From Haliea salexigens DSM 19537 (GTDB lineage: Bacteria; Pseudomonadota; Gammaproteobacteria; Pseudomonadales; Halieaceae): a stretch of 64,000 nucleotides of DNA. Below are positions 1-64,000 of the stretch, piece by piece. A program made the translations under genes and the position numbers. Below the pieces are notes generated by a model. It saw only the letters and a list, made by a program, of their open reading frames with translations, made no database searches and was not told the origin of the DNA. Where the stretch lies: the NCBI RefSeq assembly GCF_000423125.1, contig NZ_AUHJ01000011.1:62001-126000 (forward strand). The letters are read 5' to 3'. Within the stretch, counting starts at the first letter, position 1, and each line of letters starts with the position of its first letter.

Positions 1-107
1 TTACCGCGATGCCCGCTTCAGTGAGCGGCCCCGGGTCACTTGAATACCCACTCGTCCCGGCGGCTGCTATCCTGCCGTTGCCGCGATCCTGCCTGCCGGA
101 GACTGTC

Positions 108-1853
108 ATGCCCTGTTTATTGCGCCACCGAGCCCTGCTCATTGCCGTTGCTTTTTTTTCACCGCTTGCCTGGACGGCGGATGCCCGCGAGCAACTGCAC
201 ACACTGCTGGATGAGTACTGGGCGCGCGCAACGCAGGAGCAAGTGTTTTTTCGCACCGACCCGGATGCTTTCCGCCCGGCAGGCAAATTACCCGACCTGA
301 GCCCGGCGGGCCGTGAACGGCGTCGTCAGTTCAATGCAGAGATGCTGGAGCGACTGGACGGAATCGATACCGGCGCGCTGACCGGCCAGGATGCCATCAG
401 CGCGCGACTGTTCCGCTACGAGCGCGAGACGGAGCGCGCGAGCTACGGCTACCAGGACCACATGTTCCCTATCACCAGCCTGTTTGGCTACCACAGCTAC
501 TTCGCCAATGCGCCGACGAACATGCCCTTTGCTACGCTTGCAGACTATGAGCAGTACCTGGTCAGCCTGGCCGACTTTCCGCGCTACAACCGCGAGCAGA
601 TAGCTGCACTGCAGGCCGGGGTGGACAGCGGGTTCACGCAGCACTGCGGTGCGCTGGGAGGTGTGGAGGCGAGCATTGCCGAGTTGCTGGTGGAAAGCCC
701 CGAGCAGAGCAGCCTGTATGCGCCCTTTGTTGCGCTGCCCGATGCCGTGCCGGCCGCTGAGCGCGCACGCCTGCGCGATCGCGGAGAGGCGCTTATCGCC
801 AACGCCGTGTTGCCCGCCTACCGCGAACTGTTCGCCTTCTACCGCGACCGCTATCTGCCGGCGTGTCGTGAGCAGGTAGGAATCACCAGCGTGCCGGGCG
901 GCGATGCCTACTATGCGTATCTTCTCAATTACTTCACCACGACGGACCTGAGCGCGGAGGATATCCACGAATTGGGCCTGCGGGAAACCGAGCGTATCCG
1001 CGGTGAAATGGCGGAGATCATCGCCCGCACCGGCTTTCAGGGCAGTTTCCGCGGCTTTCTCGATCAGCTGCGCGCGGCCCCTGAGTCCTACGCTGGCTCC
1101 GCTCAGGAGCTGATGGAGAAAACCGCCCTGGTGGCCAAGCGAGCCGACGGCATGATGCCGCGCTTTTTCGGCCACCTCGCACGCAATACCTACGAAATCC
1201 GCAATGCACCGGGGCGGGGCGCCTATTACGTTAGTGGCCCCGCAGACGGGCGCACCGCCGGGGTGTACTTTATCGATGCCAGCAGTTTTCCGTCGCAGCC
1301 CCTGTACGCACTGGAGGCGCTCACCCTGCACGAGGCTGTACCCGGTCATCACCATCAGTCGGCACTGGCGCTGGAGCTTGATTTGCCCGCATTCCGCCGC
1401 CCGCTGTACCACGCTGCGTTCGGCGAGGGCTGGGGCTTGTACGCTGAAAGCCTGGGCAAGGAGATGGGTTTCTACACCGACCCGCACAGTGACTTCGGGC
1501 GCCTGACCTATGAGATATGGCGCGCCAACCGGCTGGTTATTGATACCGGCCTGCACGCGTTTGGCTGGTCGCGCCAGCAGGCCATATACTACCTGCTGGA
1601 AAACTCCGCGTTGTCAGAGGCAGAGGTGGTATCGGAAGTGGACCGCTATATTACCTGGCCCGGCCAGGCCACGGCGTACAAGATCGGCGAGTTGCGCATT
1701 CAGGCGCTGCGGGCGCAGGCGCAGGAGGCGCTGGGTAGTGACTTTGATCTGCGCGCTTTCCACGACGTGGTGGTCGGCAACGGCTCGCTGGCGATTGCGA
1801 TTCTGGAAGACGTGGTCGAGGGCTGGATTGAGGCTCAGCGCGCCGCCCTGTGA
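108..1853 (+). CDS. DUF885 family protein (putative secreted metal-dependent hydrolase/peptidase)
   Basis: The protein has 581 residues. I chose the ATG at 108 because it opens a clear signal peptide (MPCLLRHR, a hydrophobic stretch, then a WTADA cleavage region); the upstream in-frame start adds 33 residues with no signal character. A HExxxGHHHQ motif (LHEAVPGHHHQ, His about residue 408) and a later FGEGWGLYAE motif are typical of DUF885 proteins, which resemble gluzincin-type peptidases with a HEXXH-like zinc site. The protein is probably exported and hydrolyses an unknown substrate. It faces the convergent yebC-family gene with only 6 bases between them. Confidence 0.85.
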   Translation: MPCLLRHRALLIAVAFFSPLAWTADAREQLHTLLDEYWARATQEQVFFRTDPDAFRPAGKLPDLSPAGRERRRQFNAEMLERLDGIDTGALTGQDAISARLFRYERETERASYGYQDHMFPITSLFGYHSYFANAPTNMPFATLADYEQYLVSLADFPRYNREQIAALQAGVDSGFTQHCGALGGVEASIAELLVESPEQSSLYAPFVALPDAVPAAERARLRDRGEALIANAVLPAYRELFAFYRDRYLPACREQVGITSVPGGDAYYAYLLNYFTTTDLSAEDIHELGLRETERIRGEMAEIIARTGFQGSFRGFLDQLRAAPESYAGSAQELMEKTALVAKRADGMMPRFFGHLARNTYEIRNAPGRGAYYVSGPADGRTAGVYFIDASSFPSQPLYALEALTLHEAVPGHHHQSALALELDLPAFRRPLYHAAFGEGWGLYAESLGKEMGFYTDPHSDFGRLTYEIWRANRLVIDTGLHAFGWSRQQAIYYLLENSALSEAEVVSEVDRYITWPGQATAYKIGELRIQALRAQAQEALGSDFDLRAFHDVVVGNGSLAIAILEDVVEGWIEAQRAAL

Positions 1854-1859
1854 GCGTGC

Positions 1860-2573
1860 TCAGGCGGCGTTGTGATAGACGTTCTGCACATCGTCCAGGT
1901 AGTTGAGCATATCCAGCAGGCGCTCCATGACCTGCGCATCCTCGCCCTCAAGTGCCACTGACGCCTGGGGGACAAACTGCACCTCGTCGACTTCAAACTC
2001 CAGCTCGCTGAAGGCGTCGAGTAGCGCCTGGCGGGCCTTGAAGTGCTCGGTGTGGGGTACGAAGGCGCTGACGCGTCCCTCCTCGCACTCAATGTCGGTC
2101 ACGTCCACATCGGCATCCATCAGCGCTTCCAGTGCGGCTTCCTCGTCGTCTCCCGGGAAAACCAGAATAGCGCTGTGGTCGAACAGGTGGCTTACGCTGC
2201 CCGGTGTGCCCAGCTTGCACTTGGTTTTGGTAAAGCAGTGGCGCACATCGCCGAAGGTGCGGTTCGGGTTGTCGGTCAGGCATTCCACAATCACCATGGT
2301 GCCACCCGGTCCGAAACCCTCGTAGCGGGCAACCGAGAAGTCTTCGCCGCCGCCTCCGCTGGCCTTGTCCAGTGCCTTTTCGATCACGTGCGCAGGCACC
2401 TGGTCCTTGCGTGCGCGCTCAAGCAGGCTGCGCAGCGCGAGGTTGGCATCCGGGTCGGTGCCGCCGGATTTGCCGGTGACGTATATCTCCCGGGCGTACT
2501 TGCTGTACACCCGCGCCTTGGCGTCGGATGTCTTGGCGATGGAGTCTTTGCGGTTCTGGTAGGCGCGGCCCAT
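1860..2573 (-). CDS. YebC/PmpR family transcriptional regulator (YeeN-like)
   Basis: The 237-residue protein starts MGRAYQNRKDS and carries the YebC-family signature around residues 85-95 (ARYEGFGPGGTMVIVE), then a central GSVSHLFDH segment and the conserved C-terminal DDVQNVYHN. The N-terminus and the ending fit the YeeN subgroup better than ruvC-linked YebC. Family members are cytosolic DNA-binding or translation-associated regulators; the target here cannot be read from sequence. A TATAAT box lies about 31 bases upstream of the ATG on the minus strand. Confidence 0.9.
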   Translation of the reverse strand: MGRAYQNRKDSIAKTSDAKARVYSKYAREIYVTGKSGGTDPDANLALRSLLERARKDQVPAHVIEKALDKASGGGGEDFSVARYEGFGPGGTMVIVECLTDNPNRTFGDVRHCFTKTKCKLGTPGSVSHLFDHSAILVFPGDDEEAALEALMDADVDVTDIECEEGRVSAFVPHTEHFKARQALLDAFSELEFEVDEVQFVPQASVALEGEDAQVMERLLDMLNYLDDVQNVYHNAA

Positions 2574-2603
2574 GTGCTGGTCCCGTTGGTCAGAGAGCCG
2601 CGC

Positions 2604-2634
2604 ATTATAGAGCCTGCCCCCGGGGGCTTGACAA
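2604..2634 (-). promoter_or_regulatory. Candidate sigma-70 promoter of the yebC-family gene
   Basis: Read on the minus strand there is a perfect TATAAT at 2604-2609 and a TTGTCA -35-like hexamer at 2629-2634. The spacer is 19 bases, longer than ideal, and contains the palindrome CCCCCGGGGG. The position fits a short leader before the ATG at 2573. This is read by eye only. Confidence 0.45.
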
Positions 2635-2734
2635 GCACCGGTCCCCTTGTGCAGGTGAAACTGCCGGTTACGGACTCCGGCGAGCCTGCTAGACTACGGC
2701 GGCAACGCTGCGCGCAGCGCACACGGAGGAGCCT

Positions 2735-3532
2735 ATGAAAAACCGCATGCTAGTGACCTTGCAGGCGCTTGCCTGCCTGATGCTGCTGACCCTGCAGCCA
2801 CAGGCGTGGGCAGCAGAAGAGGGCGTGCTTACGCCACTGAAAGTGCTGGTGCGTAGTGACGATGCCAAGTTCATCGGCAGCAAGGTGGGCGGGCTACAGG
2901 TGCAGGTGCGCGCGGTGGCAACCGGCGAGGTCCTGGCGCACGGCCCGCTGGAGGGTGGCACCGGAGATACTGCCGCCCTGATGCAACAGCCGCAATTGCG
3001 TGGGCAGTCGGCAACAACAGGCGAACCGGCGAGCTTCAATGCCGAGCTGGCGCTTGAACGGCCTACCCGGGTGGAGATTGTCGTGACCGGTCCATTGGGG
3101 GTAGCGCAAAGCGCGCAATCGACAGCACTGAGCCTGTGGCTGTTGCCGGGTGAAGATCGCGCGCAGCGTCCGGTAATTCTGCATATGTCCGGGCTGATTG
3201 TGGATCTGGTCGACTACCAGCTCGCCGCGCAGGCGCTTACCGTTACCGCGCAGGTCACCATGCTCTGCGGGTGCCCTCTCGACCGCGACGGCCTCTGGCC
3301 TGTCAGTGATTTCAGCGTGGCGCTGCAGGTGTTGCAGGCGGGTCAGCCTGTGGCGCAGCAAGCCCTGACGTTCACCGGGGTCGAAAACGAATTTTCCGGC
3401 ACGCTCACCCTGCCCGGTGCGGGCGATTTCGAGCTGCAGGTCACCGCGACCCAGCGCAGTACCGGCAACGCCGGCGTCTATCAACACCCGTTGCGGGTTT
3501 CCGCCGCGGCGCAGCAACCACAGGAGCAGTAA
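2735..3532 (+). CDS. Exported protein of unknown function
   Basis: This 265-residue protein has a Sec signal peptide (MKNRM, hydrophobic core, cleavage after AWA near residue 26). The rest is rich in short beta-type segments. A CGCPLDRDGLWP segment near residue 180 contains a CxC pair, which could be a disulfide or metal site. The C-terminal third (VALQVLQAGQPV, GDFELQVTATQ) looks like an immunoglobulin-like or carboxypeptidase-regulatory fold. I do not recognise a named family. An RBS (ggagga) precedes the ATG, and yghU starts 3 bases after the stop, so the two are probably co-transcribed. Confidence 0.75.
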   Translation: MKNRMLVTLQALACLMLLTLQPQAWAAEEGVLTPLKVLVRSDDAKFIGSKVGGLQVQVRAVATGEVLAHGPLEGGTGDTAALMQQPQLRGQSATTGEPASFNAELALERPTRVEIVVTGPLGVAQSAQSTALSLWLLPGEDRAQRPVILHMSGLIVDLVDYQLAAQALTVTAQVTMLCGCPLDRDGLWPVSDFSVALQVLQAGQPVAQQALTFTGVENEFSGTLTLPGAGDFELQVTATQRSTGNAGVYQHPLRVSAAAQQPQEQ

Positions 3533-3535
3533 GGC

Positions 3536-4381
3536 ATGAGTGAGTCAAACGAGTACGTGCCACCCAAAGTATGGACCTGGGAGCCCGGCAATGGTGGTCG
3601 GTTTGCCAATATCAATCGGCCCATCGCCGGTGCCACGCACGACCACACACTGCCTCGGGGTGAGCACCCGCTGCAGCTCTACTCCCTCGCCACGCCGAAC
3701 GGTGTGAAAGTGACGGTGCTGCTGGAGGAGCTGCTGGCACTGGGTCACCAGGGCGCGGAATATGATGCCTGGTTGATCAACATCCTTGAGGGCGATCAGT
3801 TCGGTTCCGGCTTTGTCGAGATCAACCCCAACTCCAAGATTCCCGCACTGCTGGATTGCAGTACCGACCCTGCCACGCGGGTGTTCGAGTCCGGCGCGAT
3901 ACTCCTCTACCTGGCGGAAAAATTCGGCGAATTCCTGCCTGAAGACGCCGGCCCTCGCGCGGAATGCTTTTCCTGGCTGTTCTGGCAGATGGGCAGTGTG
4001 CCGTACCTGGGTGGCGGTTTTGGCCATTTTTATGCCTATGCGCCGGAGAAACTCGAGTACCCGATCAACCGTTTCACCATGGAAGTGAAGCGTCAACTGG
4101 ATGTGCTGGATCGCAACCTCGCCGAGCGACGCTTCCTCTGTGGCGACCACTACACCATCGCCGATATGGCGAACTGGCCCTGGTATGGCGGCCTGATGCT
4201 CGACAACCTGTATGAATCGAAAGAGTTTCTCGATGTGGACTCCTATGTGCACGTCAACCGCTGGGCCAGGGAAATTGCCGAGCGGCCCGCGGTGCTGCGC
4301 GGGCGCCGGGTGAACCGTGTCTGGGGCGACGAAGAGAAGCGTCACCCCGAGCGCCACTCGGCGCAGGATCTGGATGAGTAG
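3536..4381 (+). CDS. yghU: Glutathione S-transferase family, YghU-type disulfide reductase
   Basis: The 281-residue protein matches the YghU pattern along its length: N-terminal KVWTWEPGNGGRFANINRP, then HPLQLYSLATPNGVKV where the TPNG turn binds glutathione, NPNSKIPAL with ESGAILLYLAEKFG (thioredoxin-fold GSH site), and a C-terminal helical domain with YTIADMANWPWYG. YghU enzymes bind two glutathiones and reduce disulfides or organic peroxides in the cytosol. The gene follows the exported protein by 3 bases. Assignment rests on motif-level similarity I recall. Confidence 0.92.
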   Translation: MSESNEYVPPKVWTWEPGNGGRFANINRPIAGATHDHTLPRGEHPLQLYSLATPNGVKVTVLLEELLALGHQGAEYDAWLINILEGDQFGSGFVEINPNSKIPALLDCSTDPATRVFESGAILLYLAEKFGEFLPEDAGPRAECFSWLFWQMGSVPYLGGGFGHFYAYAPEKLEYPINRFTMEVKRQLDVLDRNLAERRFLCGDHYTIADMANWPWYGGLMLDNLYESKEFLDVDSYVHVNRWAREIAERPAVLRGRRVNRVWGDEEKRHPERHSAQDLDE

Positions 4382-4429
4382 GATGATGGAGTCAAACAGG
4401 GTTTGTGGCGGCGTGGGAGGCCGGGTCTG

Positions 4430-4978
4430 ATGGCGGGTTCACTACAGGATCAATTGTTGCAGGCAGGCCTCGCGGATACGGCCAAGGCCAAGCGTTTGGC
4501 CAAGGACAAACGCAAGCAGGCCAATGTGGCGCGTCGTGGCGGGCACGACCCGGCAGAGGAAACCCGCGAGGCCGCACGCCTGGCACAGGCAAACAAGGCT
4601 GAACGTGACCGTGAGCTGAACGAGGCGCGCAATGCTGAGGCATCGCGCAAGGCGATCAACGCGCAGATCAAGCAGCTGGTCGCCAATCACAAACTGCCGC
4701 GCGGCAAGGGTGATGTGGGCTTCAATTTCACCGATGGTACCCGGGTGAAGAAGCTGTATGTCACCAGTATGGATCAGAAGCAGCTGGCGGCGGGCAACGT
4801 CGCTATCGTCAAACAGGGTGATCAGTACGAAATGCTGCCGCGCCCCATCGCCGACAAGATTGCCGAACGCGATGCCGCGCGGGTGATTATCTGCAGCGAG
4901 GCGGACGCCACTGGCCTCAGCGCGGAGGAGCAGGACTGGTACAAGGACTACGAGATTCCCGACGACCTCATGTGGTGA
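4430..4978 (+). CDS. DUF2058 family protein (YaiL-like)
   Basis: The 182-residue protein starts MAGSLQDQLLQAGL. The ATG at 4430 is preferred over a TTG at 4403 because family members begin with this SLQDQLLKAGL-type helix. The N-terminal third is highly charged (KAKRLAKDKRKQ) and probably coiled-coil; the C-terminal part (FNFTDGTRVKKLYV, RPIADKIAERD) is a compact domain ending in DWYKDYEIPDDLMW. It resembles YaiL, a conserved gammaproteobacterial protein of unknown function. Confidence 0.88.
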   Translation: MAGSLQDQLLQAGLADTAKAKRLAKDKRKQANVARRGGHDPAEETREAARLAQANKAERDRELNEARNAEASRKAINAQIKQLVANHKLPRGKGDVGFNFTDGTRVKKLYVTSMDQKQLAAGNVAIVKQGDQYEMLPRPIADKIAERDAARVIICSEADATGLSAEEQDWYKDYEIPDDLMW

Positions 4979-5001
4979 GGGCGCCGGGCCACGCTCCGCT
5001 G

Positions 5002-5616
5002 CTATTGGGCGGGCGCAGGGCTCGGCGGGAAGTCGGCCAGCAGTTCGCTGGCAACCTCGGAGGCTACACGGTTCTTGTCGTTGATCGACATATCCTCTTT
5101 CAGGCGGCCCTCGGCGATGCCGCGCCAGATTATCTTGCTGCTGCGCGTATCAATGATATCCAGCACCACCGTACCTTCCTTGTAGGTTCTGACGCTGGGG
5201 CCGGAGCTGTAGCCCAGGCTCACCGCCGAGCCATACGTGCCGACGCCCACCCCGCCGTGCATACCCGCTGACGGGTAGCCGCTGAAGCTGTCAATGCGCA
5301 TCTGCTGCTCTTTGGATATGTGGTAGTTCACCCACAGGTCGGCGCGTTCCGTGGTGCTTTCGCGCAGGCCATGGGCTTTCAGTTCGCGGTCGACATAGGT
5401 GCGTACGCGCTTGTCCGAGCTGTTGTACTGCCGGTACTCGGCGAGCTCGGAGCCGTGGATGTCGTCGTACCAGCGGTAGCTGCGGAAGCTGTTGAAGTCT
5501 GCATCGTCGGCATAATCAACCGTGAAGGTGGGTTGACTGCTGCAAGCGATGAGGGTCAACAGCAGCGCAAGGAGCGCGGCGCCTCGCCACAGAAGCTGTG
5601 GGAATGGGTAAGACAT
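5002..5616 (-). CDS. DUF4136 family lipoprotein
   Basis: The 204-residue protein has a lipoprotein signal with lipobox LIAC and lipidation Cys at residue 25. The mature part matches DUF4136 architecture: DADFNSFRSYRW near the N-terminus, a middle ERADLWVNYH segment, a Gly-rich stretch, and EGTVVLDIIDTRSSKIIWRG toward the end. It should be anchored to the inner leaflet of the outer membrane, or to the inner membrane. Function is unknown. It converges on the DUF2058 gene. Confidence 0.88.
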   Translation of the reverse strand: MSYPFPQLLWRGAALLALLLTLIACSSQPTFTVDYADDADFNSFRSYRWYDDIHGSELAEYRQYNSSDKRVRTYVDRELKAHGLRESTTERADLWVNYHISKEQQMRIDSFSGYPSAGMHGGVGVGTYGSAVSLGYSSGPSVRTYKEGTVVLDIIDTRSSKIIWRGIAEGRLKEDMSINDKNRVASEVASELLADFPPSPAPAQ

Positions 5617-5772
5617 GGCCGTGGGTTCCTGAGTTGTTGGCAGGCTGGTGGGTCATCATAGCGTTGCGCTGCGTTAAGTGCCACGCAAGCCCCGAACTCC
5701 GGCACAATCGGGTCGCAGCCTGGCAGGCCGTGTGCGAGGATGTTCGTGGCAACCAGTGAACGGAGAAGAATA

Positions 5773-6231
5773 ATGACCGAACTTGAACGGATGCTCATCG
5801 TGAACGCAGTCCATCAGCTCAAGGGGCGATATTTCCGTACCCTGGACTGCAAGGACTGGGCGGGTTACGAAGCGGTGTTCGCGCCGGATCTGGTGGCCGA
5901 TATGCGCGACGCCAGCGGCCAGCGCGATGAATCCCAGCTTATTTTCGGAGCTGCGGCCTACGTTGCCGGCCTCGCCCCAGCGCTGCAGGGCGTGATTACC
6001 GTGCACCATGGGCATTCGCCGGAAATCGATGTCCTGTCAGCCGCCGAGGCGACCGGTATCTGGGCGATGGAGGATAAACTGTGGCCCGGCCCCGACTCAC
6101 CTTTACCCTTTCGCTTTCTGCACGGCTACGGCCACTATCACGAGCGTTATGTGCTGTGGGAGGGAGACTGGCGAATCCGTGAGATTCGGTTGAGCAGGCT
6201 GCATGTGGAGGTTGAACATGTCGGCGCATAG
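5773..6231 (+). CDS. SnoaL-like (NTF2-fold) protein
   Basis: The 152-residue protein is placed at the ATG at 5773 because a good Shine-Dalgarno (ggagaag) sits 6 bases upstream; the earlier in-frame ATG at 5740 has none. [36 protein letters not shown] is the usual start of SnoaL_4/NTF2-like folds, and [14 protein letters not shown] is the closing strand. Such proteins serve as dehydratases, cyclases or non-catalytic partners in aromatic and terpenoid metabolism. It overlaps the P450 gene by 14 bases, suggesting translational coupling and a shared substrate (inference). Confidence 0.82.
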
Positions 6232-7486
6232 GCACCACGACCCTGTTCTTATGCGGGCGCCACTCTATTCCCCGGAACCGGACGAGATATTGTCCGATGA
6301 GGCCATCAGCAACCCGCAGCAGCTCTATGCGCGTTTGCGTCAGGATGCGCCACTCGCCCGCATCCACGCTTCGGGCGTTCACACTGTGGCAAACTGGTCG
6401 CTTATTGAGGAGGTGCTCAAACGGGAAGCAGATTTTTCTGCCAATCTTACCGGCGTGCTATACCGTGGCCCTGATGGACAGCCACAGTGCTTTGAGCTTC
6501 CTTCAAGTCGCGCCAACGAAGTCATCGCGACAGCTGACGACCCGCAGCATGCCGTGCACCGCAGCATACTCCAACCGGCTTTTCTCGCATCGCAGATCAA
6601 GGCGATGGAACCTCTGCTCAGGCGGTGGACGACTGCCACATTGCAACCGCTGCTTGACGCAGGGTCTGGGGATTTTGCCGCAGTCGCTGAACAGGTGCCG
6701 GCCCGGGCCGTGGCGCATTTGCTCGGGCTGCCGCAAGAGGACCTGCCGCAGCACCGCGTCTGGGCGATGATGGGCGGGGATATTCTCGCAGGACAAATTA
6801 CCAGTGAAAGGCTGGAATTTCTGGCCAATGAAACCGCCAATATGTCGGCCTATCTGGGCAAGCATCTTGACCATGCCCTGGCCAACATCGACGACTCGGA
6901 CACCGCACCGATATTGCATACGCTTGCCGGGGCTGTCGTAAGCGGTGAGGTTGACAGAGAGCAGGCACTGGGAATGGCGGTCATCCTGTTTGGCGCGGGT
7001 GGTGAATCGACCGCCGCCTTGATTGGCTCGATGCTCTACCGTCTGGCTCAGGCTCCCGACATGGCAGACCAGATACGGGAAAAACCCGAGCTGGCGCCAT
7101 TGTTTGTGGAGGAGGTCATCCGGCTTGAGCCGCCCTTCAAGTTTCACTACCGGTCAGTGCGTCGGCCTTGCAGTCTGGGTGGCTACGAACTCGCCCCCGG
7201 TGACAGGCTCATGCTTTTGTGGGCTTCAGCCAATCGTGACCCGGAGCGCTTCAGCGACCCGGATGTGCTGCGGCTTGATCGCAAGCACTCTCGGCAGCAC
7301 CTGGGTTTCGGTCGCGGGCTGCATTTCTGCATCGGCGCGAGCCTTGCTCGGCTGGAAGCCAGAATCGTGCTGGAAGAACTGCTGGCCGACGGCAGGCAGC
7401 CAGGCTGCATTGCGGGGCAACCGCCTGTGTATGCGCGCAGCATTTTCGTGCGTCGCCTTCAACACCTGCCCCTGGGGCTTACTTAG
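6218..7486 (+). CDS. Cytochrome P450
   Basis: The 422-residue soluble, bacterial-type P450 carries an I-helix oxygen-activation motif (LFGAGGEST), the K-helix ExxR (EEVIR), and the heme loop [10 protein letters not shown] with proximal Cys at about residue 371. No membrane anchor is visible. I chose the ATG at 6218 because ggaggt lies 6 bases upstream; it is inside the end of the SnoaL-like gene. No ferredoxin or reductase gene is next to it, so redox partners must be elsewhere. The substrate cannot be predicted from sequence alone. Confidence 0.93.
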
Positions 7487-7499
7487 GACACTGCAAAAA

Positions 7500-7576
7500 T
7501 GGTGGGCCCACCAGGACTTGAACCTGGGACCAATCGATTATGAGTCGACTGCTCTGACCAACTGAGCTATAGGCCC
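7500..7576 (-). tRNA. tRNA with CAU anticodon, probably tRNA-Ile2 (lysidine type)
   Basis: The minus strand folds into a full cloverleaf: acceptor GGGCCTA pairing with TGGGCCC, D arm TAGCTCAGTTGGTCAGAGCA, anticodon loop CTCATAA (anticodon CAT at 7540-7542), T arm with GGTTCAAGTCC, and an encoded CCA. The anticodon stem-loop core CGA-CTCATAA-TCG matches E. coli ileX better than elongator metT, so the isoleucine AUA-reading tRNA modified by TilS is favoured. Elongator tRNA-Met is the alternative. It lies just downstream of the P450 gene, on the opposite strand. Confidence 0.93.
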
Positions 7577-7661
7577 GATAAAGCAAGGGGTGGGATTATA
7601 AAGAAGAACCCACCGCAGTCACAGCCCCGAATGGAGCGATGATTGCGGTGGATGTGGCTCT

Positions 7662-8408
7662 CTAGGGGGCGGCAACAATATTCACTGCATCATAGAGGTT
7701 GGGCGAGCTGCAGTGTGACACATCGTCCATCGCGGCGTTGGCCCTGGCTATCCCGCCGCCGTTCATGTACGCCTCAAAGGCTTTGCCCAGTGCAGGATAG
7801 GATGGCCATGCGGCTACGTGGTAATAGTCAAATTCGGCATCACCACCGCCCAGAGATGGCGCAAACATCCAGCTCGCGCCGGGCGCCTCCATCTCCACCA
7901 TCATGTCACTGACCGTTGTGTGGCCGGCCATCGCGTCGGCCATGCTGCTGTCGTCGTCGAGGGAGCAGCGAGCAAACCAGACGACGCCATCACCGGGGCC
8001 TCCCTCGGGGGGCAGCACGGTATAGGACGCCATCAATCCGTGACTGCAGTCGAGGGCGTCGACATACGCCTGTGACACGTCTCCCGATTCGTTTACCCAC
8101 TTGTCCATCTGCGAGCCGAACTGCTCGGCGTTGGCGTATGCGCCGATAAAACCGACGTCGAAGGCTTCCTCTCCGGCACGGAACTGAGGAGTAATCATCC
8201 AGGCGTTATAGCCGCGGCTGTGTTTGGACGCCCACTTTTTCAGATCCTTGTTGGCGTTCTCGAGGTCGCCAAACCCCTTTCCCTCCTTGAAGGTGCAGGC
8301 ATAGAGTTCAACGGGTTGTGCGTTCATGGCGTTCTGGGCGAAACTCGGCGCGGCTGTGGCGCCGGCTAGGGCGAGCGCTGCTGTTATGGCATAAGTTACT
8401 GATTTCAT
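7662..8408 (-). CDS. Exported protein with two related half-domains, function unknown
   Basis: The 248-residue protein has a signal peptide (MKSVTYAITAALALA, cleavage near FAQ at residue 24). The ATG at 8408 is chosen because the 30 residues upstream lack signal character. The mature protein seems to hold two similar units: one from VELYACTF through FDVGFIGAYANAEQFG to the WV near residue 120, and one from VVWFARCS through FDYYHVAAWPSYPALG. Each starts with a strand containing Cys, has a Trp-centred strand, then a D-aromatic strand and helix, as in dimeric alpha/beta-barrel folds. No named family is recognised. Confidence 0.72.
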   Translation of the reverse strand: MKSVTYAITAALALAGATAAPSFAQNAMNAQPVELYACTFKEGKGFGDLENANKDLKKWASKHSRGYNAWMITPQFRAGEEAFDVGFIGAYANAEQFGSQMDKWVNESGDVSQAYVDALDCSHGLMASYTVLPPEGGPGDGVVWFARCSLDDDSSMADAMAGHTTVSDMMVEMEAPGASWMFAPSLGGGDAEFDYYHVAAWPSYPALGKAFEAYMNGGGIARANAAMDDVSHCSSPNLYDAVNIVAAP

Positions 8409-8548
8409 GGCACTATTTCCTGTAATTGTTATGAGGGCGATGCCAGTGAGACAGATATCGGCATGCGTTAAGCGTAGGTCATGAAGGGGGCGTGTCAATT
8501 TGCGGCTCGCGGCAGGACACGGTGGTGCTTGGTCGCAGCGTATTTTGC

Positions 8549-9559
8549 TCAGGCGCTATGCTTGCCCGAGCGCGCCTGCAGGCTCTCGATATTGCGCTGA
8601 ATCACGTCATTGATCTCCGCACTCAACCCGCCCAGGTCCAGGCACGCCTGCAGCAGTGCGGCCGCGCGCTGATGGTCCCCCGCCTTGACGGCGAGGTTGG
8701 CCCGGTTCAGGCACATGGAGGGTGTGCGGTGCCCGGCGGCGTCTGCGCGTTGGTAGAGGTCGTTGGCGGCGCCGAAATCCTGTGCGCGGTAGCAGGCCTC
8801 CGCCGCGCCTTCGAGGCTGTGGCCGGGGCGATAGCCCAGTTCCGCGGCTCGCATAAAATAGTCACGCGCGCGCGCGCAGTCGTTGGCGTGATACATGGCG
8901 CTGGTTGCGGCGATGCTGTAAAGCCTGCCGCTGGGCGCAGCCGCCAGTTCGCGCTCCATCAATTCCAGATAGCGCAGCGAGCGTGCGGCACGCGGCCTCG
9001 CCGGGTTGGCGTCAATATAGTGGTGAATAGGCATATCGAGCGTGCCTTGTCGGTCTTCCGCTATGGCCGCGTCAACGGTCTCGTGGATGCTGCCGGCGTA
9101 GCGGATGTCGGGCCGGTTGCGGAACAGGCGCAGAATGGGGTTGACGGTGAAGCCAGTGAATCCGCGGCTGAGCGTCAGGTCCTGCGCCGGTTGCCAGCCA
9201 AAAGCCGACTGGTCGTTGTTGTAGTTGCACTGCTGCAGGAAAAAGCCATCCAGCGTTGTACTCTCGGTCAGCCTGCGCAGCGCGGCGAAGTCTGTGGGAG
9301 TGATCAGCTCATCCGCGTCCAGTACCAGAATCCAGTCGCAGCGTGCCTGCTCCAGGGAGTAGTTGCGTGCAGCGGCGTAGTCATCGTGCCAGGTGTAATC
9401 GAATACGCGGTCGGTGAACTCGGCGGCGATGCCTTTGCTACCGTCAGTGGAGCCGGTGTCTACCACAACCAGCTCGTCGACGTGGGGGGCGGCAGCGGCC
9501 AGGCAGTCGTGAAGGAAAAACGCTTCGTCCTTGACGATCATGCACAGTGAGAGGGGCAT
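8549..9559 (-). CDS. Family 2 glycosyltransferase with C-terminal helical repeats
   Basis: The 336-residue protein begins PLSLCMIVKDEAFFL, then VDTGSTDGSKGIAAE and ILVLDADELI, which are the nucleotide-binding and DxD-type motifs of a GT-A fold transferase. From about residue 215 the sequence becomes short Ala-rich helical pairs (CARARDYFMRAAELGY, DFGAANDLYQRADAAG, DHQRAAALLQACLDLG), consistent with TPR repeats. This domain pair is common in GT2 proteins of unknown acceptor. No polysaccharide genes adjoin it. Confidence 0.85.
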   Translation of the reverse strand: MPLSLCMIVKDEAFFLHDCLAAAAPHVDELVVVDTGSTDGSKGIAAEFTDRVFDYTWHDDYAAARNYSLEQARCDWILVLDADELITPTDFAALRRLTESTTLDGFFLQQCNYNNDQSAFGWQPAQDLTLSRGFTGFTVNPILRLFRNRPDIRYAGSIHETVDAAIAEDRQGTLDMPIHHYIDANPARPRAARSLRYLELMERELAAAPSGRLYSIAATSAMYHANDCARARDYFMRAAELGYRPGHSLEGAAEACYRAQDFGAANDLYQRADAAGHRTPSMCLNRANLAVKAGDHQRAAALLQACLDLGGLSAEINDVIQRNIESLQARSGKHSA

Positions 9560-9632
9560 GTTCAGGCTCCAGCGGTACAGCGGCGGGCACTGGCGGCGAG
9601 CCGTCCATGGCCCGTCGCGACAGCCTTGCGGG

Positions 9633-11444
<1,812 letters not shown>

Positions 11445-11489
11445 TCGGCGGACACCTTCGAATAAAATACAAAAAAAACGTAGCCGGAA

Positions 11490-11495
11490 ATTATA
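11490..11495 (-). promoter_or_regulatory. Candidate internal -10 element upstream of rpoD
   Basis: The minus strand reads CGGCTATAATTTCC between dnaG and rpoD, a perfect TATAAT about 45 bases before the rpoD ATG. I see no good -35 hexamer at 16-18 bases, so this may be an extended or alternative-sigma promoter, or chance. Internal rpoD promoters are known in this operon type. Confidence 0.35.
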
Positions 11496-11567
11496 GCCGG
11501 AACGGAGCCTCCCCTCCAGTGCAATCCCCGGTAATAATTGCAGCGCGTTCACGTGGGTGGCGAGGAT

Positions 11568-13409
11568 TCAGGACTTCTTGCGTGCCTCATCGAGGCGCTG
11601 TTTTTCCTTGAGCAACTCCCGGAGTTGCTGCTTGTCCGCTTCGCTCATGTCAGCGTAGTTGGTCGCTTTCAGTTTGTCGACCCGAGCCGACAGCTTGCTG
11701 CGCTGGGGCCGCTGTACCAGCGTCGCCAGGGTATCGGTGAACTGTTTTTCAATCCCTTCGCGCGGGATCAGGCGCTCCTCTCCCGCCAGCCTGCTCAGCA
11801 GTTCACCTTCGGGCGTACCGTACCAGTGGCCCAGCAGCATGGCGGTATTGGAGTCGGGGCGGCGCTGCAGCAGGTCCAGCAGCTCGCGCAGCAGCACGAT
11901 GTCGTCGCCTTCCAGCGCTGTCAGTGGTTCCAGTTCCACGCGCGGCGCGATATCCGGTTGGTGCAGAAGCAGGGCGATGGCGGCCTGGGCCAGGTTCGAA
12001 TAGCCCAGCGGCGCACGGCTGGTGGGGCTGCGCTGCCGCGGGCCCCGGTTCCCCGTCTCCCCGCTCGGCGGAGGCTCTTGCGGGGGCGCGCTGGAGGGCG
12101 GTGGCGGCGCCTCCAGATGCATCAGTTCGGCCACGGTGAGGCCGGTGCGCTCGGCGAGGGCGCGGAACATGAGTTGACGGAACACGCCGTCCGGGAGCTG
12201 GCGCAGCCAGGGAAGCGCGAGTTTGCTCAGGCGTGCGCGCCCTTCCAGAGTGGCCGTATCCAGACCTTCGCTCACCGCGTCAAACAGGAACGCCTCCAGC
12301 GGTGTGGCGCGCTTGACCAGCTCGCGGAAGGCCTCGCTGCCGAGCTTGCGCACCAGTGTGTCCGGGTCCTCGCCCTCATCCAGGAACAGGAAGCGCGCCT
12401 GACGGCCGTCTTCCATGCACGGCAGGACGGTCTCCAGTGCGCGCAGTGCCGCCTTGCGTCCTGCGGCATCGCCGTCGAAGCAGAACACCACTTCCGGTGT
12501 CAGCCGATACAGCCGCTCGAGGTGGGTCTGGCTGGTGGCGGTACCCAGAGTCGCTGTGGCCTGGGTGATATCGTGCTGCGCCAGCGCGATCACATCCATG
12601 TAGCCTTCCACCACCAGTACCCGCTCCAGCTTGCGGTTCGCCTGGCGCGCCTGGTAGAGCCCGTAGAGCTCGCGTCCCTTGGAGAAGACCGGGGTTTCGG
12701 GCGAGTTCAGGTACTTGGGCTTGTCGTCGCCGAGCACCCGGCCGCCGAAGGCGATAATGCGGCCACGCTGATCCCGGATGGGAAACATGACGCGGTCCCG
12801 AAAGCGGTCATAGGTACGCCCGGCCTCGTTCTGCACCAGCATGCCGGCCTCGAGCAGCAGTTTGCGCTGCTCCTCGCTGTTGCCCAGGGCCTGCAGGAGG
12901 TTATCCCAGCCCGGCGGGGCGAAGCCCAAGTCAAAGCGCTTGGCAATCTCACCGGTAAGGCCGCGCTGCTTGAGGTAGGTGACGGCGCGGCTGGCGTCGG
13001 GGTGGGTGCGCAGCTGCTTCTGGTAGTAGCGTGCGGCCTGTTCCAGCAGCGCATACAGTGGCTTTCCGGTCTCCTCGCGGCTCGGTTGCGAGCTGCCCGG
13101 GCGTGACTGCTCCCGAGGTACTTCCAGGCCCAGGCTGCCGGCCAGCGTCTCCACCGCCTGGGGGAAGTCCACATTCTCGTAATCCATGACAAAGCCGAGG
13201 GCATTGCCGCCGGCACCGCAGCCAAAACAGTAGTAGAACTGCTTGTCGGGGTTGACGCTGAAAGAGGGGGTTTTTTCCTCGTGAAAGGGGCAGCGGGCGC
13301 TGTAGTTCTTGCCGGTTTTCTTCAGTTTCACCCGGCGGTCTATCACCTCCACGATATCCACGCGGTCGAGCAGGTCGTCGAGGAACTTTTGTGGAATGCG
13401 TCCGGCCAT
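11568..13409 (-). CDS. dnaG: DNA primase DnaG
   Basis: The 613-residue protein starts MAGRIPQKFLDDLLDRVDIVEV; an upstream in-frame start adds 14 unconserved residues. The N-terminal CHC2 zinc finger is visible (CPFH and CFGC about 18 residues apart, with KTPSFSVNPDKQFYY between). The Toprim catalytic core has VLVVEGYMDVIAL and CFDGDAAGRKAA. A Pro-rich linker near residues 435-460 joins the C-terminal helicase-binding domain. It synthesises RNA primers for replication. The gene lies between yqeY and rpoD. Confidence 0.98.
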   Translation of the reverse strand: MAGRIPQKFLDDLLDRVDIVEVIDRRVKLKKTGKNYSARCPFHEEKTPSFSVNPDKQFYYCFGCGAGGNALGFVMDYENVDFPQAVETLAGSLGLEVPREQSRPGSSQPSREETGKPLYALLEQAARYYQKQLRTHPDASRAVTYLKQRGLTGEIAKRFDLGFAPPGWDNLLQALGNSEEQRKLLLEAGMLVQNEAGRTYDRFRDRVMFPIRDQRGRIIAFGGRVLGDDKPKYLNSPETPVFSKGRELYGLYQARQANRKLERVLVVEGYMDVIALAQHDITQATATLGTATSQTHLERLYRLTPEVVFCFDGDAAGRKAALRALETVLPCMEDGRQARFLFLDEGEDPDTLVRKLGSEAFRELVKRATPLEAFLFDAVSEGLDTATLEGRARLSKLALPWLRQLPDGVFRQLMFRALAERTGLTVAELMHLEAPPPPSSAPPQEPPPSGETGNRGPRQRSPTSRAPLGYSNLAQAAIALLLHQPDIAPRVELEPLTALEGDDIVLLRELLDLLQRRPDSNTAMLLGHWYGTPEGELLSRLAGEERLIPREGIEKQFTDTLATLVQRPQRSKLSARVDKLKATNYADMSEADKQQLRELLKEKQRLDEARKKS

Positions 13410-13541
13410 CAGAGGGTCAGCAGTGCTCAGTGTAGCCGGCCATTGAAGCACGGTGGCAGAGGCTTGTCAGCGGTGTGCAGGCGGACGGGCCGCAATGCGG
13501 ACGCTAGTTTCGGGTATGGGCCGGGTCGGGGTGGCAACCGC

Positions 13542-13997
13542 TCAGGCGGTCAGGCGCGCCTTGACCAGCTTGCTGACGGCGCCGACATCAGCGCGGCCCT
13601 GCAGTTGTGGCTTGAGCTCTGCCATCACGGGCCCCATGGCCTGCATGCCGCTGCCCTCGGCGCGGGCGATGGCGGCATCGATCAACTCGTCGAGCTCGGC
13701 TTCGCTCAGCTGGCTGGGCAGGAATTCCTGGATAACAGCAATTTCCCGCTCTTCCTGGGCGGCGAGCTCGGGGCGCTCGGCTGCTTGATACTGCTGCGCC
13801 GAGTCGCGGCGCTGCTTGATCATTTTGTCGAGAACGGCGAGGGCGCGGGCGTCATCGATTTCGATGCGCTCGTCAACTTCTATACGCTTGAACTCCGACT
13901 GTATCAGCCGGATAGTGCCCAGGCGCTCCTTGTCACGTGCCTTCATGGCCGCTTTCATGGCGGCCTTGACGGTATCAGTGAGTGTGGCGCTGCTCAT
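13542..13997 (-). CDS. yqeY: GatB/YqeY domain protein
   Basis: The 151-residue all-helical protein has the YqeY pattern: KAAMKAAMKARDKERLGTIRLI at the start, a central MIKQRRDSAQQY helix, REIAVIQEFLPSQLSEAEL, and the ending MGPVMAELKPQLQGRADVGAVSKLV. It resembles the tail domain of GatB, which handles tRNA in the amidotransferase, although stand-alone YqeY has no settled function. Its position between rpsU and dnaG is the arrangement known in Pseudomonas. Confidence 0.93.
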   Translation of the reverse strand: MSSATLTDTVKAAMKAAMKARDKERLGTIRLIQSEFKRIEVDERIEIDDARALAVLDKMIKQRRDSAQQYQAAERPELAAQEEREIAVIQEFLPSQLSEAELDELIDAAIARAEGSGMQAMGPVMAELKPQLQGRADVGAVSKLVKARLTA

Positions 13998-14031
13998 GGG
14001 CGAAGGTGCCTGGGTGCTGCCGGGGAGGGGA

Positions 14032-14247
14032 TCAATACAAGCGGACGCGCTTGCGGTTTTCCCGTGACAGCTTCTTCAGGTGGCGCTTTACAGCAGCGGC
14101 TGCAGCGCGCTTGCGGGTGGTTGTGGGCTTCTCGTAGTGCTCACGCTTGCGCACTTCAGCCAGTACGCCAGCTTTTTCGCAGGAGCGCTTGAAACGGCGC
14201 AGGGCGACGTCAAAGGGCTCGTTTTCCTTCAGTTTGATATGCGGCAT
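14032..14247 (-). CDS. rpsU: 30S ribosomal protein S21
   Basis: The 71-residue basic protein begins [20 protein letters not shown] and ends [11 protein letters not shown], the canonical S21. I chose the ATG at 14247 since it gives exactly the family length; the in-frame extension upstream is not conserved. S21 helps the 30S subunit base-pair with mRNA. It is first in the rpsU-yqeY-dnaG-rpoD unit, with a strong promoter at 14322-14350, and is divergent from tsaD. Confidence 0.98.
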
Positions 14248-14321
14248 TAACTCTTTACCTGTTTCGTCTGCTCGTGGCCTGCACGCCCGTTCCGGGGGCG
14301 TTGAGCCGTAAAAGGTCGCGC

Positions 14322-14350
14322 ATTCTATACCCATGTGACGGTATTTGCAA
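14322..14350 (-). promoter_or_regulatory. Sigma-70 promoter for the rpsU-yqeY-dnaG-rpoD operon
   Basis: On the minus strand there is TTGCAA (-35, 14345-14350), a 17-base spacer, and TAGAAT (-10, 14322-14327). The spacing is ideal and the position gives an rpsU leader of roughly 65-70 bases. The leader runs through GC-rich sequence with CCCCCGG and a complementary run that may fold. Confidence 0.65.
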
Positions 14351-14486
14351 AGCCCGGTGAGGCGGGTTTCGGGCGGTTTGGCAGGCCCCGGGGTTGCCAA
14401 CCTGCGAGCCACGCCGGGTGCAGTGCGCCTCGCGCCCGCGCCGGCAACCCGCTATTATCGCACCCTGCCAAAAACAGGGAGCGGCA

Positions 14487-15512
14487 ATGCGAATTCTGGG
14501 CCTCGAGACCTCCTGCGACGAAACCGGCGTGGCCATCTTCGATACCCGGCGTGGGCTGCTGGCGCACGCCCTGTTCAGCCAGGTGGATATCCATGTCGAG
14601 TACGGTGGCGTGGTGCCGGAGCTGGCGTCGCGTGATCACGTGCGCAAGGCGCTGCCGCTTGTGCAGCAGGTCATGCAGGACGCGGCAACTACCCCCGAGG
14701 AACTGGATGGCATTGCCTACACGGCGGGCCCCGGGCTGGTGGGGGCTCTCATGGTGGGTGCCACCCTGGCCCAGACACTGGCCTGGTCCTGGAGCATCCC
14801 GGCGCTGGGTGTGCATCATATGGAAGGGCACCTGCTGGCGCCCATGCTGGAGGACGAGCATCCGCAGTACCCGTTTGTCGCCCTACTGGTCTCCGGGGGG
14901 CACACCCAGCTGGTGCGCGTCGATGGTATTGGCCAGTACCGGTTGTTGGGTGAATCGCTTGACGATGCCGCAGGTGAAGCCTTTGACAAGGCGGCCAAAA
15001 TGCTCGGCCTGCCCTACCCCGGCGGTCCACACATTGCCCGCCTGGCTGAGTCGGGCGACGCGGCGCGCTTTGATTTCCCCCGCCCCATGGTGAATCGCCC
15101 CGGTCTCGACTTCAGCTTCAGTGGCCTCAAGACGTTCACGCTGAACACCGTGAATGCCTGCCGCGACGAGACCGGCCTGACTGATCAGGACAAGTGCGAT
15201 ATTGCCCGCGCGTTCGAAGAGGCGGTTGTCGCCACACTGGTGATCAAATGTCGTCGCGCGCTGGAGCAGGAGGGGCTGTCAACGCTGGTTATGGCGGGTG
15301 GTGTCAGCGCCAACCGCAACCTGCGGGCACAGTTGCAGGCTGCCCTGGCGAAGTTGGGCGCCCGCGTTTTCTACCCGGCCCCACAATTCTGCACGGATAA
15401 TGGCGCCATGATCGCCTATGCCGGCGCCCAGCGGCTGGCGGCAGGGCAGATGGACGGCCCCGCCACAACTGTGCGGCCGCGCTGGCCGATGACCGAGTTG
15501 GCCCCGCTTTAG
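14487..15512 (+). CDS. tsaD: tRNA N6-adenosine threonylcarbamoyltransferase TsaD
   Basis: The 341-residue protein starts [19 protein letters not shown], with an RBS (agggag) 7 bases before the ATG. It carries the metal-binding [17 protein letters not shown], the [22 protein letters not shown] segment, and [13 protein letters not shown] near the end. TsaD transfers the threonylcarbamoyl group to A37 of ANN-decoding tRNAs with TsaB/TsaC/TsaE, including the CAU tRNA in this window. It is divergent from rpsU, as in many gammaproteobacteria. Confidence 0.98.
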
Positions 15513-15641
15513 TTTGCACCTGGCGGGCGGTTACTGGCCCGGCGCCTTTGATGCCAGTATCATGCCCTACTGCATTTTCAAGGCCCTCACTATGCCCCGA
15601 GATACTTGTAGTCGCCCCTGCGCGGCGCCGGAACAGCCCCG

Positions 15642-16004
15642 GTGGTAGACATCGTCTTCATCCGCGAACTGCGCGCCGACGCCGTTATCGGCGTTTACGA
15701 TTGGGAGCGCGGTATCCGCCAAACTCTCCTGATCGACCTCGAGATGGCCTGGGACAACCGGCCGGCCGCCGAGGGTGACGCCATCGCGCGGGCGCTGGAC
15801 TACGCGGCGGTGTCGCAGCGGGTGATTGACCTGGTTGAAGCCTCGCGCTTCGAGTTGCTGGAAGCGCTCGCCGAGCAGCTCGCCGAACGGGTGTTGGCGG
15901 AGTTCGCCGTACCCTGGCTGCGCCTGCGGGTGTGCAAGCCCGGCGCAGTGCTTCAGGCGCGCGATGTGGGCGTGTTGATCGAGCGCGGGGTTATGCCGGC
16001 GTGA
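15642..16004 (+). CDS. folB: Dihydroneopterin aldolase FolB
   Basis: The 120-residue protein uses a GTG start (MVDIVFIRELRADAVIGVYDWE). IGVYDWER, IDLEMAWDNRPAAEGD, the ALDYAAVSQRVIDLVE helix with a glutamate, and LRVCKPGAVLQARDVGVLIERG are all FolB hallmarks. It converts dihydroneopterin to hydroxymethyldihydropterin in folate synthesis. Its TGA overlaps the GTG start of folK (GTGA), so translation is coupled. Confidence 0.96.
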   Translation: MVDIVFIRELRADAVIGVYDWERGIRQTLLIDLEMAWDNRPAAEGDAIARALDYAAVSQRVIDLVEASRFELLEALAEQLAERVLAEFAVPWLRLRVCKPGAVLQARDVGVLIERGVMPA

Positions 16005-16516
16005 CGCAGGTGTTCCTGGGGCTCGGCAGTAATATAGAGCGTGAGCACTACCTGGTAGCCGGCCTGGATGCCCTGCAGGCCCTGTTTGGTGCGCTCGAGC
16101 TGTCGCCGGTTTACGACAGCGCGGCCATCGGTTTTGATGGCCAGCCTTTTCTGAACATGGTGGTCGCGGCAGACACAAGCCTGCCACTCGCCACCATGGC
16201 GGCGCGTCTGCGGCAGATCGAGACTGAGCACGGACGCCCTTTGCACGCGACCCGCTTTTCCGCCCGACGCCTGGATATTGATATCCTCACCTACGGTGAT
16301 CTCGTGGGTGAGCACGACGGTATCAACCTGCCGCGCGGGGAGATTCTGGACAACGCTTTTGTTTTGCGCCCCCTGGCCGAACTGGCGCCGACCGCCTTGC
16401 ACCCGGGCAAAGGCCTGAGCTATGCGACGCTCTGGCGCGGCTACCAGCAGCAAAGTCAGACACTGGTGCGGGTGGATTTTGCCTGGCAGGGGCGCTGGAT
16501 ATCGCGGGCAGAGTAG
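16001..16516 (+). CDS. folK: Hydroxymethyldihydropterin pyrophosphokinase FolK
   Basis: The 171-residue protein is placed at the GTG at 16001, where VFLGLGSNIEREHY begins; the earlier in-frame ATG lies inside folB and encodes nothing FolK-like. The HPPK signature RRLDIDILTYGD and the C-terminal DNAFVLRPLAELAP are present. It pyrophosphorylates the FolB product for dihydropteroate synthesis. Consecutive folate steps and the 4-base overlap support a folBK operon. Confidence 0.96.
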   Translation: MTQVFLGLGSNIEREHYLVAGLDALQALFGALELSPVYDSAAIGFDGQPFLNMVVAADTSLPLATMAARLRQIETEHGRPLHATRFSARRLDIDILTYGDLVGEHDGINLPRGEILDNAFVLRPLAELAPTALHPGKGLSYATLWRGYQQQSQTLVRVDFAWQGRWISRAE

Positions 16517-16520
16517 CTGC

Positions 16521-17738
16521 TTATTTGCGCATGTCGTCGAGCAGCCGGGTCTGCTCCGCCGCCAGCGCCTCGCCGATGGCCTTGCCACTGAGCCCTTGCG
16601 CCACGAAGCCTTCGGCGCTGACCGACTGCGCCCGGCGCAAGGCTTCGCGCAGATAGTCCGCCTGCGGATAGGCTTTCAATTCACTGCCGGCACGCCCGCG
16701 TGCGTCTGCTTCACAGGCCGCCAGAAAAGCGTCGAACCGGTCCGGTTGACGCAGTGCGCCGGTGCCGCGCAGCAGTTTGAGCAGCGTTTTGCCGCGCAGT
16801 TCCTGCGCGCGGTGGCAGAGCAGGTGAAACTCACAGACCTGCAGGGCCAGGTCCCGGTACTGATTGGGCGCGCGTAAGCGCTCACAGACATCGCGCACCA
16901 GGGCGATGCCGCGCTGCTCGTGTGCGATATGCCGCGGCCACTCGGCCTGTGGTGTGATGCCCTTGCCGAGGTCGTGGAGCAGGGCGGCAAAGCGCACGTC
17001 GGCGGCCGGGCTTAGCAGCGCCGCCTGTTGCAACACCATCAGGGTGTGCAGGCCCGTATCGACTTCCGGGTGGTACTGCGGGCTTTGCGGCACTCCGAAC
17101 AGGGCGTCCACTTCGGGCAACAGGGCACGCAGCGCGCCGCAGTCGCGGAGTACGGTAATAAAGACGTCGGGGCTGCGCTCACCTAGGGCTTTCTGCGTTT
17201 CTACCCACACGCGCTCCGCCGGCAGGTGCGCCAATTCGCCCTGACTCACAATCTCCGTCATCAATTCCAGCGTTTCCACCGCCACCGAAAACCCGAGGTG
17301 GGCATAGCGGGCGGCGAAACGCGCCGTGCGCAGTACCCGCAGCGGGTCTTCCACGAACGCGTCGGACACGTGGCGCAACACACGCTGCCGCAGGTCCTCT
17401 TGCCCGCCATAGGGGTCAATAATGTGGCCTGCTTCGTCTCGGGCCATGGCATTGATGGTCAGATCGCGGCGAAGCAGGTCTTCTTCCAGCGTGACCGCGG
17501 GGTCGCAATGCACAGCAAAGCCGGTGTAGCCGTGCCCCTGCTTGCGCTCTGTGCGAGCCAGTGCGTGCTCTTCCTTTGTTTCAGGGTGTAGAAACACGGG
17601 GAAGTCCTTGCCCACCTGTTGATACCCTTGGTCCAGCAGGGTCTCCGGTGTCGCTCCCACCACCACCCAGTCGCGTTCGCTGCAGGGGTAGTCCAGCAGC
17701 GCATCGCGCACCGCACCGCCGACCAGATAGATGTTCAC
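16521..17738 (-). CDS. cca: CCA-adding tRNA nucleotidyltransferase with HD domain
   Basis: The product is about 405 residues from the GTG at 17738 ([15 protein letters not shown]), matching the [12 protein letters not shown] start known in E. coli; another GTG at 17762 would add 8 residues and overlap apaH. The nucleotidyltransferase head has [22 protein letters not shown] and the [10 protein letters not shown] segment. An HD phosphohydrolase domain follows ([13 protein letters not shown]). It builds and repairs tRNA 3' CCA ends. It is the last gene of rsmA-apaG-apaH-cca. Confidence 0.95.
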
Positions 17739-18571
17739 TTGCGGCAGCGGCCGTTCTTGCACGGGCAGCAGGTGCGCTCGCCGGTATCCAGGTTGTACAG
17801 GGTCATGGCGCCCCCCCAGACGCAGCCGGTGTCGAGACCAATCGTGTTCGGGCTGTCAGTTGAACCCTCGATGGATGCCCAGTGCCCGAAGATGATCTTG
17901 TCCCCCGCTGTTTTGCGCGCCTTGTGACTGAACCAGGGAGAAACCTTCTTGCTGTCGGCTTCGGGCCGCGGGTTGGGGATGGGCCCTTTGCTGACCAGGT
18001 CGAGAACGCCCTTTTTGGTGCAGTAGCGCATGCGCGTCAGGTAGTTCGTGATCACCCGCAGTCGGTCCATACCCTGCAGATCATCCGACCACACGGCCGG
18101 CTCGTTGCCGTACATGGCGGCAAGAAACGCGATGCAGTCCGGGCTCTGCAGTACCGCCTCCACTTCCCAGGCACGGTGCATCGCGTCTTCCACACTCCAC
18201 TGCGGGGGGATACCCGCATGCACCATGGTGTAACCGTGCTCGTAGTGCAGCAGGGGGCGGTGCGCCAGCCAGTTCATGAGCCTGTCGCGGTCCGGTGCGG
18301 CGAGAATCTTGCCCAGCGTGTCAGAGGGTGAGGGCGATCGCACCCCGGCGGCAACCGCCAGCAGGTGCAGGTCATGGTTGCCCAGCACCATCACCAGGTT
18401 GTCGCGCATATCGTACAGGAAGCGTAGTGTTTTCAGGCACTTGGGCCCGCGGTTGACGATGTCGCCGACTGACCAGAGCACATCGCGGTCGGGGTTGAAC
18501 TGCACGCGCTTGAGCAGGTGTTTGAGTGGCTGCAGGCACCCCTGGATATCGCCGACTGCATAGGTTGCCAC
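17735..18571 (-). CDS. apaH: Bis(5'-nucleosyl)-tetraphosphatase, symmetrical, ApaH
   Basis: The 278-residue protein starts [20 protein letters not shown] and has the three metallophosphatase blocks: [13 protein letters not shown] and GNHD. It hydrolyses Ap4A to two ADP in the cytosol and can also decap Np4-capped RNA. It sits 9 bases downstream of apaG and its end touches the cca start. A C7 run on the plus strand (17811-17817) falls within the C-terminal coding part. Confidence 0.97.
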
Positions 18572-18580
18572 CCCGGAACC

Positions 18581-19012
18581 TCAGTTCAACGCGGTCGGGG
18601 TGTGGAGGGTGAAGGCGCGAATCGGCACATCAAAGCGGTGGGAGCTGTCCACTTTCTGTTCATGCCCTGTGGCAACGACCATGGTGTAGCTGCCCTCCAT
18701 GAAACCCACCGGCGTGGCGAGCGTTGTGCCGCTGGTGTAGCGGAAATAGGCTCCCGGCTGTATCACCGGTTGTTCTCCAACCACGCCCTCTCCGCGCACT
18801 TCCTGCTGGCTGCCATCGGCGTCAGTGATGATCCAGTGCCGCGAGAGCAGTTGTACCGGCTCACTGCCCGTGTTGCGAATCGTGATGGTGTAGGCAAAGG
18901 TGTATTGCTGGTCCGCTGGGCGGGAGTGGCGAGCAAGATAGCTGGTGACCACATCAATGTTCACCAGAGTGGGGTCGAAAGTGCCGGGTGCGTTGGTTTC
19001 CATGCTTTTCAT
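18581..19012 (-). CDS. apaG: ApaG protein (DUF525)
   Basis: The 143-residue protein contains the ApaG fold: FAYTITIRNTGSEPVQLLSRHWIITDADG, then VRGEGVVGEQPVIQPGAYFRYTSGT and a closing GFMEGSYTMV. A start at METNAP, three codons in, is also possible. ApaG is a fibronectin-III-like cytosolic protein linked to Ap4A metabolism, with unclear activity. It overlaps the rsmA stop by 4 bases (ATGA). Confidence 0.95.
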   Translation of the reverse strand: MKSMETNAPGTFDPTLVNIDVVTSYLARHSRPADQQYTFAYTITIRNTGSEPVQLLSRHWIITDADGSQQEVRGEGVVGEQPVIQPGAYFRYTSGTTLATPVGFMEGSYTMVVATGHEQKVDSSHRFDVPIRAFTLHTPTALN

Positions 19013-19797
19013 TCGTCGCTCAGGTGGTTGGCCAGGCGTATAAAGTCCAGCAGCTCCAGCGTTTCGGCGCGCGCGCCAGGGTCGATCCCGAGCTGCTCCA
19101 GGTCATGGTCCGCGAGTATACCTTTTAAATTGTTGCGCAGGGTTTTGCGGCGCTGGGCGAACGCGGACTGAACAATGCGGCGCAGGCTGCCTTCCTCACA
19201 CTCTGGCCACGGCGATTGTTGGTACGGGGTTAGCCTGACGATGGCGGATTGTACTTTCGGTGGCGGATAGAAGGCTTCCGGCGGCACATCGAACAGGTGC
19301 TCCACCGCGCAGTGGTATTGGGCCATGATGCCGAGGCGCCCCCAGTGCTTGTTGCCCGGCGCAGCGGCCAGACGGTTGACGACCTCCAGCTGCAGCATGA
19401 AATGCATATCCTGCACCAGCGGCGCGAATTCCAGCAGGCGAAACAGCAGTGGCGTGGAAATGTTGTAGGGCAGGTTGCCCACAACGCGCAGCGGCACGCC
19501 ATCGCGCGCCAGCGCCGCGAAGTCGAAGGCCAGTGCGTCTGCGCTGTGCAGCTTGAAGCCGGGGTAGATGCTGAAGGCAGCGAGCAGGCCCGTGGTCAGG
19601 TCGCGGTCCAGCTCCACCACGTCGAAGCGTATGTCGCGGTTGATCAGCGCCGCCGTCAGTGCACCCTGGCCGGGGCCGATTTCCACCACGTGTTCGCCGG
19701 CCTGTGGATGTATGGCGTTGGCGATGCCGGCGATGACTCCGGCATCCTGCAGGAAGTTCTGGCCGAAGCGTTTGCGGGGCGTGTGGGCAGTTTTCAT
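19009..19797 (-). CDS. rsmA: 16S rRNA dimethyladenosine transferase RsmA (KsgA)
   Basis: The 262-residue protein starts MKTAHTPRKRFGQNFLQD; the 53 residues upstream in frame are not conserved. It shows RFGQNFL, SAM-binding VEIGPGQGALT and the catalytic NLPYNIS motif. It dimethylates the two adenines of the 16S helix 45 loop during ribosome maturation. In the classical operon its upstream neighbour is pdxA; here a 24-kb polysaccharide island lies between them. Confidence 0.97.
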   Translation of the reverse strand: MKTAHTPRKRFGQNFLQDAGVIAGIANAIHPQAGEHVVEIGPGQGALTAALINRDIRFDVVELDRDLTTGLLAAFSIYPGFKLHSADALAFDFAALARDGVPLRVVGNLPYNISTPLLFRLLEFAPLVQDMHFMLQLEVVNRLAAAPGNKHWGRLGIMAQYHCAVEHLFDVPPEAFYPPPKVQSAIVRLTPYQQSPWPECEEGSLRRIVQSAFAQRRKTLRNNLKGILADHDLEQLGIDPGARAETLELLDFIRLANHLSDE

Positions 19798-19954
19798 GGG
19801 GGCATTGTACGGGCCCTGCGCACCAAAGTGTACGCATTCAGGTTGTGGCGCATCGTGCGCCCGGGGCGGTCCGGAGCACGCCCAGCAGTCGCGCACATCA
19901 CGTGCAGCGGCTGCTATACTGCCGCCCGTTATCCATGAGCTACCCGATGTCCGC

Positions 19955-20728
19955 ATGACACTCTCGCACTACGCCACTCTCATCGACACCATGGCGCGCC
20001 TGTCCCTGAAGGCCGATGCCTCGCGTTATTTTTTCGGCTATATCTGGTGGGTGTTGGAACCCCTGCTGTACGTGCTGGTGTTCTATGTGGTGTTCGAGCT
20101 TATCTTGCAGAACCGCAAGGAAGATTTTGTGGTGTTCCTGATGTGTGGCCAGCTGGCTTTTGTCTGGTTTTCCAAGTCATTGAACCAGGCGTCGCGCAGC
20201 ATTCTGGGTAGCAAGGGGCTCGTCGGCCGGGTGGATATTCCCAAAAGCCTGTTCCCCCTGGCCACCATTCAGGAGGGCCTCTACAAACAGGCGGCTGTTT
20301 TCCTCCTGCTTTTTGTGGTGCTCTTTGCCAAGGGCTATACGCCCTCCCTGGTGTGGGGCTGGCTGCTGCCGGTGATGCTCGTGAATTACCTGTTGATTGT
20401 AGCCTGTTCCCTGTTCGCGGCGTATCTCGTGTGCTGGGTGTTCGATTTCCACGTGTTCATATCAATGGCGACGATTTTTCTCATGTTTACGTCAGGCGTG
20501 TTCTGGGACCCGCGTGATCTGGACCCCGCCATGACGCACTGGGTGCTCACGCTGAATCCGCTGGCGTTCTTGCTCGATGCCTACCGGCAGATCATGCTGG
20601 CCGAAATAGCACCCAATGCGGTGCACCTGGCCATTGTGGGCGGTATTGCGCTGCTGGTTGCCCTGGCGGGGCTGTTTTTGCTGCGTCGCCACAGCCGGTT
20701 CATTGCGCTGCGGGTGATCACCTCATGA
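19955..20728 (+). CDS. ABC-2 type polysaccharide exporter, permease subunit (Wzm/KpsM-like)
   Basis: The 257-residue protein has about six membrane segments and the family start MTLSHYATLIDTMARLSLKADASRYFFGYIWWVLEPLLY. The TSGVFWDPRDLDPAMTHWVLTLNPLAFLLDAYR motif near the end is typical of polysaccharide ABC-2 permeases. The ATG at 19955 is the only sensible start; the earlier open frame runs antisense through rsmA. It forms the inner-membrane channel with the ATPase, whose start overlaps its stop by 4 bases. Confidence 0.9.
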   Translation: MTLSHYATLIDTMARLSLKADASRYFFGYIWWVLEPLLYVLVFYVVFELILQNRKEDFVVFLMCGQLAFVWFSKSLNQASRSILGSKGLVGRVDIPKSLFPLATIQEGLYKQAAVFLLLFVVLFAKGYTPSLVWGWLLPVMLVNYLLIVACSLFAAYLVCWVFDFHVFISMATIFLMFTSGVFWDPRDLDPAMTHWVLTLNPLAFLLDAYRQIMLAEIAPNAVHLAIVGGIALLVALAGLFLLRRHSRFIALRVITS

Positions 20729-21450
20729 GCGGGCAGCCGATGCTGGAGCTGGTGGGGGTGTCGCACCACTACATGGCCCGCAAAAACAGTTTTGATCACG
20801 GACTGCACCATGTACTGGACAATGTTTCGCTGTGCGTGATGCCAGGGGATACCCTGGGGATTGTCGGTCGCAACGGTGCCGGCAAGACCACCATGCTGCG
20901 CCTGATGGCCGGCATTATCGAGCCTCGCCAGGGGCTGATCCGCCGCCGTGCGGGGGCCAGCTGCGCACTGCTCAGCCTGGGGCTGGGCTTCCAGGATTCC
21001 CTCTCTGGTCGCGACAATGCCCTGCTTTCCGCCATGCTGCAGGGTGTGAGCAAACGCGATGCTCTGGCCAGCCTCGACGAGATTCGCGAGTTTACCGAAC
21101 TGGGTGACTCCTTCGAGGAGCCGGTGAAAACCTATTCCTCGGGTATGCGCGCCCGGTTGGGGTTTGCCAGTGGCCTGCTCACGCGCGTGGATATCCTGCT
21201 GATTGACGAAGTGTTGAGCGTGGGGGATGCGCAGTTTCGCGACAAGGCGCTGGGCGCCATGCAGCAGCGCCTGGGCGGCGAGCAGACTGTCGTGTTTGTC
21301 TCGCACGCCGAAGGTCAGCTGAAGGCGCTTTGCGACCGGGCGGTGTGGATTGAACAGGGGCAACTGCGCGCTGAGGGTGCCCCTGAAGAGGTTATTGCGC
21401 AGTATCGGCAGCCGGTGGGGGCTGGCGGCGGTTCTGCACGGCAGCCATAA
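20725..21450 (+). CDS. ABC transporter ATPase for polysaccharide export (Wzt/KpsT-like)
   Basis: The 241-residue ATPase has Walker A (GRNGAGKTT), the signature YSSGMRARLGFA, Walker B (DILLIDEVLSVGD) and the H-loop (FVSHAE). It lacks the extra C-terminal carbohydrate-binding domain of long Wzt proteins, so it resembles KpsT or short RfbB types. It should power export of a finished lipid-linked glycan. Its last 59 bases overlap the end of the convergent wzz-like gene. Confidence 0.9.
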   Translation: MSGQPMLELVGVSHHYMARKNSFDHGLHHVLDNVSLCVMPGDTLGIVGRNGAGKTTMLRLMAGIIEPRQGLIRRRAGASCALLSLGLGFQDSLSGRDNALLSAMLQGVSKRDALASLDEIREFTELGDSFEEPVKTYSSGMRARLGFASGLLTRVDILLIDEVLSVGDAQFRDKALGAMQQRLGGEQTVVFVSHAEGQLKALCDRAVWIEQGQLRAEGAPEEVIAQYRQPVGAGGGSARQP

Positions 21451-22723
21451 CCAAAGCTATTAATATGCCGAGCATTGTGCCCGCAATGAGTGCAATCGCC
21501 ACCGTCAGTGCCTTTTTGGGGCGGATTGGCGTTTTGCGCGCAACAGCTTCTTTGTCCACTCTGGCCATTTTTACATCGGCGTAGCTTGCCGCAAGGAAAT
21601 TACGCAACTGGGTGATTTCCGCGCGCAGAGCACCGGTATTCTCGGCTAGTGCCTCGTAGTTTTCTCGGCCTTGCAGCAGCTCAATGCGGCGATTTTTCTC
21701 CAGCAGATCCAGCTGCTCCTGCAGATCTCGCAGGCGTGGCTCCATGTGAGCATCCGACGTTCTTTGTTCCAGGGCGGCAAGTTCGGCCTCCAGCATACGG
21801 CTGCCGCGCAGATAGAGGGGGTCCCGTGTGCCGTCTGAAAGCTCCGCCCGGAAAGCCACAGATTCATTGCCGCCGTCGCGGTTTGACATCATGTGCATTG
21901 TCACGGGGTCCTCAATTCCGAGGCTCTGAGCAATGGCCAAGGCCTCTTGCAGCTCGGTGATTTTGTCCAGTCGCAATTGACGGGTTTTACGTGTTAAGGC
22001 GGCAATCTGGTCTTGCAGGTCCCTCCGGCGCAGTTCATCCGCCTCTTGTAGTTGCACGACCGTGTCCTGATCGTTCCTCTTAAGCTCGTCAGCGCCGAGG
22101 ACAATTCGGGATTCCAACACCCGGATGCGGGTCTCCATGACTACCCGCAAGTCATCCAGCACGCCTGCACGCGCTCTACTCCGTGCGGCGGTCGCAAGCG
22201 CATTGGAGATATCGGCGGCGAACTGGTTGTCAGCGTGTTTAAATGTAATAGTTGCTGTGGTTTCGGCTAAAACATCATTTTTGCCCGAACCGTCAACCTT
22301 GGTCGAAGAAGCCGGCAGAAAGTTGAGCAGAAAGTATTGTTCAGCTAGCGCATCGCTACGAGCGTTTGAATTGAGAAAGCGCTCCTTGAATGCATCAAAA
22401 ACCTGCCGTTGCGTGCTTATGGCCCGCGCTTCAAAGATTACGCGGCCAAAGGCTTCTTCAGGGCTAAGTGTCAGCTGACCGGTTTCGTTGATGGCTGCGA
22501 GCTGCGAGGCGAGAGGGGGGCGCAGGCGGGCGGAGGATTCGTACACAGGGGTGGTAAGCAAAAGATAGGCTGCCGCGAGCGCGAGCGCCACCGCGATAAC
22601 GGCCAGTACCACCCACTTGCGCCGCCACAGGCCCACGACGAGCTCGAACAGGTCGATTTCGTCATCGGCCCACGCGGGCGGCGGTAGCTGCGATAGCGAA
22701 GGATGGTTGCCGGGTTGCGTCAT
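21392..22723 (-). CDS. wzz: Wzz-type polysaccharide chain-length determinant
   Basis: The 443-residue protein is a polysaccharide co-polymerase. After a Pro-rich N-terminal tail comes DEIDLFELVVGLWRRKW and a first membrane segment near residues 35-55, a long periplasmic part with extended coiled coil (about residues 170-390), and a C-terminal membrane segment preceded by the Pro-rich PIRPKK motif. There is no tyrosine kinase domain. It should set polymer length with Wzy. It overlaps wecA by 4 bases upstream. Confidence 0.88.
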   Translation of the reverse strand: MTQPGNHPSLSQLPPPAWADDEIDLFELVVGLWRRKWVVLAVIAVALALAAAYLLLTTPVYESSARLRPPLASQLAAINETGQLTLSPEEAFGRVIFEARAISTQRQVFDAFKERFLNSNARSDALAEQYFLLNFLPASSTKVDGSGKNDVLAETTATITFKHADNQFAADISNALATAARSRARAGVLDDLRVVMETRIRVLESRIVLGADELKRNDQDTVVQLQEADELRRRDLQDQIAALTRKTRQLRLDKITELQEALAIAQSLGIEDPVTMHMMSNRDGGNESVAFRAELSDGTRDPLYLRGSRMLEAELAALEQRTSDAHMEPRLRDLQEQLDLLEKNRRIELLQGRENYEALAENTGALRAEITQLRNFLAASYADVKMARVDKEAVARKTPIRPKKALTVAIALIAGTMLGILIALVMAAVQNRRQPPPAADTAQ

Positions 22724-23838
22724 GCGTTGTCCGTGGGGTTGAGTTCAATGGTGACCTTGTTTATTGAAACCTGCTGCGTCCGTTTGCTCGCTACATACCA
22801 AGCCTGACTCATGACGATAGAGTACAGGATAAAGGCACCCACCAGAATGCTGAACTGGTAGGATTCCGGCGTGTTCGCCCTTGCCAGCATCAGGCCGAGA
22901 AGAGGGATGGAAGCACCCACGCTACAGATCAATAGCAATGCTCGCTTTTCCGACAATCCCAGCGCCCGCAGCAGGTGGTGGATGTGAGTATTATCCGCTC
23001 GGATCGGGGATTTGCCGCTCTGTAGCCGGCGCAGTGTGGTAAAGGCCATGTCGAACAAGGGCAGGCCGAGGAGGTACACGGCGGTTATCGGCTGCAGATA
23101 GCGAACCTGGCCGATCTGGGCGGACGTAACGGATAGGGTCAGGGCTACAACGATGAAGCCCAGCAGCTTGGAACCCGCGTCCCCCAGGAAGGATTTCGGG
23201 ATGAACGGCGCCAGCCCCAGGTTGGAGATGAGGAACGCCACCAATGCGGCGCTCACAACAATCGTAATCAGGCCAGGCGGCAATCCGCTGAACAAGTGGA
23301 AAGCAAAAATCGTGATCAGTACGATTATTCCCAGCAGGCCGTCCATGCCGTCTAGCATGTTGTAGGCGTTGATCACAACGAAGATGATCAGCACGGTGAA
23401 GGGGTAGCTGAGCCAAGCGCTGAGTTTGACCTTGCCCAGCCCCGCGAAATCGCCCAGGTTGGACAACCGCAGCTCCAGGCTTTCGATCAAAAACAGCGCC
23501 ACGCCGATTTCGGCCAAGACCCTGGTAAGCACGCTCAGATTGTAGCGATCATCCAGTATTCCCAGTACCACCAGCATGCCCCCGGCCGCCAGGAAAACAT
23601 AAATTATGTCGGTTCTCAGCCCCTCGTTGCCCCCCTGGGTCTGCCCCCAAAGGAGAGTGGCCACCAGCAGTGCCAGGTAGATGGCGATGCCACCGACCAG
23701 CGGGATGGAGCCTTCGTGCTGTTTGCGGTGATTGGGAGCATCTACTAATCCCAGGCGCGTGGCAATGGGGCTCAGGGCCCAGATGCAGAACAGCGTCAGG
23801 CAGAAGGCTAGCGTGGCTTGCATTAGCGTTGGTGACAT
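22720..23838 (-). CDS. wecA: Undecaprenyl-phosphate sugar-1-phosphate transferase, WecA family
   Basis: The 372-residue protein has about 11 membrane segments. Motifs of the PNPT family are visible: GGIAIYLALL, LGILDDRYNLS (Asp pair), NAYNMLDGMDGL, FLGDAGSKLLG and NTHIHHLLRALG (His loop). WecA transfers GlcNAc-1-phosphate to undecaprenyl phosphate, the first step of O-antigen or enterobacterial-type polymer synthesis; the exact sugar is not provable here. It is translationally coupled to the downstream wzz-like gene (ATGA). Confidence 0.9.
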   Translation of the reverse strand: MSPTLMQATLAFCLTLFCIWALSPIATRLGLVDAPNHRKQHEGSIPLVGGIAIYLALLVATLLWGQTQGGNEGLRTDIIYVFLAAGGMLVVLGILDDRYNLSVLTRVLAEIGVALFLIESLELRLSNLGDFAGLGKVKLSAWLSYPFTVLIIFVVINAYNMLDGMDGLLGIIVLITIFAFHLFSGLPPGLITIVVSAALVAFLISNLGLAPFIPKSFLGDAGSKLLGFIVVALTLSVTSAQIGQVRYLQPITAVYLLGLPLFDMAFTTLRRLQSGKSPIRADNTHIHHLLRALGLSEKRALLLICSVGASIPLLGLMLARANTPESYQFSILVGAFILYSIVMSQAWYVASKRTQQVSINKVTIELNPTDNA

Positions 23839-23963
23839 GGGGTTTTGGGATTCTGACCGTGGAGAAAAGATACAGCCGGGTTTGTGAAAAGACCAACACA
23901 GTATGTTTGTAAGTCACCGGCAGATACAGGAGAATCAAGAGATTTAGGCAGAAACCTGACTGC

Positions 23964-24461
23964 ATGACTGACTCTGGCCGACAATGGTATGCGGTGGCGA
24001 CGCGCCCGCGCATGGAGGTTTCTGCCCGCGCGAATCTGGAGCGACAGGGTCACGAGGTGTGCCTGCCGGAGATCCGACTGCGCAAGCGGCGGCAGGGGCG
24101 CTGGCAGGAAGTGACTGAGCCACTGTTTCCGGGCTATCTTTTCGTAGCACTCGATCTGGAAGCTGATAACACGGCTCCGATCAGATCCACTGTGGGGGTG
24201 CGAAGCCTGGTGCGCTTCGGGTTGCGTAGCCCGCCCATGCCCGCCGGGAGCGTGGAGATGTTGCAGGACAATGTCGGGGCCGCAGGCGAGACCCCCTTGG
24301 CTTTTGTCGCGGGCGATTCCGTGCGGATTGTTCGGGGGCCCTTTGCGGGGCTTGGGGCGGTGTATCAGATGCGGCGGGGAGAGGAGCGGGTGCAGGTGTT
24401 GCTGGCGCTGCTGGGGCGGGAGCATGTGGTTGGGGTGGAGATTGATGATGTGGAGCTTTAA
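23964..24461 (+). CDS. rfaH: RfaH-type transcription antiterminator (NusG paralogue)
   Basis: The 165-residue protein has an N-terminal NGN domain ([25 protein letters not shown] with [12 protein letters not shown]) and a C-terminal KOW segment ([20 protein letters not shown]). Its length is close to E. coli RfaH (162). RfaH is recruited to paused RNA polymerase at ops elements and suppresses termination in long surface-polysaccharide operons. It lies upstream, on the same strand, of a leader with an ops-like sequence at 25592. General NusG is unlikely because of length and locus. Confidence 0.85.
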
Positions 24462-24509
24462 CTTTCTCGTTTCCCGATGGCTTGCCATAACGTTGTTCAG
24501 CAATTGGTG

Positions 24510-25406
<897 letters not shown>

Positions 25407-25513
25407 TCATCCGTTGAAAGAAAGCGTCAGCTTGCACAATAACCAAGCTAGGTTACCATCGGGCGCAGTCGATAGCATGCTGTGCTTGCAATCCCTGCAA
25501 TCCCTCGCTAGCC

Positions 25514-25530
25514 TGTTCAGCGACTGAACA
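25514..25530. promoter_or_regulatory. Perfect dyad TGTTCAG-N3-CTGAACA in the EPS operon leader
   Basis: The 17-base inverted repeat TGTTCAGCGACTGAACA has two perfect 7-base arms. It lies 108 bases before the MarR-like regulator gene in an otherwise gene-free leader. Size and symmetry fit a dimeric repressor operator; it could also be a small RNA hairpin. A weak TTGCAA/TAGCCT promoter-like pair (25486-25514, spacer 17) ends at its left edge. Confidence 0.45.
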
Positions 25531-25591
25531 ATGACATCTAAAAGCTGGGCAGAGCACTACCTAGGGAACGCCAGTAAATGATGCATTCTCT

Positions 25592-25602
25592 GCGGTAGCC
25601 TG
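25592..25602 (+). promoter_or_regulatory. ops-like element (putative RfaH recruitment site)
   Basis: GCGGTAGCCTG matches the ops core GCGGTAGNNTG of RfaH-controlled operons. It sits 35 bases before the start of the first gene of the long polysaccharide operon, downstream of the island's own rfaH-like gene and on the same strand. In E. coli the element lies in the 5' leader and pauses RNA polymerase. The G before the core in the E. coli form (GGCGGTAG) is T here. Confidence 0.6.
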
Positions 25603-25637
25603 CCCGCTCCTGCGGCAACGCACCCAATAAAACCAAT

Positions 25638-25973
25638 ATGAGTCAGACGGAACAAGATCTTAGAGTGCTGCGACTGCTTCAGGGCCAGCCCGATATCACC
25701 CAGCGACAGATGGCCAGCGAGCTAGGCATCAGCTTGGGTGGCCTAAATTATTGTCTGAGGGCTCTGGTGGAGAAGGGCTGGGTGAAGATGGACAATTTCA
25801 GCGGCAACCCGAACAAGCTGAAATACGCCTACCTCCTGACGCCCAATGGCGTAAGGGCAAAGACCCGCCTTACCGCGCACTTCCTCAAGCAGAAGCTGGC
25901 GGAGTACGAGGCGCTGAAGGGGGAGATTGAGCGCCTCAAGACCGAAGTCGCCCAGCCCCGCGGCAGCAAATGA
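25638..25973 (+). CDS. MarR-family EPS-associated transcriptional regulator
   Basis: The 111-residue protein has a winged helix-turn-helix (DITQRQMASELGISLGGLNY, then LRALVEKGWVKMDNF and a wing) and a C-terminal helical region rich in Lys and Glu (QKLAEYEALKGEIERLKTE). The layout matches the small MarR-like regulators found at the head of exopolysaccharide clusters next to RfaH-type genes. It may regulate its own operon through the upstream dyad; that link is inference. Confidence 0.85.
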   Translation: MSQTEQDLRVLRLLQGQPDITQRQMASELGISLGGLNYCLRALVEKGWVKMDNFSGNPNKLKYAYLLTPNGVRAKTRLTAHFLKQKLAEYEALKGEIERLKTEVAQPRGSK

Positions 25974-26001
25974 ATCCACAAACTTCCGGGTAAAGGCCAC
26001 G

Positions 26002-26076
26002 ATGCATCACAAGGCACCAGAACAAACAGCCGTCGTCATCATCGGCTTCTCCCCTTCATGCTGGCTAAGCTTTTGA
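26002..26076 (+). other. Short open frame of 24 codons, probably a remnant or chance
   Basis: An ATG at 26002 opens a 24-residue frame (MHHKAPEQTAVVIIGFSPSC and four more residues) ending at the TGA inside the hairpin that follows. It begins like a nucleotide-binding N-terminus (AVVIIG) but then stops. It could be the scar of a lost gene, a leader peptide, or nothing. There is no strong RBS. Confidence 0.2.
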
Positions 26077-26088
26077 TACGAAGCTTAG
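26065..26088. repeat. Inverted repeat CTAAGCTT / AAGCTTAG between EPS regulator and wzx
   Basis: Perfect 8-base arms flank an 8-base loop (TTGATACG), ending 22 bases before the wzx ATG. There is no T-run after the hairpin, so it is not a classic intrinsic terminator. It may shape wzx translation or mark a recombination junction, since base composition changes here. Confidence 0.4.
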
Positions 26089-26110
26089 ACGACTGCCATA
26101 AAGTGCAATC

Positions 26111-27343
26111 ATGAGCTTTCGTGCTCTACTCAACAATGCATTCTGGTCTGCCTTCAGCCATTTGCTGCAACGTGGCAGCTTAATGCTATGTAGTATTATT
26201 CTCGCTCGGAGTCTGACGACTGAAGGGTTTGCTTCTTACAGTTACTTTCAGATGACAGTAGTAATGTTATCCACTTATGCCGCGATGGGCTTTGGAGTTG
26301 CCGCCTCGCGCTTTTTCGCTGAGATTGGCGCGGACGAGCAGAGCTCGGTTTTGCCGCCGGTGGGGTTGCTCGTAGCAATTTCAACTTTCATGTCCATAGC
26401 TGCGTTCTTTGCGATTTTGATGCTACCTCGCGCGTTGATCGATTCCGGCTTACCGGTTCCTCATTGGTTAATCGCTATCGGGGTTGCAGTCACTGTATTG
26501 GGAATCGTCCCGGGGGGGGGGATTCTAGGATTAGAGAAATACCGACAGGCCAGTCTGGTTTCGTTATTTTCAGCGTTCGCTATGCTTTCTTTTACAACTT
26601 TAGCTTCAATTCAACAAGAGCCGACGCTTGGAATGTTGGGAATTGTTCTCGGGCTGTTAATTCAAATTGTTGGCCAGTATATCGTGATCTTCCAAACCAC
26701 CGGCATATCAGTTTTCGCGAGCACTTGCAGGTGGTCTTTGGCTGAAATACATAAAATCCTTTGGTTCGCTGGCCCGATGTTTTTGGTCTCGGTTTTGAGT
26801 GGGTCAATCGCCTGGATCGTTGGACGGCTGATTTTTGCCGCTAGTGGAGAAATAGAGTTTGCCCTTTACTCTATTGCCCTACAGTGGTTCGCATTAGGGT
26901 TGTTCCTGCCAGGCATGGTATCCAAAGTGCTACTTCCTCGCCTAGTGCGCATCGGGGAAAGTGATTTCCGACAGGTGGTGCGAAGGGGCACAGCAATGGC
27001 TGTGGTTCCGGCCGTGCTTTTCGCCTTCTTCGGATTGTTGTTCGCGCCATGGCTTATTCGCCTCTACGGCAGCCAGTACAGCAGCTTTGCTTATGTGATT
27101 CCCGCATTTTTGGCAGTCGCCGCTCTCAATGCACCCATTAACACTATCGGAAACGCAATTGTAGCCAAGAATGGCCAGCTACATTGGTTGTGGTTCAGTT
27201 GCATCTCATTTATCTCACTAATGGCTTGTTTGATCATTGCTCCTGCTACAACCACGTTCTGGGCGATATTCGCACACGGTGTCGCAGCTTTAACGATGCT
27301 CACCGTGGTTCTGATCCACGCGAAACGAAAAAGATTAATTTGA
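26111..27343 (+). CDS. wzx: Wzx-type lipid-linked oligosaccharide flippase
   Basis: The 410-residue polytopic protein has about 12 hydrophobic segments. Its start NNAFWSAFSHLLQRGSLML and ILARSLTTEGFASYSYF fit the MATE-like polysaccharide translocase family. It would flip undecaprenyl-linked repeat units to the periplasm. The gene is clearly more AT-rich than its neighbours, suggesting transfer. A run of 10 G (26512-26521) encodes PGGG within the frame and could be slippery. No strong RBS is visible. Confidence 0.88.
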   Translation: MSFRALLNNAFWSAFSHLLQRGSLMLCSIILARSLTTEGFASYSYFQMTVVMLSTYAAMGFGVAASRFFAEIGADEQSSVLPPVGLLVAISTFMSIAAFFAILMLPRALIDSGLPVPHWLIAIGVAVTVLGIVPGGGILGLEKYRQASLVSLFSAFAMLSFTTLASIQQEPTLGMLGIVLGLLIQIVGQYIVIFQTTGISVFASTCRWSLAEIHKILWFAGPMFLVSVLSGSIAWIVGRLIFAASGEIEFALYSIALQWFALGLFLPGMVSKVLLPRLVRIGESDFRQVVRRGTAMAVVPAVLFAFFGLLFAPWLIRLYGSQYSSFAYVIPAFLAVAALNAPINTIGNAIVAKNGQLHWLWFSCISFISLMACLIIAPATTTFWAIFAHGVAALTMLTVVLIHAKRKRLI

Positions 27344-27346
27344 CAA

Positions 27347-27853
27347 ATGAAGAGCTCCAGACTCTATATCTATCATTTACTCACAGCGCTAATGCCTCCC
27401 ACGCGGCTTTTCGCAGTAAAGAGGAAGCTCTTACGCTGGGCTGGTGCTACGATTGGAGAAAATGTCCGCATAGTATCCAGTGCAAAATTTCTCCTCACGG
27501 GAGACCTAGAGATCGGAGATGGAACCTGGATAGGCCATCAGGTAATGATAGTAGGGGGGGGCGCGAGCGTACGAATTGGATGCGATGTTGACATCGCGCC
27601 GCGAGTGACGCTTATCACTGGCAGCCACGAGCTATACAACATCCCTGGAAAAGCGGCAGGGCAAGGTCACTCAAAGTCGATTTCTATCGAAAACGGCGTT
27701 TGGATTGGTGCGGCATCTACGATTCTTGGCGGCGTAAGAATTGGTAAGGCAAGCATTGTGGCTGCTGGTACCTTGGTTCGTAGCAATATTCCAGATCGCG
27801 AGATTCATGCAGGTGTGCCAAATAAACCGATTGGGCATGGACCAGCATTCTAG
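27347..27853 (+). CDS. Hexapeptide-repeat acyltransferase (LbH/WcaF-type)
   Basis: The 168-residue protein has left-handed beta-helix repeats (IGENVRIVSS, LEIGDGTWIGHQVMIVGGG, VRIGCDVDIAPRVTLI, GVWIGAASTILGGVRIGKASIVAAGTLV) and ITGSHEL, where the His is the expected catalytic base. The end VPNKPIGH is typical of sugar O-acetyltransferases. It probably acetylates a sugar of the repeat unit using acetyl-CoA. An 8-G run (27554-27561) lies in the GGG segment. It starts 3 bases after wzx. Confidence 0.88.
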   Translation: MKSSRLYIYHLLTALMPPTRLFAVKRKLLRWAGATIGENVRIVSSAKFLLTGDLEIGDGTWIGHQVMIVGGGASVRIGCDVDIAPRVTLITGSHELYNIPGKAAGQGHSKSISIENGVWIGAASTILGGVRIGKASIVAAGTLVRSNIPDREIHAGVPNKPIGHGPAF

Positions 27854-29262
27854 TGAAGGCGCCCAACCCATCACTTGGTGCATGCTTATTCGTCGCTATT
27901 GCAATATTGATGCGAAGCGCCACGGAACCCACCGCGAACCTCAGTTACTTTATGCTTGGTGGTTATGCTCTTGTAGGAAGAGCGCAAGCTATTCAAGCCC
28001 TGTGCCTCTCTTGGTTCTTCACTATGCTTAGTCCTGGCATAGGAGCGGAAGCATCCTTGGCATCCATCGGCCGCTACGTAGTGATCCTCGGTGCAACGCT
28101 TTCTGTATTCTTGCGCAGTGGCATAATTTCCGGCAGTTTCGGAGTCAGTCGACCAGTGGCAGCTGTATGCGGCCTCGGGCTTTTGTTTATTCTGCACTCT
28201 ATATTTTTCAGCACGATACCTGATGTATCCCTTCTTAAAGCAATCCTCTGGACGCTCGTGCTTGCAACGCTCATGTCTGCATGGGAAGGCTTGTCAAATG
28301 AGGAGCGCGAGCGCGTCGTAAATCAAATTTTTGGCGGGCTGATCGCAATAATGCTAATCAGCTTGCCCTTACTTGTCTCACCACTTGGCTATCTGCGCAA
28401 TGCGACAGGATTTCAGGGAATACTGAATCATCCTCAAGCTTTTGGCCCAACCATAGCGCTGCTTGGCACTTGGGCGGCCAGCCAGCTGTTTGCGCAAGCC
28501 CGCCCATCCTGGTCGATTATCGGCCTGGCAGGTGCAGCCCTGGTGCTTGTGGTACTTTCCGAGGCCCGCACGGCCGGTCTGGCCATGGTCTTGGGCGTGT
28601 GTGTTGCCATAGTCAGTGCGCCCATTCTTTCCGGCCGCCCTTTGCGGGGAGTTATGCCGGGCCTGCGCAGTCAGCGTGTCTGGGTGGTTCTGGGCGCCGT
28701 TTTGTTTGTGGCGGTTGCCTTTGCGCCGCGCCTCAGTGGCGTGGTGGAGCACTATCTGAGCAAGTCTGGCAGGGCAGGGGAGTTGCAGAGTGTCCTCGAG
28801 GCCTATGATCGTTCCCGTGGTGGCCTGATGGACGAAATGTGGCGGAACGTTACTCTGCATCCGTTTACCGGGATTGGTTTTGGTATCGCTTCGGCACCTC
28901 ACGAAATGCAAGTGGAGCGCGACCCGATTCTGGGGCTGCCTGTGAGTGCCTCCATTGAGAAAGGCGTATTGCCACTGGCGATCTTGGAAGAGCTTGGGAT
29001 TATCATAGCGGCAGTTGTTGGCCTGTGGTTCTTTGGGTTGCTTCGTCACGGCGCAAGAGCAGGTGTAACTCCCCTGGCAATCACTGCAACGGCCCTGCTG
29101 CTGAATATGGGTGAGAGCACTTTCTTCTCTCCCGGGGGGGTGGGCTTGCTGTCCCTCGTGTTGATTTGCTGGGCAGCTACATCGGAACGCAGGCCCAGCA
29201 GGCGTTGCATAGATGGGGTTGCAGTAGGTAAACATGTACCTGCGCGGAATAGCGAACCATGA
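27853..29262 (+). CDS. O-antigen polymerase/ligase family membrane protein (Wzy/WaaL-like)
   Basis: The 469-residue protein uses a GTG start sharing a base with the previous stop (TAGTG). It has about 10-12 membrane segments and the Wzy_C-type periplasmic segment: YDRSRGGLMDEMWRNVTLHPFTGIGFG with HEMQVERDP. As no other polymerase is visible in the island, it is the likely Wzy; a ligase role is possible. The first ~200 codons are AT-richer than the rest, with a change near 28450. A 7-G run is at 29134-29140. Confidence 0.82.
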   Translation: MKAPNPSLGACLFVAIAILMRSATEPTANLSYFMLGGYALVGRAQAIQALCLSWFFTMLSPGIGAEASLASIGRYVVILGATLSVFLRSGIISGSFGVSRPVAAVCGLGLLFILHSIFFSTIPDVSLLKAILWTLVLATLMSAWEGLSNEERERVVNQIFGGLIAIMLISLPLLVSPLGYLRNATGFQGILNHPQAFGPTIALLGTWAASQLFAQARPSWSIIGLAGAALVLVVLSEARTAGLAMVLGVCVAIVSAPILSGRPLRGVMPGLRSQRVWVVLGAVLFVAVAFAPRLSGVVEHYLSKSGRAGELQSVLEAYDRSRGGLMDEMWRNVTLHPFTGIGFGIASAPHEMQVERDPILGLPVSASIEKGVLPLAILEELGIIIAAVVGLWFFGLLRHGARAGVTPLAITATALLLNMGESTFFSPGGVGLLSLVLICWAATSERRPSRRCIDGVAVGKHVPARNSEP

Positions 29263-30389
29263 GGGAGCATCAGATCTGGTTCTGGCAGCTGATCATCAGC
29301 CCTCACATGGCCGGCCTTGCAAAAGCAATGGCAGATCGTGGGCACTGGGTGGTCTATGTTGCCCAACACGAGATGACACCACAGCGGGCAGCCCAGGGCT
29401 GGCAGCCTCCTTCATTGGGTGCAGCCCAGTTACGGCTGGTACCAGATGCGGCCAGTGCGTTGGCTCTTGCGGAACAGGCACCTCCTCAGGCAGTACATAT
29501 CTGTCAGGGCATTCGCGGCAACGGGCAGATCGGCCAGGTGCAGCGGCGCTTGGCACAGCTGGGGCGCCGACAATGGGTTGTGATGGAGACGGTAGATGAC
29601 AGCGGCTGGCGCGGTATCGCCAAGCGCCTTGCCTATCGTCTGCGGTTTAGTCGGTATCGCGCGCACCTCGAGGGTGTATTGGCCACGGGCCTGCGCACCC
29701 GGCAGTGGGTGATTGATCGGGGCATGTCCGCCAGCAAGGTCTACCCCTTTGCTTACTTCCTGCCCGAGCCGGAATTGCTGCAAGCCCATGCACCTCTTGA
29801 GTCTACGACAGGAGCGCCTTTTAAAGTGCTGTTTGTGGGGCAGTTCATACAGCTAAAGCGCCTGGACCTGCTGATTGATACGGTGGCATCCATGCATCGC
29901 CGCGATGTGAAATTGGTGGCCGTGGGCTCTGGTCCTTTGGACGCAGAGCTGCAACAGAAAGCCCGACAAAGGCTCGGCGACCGGGTGCAGTGGATCGGCA
30001 GACTGCCCATGGCGGATGTGCACAAACTGATGGCCGAAGTGGACTGCTTGGTGCTGCCCAGTCGTTACGATGGCTGGGGTGCTGTGGTAGTGGAGGCGCT
30101 GATGGCTGGCACGCCTGCGATCTGCAGTGATCGCTGTGGGGCCGCCGAGGCGGTTTTGGCAAGTGGTGTGGGCGGAGTTTTCGGCAGTGGTGATGTGGCA
30201 TCTCTAACTAAGACTTTGAGCGACGTTGTTGAGGCGGATGGGGTCTCCAGGCTACGGCGCCAGAACCTTGCGAGTTGGTCCAAATGTTTTTCTTCCGACA
30301 CGGGCGCCCAGTATTTAGGTCAGATATTGCACCATGTGGAGAGAGGCGAACAACGACCAGCGCCTCCATGGTCGATCGGCATAAGGTGA
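29259..30389 (+). CDS. GT4-family glycosyltransferase
   Basis: The 376-residue protein is a GT-B fold enzyme. The acceptor half begins WFWQLIISPHMAGLAKAMADRGHWVVYV. The donor half begins near residue 187 (FKVLFVGQFIQLKRLDLLID), continues VKLVAVGSGPLDAELQ and VQWIGRLPMADVHKLMAEVD, and has the E-x7-E type loop in LVLPSRYDGWGAVVVEALMAGTP. It should add one sugar of the repeat unit at the cytosolic membrane face. It overlaps the polymerase gene by 4 bases (ATGA). Confidence 0.9.
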   Translation: MREHQIWFWQLIISPHMAGLAKAMADRGHWVVYVAQHEMTPQRAAQGWQPPSLGAAQLRLVPDAASALALAEQAPPQAVHICQGIRGNGQIGQVQRRLAQLGRRQWVVMETVDDSGWRGIAKRLAYRLRFSRYRAHLEGVLATGLRTRQWVIDRGMSASKVYPFAYFLPEPELLQAHAPLESTTGAPFKVLFVGQFIQLKRLDLLIDTVASMHRRDVKLVAVGSGPLDAELQQKARQRLGDRVQWIGRLPMADVHKLMAEVDCLVLPSRYDGWGAVVVEALMAGTPAICSDRCGAAEAVLASGVGGVFGSGDVASLTKTLSDVVEADGVSRLRRQNLASWSKCFSSDTGAQYLGQILHHVERGEQRPAPPWSIGIR

Positions 30390-30425
30390 TTTTACAAGAA
30401 TGATTTTCGGAATCTGCTCTTTATA

Positions 30426-31553
30426 ATGAAATTAATTCACGTAGTACCTCACATTTCAGCCGAGGCATCTGGCCCCTCCTACGCGGTGCCTCGCCTCTGT
30501 CAGGCGATTGCCCGGAGGGGAAACGATGTGACCTTATCGTGCCTTGCCGCTGGTCGAGAAGTGCCAAATGTCACGCTATCGGTGCATGACTCCTGGCCGG
30601 TGCTGCAGCGCTTTGCCGTGTCACCTTCCCAGGCAAACTGGCTGCTACAACAAGCTAAGCAAGTAGATATCATGCACAACCATAGCCTGTGGTCGATGGT
30701 GAATGTAACGGCAGGCTGGGCGGTGCCTGGCAAGCACGCAAAACTGGTGACGTCACCTCGCGGCACACTCTCAGAGTGGGCTTTATCGCATAGCCGATAC
30801 CGGAAAAAGGCGCTTTGGCCACTTCAAAAGCGTGTGCTTGAGCGCGCGGACTTGCTCCATGCTACCAGCGAGGAAGAATATGCGGACATTCGCAGGCTTG
30901 GTTTCAGCGCACCCGTTCTGATCGCCCCGAATGGGATAGATTTACCTGTTTTGCGTGAGCGTCAGTCCAAACCAATCGATCGTGTTTTGTTGTTCTTGTC
31001 TCGTATTCATCCTGTAAAGGGCATAGAAAATTTGCTGGACGCCTGGTCAGGCATGGAAGCCATATTTGGTGAATGGCGTCTCAGCATTGTAGGGCCGGGG
31101 GATGCTGATTATATCAGCTCCCTCAAGATCCGGGCATTGGCACATGGCTTGTCACGGGTTGACTTTGTCGGGCCCCTATACGGTGCAGAGAAAGACATGG
31201 CTTACCGTGAGGCTGATCTTTTTGTACTTCCTACCCATTCAGAAAATTTCGGTATGGTGGTGGCTGAGGCGCTGTCTCATGAATGTCCAGCCATCGTCAC
31301 TCACGGTGCGCCCTGGGCGGGGTTGGAAAAGGAGGGTTGTGGCTGGTGGACACCCAACTCAGTTGAAAGCCTGCAGGCCACGCTTGAGGTGGCCATGGCA
31401 TTGCCCAGAGATGCGCTACATGGGATGGGTGCCAAGGGGCGAAGGTGGATGGAGCGGGATTTTTCGTGGGAGGCTGTTGCTCAGTCCATGGAGGCCGGGT
31501 ATCGGTGGTTGCTTGAGGGTGGTGAGCCGCCAGAGTGTGTGAGGACAGAATGA
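30426..31553 (+). CDS. GT4-family glycosyltransferase
   Basis: The 375-residue GT-B enzyme begins MKLIHVVPHISAEASGPSYAV, a glycine-serine loop typical of GT4. Later motifs are LLFLSRIHPVKGIENLLDAW, WRLSIVGPGDADY, VDFVGPLYGAEKDMAYREAD and the E-x7-E loop in LPTHSENFGMVVAEALSHECP. Sugar and linkage cannot be read. It lies 36 bases after the previous transferase, and its TGA overlaps the ATG of the FkbM gene. Confidence 0.9.
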   Translation: MKLIHVVPHISAEASGPSYAVPRLCQAIARRGNDVTLSCLAAGREVPNVTLSVHDSWPVLQRFAVSPSQANWLLQQAKQVDIMHNHSLWSMVNVTAGWAVPGKHAKLVTSPRGTLSEWALSHSRYRKKALWPLQKRVLERADLLHATSEEEYADIRRLGFSAPVLIAPNGIDLPVLRERQSKPIDRVLLFLSRIHPVKGIENLLDAWSGMEAIFGEWRLSIVGPGDADYISSLKIRALAHGLSRVDFVGPLYGAEKDMAYREADLFVLPTHSENFGMVVAEALSHECPAIVTHGAPWAGLEKEGCGWWTPNSVESLQATLEVAMALPRDALHGMGAKGRRWMERDFSWEAVAQSMEAGYRWLLEGGEPPECVRTE

Positions 31554-32368
31554 GCATCGACCAATCGGAGAATGTAAAACGTACAGGAGCCCTCCGGCGT
31601 TTGGCAGAACATGCGTTGGGTCGGCTCACGTTAACACGGCGCCTTCCCTCAAGTTCTGGAAGTGGATTGATTCGGGTCAGCGCACGGGTAGGCGGCCTCA
31701 AGTATCTGTTTAAGCCAGCCGAAAGTTGGGATCCGGAGCTGATTGAAATCGCAGCAGCTCTGGTGTCGCGCGATGAACATGTCTGGGACGTTGGTGCAAA
31801 CGTTGGCTTGTTCTCAAAGGCCGCTGCATTCCACACAGGTGTTCTAGGCAGTGTGCTATCGATTGAAGCTGACTTTGAGGCTGTCGCCCTTCTGCACAAG
31901 TCGGCACGCAACCACACTTTAGATCACGCTAAAATGACGATTCTTCCTGTTGCTGTTTCTGACAAGACAGGAATTCTAAATTTCGCGATAGCCCGCAGAG
32001 CGCGAGCAGCCAACGCCATCGCCGGATTTGGCTCTAGTCAAACTGGGGGGGTAAGTGAATTGCGGACTTTACCCTGCATGACCATGGACAGTCTGTTGCC
32101 CCATTTTTCAGCGCCCAATGTGCTAAAGATCGATGTGGAAGGCGCCGAGATGCTGGTGTTGCGGGGTGCACTGAAAGTTCTGGAGCAGTGTCGCCCAAAG
32201 ATTTACTGCGAAGTCTCCGCTAGGTCTAGAGAAGAAGCATGTGCTTTTCTTGTGAAGTTAGGCTATGCGGTTTGGGATGGGAAAGGTTACGGACGGGGCG
32301 GGCGCAATCCAGTAACGCCGGATACCAAGAACATCGTTGCTATTCATAGCCGGAGGTGTGGGAATTGA
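31550..32368 (+). CDS. FkbM-family SAM-dependent methyltransferase
   Basis: The 272-residue protein is placed at the ATG at 31550, which overlaps the previous stop (ATGA). It has the SAM-binding VWDVGANVGLFSKAAAF, an acidic VLSIEADFEAVALL strand, and the FkbM motif VLKIDVEGAEMLVLRGA. FkbM enzymes O-methylate sugars or secondary metabolites; here a repeat-unit sugar is the natural target (inference). A G7 run occurs at 32045-32051 within QTGGVSE. Confidence 0.88.
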   Translation: MSIDQSENVKRTGALRRLAEHALGRLTLTRRLPSSSGSGLIRVSARVGGLKYLFKPAESWDPELIEIAAALVSRDEHVWDVGANVGLFSKAAAFHTGVLGSVLSIEADFEAVALLHKSARNHTLDHAKMTILPVAVSDKTGILNFAIARRARAANAIAGFGSSQTGGVSELRTLPCMTMDSLLPHFSAPNVLKIDVEGAEMLVLRGALKVLEQCRPKIYCEVSARSREEACAFLVKLGYAVWDGKGYGRGGRNPVTPDTKNIVAIHSRRCGN

Positions 32369-33291
32369 AAACTCCGTTCAAACAGCCCTTGGCTAATGAC
32401 AGCGTTAAGGTACTGCCCACCGAAGGTGCTGTCCCAGTCGCGGTGATCATGATTTCTTTGAACGAAGCCCACAACATGCAAGCCGTACTGGACAACTTGA
32501 AAGGTTGGGCCCAGGAAGTTTTTCTGGTCGACAGCTATAGTGTTGACGACACGGTCGACATCGCACTGGCCAATGGTGTGCATGTGGTTCAGCGCAAGTT
32601 TCGAGGGTTTGGCGACCAGTGGAACTTTGCGCTTGAAAACCTTCCTGTTCAGGCACCCTGGGTTATGAAGCTGGATCCGGACGAGCGGCTTACCGATAAA
32701 TTAAAGCAGAGTGTCGGAGCCGCAACTGCTCGCAATGCCGCTACCGGGATTTCTTTCAGTCGACGACTCTGGTTCATGGGTAAACCACTGCCTATTCGGC
32801 AGGAAATCGTAAGGGTCTGGAAAGCAGGGCGTTGTCGCTTCACCGATGTATCGGTCAATGAGCACCCGCTAGTTGATGGGGATGTTTGTCATGTTGAGGG
32901 TGACCTGGAGCATCACGATAGCCCGGATTTGCATCACTGGGTTGATAAGCAGAACCACTATTCAACTGCAGAGGCAGTCGCTCGTATGAATCTGGCACTG
33001 GCTGCACCGGCCAAGTTGTTTGGCTCGCATCTTGAGCGGAGAATGTGGATTAAAAAACACTTCGACAAGTTCCCCATGCGCTTTTTTGCGGTATTCCTTT
33101 TCTATTATTGTTACAAAGGGCTGTTTAGAGCGGGTTGGGTTGGCTATACCTGGTCTAAGCTCCGTGCTCATGTGTACTGGATGCGCTATATCAAGTATCG
33201 GGAGATGCTAATAACCAGTAGAGCTTCTACCTCTTCAACTTCAGATCCCTCTGCCAAAGGCCAGCCTGACCTCCGGGTTCCACAATACTGA
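32365..33291 (+). CDS. GT2-family glycosyltransferase (WaaE/KdtX-like)
   Basis: The product is about 308 residues. I prefer the TTG at 32365: ggaggt lies 8 bases upstream and TTGA overlaps the FkbM stop. The in-frame GTG at 32356 sits almost on that RBS. Motifs: VAVIMISLNEAHNM, EVFLVDSYSVDDTVDIA, DQWNFALENL and MKLDPDERL (a DxD variant), with EHHDSPDLHHWVDKQNHYS later. This set resembles LPS-core WaaE-type transferases. A hydrophobic stretch near the C-terminus may contact the membrane. Confidence 0.88.
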   Translation: MKTPFKQPLANDSVKVLPTEGAVPVAVIMISLNEAHNMQAVLDNLKGWAQEVFLVDSYSVDDTVDIALANGVHVVQRKFRGFGDQWNFALENLPVQAPWVMKLDPDERLTDKLKQSVGAATARNAATGISFSRRLWFMGKPLPIRQEIVRVWKAGRCRFTDVSVNEHPLVDGDVCHVEGDLEHHDSPDLHHWVDKQNHYSTAEAVARMNLALAAPAKLFGSHLERRMWIKKHFDKFPMRFFAVFLFYYCYKGLFRAGWVGYTWSKLRAHVYWMRYIKYREMLITSRASTSSTSDPSAKGQPDLRVPQY

Positions 33292-35465
33292 TGAAACAAA
33301 TCCTCCAAAGCCTCAAAGATGGCACCACCCAGCTCGCCGATGTGCCCACTCCTGGCCCGCGCCGTGGTGAGGTGCTGATTCAAACCGCCCGCACCCTGGT
33401 CTCCGCTGGCACCGAGCGCATGCTGGTAGATTTCGGCAAGGCCAACCTGCTCAAAAAGGTGCGCCAGCAGCCGGACAAGGTGCGCATGGTGCTGGACAAG
33501 GTACGCACCGACGGCCTGGCCACCACGCTGGAGGCGGTGCAAAACAAGCTGGATCAGCCCCTGCCCCTGGGTTACTGCAACGTAGGCCAGGTGTTGGATA
33601 GCGGTGGTGAATCGGGCTTTGTCCCCGGTGACCGGGTGGCGAGCAACGGCCACCATGCTGAGGTGGTGGCCGTGCCGCGCAACCTGTGTGCACGTATTCC
33701 CGATGCCGTTAGCGACGAACAGGCGGCTTTTACCGTGCTGGCCGCCATTGGTTTGCAGGGTGTGCGCTTGGTCAATCCCACCCTGGGGGAGTGTGTGGTG
33801 GTGACCGGCCTGGGCCTGATCGGCCTGCTCACGGTGCAGCTGCTGCGCGCCCAGGGCTGCCGGGTGCTGGGCATTGACCTGGATCCGGCGCGCCTGGCCT
33901 TGGCCCGGCAGTTCGGTGCAGTGGTGGTCAATCCCGCTGCGGGCGAGGATGTGCTGGCTGCAGCCACGGCCTTCTCCCGCGGTCGCGGGGTGGACGCGGT
34001 GATCATTACCGCCTCCACCAAGAGCAGCGAACCCGTAAGCCAGGCCGCCACCATGTGCCGGCAGCGCGGTCGCATCGTGTTGGTGGGAATGACAGGGCTG
34101 GAGCTGTCCCGGGCGGATTTCTACGAAAAAGAGCTGACCTTCCAGGTGAGTTGCTCCTACGGCCCTGGCCGCTACGACTCGGCCTACGAGGAGTGCGGCC
34201 AGGATTACCCGGTGGGCTTTGTACGCTGGACAGAGCAGCGCAATTTCGAGGCTGTGCTGGACCTGCTGGCCTCGGGTGCTCTGGATGTGGCCCCCTTGAT
34301 CAGCCATCGCTTTGCCTTGGAGCAGGCGGTGGCAGCTTATGAGTTGTTGTCGTCGGGCGAGCCTTCGCTGGGGATTCTGCTGGAGTACCCCGGTAGTGTT
34401 GCAGAGCTTGGCGACCAGGGTGCCGCGCCACGAGCGGCGGGTGGCCGGGTGGTGCCGCTGTGTGTTGCTGACACCATTGTTTCTGATTCAGTTGTCAAGC
34501 CCGCCCAGGGCGATGTGAACGTGGGCTTTCTCGGCGCCGGCAACTACGCGGGTCGGGTGCTGATTCCGGCCTTCAAGGCCGCCGGCAGCACTTTGTACAA
34601 CGTGGTCAGCAGCGGCGGCGTGAGTTCGGTGTACTACGGCAAGAAGCACGGCTTCCGCCAGGCCTCTACCGACGGCGCTGCCATGCTGGCGGATTCCGGG
34701 GTGAATACCGTGGTTATCGCCACCCGGCACAACGCTCATGCCCGGCAGGTGCTGCAGGCCCTGCAGGCTGGCAAGCATGTCTTCTGCGAAAAGCCCTTGT
34801 GCCTCACCCTTTCGGAGCTGCAGGACATAGAGGCCGAGGCTGCCCAGCGCCCGGAGCAGTTGCTGATGCTGGGCTTCAACCGCCGCTTTGCCCCGCAGGT
34901 GGTGGCTATAAAAGGCCTGCTGGACACCGTGGCAGAGCCCAAGAGCCTGGTGATGACCGTCAACGCAGGGGACATCCCGGCGGACCATTGGGCGCAGGAC
35001 CCGGAGATTGGCGGCGGCCGCATCATTGGCGAGGCCTGCCACTTCATCGACCTGCTGCGGCACCTGGTGGGCGCGCCCATCACCGCCCACCACAGCGTGG
35101 CCCTTGGCCGCCACCCGGCCTTGGCCGTGCGTGATGACAAGGTCACTATCACCCTGACCTTTGCCGATGGCTCGGTGGGCACCATCCACTACCTGGCCAA
35201 TGGCCACAAGGCCTTCCCCAAGGAGCGCCTGGAGGTGTTCTGCGCCGGCGGGGTGCTACAGCTGGACAACTTCCGCAAGCTGCACGGCTGGGGTTGGCCT
35301 GGGTTTCGTTCGCTGAATCTGTGGCGGCAGGACAAGGGGCAGGGCGCCTGTGCCCGCGCCTTTGTGGATGCGGTGCGCGAGGGTGGCCCGGCGCCGATTT
35401 CCCGAGAGGAGATTTTTGAGGTGTCGCGGGTGGTGCTGGAGGTGGCGGAGGGGGTGCGGGGGTAG
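33291..35465 (+). CDS. Bi-domain oxidoreductase: MDR alcohol dehydrogenase fused to Gfo/Idh/MocA
   Basis: The 724-residue protein joins two dehydrogenases. Residues ~1-360 are medium-chain dehydrogenase-like (GEVLIQTARTLVSAGTE, PLGYCNVGQV, Rossmann TGLGLIGLLTVQLL). Residues ~405-724 are Gfo/Idh/MocA-like (VNVGFLGAGNYAGRVLIPAFK, HVFCEKPLCLT, GGGRIIGEACHFIDLLRHL). This fusion is known from EPS clusters, usually beside heparinase-like genes, and is thought to modify a nucleotide sugar or glycan; the substrate is unproven. Its start shares a base with the previous stop (TGATG). Confidence 0.9.
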   Translation: MKQILQSLKDGTTQLADVPTPGPRRGEVLIQTARTLVSAGTERMLVDFGKANLLKKVRQQPDKVRMVLDKVRTDGLATTLEAVQNKLDQPLPLGYCNVGQVLDSGGESGFVPGDRVASNGHHAEVVAVPRNLCARIPDAVSDEQAAFTVLAAIGLQGVRLVNPTLGECVVVTGLGLIGLLTVQLLRAQGCRVLGIDLDPARLALARQFGAVVVNPAAGEDVLAAATAFSRGRGVDAVIITASTKSSEPVSQAATMCRQRGRIVLVGMTGLELSRADFYEKELTFQVSCSYGPGRYDSAYEECGQDYPVGFVRWTEQRNFEAVLDLLASGALDVAPLISHRFALEQAVAAYELLSSGEPSLGILLEYPGSVAELGDQGAAPRAAGGRVVPLCVADTIVSDSVVKPAQGDVNVGFLGAGNYAGRVLIPAFKAAGSTLYNVVSSGGVSSVYYGKKHGFRQASTDGAAMLADSGVNTVVIATRHNAHARQVLQALQAGKHVFCEKPLCLTLSELQDIEAEAAQRPEQLLMLGFNRRFAPQVVAIKGLLDTVAEPKSLVMTVNAGDIPADHWAQDPEIGGGRIIGEACHFIDLLRHLVGAPITAHHSVALGRHPALAVRDDKVTITLTFADGSVGTIHYLANGHKAFPKERLEVFCAGGVLQLDNFRKLHGWGWPGFRSLNLWRQDKGQGACARAFVDAVREGGPAPISREEIFEVSRVVLEVAEGVRG

Positions 35466-35578
35466 GCTTCTGATCGCAGCCGCGGGCGGTCGTTTTTGAT
35501 GTTGGTCTGTGCTATCGCGTTGAGCTATATTAGCCGGCTGGGCTGATTCTTGTCAGAGTGTATGGGAGAAGTGTGCAA

Positions 35579-35842
35579 ATGGCTGACTGCAAAGGAAAAA
35601 AATCAGTGGTGAAGGTGCGGAAATCGAGCCGCAAGGGCGCGTTTGATGACAACAGAAAGCTTCTGCATTTCGCCAAAGTATCGTCTCGCAAAGCCATAGA
35701 GCGCGCGTTTGCTTCCGGCGTCGCTGTCTACTACGTGAAGGACGGCAACCTTATCAAGGAAGAGCCCAACCACGAAGCGCAGATAATCAAAGAAGCTGGG
35801 AAGAAGCCTTTCGATCTTCGAGAGTACCTGTGCCACGGCTGA
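35579..35842 (+). CDS. Small protein, putative antitoxin of the adjacent zeta-type toxin
   Basis: The 87-residue protein has a strongly basic N-terminus (MADCKGKKSVVKVRKSSRKG) and a helix-strand rest (LHFAKVSSRKAIERAFASG, VAVYYVKDGNLIKEEP). I do not recognise the family. The antitoxin call comes from context: it directly precedes, and overlaps by 13 bases, a zeta-toxin-like kinase. The start at 35579 is preferred over 35558 because gggagaag lies between the two. Composition is AT-richer than the flanking dehydrogenase. Confidence 0.65.
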   Translation: MADCKGKKSVVKVRKSSRKGAFDDNRKLLHFAKVSSRKAIERAFASGVAVYYVKDGNLIKEEPNHEAQIIKEAGKKPFDLREYLCHG

Positions 35843-36519
35843 GGTTGATAGCGGGACCGAATGGCGCAGGAAAAACCACACTGCTTCGCACTCTGGTAGA
35901 TGAGGGCGTCCCAGTTGGCCAATACATCAACCCTGATGACATCGCCCGCCATATCGATCTCTCGGCAACACTAAGTCGCTCCCTAAAAAAGGTTGACGAC
36001 AATGCAGAGTGGCCGTCAATAACCCCAACTCTTCGTGACTACTTTTCAGTTTTTCTTGCTCAGACTATAGCCATAGGCTTACGCAAGGACTGGTTGGGCT
36101 ACAACCTGTCTTTGACTTATGAATCTGTGATGAGCCATGCAAGCCACCTGGATTTTGTGGATCAAGCAATTCAGGCAGACTTCGAGCCCTATTTGTATTA
36201 CATCTGCACTTCGGATCCGGATCTTCACATGGGGCGTGTAAAGCAGCGCGTTGCGCAGGGTGGGCACGATGTGCCGGAGGACAGCATAGTGACTCGCTAT
36301 GAGCGAAGCCTGAAATTTTTGGAGCAAATGGCTCGCAAATGCAAAAGGGCTTACTTTTTCGATAACTCGGGCAAGGAGAAACTGCACTTCGCAGAGATCA
36401 CTCCCGATGGCTATCTGGATATTTTTGAAAAGCAATTCGATAAAGCACAGCCGACTTGGTTTGTTGAACACTTGCTGACAAAGTGGTCGAAAGAGCAAGT
36501 GCGCCTCTCCTCCTTGTAA
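35830..36519 (+). CDS. Zeta-toxin-family P-loop kinase
   Basis: The 229-residue protein starts at a GTG inside the end of the small gene. It has Walker A (AGPNGAGKTTLL), the NPDDIARHI segment typical of zeta toxins, YESVMSHASHLDFVDQA, and the late VKQRVAQGGHDVPEDSIVTRYERS block with a DNSG ending, a near-canonical zeta pattern. Characterised zeta toxins phosphorylate UDP-N-acetyl sugars and block peptidoglycan synthesis. The usual FETT segment reads LTYESV. Its TAA shares a base with the heparinase-like start (TAATG). Confidence 0.85.
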   Translation: MPRLRLIAGPNGAGKTTLLRTLVDEGVPVGQYINPDDIARHIDLSATLSRSLKKVDDNAEWPSITPTLRDYFSVFLAQTIAIGLRKDWLGYNLSLTYESVMSHASHLDFVDQAIQADFEPYLYYICTSDPDLHMGRVKQRVAQGGHDVPEDSIVTRYERSLKFLEQMARKCKRAYFFDNSGKEKLHFAEITPDGYLDIFEKQFDKAQPTWFVEHLLTKWSKEQVRLSSL

Positions 36520-38234
36520 TGTCCTTAAACATCGCGTTCCGCTACTGGCACACCTTGCGCCACCTCAAACCCGTGCAGTTTTACGGCAGGCTGTGGTTTC
36601 GCTTCTACCGCCCGCAGCCCGACCTGAGACCCGCGCCGCCGCTGCGCGAGCCAGGTGCTGGCTGGCAGCTGCCGGCCTGTCGCGAGCCCAGCCTGCGCGG
36701 GCCTGAGCTCTTTGTTTTCCTGGGCGAGGAGGGGTGCCTGGCGGACGTCGGCTGGAGCGGTGATGCCCGCAGCAAGCTGTGGCGCTACAACCAGCACTAT
36801 TTTGATGACTTGAATGCCGAAGGTGCCGGGGATCGAAGCGAGTGGCACCAGGCCTTGCTGGCCCGTTGGGTGGCAGAGAACCCAACGGGCCAGGGCGACG
36901 GCTGGGAGCCTTACCCGAGCTCTCTGCGTATCGTCAATTGGGTCAAGTGGGCGCTGGCGGGCAATCAATTGCCGGCCAAGTGTGTTGCCAGCCTGGCGGT
37001 ACAGGCGCGCTGGCTGGCACGCCGCCTGGAGATCCACCTGCTCGGCAATCACCTATTCGCTAACGCCAAGGCACTGGTATTTGCCGGCTGCTTTTTTCAG
37101 GGTGTGGAGGCCGAGCGCTGGCTGCGCACGGGTTTTCGCATTCTGGCCCGCGAGGTGCCGGAACAGATCCTCGCGGACGGCGGTCACTTCGAGCGCAGCA
37201 CGATGTACCACGCCCTGGCGCTGGAGGACATGCTCGATCTTCTCAACCTGCTGCGCTGCCTTGATCAAGCGTCGTCTTCAGCTTCCCCCCTCGAAAACAG
37301 GGCCCTGCACAGTCAGCTCGGCGATTTTCTGCAGGCCTGGCCGGCGCTGATCCAGAAGATGGTCAGTTGGCTGCAGGCCATGTGCCACCCGGATGGAGAG
37401 ATCGCCTTTTTTAATGACGCGGCCTTTGCTATTGCACCGCCCACTTCGTCCTTGTTGGCCTACGTCGACCGCCTGGGTCTTGGTGCGACATCGGCATCGC
37501 CGGATGGTCTTGGCGCCCCGCCGGCCTGGCTGGCCGAATCCGGTTATATTCGCCTTTGCAACGCAAGCGCCGTGTTGCTGTTCGACACAGCCCCCGTGGG
37601 ACCGGATTACCTGCCCGGCCACGGCCACGCTGACACCCTCAGTGTCGAATTGAGCCTGTTCGGGCAGCGAGTATTGGTAAATTCCGGCACCTCCGAGTAT
37701 GGCCTCGGCCCCGAGCGGCTGCGCCAGCGTGGCACCGCCGCACACAATACGGTGGTGGTGAACGGTGAGGATTCCTCGGAAGTCTGGAGCGGCTTTCGCG
37801 TGGCTCGGCGCGCCCGGGTCACTGCTATAGAGGCGCAGCTGCAGGGGCCGGTACAGATGGCAAGCGCCAGCCACGACGGCTATACGTGCCTGCCGAACCG
37901 GGTGGTGGTCGGTCGCGCCATTCGTCTGAAAGTGGAGGCGCTGTTGATTGACGACGAACCCCTGCCTGCCAGCGCGAAGGGCGGTTGTGTCAACGCTGCT
38001 GCCCATTTTCATCTGCACCCGGCGGTGGTCGCCAGCCAGCCCGGCGCTGATGGCCTGGAGCTGCGCCTGCCCAACGGCGAGCGTGTGCGCATGCAGTTTG
38101 ACGGGGCGGCCAGTGTCTCGATAGACGAATCCACCTGGCACCCGCGCTTTGGTGTGGCAGAGCCCAATCGGCGTATTAGCGTGGCGCTGGCATCAGCCCG
38201 TCTGCAAACCCGCATTTCATGGAGTCCGCAGTGA
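36519..38234 (+). CDS. Heparinase II/III (alginate lyase-like) family protein
   Basis: The 571-residue protein has an all-helical toroid half (KLWRYNQHYFDDLNA, WEPYPSSLRIVNWVKWAL, LEIHLLGNHLFANAKAL, ERSTMYHALALEDMLDL) and a beta-sandwich half starting about residue 330 (LPGHGHADTLSVELSLFGQRVLVNSGTSEYG, RGTAAHNTVVVNGEDSSEVW). Catalytic-type residues of the family (His in GHGHAD, Tyr in STMYH) are present. No signal peptide is seen, so it may act in the cytosol, perhaps on lipid-linked glycan. The ATG is coupled to the zeta stop. Confidence 0.9.
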   Translation: MSLNIAFRYWHTLRHLKPVQFYGRLWFRFYRPQPDLRPAPPLREPGAGWQLPACREPSLRGPELFVFLGEEGCLADVGWSGDARSKLWRYNQHYFDDLNAEGAGDRSEWHQALLARWVAENPTGQGDGWEPYPSSLRIVNWVKWALAGNQLPAKCVASLAVQARWLARRLEIHLLGNHLFANAKALVFAGCFFQGVEAERWLRTGFRILAREVPEQILADGGHFERSTMYHALALEDMLDLLNLLRCLDQASSSASPLENRALHSQLGDFLQAWPALIQKMVSWLQAMCHPDGEIAFFNDAAFAIAPPTSSLLAYVDRLGLGATSASPDGLGAPPAWLAESGYIRLCNASAVLLFDTAPVGPDYLPGHGHADTLSVELSLFGQRVLVNSGTSEYGLGPERLRQRGTAAHNTVVVNGEDSSEVWSGFRVARRARVTAIEAQLQGPVQMASASHDGYTCLPNRVVVGRAIRLKVEALLIDDEPLPASAKGGCVNAAAHFHLHPAVVASQPGADGLELRLPNGERVRMQFDGAASVSIDESTWHPRFGVAEPNRRISVALASARLQTRISWSPQ

Positions 38235-39421
38235 GAATTCTCTGCCTGTGTTTTTACTTCGAGCCGGATCTGTCTGCCGGCTCCTTCAAGAACAGCGCCT
38301 TGGTGAAAGAGCTCAGCCGGCAACTGCCGGAGGGCAGCGAGGTGGAGGTGATTACCACGCTCCCCAATCGCTATGCCCAGTTCGCGGTGAGTGCGCCGGC
38401 GGATGAGCGCCGCGGCAACATCCGCATCCGCCGCATCGCGCTGCCCGCCCACCAGAGCGGCATGCTCGATCAGTCCCGCAGCTTCGCCAGCTACGCCCGC
38501 GGTGTGCTGCGTCTGACCCGGGGGCAGCCGTATGACCTGGTCTATGCCAGCTCCTCGCGGCTGATGATGGCGGTGCTGGGCGACTGGGTCTCCCGACGCA
38601 AGGGGATCCCACTCTACCTGGACATCCGCGACCTGTTTGTCGACACCATTAAGGATGTGCTGCCGGGTCGTATTACCACCTTCGCCATGCCGGTACTGTC
38701 ACAGCTGGAAAAACGTGCTGTGCGCCGAGCCAGCCGGGTCAATGTGGTCTCCGGCGGTTTTGTGCCATATTTCCAGCAGCATTTCCCCGGAATTGAGCTG
38801 TCCGGCTACACCAACGGCATCGACCAGGAGTTCTTGGAGGCCGCACCCGACTCGGTGCAGCCCATCAGCAAGGCAGTGCCCGAGGTGCTGTACGCCGGCA
38901 ACATGGGCCAGGGTCAGGGACTGCACCACATCATTCCTCCACTGGCCCGGCGTTTTGAAGGGCAGTTGACCTTTCGGCTGATCGGCAGCGGTGGCCGCCT
39001 GCAGCAGCTCAAGGATCGCCTGGCTGAGGAGGGATGCAGCAACGTCACTCTTGGCGATCCCGTACCGCGGGATCAGCTGATCGAGCGGTATCGCCAGGCG
39101 GATATTCTCTTTTTGCATCTCAACAACTTCGATGCTTTCAAGAAGGTGCTGCCCTCCAAGATTTTCGAATACGCAGCCCTGGGCAAGCCGGTGTGGGCCG
39201 GGGTGGGTGGCTTTTCCGCCGGGTTTATCCGCGACCACATCCCCAACACCGCCGTATTCCCACCCTGCAACGTGGACGCTGCGGTGCAGAGCTTTGCCAG
39301 CCTCACGATGGAAACCGCGCCGCGAGAGGAATTTGTGGCACGCTTTGCCCGCAGCAACATCATTCAGCGCATGGCTGCAGAGGTGATTGCCACGGCCACT
39401 GGTAACACGGCTCACCTGTAA
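38231..39421 (+). CDS. GT4-family glycosyltransferase (WbuB/WcaI-like)
   Basis: The 396-residue GT-B enzyme begins VRILCLCFYFEPDLSAGSFK. I favour the GTG at 38231: ggag lies 7-10 bases upstream and GTGA overlaps the heparinase stop. Further motifs are LVYASSSRLMMAVLGDWVSRRKGIPLYLDIRDLF, VLYAGNMGQGQGLHHIIPPL and ADILFLHLNNFDAFKKVLPSKIFEYAALGKPV. This matches the WbuB/WcaI branch, often found with WecB-type epimerases. The donor may be a HexNAc, inferred from the neighbouring epimerase. Confidence 0.9.
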   Translation: MRILCLCFYFEPDLSAGSFKNSALVKELSRQLPEGSEVEVITTLPNRYAQFAVSAPADERRGNIRIRRIALPAHQSGMLDQSRSFASYARGVLRLTRGQPYDLVYASSSRLMMAVLGDWVSRRKGIPLYLDIRDLFVDTIKDVLPGRITTFAMPVLSQLEKRAVRRASRVNVVSGGFVPYFQQHFPGIELSGYTNGIDQEFLEAAPDSVQPISKAVPEVLYAGNMGQGQGLHHIIPPLARRFEGQLTFRLIGSGGRLQQLKDRLAEEGCSNVTLGDPVPRDQLIERYRQADILFLHLNNFDAFKKVLPSKIFEYAALGKPVWAGVGGFSAGFIRDHIPNTAVFPPCNVDAAVQSFASLTMETAPREEFVARFARSNIIQRMAAEVIATATGNTAHL

Positions 39422-39456
39422 CACAGCTCACCAGTACAAGGATTCGAGAATTCCGC

Positions 39457-40551
39457 ATGCTGATCGACATCATCGCGGGCGCACGCCCAAACTTCATGAA
39501 AATCGCCCCCATCATCCACGCCCTACAGGCTCGGCAGGAGCAGGGCGGGTCGCTGCGTTTCCGCCTGGTGCACACGGGTCAGCATTATGATGCGCGCATG
39601 TCCGGGGATTTCTTCACCCAGCTGGGCATCCCCGAGCCGGATGTGAACTTGGAGGTGGGCTCGGGCACCCAGGCGGAGCAAACCGGTGCCATTATGTCCC
39701 GCTATGAAAAGCTGTTGCTGGAAGCCCCCGGCAGTCTGTGTCTAGTGGTGGGCGATGTAACCTCCACCATGGCCTGCGCCATCGCCGCCCAGAAACTCTG
39801 CATTCCCGTGGCCCATGTTGAAGCCGGCATCCGCTCCGGTGACTGGAGCATGCCGGAGGAGATCAACCGTATGGTCACCGATAGCATCAGCAACTGGTTC
39901 TTCACCACCAGTGAAGTGGCCAACAACAACCTGCGTGCGGCGGGCGTTATGGAGAAGCGCATCTGCTTTGTAGGCAACACCATGATTGATACGCTGCTGG
40001 CCAACCTGCCGCGTTTGCAGAAGCCTGAATTCTTCGACTCCCTTGGGCTGCAGGCTGGTGGCTATGTTGTGACCACGCTGCACCGCCCCGCGAACGTGGA
40101 CAAGGGCGACGGTTTCGCCCGCCTGCTGACGGCCATTGCCGAGTCTGCACGGGGGCTGCCTGTGGTGTTCCCGGTGCACCCGCGCACGGCCAAAACCCTG
40201 CGCGAGCTGGGCGAGGTGCCAGCAAATTTTCAGCTGGTAGAACCGCAGCCCTACCTGGAATTCAACTATCTGGTGAAGAATGCCCTGGCGGTCATCACCG
40301 ATTCTGGCGGTATCACCGAGGAAACTACGGTCATGGGTATTCCCTGCCTGACCCTCCGCGACAACACTGAACGCCCTGAAACCATCACCCTTGGCACCAA
40401 CGAGCTGATTGGCACCGACCCTGCCGCCATAAGACCAGCCATGGACAGCTTGTTTGACGGCCAGTGGAAGCAGGGCAGCATTCCGCCACTGTGGGATGGC
40501 AAGACCGGGGAACGCATCGTGGCGCACCTGGAGCGGCTGCTGAGTGCGTGA
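39457..40551 (+). CDS. wecB: UDP-N-acetylglucosamine 2-epimerase (non-hydrolysing)
   Basis: The 364-residue protein has the epimerase pattern: IIAGARPNFMKIAPI, VHTGQHYDARMSGDFF, VVGDVTSTMACAIAAQ, VAHVEAGIRSGDWSMPEEINR, VTTLHRPANVD, VFPVHPRTAKTL, and ITDSGGITEETTVMGIPCLTLRDNTERPET. It interconverts UDP-GlcNAc and UDP-ManNAc. No WecC-type dehydrogenase or FnlA/FnlB genes are in the window, so UDP-ManNAc itself or a product made elsewhere is the likely donor. It ends the forward operon. Confidence 0.95.
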   Translation: MLIDIIAGARPNFMKIAPIIHALQARQEQGGSLRFRLVHTGQHYDARMSGDFFTQLGIPEPDVNLEVGSGTQAEQTGAIMSRYEKLLLEAPGSLCLVVGDVTSTMACAIAAQKLCIPVAHVEAGIRSGDWSMPEEINRMVTDSISNWFFTTSEVANNNLRAAGVMEKRICFVGNTMIDTLLANLPRLQKPEFFDSLGLQAGGYVVTTLHRPANVDKGDGFARLLTAIAESARGLPVVFPVHPRTAKTLRELGEVPANFQLVEPQPYLEFNYLVKNALAVITDSGGITEETTVMGIPCLTLRDNTERPETITLGTNELIGTDPAAIRPAMDSLFDGQWKQGSIPPLWDGKTGERIVAHLERLLSA

Positions 40552-40889
40552 TGGCTCAGAACCCTTGTATGCACGGACGGTTTATCGTTTTGGATTTTCA
40601 TCAAGGGACAGACAATGACTGCTGTTTAGCGCCAACCAGCTTCGGGGAAAGTGGTAGACGACCATATCGGCATCGTCATTTCTGAGGTGATGAAGGTTGC
40701 TGCTACAAAGCCCTTTGGCTTTACCTGAAAGTCTGGCGAGCTTTTTGATGTGGTGGTGGTTGCGAAGAACCACGAACCTTTCCGCTACCCTTTTATCCGC
40801 ACACCATGTGCAGTCCATTTTGGATGATCATTGGGTGTGTCGTAGGCCGGCGTATGAGTGGGTGTGCGTTTTCTGCGAACATACATTTG
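40552..40889. other. 338-base gap with no recognisable gene
   Basis: Both strands have only short, stop-interrupted frames. One plus-strand frame (about 40650-40815) reads protein-like (VVDDHIGIVISEVMKVAATKPFGF, stop, then FDVVVVAKNHEPFRYPFIRTP) and may be a decayed gene, but I cannot name it. It separates the end of the forward operon from the 3' end of the convergent membrane-protein pair. I see no clear terminator hairpin. Confidence 0.4.
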
Positions 40890-42308
40890 TCACGGGCTAT
40901 TCGACGGGCGCTCATGAATAACCAATATCTTGCTGAAATAGGACAACCAGAACAAAGCCGCAGGCGCGAAATAAAGCAATGACCTGGATAGCCCCTGGTG
41001 GCCGAATGCACCATGCGGTGCCTGAAAACCGTGGTATATCCACGTGTATGCTATCCCAAGAATCAGGGCTAGCGGAACCGGGCTTGACAAAGTGCAACGG
41101 AGGTTTCGACTTAGGATAGACGCCAAGATAGCGGTACATACCGCGAAACTCAATAGATGCCAGTTTGAGAACCAGAGAATACTCTCACGTAGTGGCCCAC
41201 CGATCGGTGTGTACTGGTCAGTGCTTATCCGAAACCACCCGCTGAGCGCCAGTCGGTGGTCGCCGATCGTCAGGGTGCCGATGATTGGAATCTGAGTTTC
41301 GTGTATCTCGTCATTCAAGATAAACGACACCAAAAAGATACCAATGACGGCCCCTGAAGCGAGGACCATTGTTTGTAGCATGGGTCTGGCTGCTGACAGA
41401 CTCCACAGCACTCCGGCTAGCAGAATCCCCCCCACTCCCAGGCCAGCCTGTTTTGTGAACATGCAAAGTACTGCGTAGCCGCATGCGAGCAATGCCACTT
41501 CGGGGGTCTTGCGTTGCAATAGCAGGTGACAGCAAGAAATGCCGAGGAAAAAGGCCAGCGTTACCCATATATCTGCATACCCTACCAGCATGCTATGAAT
41601 GGACAGGAACGGGATGCTAATCAACAGCCAAGCGCCAAGTGTCGCGGCTAATACGGAGCGTGTTAGTTGCAGCACTGCGCCGTATAGACCCAGAAGCAAT
41701 GCAATCAATGCCAGCAACCACGGCAAGCCGGCCAATGTTGATTGGTGTGTGCCCAGAGCCAACATTTGCCATAGATGGACGAGGTTGGCGAACAGGCCGT
41801 GGGAGGGCTTGATGGTTATAATCGGCGCTTCAAGAGTGCCTCTGGAAAAAAACTGCAGCGTTCTGGGCACCCAGGCATCCCAGGCATCCCAAGCGAATAC
41901 GGGGCGCAGAAGCACTTCAATGCCGACTCCTGTCAGTCGAAGGAAGATCACCCCCAATAGGAAAACAATTGCAGTTTTACCCAGGTTGCTTGAGCTTCCA
42001 GGGATAAAAGAGGGTGCTGCCCAGCTGCTGTGAGCGACTCGACGAAAAACCGACCAGAGACACAATGAAATAAGTCCTAGTACAACACAGGCCAAAGCAA
42101 AACTCAGCGCAATCCCCAGAGCGTCCATGGCTCTGAGTACAAGGGTCATGATGAAATATCCGAGTAACAAGCCATGTGCGGCAATTAAGGTCTTCGGCAG
42201 TGAATGACGCGCCAATAAAATTGCGGCAAACAGGTACCCAGGCAGCCAGACAGCCAGTGTGGAAAGCGCCAGAATGACGATTTCCGCAGGAGAGGCAAAG
42301 AGGGTCAT
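40890..42308 (-). CDS. Polytopic membrane protein, GT39/ArnT-like glycosyltransferase candidate
   Basis: The 472-residue protein has about 12 hydrophobic segments. Between early membrane helices is a loop with LRPVFAWDAWDAWVPRTLQFF, where acidic and Trp residues resemble the catalytic loop of lipid-dependent GT-C transferases. The loop DNA has a 9-base tandem repeat (41873-41892). It overlaps its partner gene by 4 bases. It may transfer a sugar from a lipid carrier on the periplasmic side; family assignment is tentative. Confidence 0.7.
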   Translation of the reverse strand: MTLFASPAEIVILALSTLAVWLPGYLFAAILLARHSLPKTLIAAHGLLLGYFIMTLVLRAMDALGIALSFALACVVLGLISLCLWSVFRRVAHSSWAAPSFIPGSSSNLGKTAIVFLLGVIFLRLTGVGIEVLLRPVFAWDAWDAWVPRTLQFFSRGTLEAPIITIKPSHGLFANLVHLWQMLALGTHQSTLAGLPWLLALIALLLGLYGAVLQLTRSVLAATLGAWLLISIPFLSIHSMLVGYADIWVTLAFFLGISCCHLLLQRKTPEVALLACGYAVLCMFTKQAGLGVGGILLAGVLWSLSAARPMLQTMVLASGAVIGIFLVSFILNDEIHETQIPIIGTLTIGDHRLALSGWFRISTDQYTPIGGPLRESILWFSNWHLLSFAVCTAILASILSRNLRCTLSSPVPLALILGIAYTWIYHGFQAPHGAFGHQGLSRSLLYFAPAALFWLSYFSKILVIHERPSNSP

Positions 42309-43633
42309 GGCCGACGTGTCCTGTCACGTAAAGTGTTTTTGCTGTTGGCGTAGAGTACTGCAGCTTCGTTTGCGAAAACCGGTGTGAAACCCTCCGGCAA
42401 TTCCTGACCAGTCAAACTGCGGAAATCCATCCCGGAAGCGTTGTCGACTTTGGAAGTCAGCAAAATGAAATATTGTGACATTGCCGCTCGTTTAATCGAT
42501 CTTGCGTCTGCTTGTCGCAGTAGGTCACTGCCATGGGGAGGATAGCTGAATCCATGTATTCGGGCATCATGTTCTGGGAGCAGGTGATACTCCATTCTGA
42601 ACCCGAATGCCTTGGGGACGCTTTCTGCGGCCAACATGGGAAGAACTTGTTGCCCTATTGGCAAGTGCTTCGTTCTTATGGTTTCCGCAAATGCATAATA
42701 CTCGGCGTCCCAGTCGACGAGCATTTTTTCGCTATGGGATTTCCCGGCGAAGAGGTACACCGTCTCGATTGCCTGTCGTATGACATGGCTTTGCCAGAAG
42801 CCGTCCAGTGTAATCCAGCCAATCAGGCCGACGCTTGCAAGACCCAAAGCGCGCTGTCGCCGTAAGTTGCTTCCGGCATCGGATCTGCGCCTGCAGATGA
42901 TTATGTGTGCAAGCATGAAAATGATCATCGCAAACCCGGTAATGGCGGCGATACTGGGTGTGGGATACGCTAGAGAAGACTTTCGTATGCCGCGGTAGGC
43001 GTGTACGGTTGCTTGATTCCAGGGCGCAAACGCTGTCCACTCATCCCACGCTGTCTCCAACAATCGGTCCGCGCGGTAGGGTTCCAGCCGTAGCTCCTCG
43101 AGTCTTACAGTGCCCCCCCGCAAATCCCCAAAAAACCCCACCGCCAGTTCGGTAATCGTCCCTCGCCATTCCTCGTTGCGCAGGAGATTATGAAGTTGCG
43201 GCCCGTCCCCCGAATAATCCAGCTCCGCAAAGTGATTTACCCCGGGTGCGTCCGCTCTCTGCCAGAACAGCATCACACGCAGTGCCGGGTTGCGGCCTTC
43301 AATGTGGTAACGAAGAAAGGGAAACTGGTTAGCCTGGAACAGACGCCGGTGCATCAGCACTGCGTGATCTTCGGGCGCTATTTCAGCCAGTTCACTGATC
43401 ACGGCGACCGAGCCTTCAAGGCCGCCATCCCCGAACACCACCGGTCGGAAGAGGTTGCCGGGGATCGCAATCGCATCTGCCTTTTGTTGTTCGATGTAGG
43501 GCTTGAATTCTGGGTGGAGTACAGGCACTAGTGACAGGTAGGCCGGAAGTAGCAGCACCGCGCTGGCCACGATAGAGGCCACCGCGAGTCCAAGGGCCCG
43601 TAGAAACTCGCGATTGCGTATTGGCGTATTCAT
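42305..43633 (-). CDS. Membrane protein of unknown function, partner of the GT-C-like protein
   Basis: The 442-residue protein has an N-terminal membrane segment (residues ~15-37), a ~190-residue extracytoplasmic domain rich in beta strands (LRYHIEGRNPALRVMLFWQRAD, TITELAVGFFGDLRGGTVRLEELRLEP), two membrane segments around residues 230-290, and a C-terminal domain. The LRLEPY region looks like a carbohydrate-binding-type sandwich, but I cannot name the family. It sits 124 bases downstream of pdxA on the same strand and overlaps the next gene (ATGA). Confidence 0.7.
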   Translation of the reverse strand: MNTPIRNREFLRALGLAVASIVASAVLLLPAYLSLVPVLHPEFKPYIEQQKADAIAIPGNLFRPVVFGDGGLEGSVAVISELAEIAPEDHAVLMHRRLFQANQFPFLRYHIEGRNPALRVMLFWQRADAPGVNHFAELDYSGDGPQLHNLLRNEEWRGTITELAVGFFGDLRGGTVRLEELRLEPYRADRLLETAWDEWTAFAPWNQATVHAYRGIRKSSLAYPTPSIAAITGFAMIIFMLAHIIICRRRSDAGSNLRRQRALGLASVGLIGWITLDGFWQSHVIRQAIETVYLFAGKSHSEKMLVDWDAEYYAFAETIRTKHLPIGQQVLPMLAAESVPKAFGFRMEYHLLPEHDARIHGFSYPPHGSDLLRQADARSIKRAAMSQYFILLTSKVDNASGMDFRSLTGQELPEGFTPVFANEAAVLYANSKNTLRDRTRRP

Positions 43634-43757
43634 CGTGGCTTTGGACGCAGAGTTCTAAGGGTAATGCTGATATTTTGCATAAATAGCTGCCGGGTCTGTC
43701 GCTGCCGTGCGGACATGGATCTGATGCTCGTATTGCCAGAAGCTTACAGTAAAATTC

Positions 43758-44813
43758 TTATGGCGATGCGCCAGTGTCTCGTTTTCCGGCCAGCTCCACA
43801 GCCAACTCCAACGCCGCCCGCAAACTCCCGTCACTCGCCGCGCCCGTCCCCGCCAAATCCAGCCCCGTCCCATGGTCCACACTGGTCCTCACAATCGGCA
43901 ACCCCAGCGTGATATTCACCGCATTGCCGAAGCCTGCGTACTTCAGCACCGGCAATCCCTGATCGTGGAACATGGCCAGGTAGGCATCCGCCTGTGCCAG
44001 CAACGTGGGGCTGAAGGCGGTATCGGCCGGCAACGGCCCGAGCAGGTGCATGCCGTCTGCGCGCAACTGTTCCAGCAGTGGTGTAATGACCTCGATCTCC
44101 TCCCGCCCCAGGTGGCCACCCTCGCCCGCGTGGGGGTTGAGGCCCAGCACTGCGATGCAGGGTTCGCGAATACCAAATTTACTTTGCAGGTCGGTGTGCA
44201 GGATACGCAATGTGCGCGCCAGTGAATCGCGAGTGATTGCCGCGGGCACGTCAGCCAGTGGCAGGTGCGTGGTGGCCAGTGCCACGCGCAGCTCGCCAGC
44301 TGCGAGCAGCATCACCACCTGTGCTGTATTCGTTCTCGCCGCCAGAAATTCTGTGTGACCGCTGAAAGGGATGCCCGCATCATTGATGATTGATTTCTGT
44401 ACGGGAGCAGTGACCATGGCATCGAAGGCCCCGGCCAGGCAGCCGTCCGCAGCCAGTTCAAGGGTTTTCACCACATAGGCGGCGTTAGTGCGATCCAGGG
44501 TGCCGGGTTCTGCGGGCGCTGACAGGGTCGGAGCGATCAACCCCGGTGCATTCGCATGCGCAGCTTCCGGACCGATGCCGACCGCAGGCAATATGGTCAA
44601 AGTGCCTGCCGCCTGCTCTCTGGCAGGGGTCGAGAAGTCCGCCTCCTGCAGCTTGAGGGGCAAACCCAGCGTCTGCGCCCGCTGGCGCAGAAGTTCCGGG
44701 TCGGCAATCACCACCAGTTCAGCCGGCCAGTCCTGCTGCGCGATCATCGCGACGATGTCGGGCCCGATACCCGCCGGCTCCCCGGCGGTGATGGCAATCC
44801 TGGGCGGCGCCAC
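43758..44813 (-). CDS. pdxA: 4-hydroxythreonine-4-phosphate dehydrogenase PdxA
   Basis: The 351-residue protein shows [18 protein letters not shown], the active-site [44 protein letters not shown] and [16 protein letters not shown], which carry the metal-binding His residues. It oxidises 4-phosphohydroxythreonine in vitamin B6 synthesis. It follows surA by 7 bases. In E. coli rsmA follows pdxA directly; here rsmA is 24 kb away. Confidence 0.97.
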
Positions 44814-44820
44814 GCTCGTC

Positions 44821-46110
44821 CTACTTGATGTCGACGAAGGCTTCGTCGCGGATTTTGCGCAGCCAGGCGTCCAGCTCTTCGTCGTACTTGCGCTGGTGCA
44901 GGGCTTCCGTGGCGCGATTGCGGATGGCCTGCGCGGTCATGTCCTGCTCGCGGCGCTCCATCACTTCCAGGATGTGCCAGCCAAACTGGCTTTTTACCGG
45001 CTCGGAGATATCTCCCACGGCGGTATCGGCCATGGCTGCCTCGAATTCGGGCACCATCTGCCCCGGGGTGGTCCAGCCGAGATCGCCGCCCTCGGCGGCC
45101 GAGCCGATGTCCCTGGAGTACTCGCGGGCCAGCTCGGCGAAGTCCTCACCCTGCAGGATACGATTTCTCAATTCCTCTGCGCGGGCCTCGGCCTGCTCAT
45201 CCGTCATGATCTCAGAGGGCTGTATAAGGATGTGGCGCACGCGGGTCTGGTTGACCATTTGCTCGCCGCCGCGCATATCCGCGAGATTGATCAGGTGCAG
45301 ACCGGAGGGGCTGCGAATCGGGTCTGATGTGGCGCCCACCTCTAGGCTGGGGGCGACGTCGCTGAACAGGCTGGGCAGATCTTCCAGCTTGCGCCAACCG
45401 AGGTCGCCGCCGGAAAACTGGTAGCGGCCATCGTTGGAGGAAATTACCTGGTCGAAGGCTTCGCCGCGGCGGATGCGTTGCAGCAGGCCATTCAGGTAGC
45501 TGCGCGCAGCGGTTACCTCGTCGTCCGGTGCGTCTTCAGGCAGCGGCAGCAGGGCGTGGAGAATTCGGTATTCCGGCTGGGTCAGTTTCTGGCCTTCGGG
45601 CGATGCGAGAAAGTTGCGGACTTCCTGCTCGGATATCTGGATGCGCTGGTTCACGTTGCCGGCCTGAACGCGCTGGATGATCATCTCCCGGCGCACCTGC
45701 TCGCGCATGGCGGCGTAGGACTGGCCCTGCTGCTCCAGCGCTGCGCTGAAGTCCGCGAGGCTCATACGGTTCTGCGCCGCAACCCGCTCCATGGCCTGGT
45801 TCAGCTGGGCGTCCGATATACGCGCCCCCACCCGGTTGCCAAGCTGTAGCTGGATGCTCTCCAGGATCAGTCTGTCCAGAGTTTCACGGATCAAGACGTC
45901 TTCCGGAGGCATTTCGACGCCTCGCGCCTCCAGGCTCTGGGTGATGGCGGCAACGCGCTCGCGCAGCTCGCTGGCCATGATCACATCGTCGTCGACGATG
46001 GCCACCACCTGATCAAGAATCTGGGTTTGAGCTTGCGTTTGGCCGACAAGGAGCAGTGTCGCGGCAAGCCCCGCGGCCAACAGTGCGGATTTAATAGTCA
46101 CGTTCGTCAA
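44821..46110 (-). CDS. surA: Periplasmic chaperone / peptidyl-prolyl isomerase SurA
   Basis: The 429-residue protein has a signal peptide (cleavage near TQAQTQ), an N-terminal SurA domain ([22 protein letters not shown]), and two parvulin domains: [18 protein letters not shown] to about residue 275, and [21 protein letters not shown] through [18 protein letters not shown]. It chaperones unfolded outer-membrane proteins, including LptD encoded just upstream. Its start overlaps the lptD end by 20 bases. Confidence 0.97.
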
Positions 46111-48451
46111 AACCTCGAATCATGTCTTCTAGCAGGTCGGTGACCCGGCTGCCAAAGCCGCCCATGCCCTTCAGCAGGACCTGGACCTGTGTGGAGTAGC
46201 GCCGCTCCAGGCTGGGATCAGTGAAATCCGGGTCCTGGCTCGACGCTGTATCGATATAGCGCAGATACAGCAGGCGCACGCGCCAGCAGCAGCTATCGTA
46301 TTCGATTCCGACCATATCTTCCACGCTCGTACTGCCCTCAACACTGAAGTTGACGGCACCGAACACGCTCCAGCGGTTGTTGACCGGGTAGTAGGCGGAC
46401 AGGTGCGCCTGCTCGGTAACAGTATCGCTGTCGACCAGATTGACAGGGCGCCGGTAGGAGTAACCCACGTTGAACAGGGCGTTGTCTGCACGCTGGTAGC
46501 TGGCGTAGGCGCTGCCAGCGTTCATGTTGCCGCTATCGGGGTCCCACACCAGGCTGCTGCGCAGGTTCAGGCGCTTGTTCGGCGTGAAGTTCACTTCTCC
46601 GGCCATTTCGGAGCTCGACTGATCGAGCGCCGTGTCTTCCGGGTTCAGGCGCACGCGTCGGTCACGCAGGTAGAAAATCTGCCCGACGCTGGCGCTCAGG
46701 TACTCGCGGCCGTCTTCGGCGCTGATATAGCGCGTGGTGAGGCCGAGGGAAAGGCGGTTGGCGTCGTCCAGCCGGTCGCGCCCCGAAAAGCGTGTGTCCC
46801 GGAACAGCTGGTTGTAGGTGAAGGTGAGTTCGGCGCTGTCGAAGTCCGGTTGTGTCGACTGATCGTCGTATTCGCTGATCAGGTAGTAGGCGCGCGGTTC
46901 CAGTGTTTGCAGCAGCGGTTTGCCGGCCAGGCTGGTGGAGCGCTCAAAGAACAGGCCGCCGTCGAGGCTGGCCAGCGCCGAGCCGGCGGAGGGGCTGTCG
47001 TTGCCGAGTTGTCCGTCGTCGGTCAGCTCGTACTCCAGGTAGCGGTACTTGGCGGTGGTGTTGAGAAAGCCGTACTGCCACAGCATGGGATAGACCGCGC
47101 CGCCTTCCATGTAGACCCGCTGGCCGGTAACCACGTCATCGTTGGAGTCGAAGTAGGAGTACTGGGAAAGGAAAATGGGGGCGATATTGAAGGGTGTATT
47201 TTCGCTGCGGTAGCGCGCCGTGATCTGTGGCAGCTTCTGGTAATCGTTGTCCAGATCGTCGGCGAGGGACTGGAATTCCTGTAACTCCAGGCCGATCAGC
47301 CACTGGTCACCGAGATAGTCCAGTGACCCCAGCTGCAACAGGCTGGTCTGGCGCTTGGTGTCCAGGTTGGAGGTGTTGAGGTCCTTGAAGTAGTCGACAT
47401 CACTCACCCGTGAGTAGTCGATGCGCGAGCGCCAGCGCTGCTCGAACAGGCCGTTCTGGCGCACGTTGGCCAGCCAGCGCGAGTCGTCGCTTGCATCCGG
47501 GCGTTCGCGGGCGTAGCGGTCGTCGCTGCCCATCCAGGTGCCCCCCACCGACCACATTCCGGTGTTGCGGCTCAGGTAGCGGGTCGCAATTTCGTGGTTC
47601 AGTCCGCGTTCCTGGATATAGCGCGGGGTGTACAACGCGTCGTAGTTGGGGGCCAGGTTGAGGTAAACCGGCACGGCGAGGTCCAGCCCGCCGTTGGAGT
47701 CGGAGCTGATGTCCGGCCACAACAGGCCGGTGCGCCGGCGGTCGTCCAGCGGGAAACGTACCCAGGGCAGGTAGAGTACGGGCACACCCGCCACGTCCAG
47801 CTTGGCACCGGTTGCCGTGCCCAGCCCTTCCACCAGGTCGAGTTTGATGCTGTCGGCGCGCATCGCCCACTCTTCGTCATCCGGCGCGCAATAGGAGACT
47901 CGTCCATCATGGATGTACAGCGTGCCGTCCGCGGCGCGCCGCAACTGTGCGGCGCTGCCGTTCAGGTGCTGCTCGTGCAGTACGAACTCGCTGTCGCGGA
48001 TACTCGCTTCACCACTGTTGGCGGAGTAGCTTGCCTCTTCGCCGCGCAGTAGCACCCCAGGTTCGCGCAAGGTGATGCCGCCACTGACCGTACCTTCGCG
48101 TTCGGCGCGGTCGAAATACCCGTCTTCGCCCCGCAACTGCCGATAACCCTGGTCGACACTGACGCCGCCGCGCAGGTAGACATCGTCACCCTGCAGTTCG
48201 GACTCGGTCGCACGTGCCCGGATGTCGGAGATCTCAGGCCGGTCGTCCGGGTCCGACTCCGCCAGCGGGTCCACATAGTGGCCGCCGCAACGTAGGCATT
48301 GCGCGTCCCGCTCTGCCTCCGGCGTCTCCCCTGTGGACACCCAATCCAGCTCCTTTGCATCATCGGCTAGCGCGCCCATGGCGAGCAGGCCAAGGACAAT
48401 AGCAAAGTGGCGCAACCGGGAGCGTTGGGGAGTCTGCGAGGGCGGAATCAT
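46091..48451 (-). CDS. lptD: LPS-assembly outer membrane protein LptD
   Basis: The product has about 786 residues from the ATG at 48451, which begins directly before the signal sequence ([12 protein letters not shown]). The N-terminal OstA/LptA-like jellyroll ([23 protein letters not shown]) contains a CLRC pair, and the C-terminal barrel has many aromatic-ended strands. A CCW pair near the end could supply the second disulfide half. With LptE it inserts LPS into the outer leaflet. Confidence 0.96.
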
Positions 48452-48539
48452 CAGGGTTAGGTGCAATTTCTGGCGTAAAACGGGATGATAATGCATCGCC
48501 CCCGGCTTGTCCGGGTCTTTTTCATTGCGGGAGCGTCCG

Positions 48540-50260
<1,721 letters not shown>

Positions 50261-50315
50261 TCTGTCTGCACTTAGCGGCTAGAATAGCGGCCTGTCCAGA
50301 AGCCGGAGCCAGTAC

Positions 50316-50996
50316 ATGGCCGATTACCTGATTGCACCGTCGATTCTCTCGGCGAATTTCGCCCGTCTCGGGGAAGAAGTGGATGCAGTGCTCGCCGCGG
50401 GCGCCGATGTGGTGCACTTCGACGTCATGGACAACCACTATGTGCCCAATCTCACCATCGGCCCGATGGTGTGCAAGGCCCTGCGCAAGCACGGCGTCAC
50501 CGCGCCTATCGACGTGCACCTGATGGTGAGCCCGGTGGATCGGCTGATCGGCGATTTTGCTGAAGCGGGGGCGAGCTACATTACCTTTCACCCCGATGCG
50601 TCAACCCACGTCGATCGCTCGTTGCAAATGATTCACGATGCGGGCTGCAAGAGTGGGCTGGTCTTCAACCCCCATGCCGGTCTTGAGGCCTTGCGCTATG
50701 TGATGGACAAGGTGGATATGATTCTGCTGATGTCCGTCAACCCGGGTTTTGGTGGTCAATCCTTCATTCCTGGTACCCTGGACAAATTGCGCGAGGCGCG
50801 GGCGATGATTGATGCCTCGGGCTTCGACATTCGGCTGGAAATTGATGGCGGGGTGACAACAGGCAATATCGCCGACATCGCCGCTGCAGGTGCAGACACC
50901 TTCGTCGCCGGCTCGGCCATTTTCAACGCGCCCGACTACCGCGCCGTGATTGCGGACATGCGGGCGGCGCTGGCTGAGGTGCAACAGCCCGGATGA
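50316..50996 (+). CDS. rpe: Ribulose-phosphate 3-epimerase
   Basis: The 226-residue TIM barrel has [64 protein letters not shown] and [21 protein letters not shown]. It interconverts ribulose-5-P and xylulose-5-P in the pentose phosphate pathway. Its last 4 bases overlap trpE. The gph gene that sits between rpe and trpE in Pseudomonas is missing here. Confidence 0.98.
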
Positions 50997-52483
50997 ACGA
51001 AGCGGACTTCAATGCCCTGGCGGCACAGGGCTACAACCGGATTCCGGTCAGCATGGAGGTGCTTGCAGACCTGGAAACACCGGTCAGTACCTACCGCAAG
51101 CTGGGTGAAGGGGCCTATTCCTACTTCTTCGAGTCGGTGCAGGGCGGGGAGAAATGGGGGCGCTACTCAATTATCGGCTTGCCCTGTCGCACCCTGTTGC
51201 GGGTGTTCGGCAACCGGGTGGAAGTGCTGGTGGATGGTGCAGTGGTGGAGCAGGCTGAAGTGGCTGACCCGCTGGACTATGTTGAGGCATTCCAGCAGCG
51301 CTACCGCAGCGCGCCGGATGCCGGGTTGCCGGTGTTCCACGGCGGCCTGGTGGGCTATTTCGGCTACGACACCGTGCGCTACGTGGAGCCGCGCCTGCGC
51401 GATAGCGCGCCCGCCGACGAGCTGGGCAATCCCGATATCCTGCTCATGGTGTCCGAGGAAGTGCTGGTCTTTGACAACCTGTCGGGCACCATTCGCCTGA
51501 TCGTCAACGCGGACCCGGAACAGCCTTCCGCCTTGTCCTCAGCGCAGGCGCGTTTGCGCGGGCTGGCTCTGCGCTTGCGCGAGCCCATGCCGTCGTTGCC
51601 GGATGTGGCGCTGGCCGGTGCCAACAGCGATGCACTGGAAGCGTCCGCCCGCTCGCATTTCGATGAGGCGGGTTTTGCGCAGGTGGTGGAGCGCATCAAG
51701 GACTACGTACTGGCGGGCGATGTCATGCAGGTGGTGCCTTCGCAGCGCCTGCAGGTGCCGTTCAGTGCGCCGCCGCTGAATCTGTACCGCGCTCTGCGCA
51801 ACCTGAACCCCTCGCCCTATATGTATTACCTGGATCTGGGGGATTTCCACATTGTGGGGTCGTCCCCCGAGATTCTGGCGCGGCTGCAGGATAACGAAGT
51901 GACCGTGCGTCCACTGGCGGGCACCCGCCGCCGCGGACACAGTGAAGCCGAGGACAAGGCACTGGAAGCGGAGTTACTGGCTGACCCCAAGGAGATCGCC
52001 GAGCATCTGATGCTGATTGACCTGGGCCGCAACGACATCGGCCGCATCGCGCGTATTGGCTCTGTCGCGCTGAGCGATAAAATGGCTGTGGAGCGCTATT
52101 CCCACGTCATGCACATCGTGTCCAATGTCAGTGGTCAGCTGGCGCCCGGCAAGTCGGCCATCGACGTGCTGCGGGCAACGCTGCCTGCCGGCACCCTGAG
52201 TGGTGCGCCAAAAATCCGCGCCATGGAAATCATCGATGAGCTGGAGCCGGTGAAGCGCGGTGTGTACGGCGGCGCGGTCGGCTATGTATCCTGGGCAGGC
52301 GAGATGGATACGGCGATAGCCATTCGTACCGCGGTCATCAAGAACGACACCCTGTATGTGCAGGTGGGCGCGGGTGTGGTCGCGGATTCGGTGCCGCGGC
52401 TGGAGTGGAAGGAAACGCACAACAAGGCGCGCGCTATGTTCCGCGCCGCGTCCATGGTGTTGGCGGGGCTTGAGTCATCGTGA
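50993..52483 (+). CDS. trpE: Anthranilate synthase component I TrpE
   Basis: The 496-residue protein has the chorismate-binding core: [82 protein letters not shown] and [20 protein letters not shown]. The N-terminal part is slightly divergent but has the [13 protein letters not shown] segment of feedback-regulated TrpE. It makes anthranilate with TrpG, which is encoded 3.5 kb downstream. Confidence 0.97.
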
Positions 52484-53361
52484 ACGACCGGGAGCAGCTG
52501 CAAGCCCTGCTGGCACGCTGCAACAACCCCTACGCGCTGCTCGACGCGGCCTACCTGCCGGAGGATCAGGCGCGCGTGCTACGCACCCGAAACCTGCGCC
52601 TGATTCCCGGGGAAAAGCGCCGCCGTGGGGGCAAATATGCCTATGCGGAATGGGCGCATGTCATCGGTATTTTCCAGACGCTGATTGGCCAGCACACCGG
52701 TTGGCGTGAGGATCTGCGTATTCTGGATGCGGGCTGCGGTTCCGGCCTGCTGGCGATTGCCTGTGAGCCCTTCCTGGGTGGTGGTGGACTCTACACTGGC
52801 CTGGATGTAGCCGCGGAGCAGCTCGAATTCTGCCGCCAGCATTACACTGGGGATCACTACCGGTTTCTACATCTCGATACCGCAAATCCCTTTTATGCGC
52901 CGGGTCAGCCAGCAGTGGGCGTGCCCTGGCCGGTGCCCGAGGCGAGCCAGCAGCTGGTAACGGCGCTATCAGTCTGGACGCATTTCAATGAACGGGATGC
53001 CCGCTTTTACATGGCGGAGCTGGCGCGCGTGCTGCAACCCGGCGGCAAGGCACTGGTGACCGTGTTCCTGTTGGACGAGGATTATTCTGCGAGCCTGCCG
53101 CGCGCTACAGGAGCGCCTGCGCGCTTTCACGCCACGCCACTCGAGCGCTGGGTGTTCGATCAGCCTGCCTACGGGGCGTCCGACTGGCTCTGTCCGAGCT
53201 GGGTGGAGGTGCCCGAGGAAGCCATAGGCATTACGCCGGCGGGACTTGCGAGCCTGCTGGATAGCAACGGGTTGAAGGTGTCTGCGCATTATCCGGGCAA
53301 TTGGAAAGAGGTGCCGGGTGCGTTTTTTCAGGATGTGTTAGTGCTGGAAAAGCCCCGGTAG
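52480..53361 (+). CDS. SAM-dependent methyltransferase
   Basis: The 293-residue protein uses a GTG start overlapping the trpE stop by 4 bases. It has the class I SAM motif [15 protein letters not shown], an acidic [14 protein letters not shown] strand, [19 protein letters not shown] and a later [14 protein letters not shown]. The substrate is unknown. The tight overlap with trpE suggests co-expression but not necessarily a role in tryptophan synthesis. Confidence 0.88.
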
Positions 53362-53363
53362 AA

Positions 53364-53392
53364 CCATGCCCCGCCTCGCGGGCGGGGCATGG
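53364..53392. terminator. Strong hairpin between convergent genes
   Basis: CCATGCCCCGC and GCGGGGCATGG form a perfect 11-base stem with a 7-base loop (CTCGCGG). It lies 3 bases after the methyltransferase stop and 34 bases from the convergent receptor stop. No T-run follows on either strand, so it may act as a bidirectional, imperfect intrinsic terminator or an mRNA 3'-end stabiliser. Confidence 0.6.
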
Positions 53393-53425
53393 AGCTCTAG
53401 CAGGGCGTAGAGTCGGGTTGACCGC

Positions 53426-55744
53426 TTAGAAGTTGTACCGCGCGGTCACGCCGAATGTGCGCTGGGGCACCAGGTTGATCTGCGTGTAGGAACCGCCGCT
53501 GAGTGCCAGGTCGTACTGATCCGGGCCTTGTTGGTAGTTGACCGTTTCGTCATCCAGCAGGTTCTTCGCAAATACCGAGACATCCCAGCTGGCATCCGCA
53601 CTGCGCCAGCCGGCGTACAGATTGAAGATGCTGTAGGAATCGAAGGTCTCACGTACGGCGCCGATGCCGGCTGACGCTTCAGTGTTCAGGCGCTCATCGG
53701 TGAACTTGTACAGTCCGCGCAGGTAGACCTCCGTGGACTCCAACGGCCAGGTGTACTCTGAGTTGAGCGACAGGGACAGCTCCGGCTCGCCACCAATGGG
53801 GTCGCCGTTGATGTCACAGGATCCGAGCACTTCGCCGGGCTCGCGCTGGTTGCAGGGTTTGGTCGCGCCGTCGTCCCATTCACCCTTGGCGTAACTGAAG
53901 CTGGCGCCGGTAACCCACTGCTCGGTAATCAGCAGCCGGCCGTCAAACTCCACGCCGTAGGTCGTGGCATCACCGTTGAAGATGAACCCGCCGACGATAT
54001 CAGCGGGGGCGCCGCTGTCGTCCAGAACCTGAATGCCTCGCGTGAACCCGATGTAACCATCGAACTGCTGGTAGTACACCGCGCCGTTCAATGTCGCGCG
54101 GCCATCGAGCAGGCGGCTCTTGAAGCCCACTTCGATCGCGTCACTGGTTTCTTCATCGTGTAACAGGTCATCCTCGCCGTTGGGCAGGAATACCACGTTC
54201 GGGCTGGGCGTGATGGAGATGCCGCTGGGGCGGTAGCCGCGGTTGTAGGCACCGTAGACTGAAATATCATCATTCAGTGCGTAGCGCAGTTTGAGTGAGC
54301 CGGTTACCGCCGTCTCGTCACCTTTCTGGTTACGTTCGGAAACGCCTTCGATCGGAAAGGCCGCCGCGATACCGGCTTCCACCAGCGGCGCGAAAGGCAG
54401 CAGCGCAGGTGGCAGGTAATTCAGCGAGTCATAGTTGATGGTGCTGGCGCGGAAGCGATCATAATCGGTCCAGCGCAAGCCCGCTTCCAGCTGCAAGGCG
54501 TCGGTCAGGTAGAAGGTGTTGAAGGTAAATACAGCCAGCTCCTTGCCATCGACCGGCAATACACCGGAGCTGAGGAAGGAGATTTCCGGTCCATCGGTAA
54601 TCGTGGTGTTGCTGCTGAACTGCGTCGTGGTGTTCTGTTCGTTGTAGTAAACACCGACGATGTAATCCCAGAAATCATTGCCCGAGGAGCTAAGGCGGAA
54701 TTCCTGGGAATAGCTCTCCACCGCGGTCAGCGTGTTCTGGTGTGTCAGGGCTTCCGGGTTGGTGACATAGTGCGCGCGGTCGTTTTCTGTACCGGCCGGC
54801 TTATCCGAGTTCTGGTAGGCGGTCACCGAAGCCAGCTCGAGATCGCCCACGGTCCAGTTCACCAGCAGGTTGGCGAGGTCGTACTTGATTTCACCAAAGT
54901 TGTTGTATTTGCCCAGTGCAATCCTGTCATCGTCATTCAGCGTCGGGCGTTCGCCAAGGGCATCTACACCGGATACCGCTTTGCTGTCCTCGATGTAGCG
55001 ATCGAGATACTGCCATACCAGGGTGACATCGAGATCATCACTGGGCAGCCAGTTTGCCGTGATTCGACCGGATTTCGCTTCGGCTTCCGGGTCGTCCAGT
55101 CCGCTGGTGATGTTGTTCACATCACTGGAATTGTTGGTGTCGTAAACACCGGCAACACGCACGCCGAGTTTTCCTTCGATCAGCGGGCCCGTCCAGGCGG
55201 CCTGCGTGTTCAGGCCGTCGTTATCGCCGACGGTCATCTGTACGTAGCCATTGGTTTCAAACAAGTCTGGGCGGCGGGTGATGATGTTGATGGCACCGGC
55301 CGGTGACGTCGCACCCTGCAGCGTGCCCTGGGGGCCACGCAAAATTTCCACCCGCTCGAGGTCGTACAGCTGGGTGAATGCATTGTCTGCCCGCACAATG
55401 CCGGAGTTCCAATACACGTCAACGGCACTGGCGGCACCGGCTTCCGGATCAATACTGATACCGCGCATCGAGATATTGGAGTTGCGCGCGTTGGGCGCCG
55501 ACAGTGTTACACCGGCGGTTTGTTGCTCGAGGTCAATGAAACTGAGGGCGGAAAAGCGCTCAATGGCATCACCGGTCACCACGTTGACGGTTGCGGAGAT
55601 GTCTTGCACTAATTCGGTGCGCTTTTGTGCGGTTACAATGATCTCTTCAAGCTGCATTTGCGCGAGAACGGGCGTCGTCACCGTGGTCACGGCAACTGCC
55701 AGAAGTGTTTTTCGCGCTGGTGTATAGGCCTTTTTCTGTCTCAT
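53426..55744 (-). CDS. TonB-dependent outer membrane receptor
   Basis: The 772-residue protein has a signal peptide (cleavage near VLAQMQ), a TonB box (LEEIIVTAQKR), a plug domain (residues ~45-160 with VYWNSGIVRADNAFTQLYDLERVEILRGPQGTL) and a 22-strand-type barrel ending in FGVTARYNF. It belongs to the large FecA-like group abundant in marine gammaproteobacteria. The ligand is unknown; no siderophore or carbohydrate genes adjoin it. It sits alone, in reverse, between trpE and trpGDC. Confidence 0.93.
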   Translation of the reverse strand: MRQKKAYTPARKTLLAVAVTTVTTPVLAQMQLEEIIVTAQKRTELVQDISATVNVVTGDAIERFSALSFIDLEQQTAGVTLSAPNARNSNISMRGISIDPEAGAASAVDVYWNSGIVRADNAFTQLYDLERVEILRGPQGTLQGATSPAGAINIITRRPDLFETNGYVQMTVGDNDGLNTQAAWTGPLIEGKLGVRVAGVYDTNNSSDVNNITSGLDDPEAEAKSGRITANWLPSDDLDVTLVWQYLDRYIEDSKAVSGVDALGERPTLNDDDRIALGKYNNFGEIKYDLANLLVNWTVGDLELASVTAYQNSDKPAGTENDRAHYVTNPEALTHQNTLTAVESYSQEFRLSSSGNDFWDYIVGVYYNEQNTTTQFSSNTTITDGPEISFLSSGVLPVDGKELAVFTFNTFYLTDALQLEAGLRWTDYDRFRASTINYDSLNYLPPALLPFAPLVEAGIAAAFPIEGVSERNQKGDETAVTGSLKLRYALNDDISVYGAYNRGYRPSGISITPSPNVVFLPNGEDDLLHDEETSDAIEVGFKSRLLDGRATLNGAVYYQQFDGYIGFTRGIQVLDDSGAPADIVGGFIFNGDATTYGVEFDGRLLITEQWVTGASFSYAKGEWDDGATKPCNQREPGEVLGSCDINGDPIGGEPELSLSLNSEYTWPLESTEVYLRGLYKFTDERLNTEASAGIGAVRETFDSYSIFNLYAGWRSADASWDVSVFAKNLLDDETVNYQQGPDQYDLALSGGSYTQINLVPQRTFGVTARYNF

Positions 55745-56028
55745 ATTATGGTCAACTCTATTCCGCAGTAAATTTTCGGCTGATTCGACCCCGGGTGCGG
55801 TTGGGCAACCCGGGTCGGCGGTATAGTAGGCAGGGTTTCAAAAAAAGTACATGCCAGTGAATAAATATACACATGTCACCTTATTGTGTTAGGCGGTTGC
55901 AGCCTGCGGCGCCGGGTCTGGTCGGACAGTACCTGGGACGTCTGTGGCCGGTTGGCTGACCGGCAAGGACATTGCTCGCCCACCTTTGAGGCATGGTAAA
56001 CTGCGGCCCCACGCCGCAAGGGACGACC

Positions 56029-56622
56029 ATGCCAGACATTTTAATGATCGATAACTACGACTCCTTCACCTGGAACATCGTCCAGTACCTCGGCGAGCTC
56101 GGTGCAGAGGTCCAGGTGGTGCGCAACGATGAAATCACCGTTGCCGATGTGGCGGCCATAGCCCCCACCCGGGTCGTGATTTCGCCCGGCCCCTGTACGC
56201 CCAACGAGGCGGGTATTTCCATGGACGTTATCCGCGAATATGCCGGCAAGCTGCCCATTCTCGGTGTGTGCCTGGGCATGCAGAGCCTGGGGCAGGTCTA
56301 TGGTGGCCGCGTGGTGCGGGCCCGCCAGGTGATGCACGGCAAGACGTCCCTGATCCATCATCGCGGGCAGGGCGTGTTTCACGGCTTGAGCCAGCCCTTT
56401 GAAGCCACGCGGTATCACAGCCTGGTGGTGGCTCGCGACGGATTGCCGGCGTGCCTGGAAGTCACCGCGTGGACGGAAACTGCCAATGGGGAAGTGGATG
56501 AAATTATGGGCCTCAGGCATCGCGAGTATGCGCTGGAGGGCGTGCAATTCCACCCCGAATCGATTCTCACTGCGCACGGGCACGACCTGCTGCGCAATTT
56601 CCTGCAACTGGAGGCCCGTTGA
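56029..56622 (+). CDS. trpG: Anthranilate/aminodeoxychorismate synthase component II (glutamine amidotransferase)
   Basis: The 197-residue protein starts [21 protein letters not shown]. The class I amidotransferase triad is visible: Cys in [11 protein letters not shown], and His-x-Glu in VQFHPESIL, with [11 protein letters not shown] for the oxyanion region. It supplies ammonia to TrpE and possibly to PabB. The ATG at 56029 is 12 codons inside the longest frame and matches family starts. TrpD follows with a one-base stop/start overlap. Confidence 0.97.
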
Positions 56623-57668
56623 TGACATTACAGGAAGCACTCGCCCGTCTCGTTGAGCGCCAGTCGCTCACGCGCGACGAGATGGCGGACGTGATGCGTG
56701 TGGTCATGTCCGGGGGCGCCACGGATGCCCAGATCGGCGCCCTGCTTGTCGCGCTGCGCATGAAAGGTGAAACCACCGACGAGATCGCCGGTGCCGCGCA
56801 GGTCATGCGTGAGTTGGCCACGCCGGTGCAGGTGACGGGAGAGCACCTCGTCGACCTGGTGGGCACCGGTGGCGACGGTGCAAATCTGTTCAACGTCTCG
56901 ACAGCGGCGTCTTTCGTGGTGGCCGCCGCCGGGGCGCAGGTGGCGAAACACGGTAATCGCTCTGTCTCGAGCACCTCAGGCAGCTCCGACTTGCTGGAAA
57001 CCCTGGGTGTTCCGCTGGATCTCACCCCGGCGCAGGTCGCCCGGGCGATCGAGAGCGTGGGTCTGGGCTTCATGTTCGCTCCAGCACACCACGCCGCGAT
57101 GCGTCACGCCATCGGCCCCCGCCGTGAACTGGGCATGCGTACCCTGTTCAACGTGCTGGGCCCCCTCACCAACCCGGCGGGCGTGCGCCGCCAGGTAATC
57201 GGTGTATTCGACCCGGCCCTGTGCCGTCCCTTGGCGGAAGTGCTGAAACTGCTCGGTAGCGAGCATGCCCTGGTGGTACACGGGGAAGGTGGGCTGGACG
57301 AACTGACCTTGAGCGGCAGTACGGAGGTTGCCGAGCTCTGTCGCGGAAATATCGCCACCTACCGTATTGCTCCTGAGGATGTGGGCCTGCAGCGGCAGAA
57401 TCTCGACGGCCTGGCGGTGAACGGTGCAGAGGAGTCGGCGGCGCTGATTCGCGCAGCGCTCGCGGGCCGCGACACACCCGCGGCGCAGAAGGCGGCGGCG
57501 ATGATCGCCCTGAATGCCGGTGCCACCATTTATGTCGCCGGGTTGGCGGCCACCATTGCTGATGGCGTCTCACTGGCCGAGGACCTGATCGCGACGGGTC
57601 AGGCAAGGGAGAAAATGAAAGAGTTTATCGATTTCACGCAGATGATGAGCCAGGGAGGCCACGCCTGA
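56622..57668 (+). CDS. trpD: Anthranilate phosphoribosyltransferase TrpD
   Basis: The 348-residue protein has [19 protein letters not shown] (PRPP site), [41 protein letters not shown] and [10 protein letters not shown]. It transfers the phosphoribosyl group to anthranilate. I chose the ATG at 56622 (TGATG with the trpG stop) over a TTG one codon earlier. It is coupled to trpC. Confidence 0.98.
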
Positions 57669-58471
57669 TGGCTGCTGCACCAACGATTCTTCGTCAGATT
57701 CTGGCGCGCAAACACGAGGAGGTGGCGGCACGGCGTCGGCGTGATTCCCTGGCAGATCTTGAGTCGCGTATCTCCGAGCAATCAGCGCCGCGGGGTTTTG
57801 TGCAGGCGCTGCGGGAGCGCGTGAATGCTGCACAGCCCGCGGTGATTGCCGAGGTGAAAAAAGCCTCACCCAGCCAGGGTGTGATTCGCGCTGATTTTGA
57901 CCCGGCCGCGATTGCTCGTAGCTACGAAAGTGGCAAGGCGGCCTGTCTGTCGGTGCTCACGGATGTCGACTTCTTCCAGGGCAGTGATGCCTTTTTGCAG
58001 CAGGCGCGCACGGCCTGTGCGCTGCCCGTTTTGCGCAAGGATTTTACGGTGGACGTGTGGCAGGTCGTGGAGGCGAGGGCCATCGGTGCTGACGCGGTGC
58101 TGCTGATAGCCGCGGCGTTGGAGGACGCGCAAATGCGCGAGCTTGCGACGGCGGCAACAGACTACGGGCTGGACGTGCTGGTAGAGGTGCATGACCGCGC
58201 CGAACTGGATCGCGCCCTCGACCTCGGCCTGCCCCTGCTGGGTATCAACAATCGCGACCTGCACACCTTTAAGACAGCGCTGGATACCACACTTGGCCTG
58301 CTGCCGCATATCCCGGCTGACCGGGTGGTGGTCACCGAGAGCGGCATACACACACCGGACGATGTGGCTGTTATGCAGGAGGCCGGCGTATTCAGCTTTC
58401 TGGTGGGCGAGGCGTTCATGCGTGCGCCCGAACCTGGCGAGAAACTGCGGCAGATGTTCTTTCCCGACTAG
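57668..58471 (+). CDS. trpC: Indole-3-glycerol phosphate synthase TrpC
   Basis: The 267-residue TIM barrel has [76 protein letters not shown] and [13 protein letters not shown]. It is monofunctional, without the TrpF fusion of enterics. The start shares one base with the trpD stop. Its 3' end overlaps the convergent vfr-like stop by 4 bases. Confidence 0.98.
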
Positions 58472-59112
58472 CGGGTGCCCAGCACCACCATGGTCTTGCC
58501 GGAGACGGCCACCAGGCCCTCCTCCTCCAGGTTTTTCAGTACCCGCCCGGCCATCTCCCGCGAGCAACCGACGATCTTGCCGAGCTCCTGACGGGTCACC
58601 TTGATCTGCATGCCATCCGGGTGCGTCATGGCGTCGGGCTGCTTGCAGAGGTCGATGAGCGTGTGGGCAATGCGCCCTGACACGTCGACAAAAGCGAGGT
58701 CCTTGAGCTTGCGTGTGGTCTGCCGCAGGCGCATACCCATCTGGTTGGCGATGGCGAACAGAATATCCGGGTAGTGGCTGCGGATCTGGTGGAAGCGCGC
58801 GTAGGATATTTCCGCCACTTCGCACTGCTCGCGCGCCACAACCATGGCGCTGCGCACTTCCTCGTTGGCGCCGAACAAGCCCATTTCGCCAAAAAAATCC
58901 CCGGCGTTCAGGTAGCTCACTACCATCATGTGGTCGGCATCGTTCTCATCCTGCACCATCACCGACACGGAACCGTCCAGAATCAGGAACAGGCGATCAC
59001 AGTCCGCACCCTCCTGCAGGATGGCATGCTTTGACCGGTAGATGGAGCGATTGCAGTGGCGAAGGAAGTTCTCGACCCCTGGAATGGCACTGGTGACCTG
59101 GTGCTTGAGCAT
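58468..59112 (-). CDS. vfr: CRP/Vfr-family cyclic-nucleotide-responsive regulator
   Basis: The product has about 214 residues from the ATG at 59112 ([17 protein letters not shown]). It has a cNMP-binding domain ([47 protein letters not shown]) and a C-terminal helix-turn-helix ([23 protein letters not shown]). The position beside trpC and the OsmC-like gene matches Pseudomonas vfr, a cAMP-binding global regulator. A start 13 codons upstream is possible but weak. Confidence 0.93.
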
Positions 59113-59232
59113 GCTGTGGTTTCCTGTCTTCTTACACGGCCTGTCCGCCAATATTACCCCACGCCTGCGGCAAGTAAAACGGCAACCCCTGTGCTAAGCT
59201 CGCGGCGACTTGATATCAGGAGACGTAGTGCG

Positions 59233-59661
59233 ATGCAGGCAACCGTGAAGTGGGTAGACGGGGTCATGTTCCTGGGCGAGTCCGGTAGTGGGCACAGCGT
59301 GGTGATGGACGGCCCACCCGACCTCGGTGGGCGCAACCTGGGGCCGCGTCCAATGGAAATGCTGTTGCTGGGCGTGGGCGGCTGCTCCTCGTTTGATGTT
59401 ATGAGCATGCTGCAGAAGTCCCGCCAGCAGGTTGTCGATTGCCGTGTGGAAATAGAGGCCGAGCGGGCAGATGCCGTACCCGCCGTGTTCACGCGCATTC
59501 ACATGCACTTCGTGGTCACGGGCGTGGCGCTGAAGGAAAAGCAGGTGCAGCGCGCCGTCGAGCTGTCGGCAGAAAAGTACTGCTCGGCGTCGATAATGCT
59601 GGGCGCTGCGGGCGTGGCGATGAGCCACAGTTTTGCCATTGAGGAGTTTGCTACCGCCTGA
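59233..59661 (+). CDS. OsmC-family protein (YhfA-like)
   Basis: The 142-residue protein begins MQATVKWVDGVMFLGESGSGHSVVM, placed at the ATG at 59233 where family similarity begins and a gaga RBS-like stretch occurs. PMEMLLLGVGGCSSFDVMSML holds the expected redox Cys, and the second Cys appears as EKYCSASIML. OsmC/Ohr-fold proteins reduce organic peroxides or handle persulfides. This gene is divergent from vfr, as known in Pseudomonas. Confidence 0.93.
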   Translation: MQATVKWVDGVMFLGESGSGHSVVMDGPPDLGGRNLGPRPMEMLLLGVGGCSSFDVMSMLQKSRQQVVDCRVEIEAERADAVPAVFTRIHMHFVVTGVALKEKQVQRAVELSAEKYCSASIMLGAAGVAMSHSFAIEEFATA

Positions 59662-59722
59662 GGCGGCATCGTGGCTGCCCACACCTTGGTGGGCAGCGGT
59701 GAGGTAAACCGCGCGTGCCCTG

Positions 59723-60367
59723 TTACAGGTAGTAGCTGCTGCGGGTCATCAGCCGGGAAACAGCGCTCATCAGGTCCTTCACCGGGGCGGGCAGCTCGGC
59801 GCCGCCTGCGGCGAGGGCGTTCTCCCCGTGCCGTTCTTCATCTTCCAGCATTTTTTGCAGAATCAACTGGGATTTGCGGTCGTCAGCCGGGAGTTGTTGC
59901 AGGTGATCGCGCAGGTGGCGGCAGACCCGTTCCTCGGTTGCAGCGACGAAGCCCAGGCTCCACTTGTCACCGATGGCGCCGGCGCTGGCGCCGAGCAAAA
60001 ATGACATGCCATACCAGGCCGGATTCAGGTGGCTGGGGCGGCTGCCGAGTTCCTGCAGGCGCTGGGCGCACCAGGCCAGGTGGTCTTCCTCCTCGCGTGC
60101 CGCGTCGCGCATGTCTTCGCGCACCGTAGGCAGTTTCGCCGTGAGCGCCTGCCCCTGATAGAGCGCCTGCGCGCAGACTTCACCGGTGTGGTTGACCCGC
60201 ATGAGGCCGGCCACATGGGCGCGTTGGGCCGGGTTGAGCGCGCTGTCGCGGTGCCCGTCCGCGGGTGAGGGCCGCGTGGCCGGCCGGCCCCGGTTGCTCA
60301 GGGTTCGCAGTACGGTGTCAGTCTCGCCCAGCAGGCGATCAATGAAGGTCAGTTGTCGGCTGTGCAT
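59723..60367 (-). CDS. coq7: Demethoxyubiquinone hydroxylase Coq7
   Basis: The 214-residue protein starts [17 protein letters not shown]. The diiron ligands are visible: [21 protein letters not shown] (E..H half) and [14 protein letters not shown], then [13 protein letters not shown] and [16 protein letters not shown] for the second repeat. It hydroxylates demethoxyubiquinone in ubiquinone synthesis and binds the membrane. The ATG is chosen five codons into the longest frame. Confidence 0.95.
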
Positions 60368-60391
60368 GGCACTCTCCCTCACAGTAGAGGC

Positions 60392-61675
60392 CTAACTATA
60401 GCGGGCGATCGCCCGCCAACCAATATCATTGCGTCGGGTGACGCCGTCCCAGTGAATATGCTGCGCGGCGTCGTAGCAGCTTTGCTGGGCGGCGGCGATA
60501 TCCTCACCCAGCGCAGTGACGCAGAGCACGCGGCCGCCATTGGTGACCACCTCATCGCCCGCAAGGGCCGTACCGGCGTGGAACACCTTGACGGTCTCCG
60601 CGAAGGGGTAATCCAGTCCGGTAATGGGCAAGCCCTTGGCGTAGTCACCCGGATACCCGCCGGCGGCCAGTACCACACCAATGGCGCAGCGCGGGTCCCA
60701 GGTGGCGGTGGCGCGGTCCAGGTGCCCGTCCAGGGCGGCATTGCACAGGCCGGCGAGGTCGGATTGCAGGCGCAGCATGATAGGTTGCGTTTCCGGATCG
60801 CCGAAACGGCAGTTGTATTCGATCACCTTCGGTTCGCCGCTGGACGAGATCATCAGCCCCGCGTAGAGAAACCCCGTATAGTCATTGCCCTCGGCAGCCA
60901 TGCCGCGCACGGTGGGCAGGATGACCTCATCCATCACCCGCTGGAACACGGCGTCGGTGACGACCGGTGCCGGCGAGTAGGCGCCCATGCCGCCCGTGTT
61001 GGGGCCGGTGTCGCCATCGCCGATGCGTTTGTGGTCCTGGCTGGTGGCCATGGGCAGCACATTCTTGCCATCCACCATAACGATAAAACTGGCCTCTTCC
61101 CCTGCCAGAAACTCCTCGATCACCACGCGGCAGCCGGCATCGCCAAAGGCGTTGCCCGAGAGCATGTCGGTGACGGCGGCCTCGGCCTGGGCGAGGGTTT
61201 CGGCAACGATTACGCCTTTGCCCGCCGCCAGCCCATCAGCTTTCACCACAATGGGCGCACCCTGGCCGCGCAGGTAGGCGAGCGCGGGTTCCAGTTCGGT
61301 GAAGTTGGCGTAGGCCCCGGTGGGAATGCCGTGGCGGGCGAGGAAGTCTTTGGTGAAAGCCTTGGAGCCCTCAAGCTGCGCTGCACCCTTGCGCGGGCCG
61401 AAGCAGCGCAGGCCGCGTTCACTGAAATAATCGACTATGCCGGCGACCAGCGGCGCCTCGGGCCCGACGATGGTCAGGGCAATGCCCTCAGACTCGACAA
61501 ACTCGGCGAGTCCGGCAAAGTCCATGCTGTCGATGGCGACGTTGCGCAGCCCCGGTTCCGTTGCGGTGCCAGCATTTCCGGGCGCCACGTAGACACGGTC
61601 GACAGTGTCGCCCTGTGCCGCCTTCCAGGCGAGCGCGTGTTCGCGCCCACCGCTGCCTATCACCAGAATCTTCAT
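60392..61675 (-). CDS. purD: Phosphoribosylamine-glycine ligase PurD
   Basis: The product has 427 residues starting MKILVIGSGGREHALAWK. It has the ATP-grasp regions VVKADGLAAGKGVIVAETL, VIEEFLAGEEASFIVMVDG and SQDHKRIGDGDTGPNTGGMGAY, then EYNCRFGDPETQPIMLRL. It makes glycinamide ribonucleotide in purine synthesis. It follows purH by 14 bases in the dusB-fis-purH-purD unit. Confidence 0.98.
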   Translation of the reverse strand: MKILVIGSGGREHALAWKAAQGDTVDRVYVAPGNAGTATEPGLRNVAIDSMDFAGLAEFVESEGIALTIVGPEAPLVAGIVDYFSERGLRCFGPRKGAAQLEGSKAFTKDFLARHGIPTGAYANFTELEPALAYLRGQGAPIVVKADGLAAGKGVIVAETLAQAEAAVTDMLSGNAFGDAGCRVVIEEFLAGEEASFIVMVDGKNVLPMATSQDHKRIGDGDTGPNTGGMGAYSPAPVVTDAVFQRVMDEVILPTVRGMAAEGNDYTGFLYAGLMISSSGEPKVIEYNCRFGDPETQPIMLRLQSDLAGLCNAALDGHLDRATATWDPRCAIGVVLAAGGYPGDYAKGLPITGLDYPFAETVKVFHAGTALAGDEVVTNGGRVLCVTALGEDIAAAQQSCYDAAQHIHWDGVTRRNDIGWRAIARYS

Positions 61676-61689
61676 CAATGCTCTCTCGC

Positions 61690-63264
61690 TTAGTGGCGGA
61701 AATGGCGCATGCCGGTAAACACCATGGCCATGTCGTGTTCATCAGCGGCAGCAATGACTTCCTCGTCACGAATGGAGCCACCGGGCTGAATAACCGCCGC
61801 AATACCCGCCTTGCCAGCGTTGTCGATGCCATCGCGGAAAGGGAAGAACGCGTCGGATGCCATTACCGAGCCGCGTACGGCGAGGCCCGCGTGCTCGGCT
61901 TTGATGGCGGCGATGCGCGCCGAGTTCACGCGGCTCATCTGCCCCGCACCTACACCCACTGTCTGGCCATTTGCGGCGTACACGATGGCGTTGGATTTGA
62001 CGAATTTGGCGACTTTCCACGCAAACAGCAGGTCCAGCATCTGCTGCGTCGTGGGTTGCCGCTTGCTGACGATGCGCAAATCGCCACTCTCAACCATACC
62101 CAGGTCGCGATCTTGCACCAGCAGGCCGCCGTTCACCCTCTTGTAGTCCAGGGCCGGTTGGCTTTCGCTCCAGTTGCCACAGGCGAGCACCCGCACGTTC
62201 TGCTTGGCCGCCACCACCTCCTGCGCCCCGGCGCTGACCGCAGGGGCAATAATCACCTCAACGAACTGCCGTTCCACAATGGCCTGCGCCGTCTCCGCAT
62301 CCAGTTCGCGATTGAAGGCGATAATGCCGCCAAAGGCGGATTCGGGGTCGGTGGCAAAGGCGAGGTTGTACGCCTCCAGCAGGTTTGCGGCCACGGCAAC
62401 ACCGCAGGGATTGGCGTGCTTGACGATGACGCAGGCGGGCTCGGCAAAATTCTTCACGCACTCCAGCGCGGCGTCGGTATCCGCTACATTGTTGTAGGAC
62501 AGCTCCTTGCCCTGCAGTTGCCGGGCGGTGGCGATGCCGGCCTCGGCCGGTTGCGCCTCAACATAGAAGGCCGCTTTCTGATGCGGGTTCTCGCCATAGC
62601 GCATCTCCTGCGCCTTGTGGAACTGGGTGTTGAACGTGCGTGGGAACACTGGCGAACCGCCGGGGGCGAGTTTGCCGAAGTGGTTGGCAATGGCACCGTC
62701 GTAGGCGGCGGTGTGTTCGTAGGCGCGAATGGCGAGGTCGAAGCGGGTCGCCAGTGTGGTGGCGCCTTCATGGGTACGCATTTCCTCAATGATGCGTGTG
62801 TAGTCGCCGGCGTTGACCACAATGTTTACCCAGCGGTGGTTCTTCGCCGCGGCGCGCACCATGGTGGGCCCGCCAATGTCGATGTTCTCCACCGCGTCTT
62901 CCAGGGTGCAATCCGGCTTGGCGATGGTGGCCTCGAAGGGATAGAGGTTGACCACCACCATGTCGATGGCGTCAATACCGTGCTCGGCCATTACCGCGTC
63001 GTCTTGCCCGCGCCGCGCCAGTATCCCGCCGTGTATTGTTGGATGCAGGGTCTTCACGCGCCCGTCCATCATTTCCGGGAAGCCGGTGTGGTCTGCCACT
63101 TCGGTGACTTCCAGGCCGGTGTCGCGCAGCAGGCGATAGGTGCCGCCGGTCGAGAGCAGCGCCACGCCGAGCGCCTGCAGTTCGGTGGCGAATTCGACGA
63201 TGCCGGTTTTATCGGAGACGCTGATAAGTGCGCGTCGAACGGGTACGAGGTGAGAGTCGCTCAT
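61690..63264 (-). CDS. purH: Bifunctional AICAR transformylase / IMP cyclohydrolase PurH
   Basis: The 524-residue protein has an N-terminal IMP cyclohydrolase domain ([61 protein letters not shown]) and a C-terminal transformylase domain ([62 protein letters not shown]). It performs the last two purine synthesis steps. It follows fis by 17 bases. Confidence 0.98.
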
Positions 63265-63281
63265 GGTTTTTGGGTTGCCTG

Positions 63282-63590
63282 TCAGCTTTTGTCGGAAATG
63301 AGTTGGTACTGTTTGAGTTTCTTGCGCAGGGTGCCGCGGTTCAGTCCCAGCATGTGGGACGCCCGCGTCTGGTTGTTGCGGGTGTAGTCCATGACCGCGC
63401 GCAGCAACGGGGCTTCCACCTCGGCCAGAACGAGGTTGTAGAAGTCGGTTGTCGACTGGCCATCCAGCGCTTCAAGGTATTCGCCCACGGCCCGTGCCAC
63501 GGCATCGTGCAGCCGCTCGGGTGCGGGCTCGGGGAGCGCGCTGGCGGGCTGGGTGTCAGGGTGTAGTGAGGGTGGTTCGAGGTCTTTCAT
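63282..63590 (-). CDS. fis: Nucleoid-associated protein Fis
   Basis: The 102-residue protein ends with the highly conserved Fis helix-turn-helix: [36 protein letters not shown]. The N-terminal part is Pro-rich and variable. Fis bends DNA and affects rRNA and purine operon transcription. It overlaps dusB by 4 bases (ATGA), the normal dusB-fis arrangement. Confidence 0.97.
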
Positions 63591-64000
63591 GCCGCAAGGT
63601 TCTCTGCGCCGGTGCGCGTAAAGAGACGATCAATCATGTGTAGCTGGGCGCTACTGTCGGCCAGGGCATTGAAGGCGGCCCGGTGCGTCAGCCACTGTGG
63701 TTGGTGTTGCAGGAACCAGCCGACGTGCTTGCGCGCAATGCGCGGGCCGAGGAAGTCGCCATAGAACCCGTGCAGGGCGCGAACGTGTGCGTGCAGCAGG
63801 CCGACTTGTTGTTCCAATGACGGCGCCGAAGGTGTTACACCACTGGCCAGTCGCCCGGCGATCTGTCCGCACAGCCAGGGGCGGCCCTGGGCGGCGCGGC
63901 CGATCATGACGCCGGCGGCCCCGGTGTGGCGAAGCACGGCCTCGGCTTTCTCGGCGGAATCGATATCGCCGTTGGCGTAGACCGGCATATCGACCGCCGC
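63587..64000 (-). CDS. dusB: tRNA-dihydrouridine synthase DusB, C-terminal part (cut by window end)
   Basis: The open frame continues past base 64000, so only about 137 C-terminal residues are visible. It contains [19 protein letters not shown], the FMN-phosphate-binding [16 protein letters not shown], and the helical tail with [14 protein letters not shown]. DusB reduces uridine in tRNA D-loops. It leads the dusB-fis-purH-purD unit. The true start lies outside the window. Confidence 0.95.

What the first reader, a model, noticed from the sequence alone, without database searches (positions are those of the whole stretch)
35579..36519. Zeta-toxin-like module translationally coupled inside a polysaccharide operon
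A basic 87-residue protein and a zeta-family kinase lie between the bi-domain oxidoreductase and the heparinase-like gene. The kinase overlaps the small gene by 13 bases, and its TAA shares a base with the heparinase ATG. Known zeta toxins phosphorylate UDP-GlcNAc-type sugars, the substrate of WecB and probably WecA in this locus. The module may be an addiction element stabilising the island. A more novel option is that the kinase acts on nucleotide-sugar supply or modifies a sugar in the pathway. The usual FETT segment is altered to LTYESV.
Basis: partly seen in the sequence, partly recalled or inferred. Interest (0 to 1): 0.6.

Follow-up and report, generated by a model that had tools for sequence, protein, structure and literature searches.

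The report
Zeta-kinase toxin-antitoxin inserted in polysaccharide operon
A two-gene module that looks like a bacterial toxin (a zeta-type sugar/nucleotide kinase) and its small antidote has jumped into a sugar-polymer gene cluster; its few close relatives mostly sit inside such clusters too, at different places, which looks more like a mobile addiction module that prefers these loci than a step of the sugar pathway.

Summary
In detail: an 87-aa basic ORF (35579-35842) overlaps a GTG-started kinase (35830-36519) by 13 bp, and the kinase TAA shares its last A with the heparinase ATG. The kinase is a zeta-toxin-type P-loop phosphotransferase (Pfam Zeta_toxin above cutoff; model closest to PezT, zeta and AvrRxo1). 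All catalytic positions are intact, and YESVMSH is a subfamily motif, not a lesion. The pair as a unit, with the same 13-19 bp overlap, recurs in Marinobacter, Halopseudomonas, Halomonas, Vreelandella, another Pseudomonadales genome and an Acidobacteriota MAG. The small protein belongs to an unnamed family also found upstream of sister zeta kinases, including plasmid-borne ones. In the window the pair is an insertion: same-family genomes have oxidoreductase and heparinase directly adjacent, and the ~1.05-kb insert is about 50-53% GC against about 65%. Eight of ten subfamily loci lie in O-antigen/EPS clusters (0 of 24 control zeta loci), at about five different sites; the two outgroup copies do not. 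In three decayed copies the small gene is intact and the kinase broken. Best reading: a non-epsilon zeta toxin-antitoxin cassette that spreads among polysaccharide loci. Toxicity and substrate are untested; a pathway role is unlikely but not excluded.

The parts
35466..35578 (+). Leader brought in with the module (53% GC); its last ~45-60 nt resemble the leaders of the Marinobacter and Halopseudomonas copies
   Evidence: Absent in empty-site relatives L126-L128; leader alignment; no confident sigma-70 promoter found on this strand
35579..35842 (+). Small basic partner, 87 aa, putative antitoxin of an unnamed family (helix plus three-stranded beta predicted)
   Evidence: Homologues upstream of every intact subfamily kinase; hhalign 96.8% probability, E 2.4e-10 to partners of sister zeta kinases; no Pfam/NCBIfam/PADLOC hit; AlphaFold pLDDT 74
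35830..36519 (+). Zeta-toxin-type kinase, 229 aa, putative toxin; P-loop G9-x-x-G-x-G-K15, N34-x-D36, E98, R136, R140, R156
   Evidence: Pfam Zeta_toxin 27.2 bits over cutoff 22.3; Foldseek best PezT 2p5t, zeta 1gvn/3q8x, AvrRxo1 4z8t; residues invariant in 31/31
35466..36518 (+). Whole inserted segment (~1.05 kb, low GC) between oxidoreductase stop and heparinase start
   Evidence: Oxidoreductase-heparinase adjacent without insert in L126 (TGATG), L127 and L128; GC 53/52/50% against 65/64%
33291..35465 (+). Bi-domain oxidoreductase, upstream host gene (not part of the module)
   Evidence: ADH_zinc_N + GFO_IDH_MocA
36519..38234 (+). Heparinase II/III-like gene, downstream host gene (not part of the module)
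   Evidence: Hepar_II_III_C 9e-53

Best explanation
The two genes are a type II-like toxin-antitoxin cassette of the zeta superfamily that does not use an epsilon/PezA-type antitoxin. The kinase, when free, would use ATP to phosphorylate a small metabolite (D36 as the base; a UDP-sugar is the likeliest class, other substrates such as NAD possible) and stop growth. The 87-aa protein, made first and translationally coupled through the 13-bp overlap, would bind and silence it. The cassette inserted with its own leader between the oxidoreductase and heparinase genes of an EPS/O-antigen operon, in the direction of transcription and leaving both neighbours intact. Related cassettes have entered other O-antigen/EPS loci. 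There it most likely acts as an addiction or stabilising element of a frequently exchanged island, not as a pathway enzyme. Shown here: pair, overlap, homology, insertion, locus preference. Inferred: toxicity, neutralisation, substrate, stabilising role.
For: Pair conserved as a unit with 13-19 bp overlap in seven intact loci of two phyla. Kinase fold and catalytic residues of zeta toxins (residue roles from PMC4938570, PMC6362051, PMC5923241). Partner homologous to small proteins upstream of sister zeta kinases, some on plasmids. Nearly all zeta-type kinases surveyed have a small upstream ORF (95/105). Empty site and low GC. Sporadic distribution (2/124 Marinobacter-group, 1/120 own family, 3/249 Pseudomonadaceae-group genomes). 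Three decayed loci keep the small gene and lose the kinase, as reported for avrRxo1:arc1.
Against: No experiment. The 3/3 kinase-only decay is not significant alone, because the kinase is 2.6 times longer (chance about 0.38). The small protein has no known fold match and no recognisable DNA-binding domain. The AlphaFold model of the kinase rests on five sequences, with TM about 0.5 to zeta. The locus preference suggests something beyond random hitch-hiking.
Confidence: 0.72

Rival explanations
1. The kinase is a functional part of polysaccharide metabolism: it phosphorylates a nucleotide sugar or sugar to regulate precursor supply or decorate the polymer, and the small protein is its regulator.
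For: Eight of ten subfamily loci in O-antigen/EPS clusters against 0/24 control zeta loci (conservative 5/7 sites p=1.2e-4). Neighbours include WecB, GlmS, RmlA/B, PseB and Ugd. Co-oriented with the adjacent glycan genes in the glycan loci read. A gonococcal zeta toxin phosphorylates several UDP-sugars.
Against: Different neighbours and different glycan pathways at each site; absent from same-family genomes with the same oxidoreductase-heparinase genes; outgroup copies in a defence island and next to unrelated genes; rare and decaying.
Confidence: 0.1
2. The module is an anti-phage or locus-guarding system: the kinase is released when phage infection or loss of the glycan locus upsets the complex, giving abortive growth arrest.
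For: O-antigen loci determine phage receptors (general knowledge); the G462 copy lies beside prokaryotic viperin and type I R-M genes.
Against: No PADLOC family match for either protein beyond generic P-loop hits; only one of ten loci is in a recognisable defence island.
Confidence: 0.13
3. Neutral remnant: a hitch-hiking gene pair carried along when O-antigen segments are exchanged, with no present function.
For: Rare, patchy, and in three of ten loci the kinase is broken.
Against: Both frames are intact here, catalytic residues are invariant and the overlap is kept across phyla, so selection has acted on the pair.
Confidence: 0.05

Closest known systems
epsilon/zeta (pSM19035) and PezAT
   Same: Toxin fold: best Foldseek matches of the predicted kinase (PezT 2p5t 3e-7, zeta 1gvn 1e-6, 3q8x). 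Walker lysine, catalytic Asp, Arg positions and the zeta E100-equivalent are present (alignment by motif).
   Different: Partner is not epsilon/PezA-like (no family hit, different predicted fold); kinase only ~15% identical, 229 aa; UNAG-binding residues cannot be matched with confidence.
ng_epsilon1/ng_zeta1 of Neisseria gonorrhoeae (PMC5923241)
   Same: Proteobacterial zeta kinase with an epsilon-unrelated antitoxin; phosphorylates several UDP-sugars used for peptidoglycan and LPS.
   Different: ng_zeta1 is topologically rewired and has an extra OB domain; no sequence match of our partner to solved antitoxins.
AvrRxo1:Arc1 (PMC4938570)
   Same: Zeta-like kinase with a small non-epsilon partner; low-GC module with varying flanks; pseudogenes keep the partner; structural match 4z8t.
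   Different: Toxin gene comes first there, is ~420 aa and type III secreted; here the partner is upstream and the kinase is 229 aa.
Rv0366c-Rv0367c 'non-canonical PezAT' (PMC6362051)
   Same: Zeta kinase with conserved catalytic Asp36 and poorly conserved UNAG-binding residues.
   Different: Rv0367c was assigned an N-terminal RHH domain; our partner shows helix plus beta strands and no RHH.
Plasmid and chromosomal 'zeta toxin family protein' modules of Pseudomonas/Azotobacter (e.g. pAcX50d Achr_RS21140-21145)
   Same: Sister kinase clade with a homologous small upstream partner.
   Different: ~35% identical, with a longer insert after the catalytic Asp, and not in glycan loci in the controls examined.

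Membership tests
Zeta_toxin / zeta-PezT kinase superfamily | Sequence profile match above curated cutoff | tested here: met
   PF06414 27.2 bits against 22.3; AAA_33 30.1 against 27
Zeta_toxin / zeta-PezT kinase superfamily | Zeta-like fold | tested here: met
   Foldseek top hits PezT, zeta, AvrRxo1, probability 1.00, TM about 0.5, model pLDDT 79
Zeta_toxin / zeta-PezT kinase superfamily | P-loop Lys, catalytic Asp, substrate-side Glu and arginines | tested here: met
   K15, D36, E98, R136, R140, R156 invariant in 31 family members; equivalence to zeta K46/D67/E100/R158 by motif, not by solved structure
epsilon/zeta or PezAT TA system | Epsilon- or PezA-type antitoxin | tested here: not met
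   No family match; no sequence or fold match to solved antitoxins
Type II toxin-antitoxin system (general) | Small partner gene upstream, overlapping and co-conserved with the toxin gene | tested here: met
   Same order and 13-19 bp overlap in seven intact loci
Type II toxin-antitoxin system (general) | Kinase toxic alone and neutralised by the partner | not testable with these tools
   Needs expression experiments
UDP-GlcNAc kinase activity | Phosphorylates UDP-GlcNAc or related UDP-sugar | not testable with these tools
   Catalytic residues kept; specificity residues not assignable from the model
Polysaccharide pathway enzyme | Fixed linkage to one glycan pathway across genomes | tested here: not met
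   Linked to glycan loci as a class (8/10) but to different genes and pathways; absent from same-operon relatives
Known anti-phage defence system (PADLOC) | Specific PADLOC model match | tested here: not met
   Only generic P-loop hits

The most novel reading that the evidence does not exclude
A lineage of zeta toxin-antitoxin modules is dedicated to O-antigen/EPS loci: its kinase acts on a nucleotide sugar of the host polysaccharide pathways, so that toxin state is wired to precursor supply or to possession of the locus, making these islands self-guarding or addictive.
Probability: 0.17. Interest if true: 0.72.

Novelty: new variant of a known kind. Interest (0 to 1): 0.42.

Why it matters
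O-antigen and EPS loci are among the most often exchanged regions of bacterial genomes, and why some variants persist is unclear. A zeta-type toxin-antitoxin lineage that enters these loci repeatedly would be a concrete, testable mechanism for their stabilisation, and would add an uncharacterised antitoxin family and a new substrate question to the zeta kinases.

Tried and rejected
Viral contigs searched with the kinase alignment: no relative. Plasmids searched with the small protein and with the pair DNA: no match; only ~35% identical kinases on plasmids. Phage records: four distant matches only. Solved-structure searches by sequence gave only P-loop noise for the kinase and nothing for the small protein. 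Small-protein fold search gave no significant hit. PHROGs gave nothing useful. A promoter for the module was not identified: the scan found one site, on the minus strand, at background level. 'FETT altered, perhaps inactive' was rejected. Coupling to the heparinase as a functional link was rejected. Two genome searches failed for use of a locus as centre. Papers linking zeta toxins to O-antigen or EPS loci: none found in the held library with the terms used.

Full report
WHAT IS THERE. The described anatomy is exact. The small ORF runs from ATG 35579 to TGA 35842 (87 aa), the kinase from GTG 35830 to TAA 36519 (229 aa); they overlap by 13 bp, and the kinase stop shares its last A with the heparinase ATG. 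The upstream gene is an ADH-GFO/IDH/MocA fusion and the downstream gene a heparinase II/III-like protein. The window cluster also holds Wzz (21392-22723), a WecA-type GT4 (22720-23838), a flippase (26111-27343) and a WecB-type epimerase (39457-40551).

THE KINASE. It passes the Pfam cutoffs for Zeta_toxin and AAA_33. An AlphaFold model from five homologues (pLDDT 79, pTM 0.73) matches PezT, zeta and AvrRxo1 best among solved structures, although TM-scores are only about 0.5. In an alignment of 31 zeta-type kinases, G9, N11, G12, G14, K15, N34, D36, E98, R136, R140, G145, H146, R156, N179 and W210 are invariant. Published work assigns these motif positions to ATP binding (Lys46 of zeta), the catalytic base (Asp67) and substrate or phosphate contacts (Glu100, Arg158); the equivalences here rest on motifs. 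The 'altered FETT' is a lineage motif (YESVMSH) whose glutamate is retained.

THE PARTNER. No library names the small protein. It is homologous (hhalign 96.8%, E 2.4e-10) to the small upstream partners of a sister clade of zeta kinases that includes plasmid modules in Azotobacter and Pseudomonas. Partners of the other zeta groups are unrelated. The predicted fold is one long helix plus three strands and a short C-terminal helix, at modest confidence, without a match among solved structures. Of 105 distinct zeta-type kinases examined, 95 have a small ORF ending within 45 nt of the kinase start, so a small upstream partner is the rule in this superfamily (some of these ORFs may be chance).

THE PAIR ELSEWHERE. 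The same two genes, same order, with a 13- or 19-bp overlap, occur in Marinobacter persicus (L061), Halopseudomonas yangmingensis (L062), a second Halopseudomonas-group genome (G1147, L156), Halomonas salicampi (L063), a further Pseudomonadales genome (G462, L066) and an Acidobacteriota MAG (L064). Three more loci are decayed: Vreelandella zhuhanensis (L065; kinase cut after about residue 97 by a TnpB/OrfB-bearing element), Marinobacter-group G821 (L122; residues 1 to about 109 deleted) and G1183 (L157; residues 1 to about 169 deleted). In all three the small gene stays open. This matches the reported pattern for avrRxo1:arc1, but with three cases and a kinase 2.6 times longer it is not significant alone. 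The seven intact kinases form a supported clade (99/98), with the window copy among the Marinobacter/Halopseudomonas ones although the host belongs to another family. The subfamily is rare: 2/124 genomes of the Marinobacter-group genus, 1/120 of the window's family, 3/249 of the Pseudomonadaceae group, and no new one in 399 genomes of the phylum. The genus names of G-handles are inferred from identity with named contigs (G820 and L061, G1068 and L062 share contig lengths).

INSERTION. In three same-family genomes the oxidoreductase and heparinase genes are adjacent without the pair: L126 with TGATG, L127 with TGAAATG, L128 with a gap of some tens of bases. In the window the ~1,053 bp between them are 53% (leader), 52% (small gene) and 50% (kinase) GC, against 65% and 64% in the flanking genes. 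The pair is also lower in GC than its surroundings in all six other intact loci. About 45-60 nt of leader are recognisably shared with Marinobacter and Halopseudomonas, so the unit probably carried its own leader. The stop/start overlap with heparinase belongs to this insertion.

LOCUS PREFERENCE. Reading the neighbours, backed in part by HMM hits: M. persicus and G821, Wzz-like - beta-CASP MBL - pair, with Wzx further on in M. persicus; H. yangmingensis, Wzz-like - beta-CASP MBL - pair - GlmS - flippase - PseB and on; G1183, NusG/RfaH-like - pair remnant - Ugd - RmlB - RmlA; G1147, WcaJ-type - pair - WecB - Ugd; H. salicampi, RmlB - pair - RmlA - RmlC; V. zhuhanensis, Ugd upstream of the pair. 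That is 8/10 loci counting the window. In 24 control loci of other zeta kinases the same probe set found none (also at E 1e-4 and leaving out probes from the locus's own site; M. persicus then scores zero and rests on its Wzx Pfam hit and a by-eye Wzz). The probes came from the subfamily loci, so the comparison favours the result; collapsing shared sites to five of seven gives p=1.2e-4. The exceptions are G462, whose pair follows prokaryotic viperin and type I R-M genes, and the Acidobacteriota copy beside a large carboxylase-like gene.

INTERPRETATION. The weight of evidence favours a zeta-type toxin-antitoxin cassette with a non-epsilon partner, spreading by insertion, with a striking but unexplained preference for polysaccharide loci. 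These are highly exchanged regions, so a stabilising or hitch-hiking role is the simplest account. A role in nucleotide-sugar supply is not excluded, since a gonococcal zeta toxin phosphorylates several UDP-sugars, but varying neighbours and absence from otherwise equal operons speak against a dedicated pathway step. Toxicity, neutralisation and substrate are untested.

Noticed in passing
L072:15252-15863 (own genome, contig C25): A second, unrelated-clade zeta-type kinase (203 aa) with a 150-aa upstream partner, next to several tyrosine recombinase-like genes: a separate probable TA module on a mobile element.
   Followed up: partly
L066:1264-7134 and 7627-8507: The G462 copy of the pair directly follows a prokaryotic viperin and type I R-M genes, i.e. 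lies in a defence island.
   Followed up: partly
L061:6324-7700 and 13041-14441: Two similar beta-CASP metallo-hydrolase genes flank the pair and a cassette of uncharacterised genes inside the Marinobacter O-antigen locus; the same gene precedes the pair in Halopseudomonas.
   Followed up: no
window:25638-25973 and L061:12569-12904: Similar ~111-aa winged-helix, MarR-like regulators occur in both polysaccharide loci.
   Followed up: no
L002-L154 survey: Small upstream partners of zeta-type kinases fall into several unrelated sequence classes, suggesting repeated partner exchange.
   Followed up: partly
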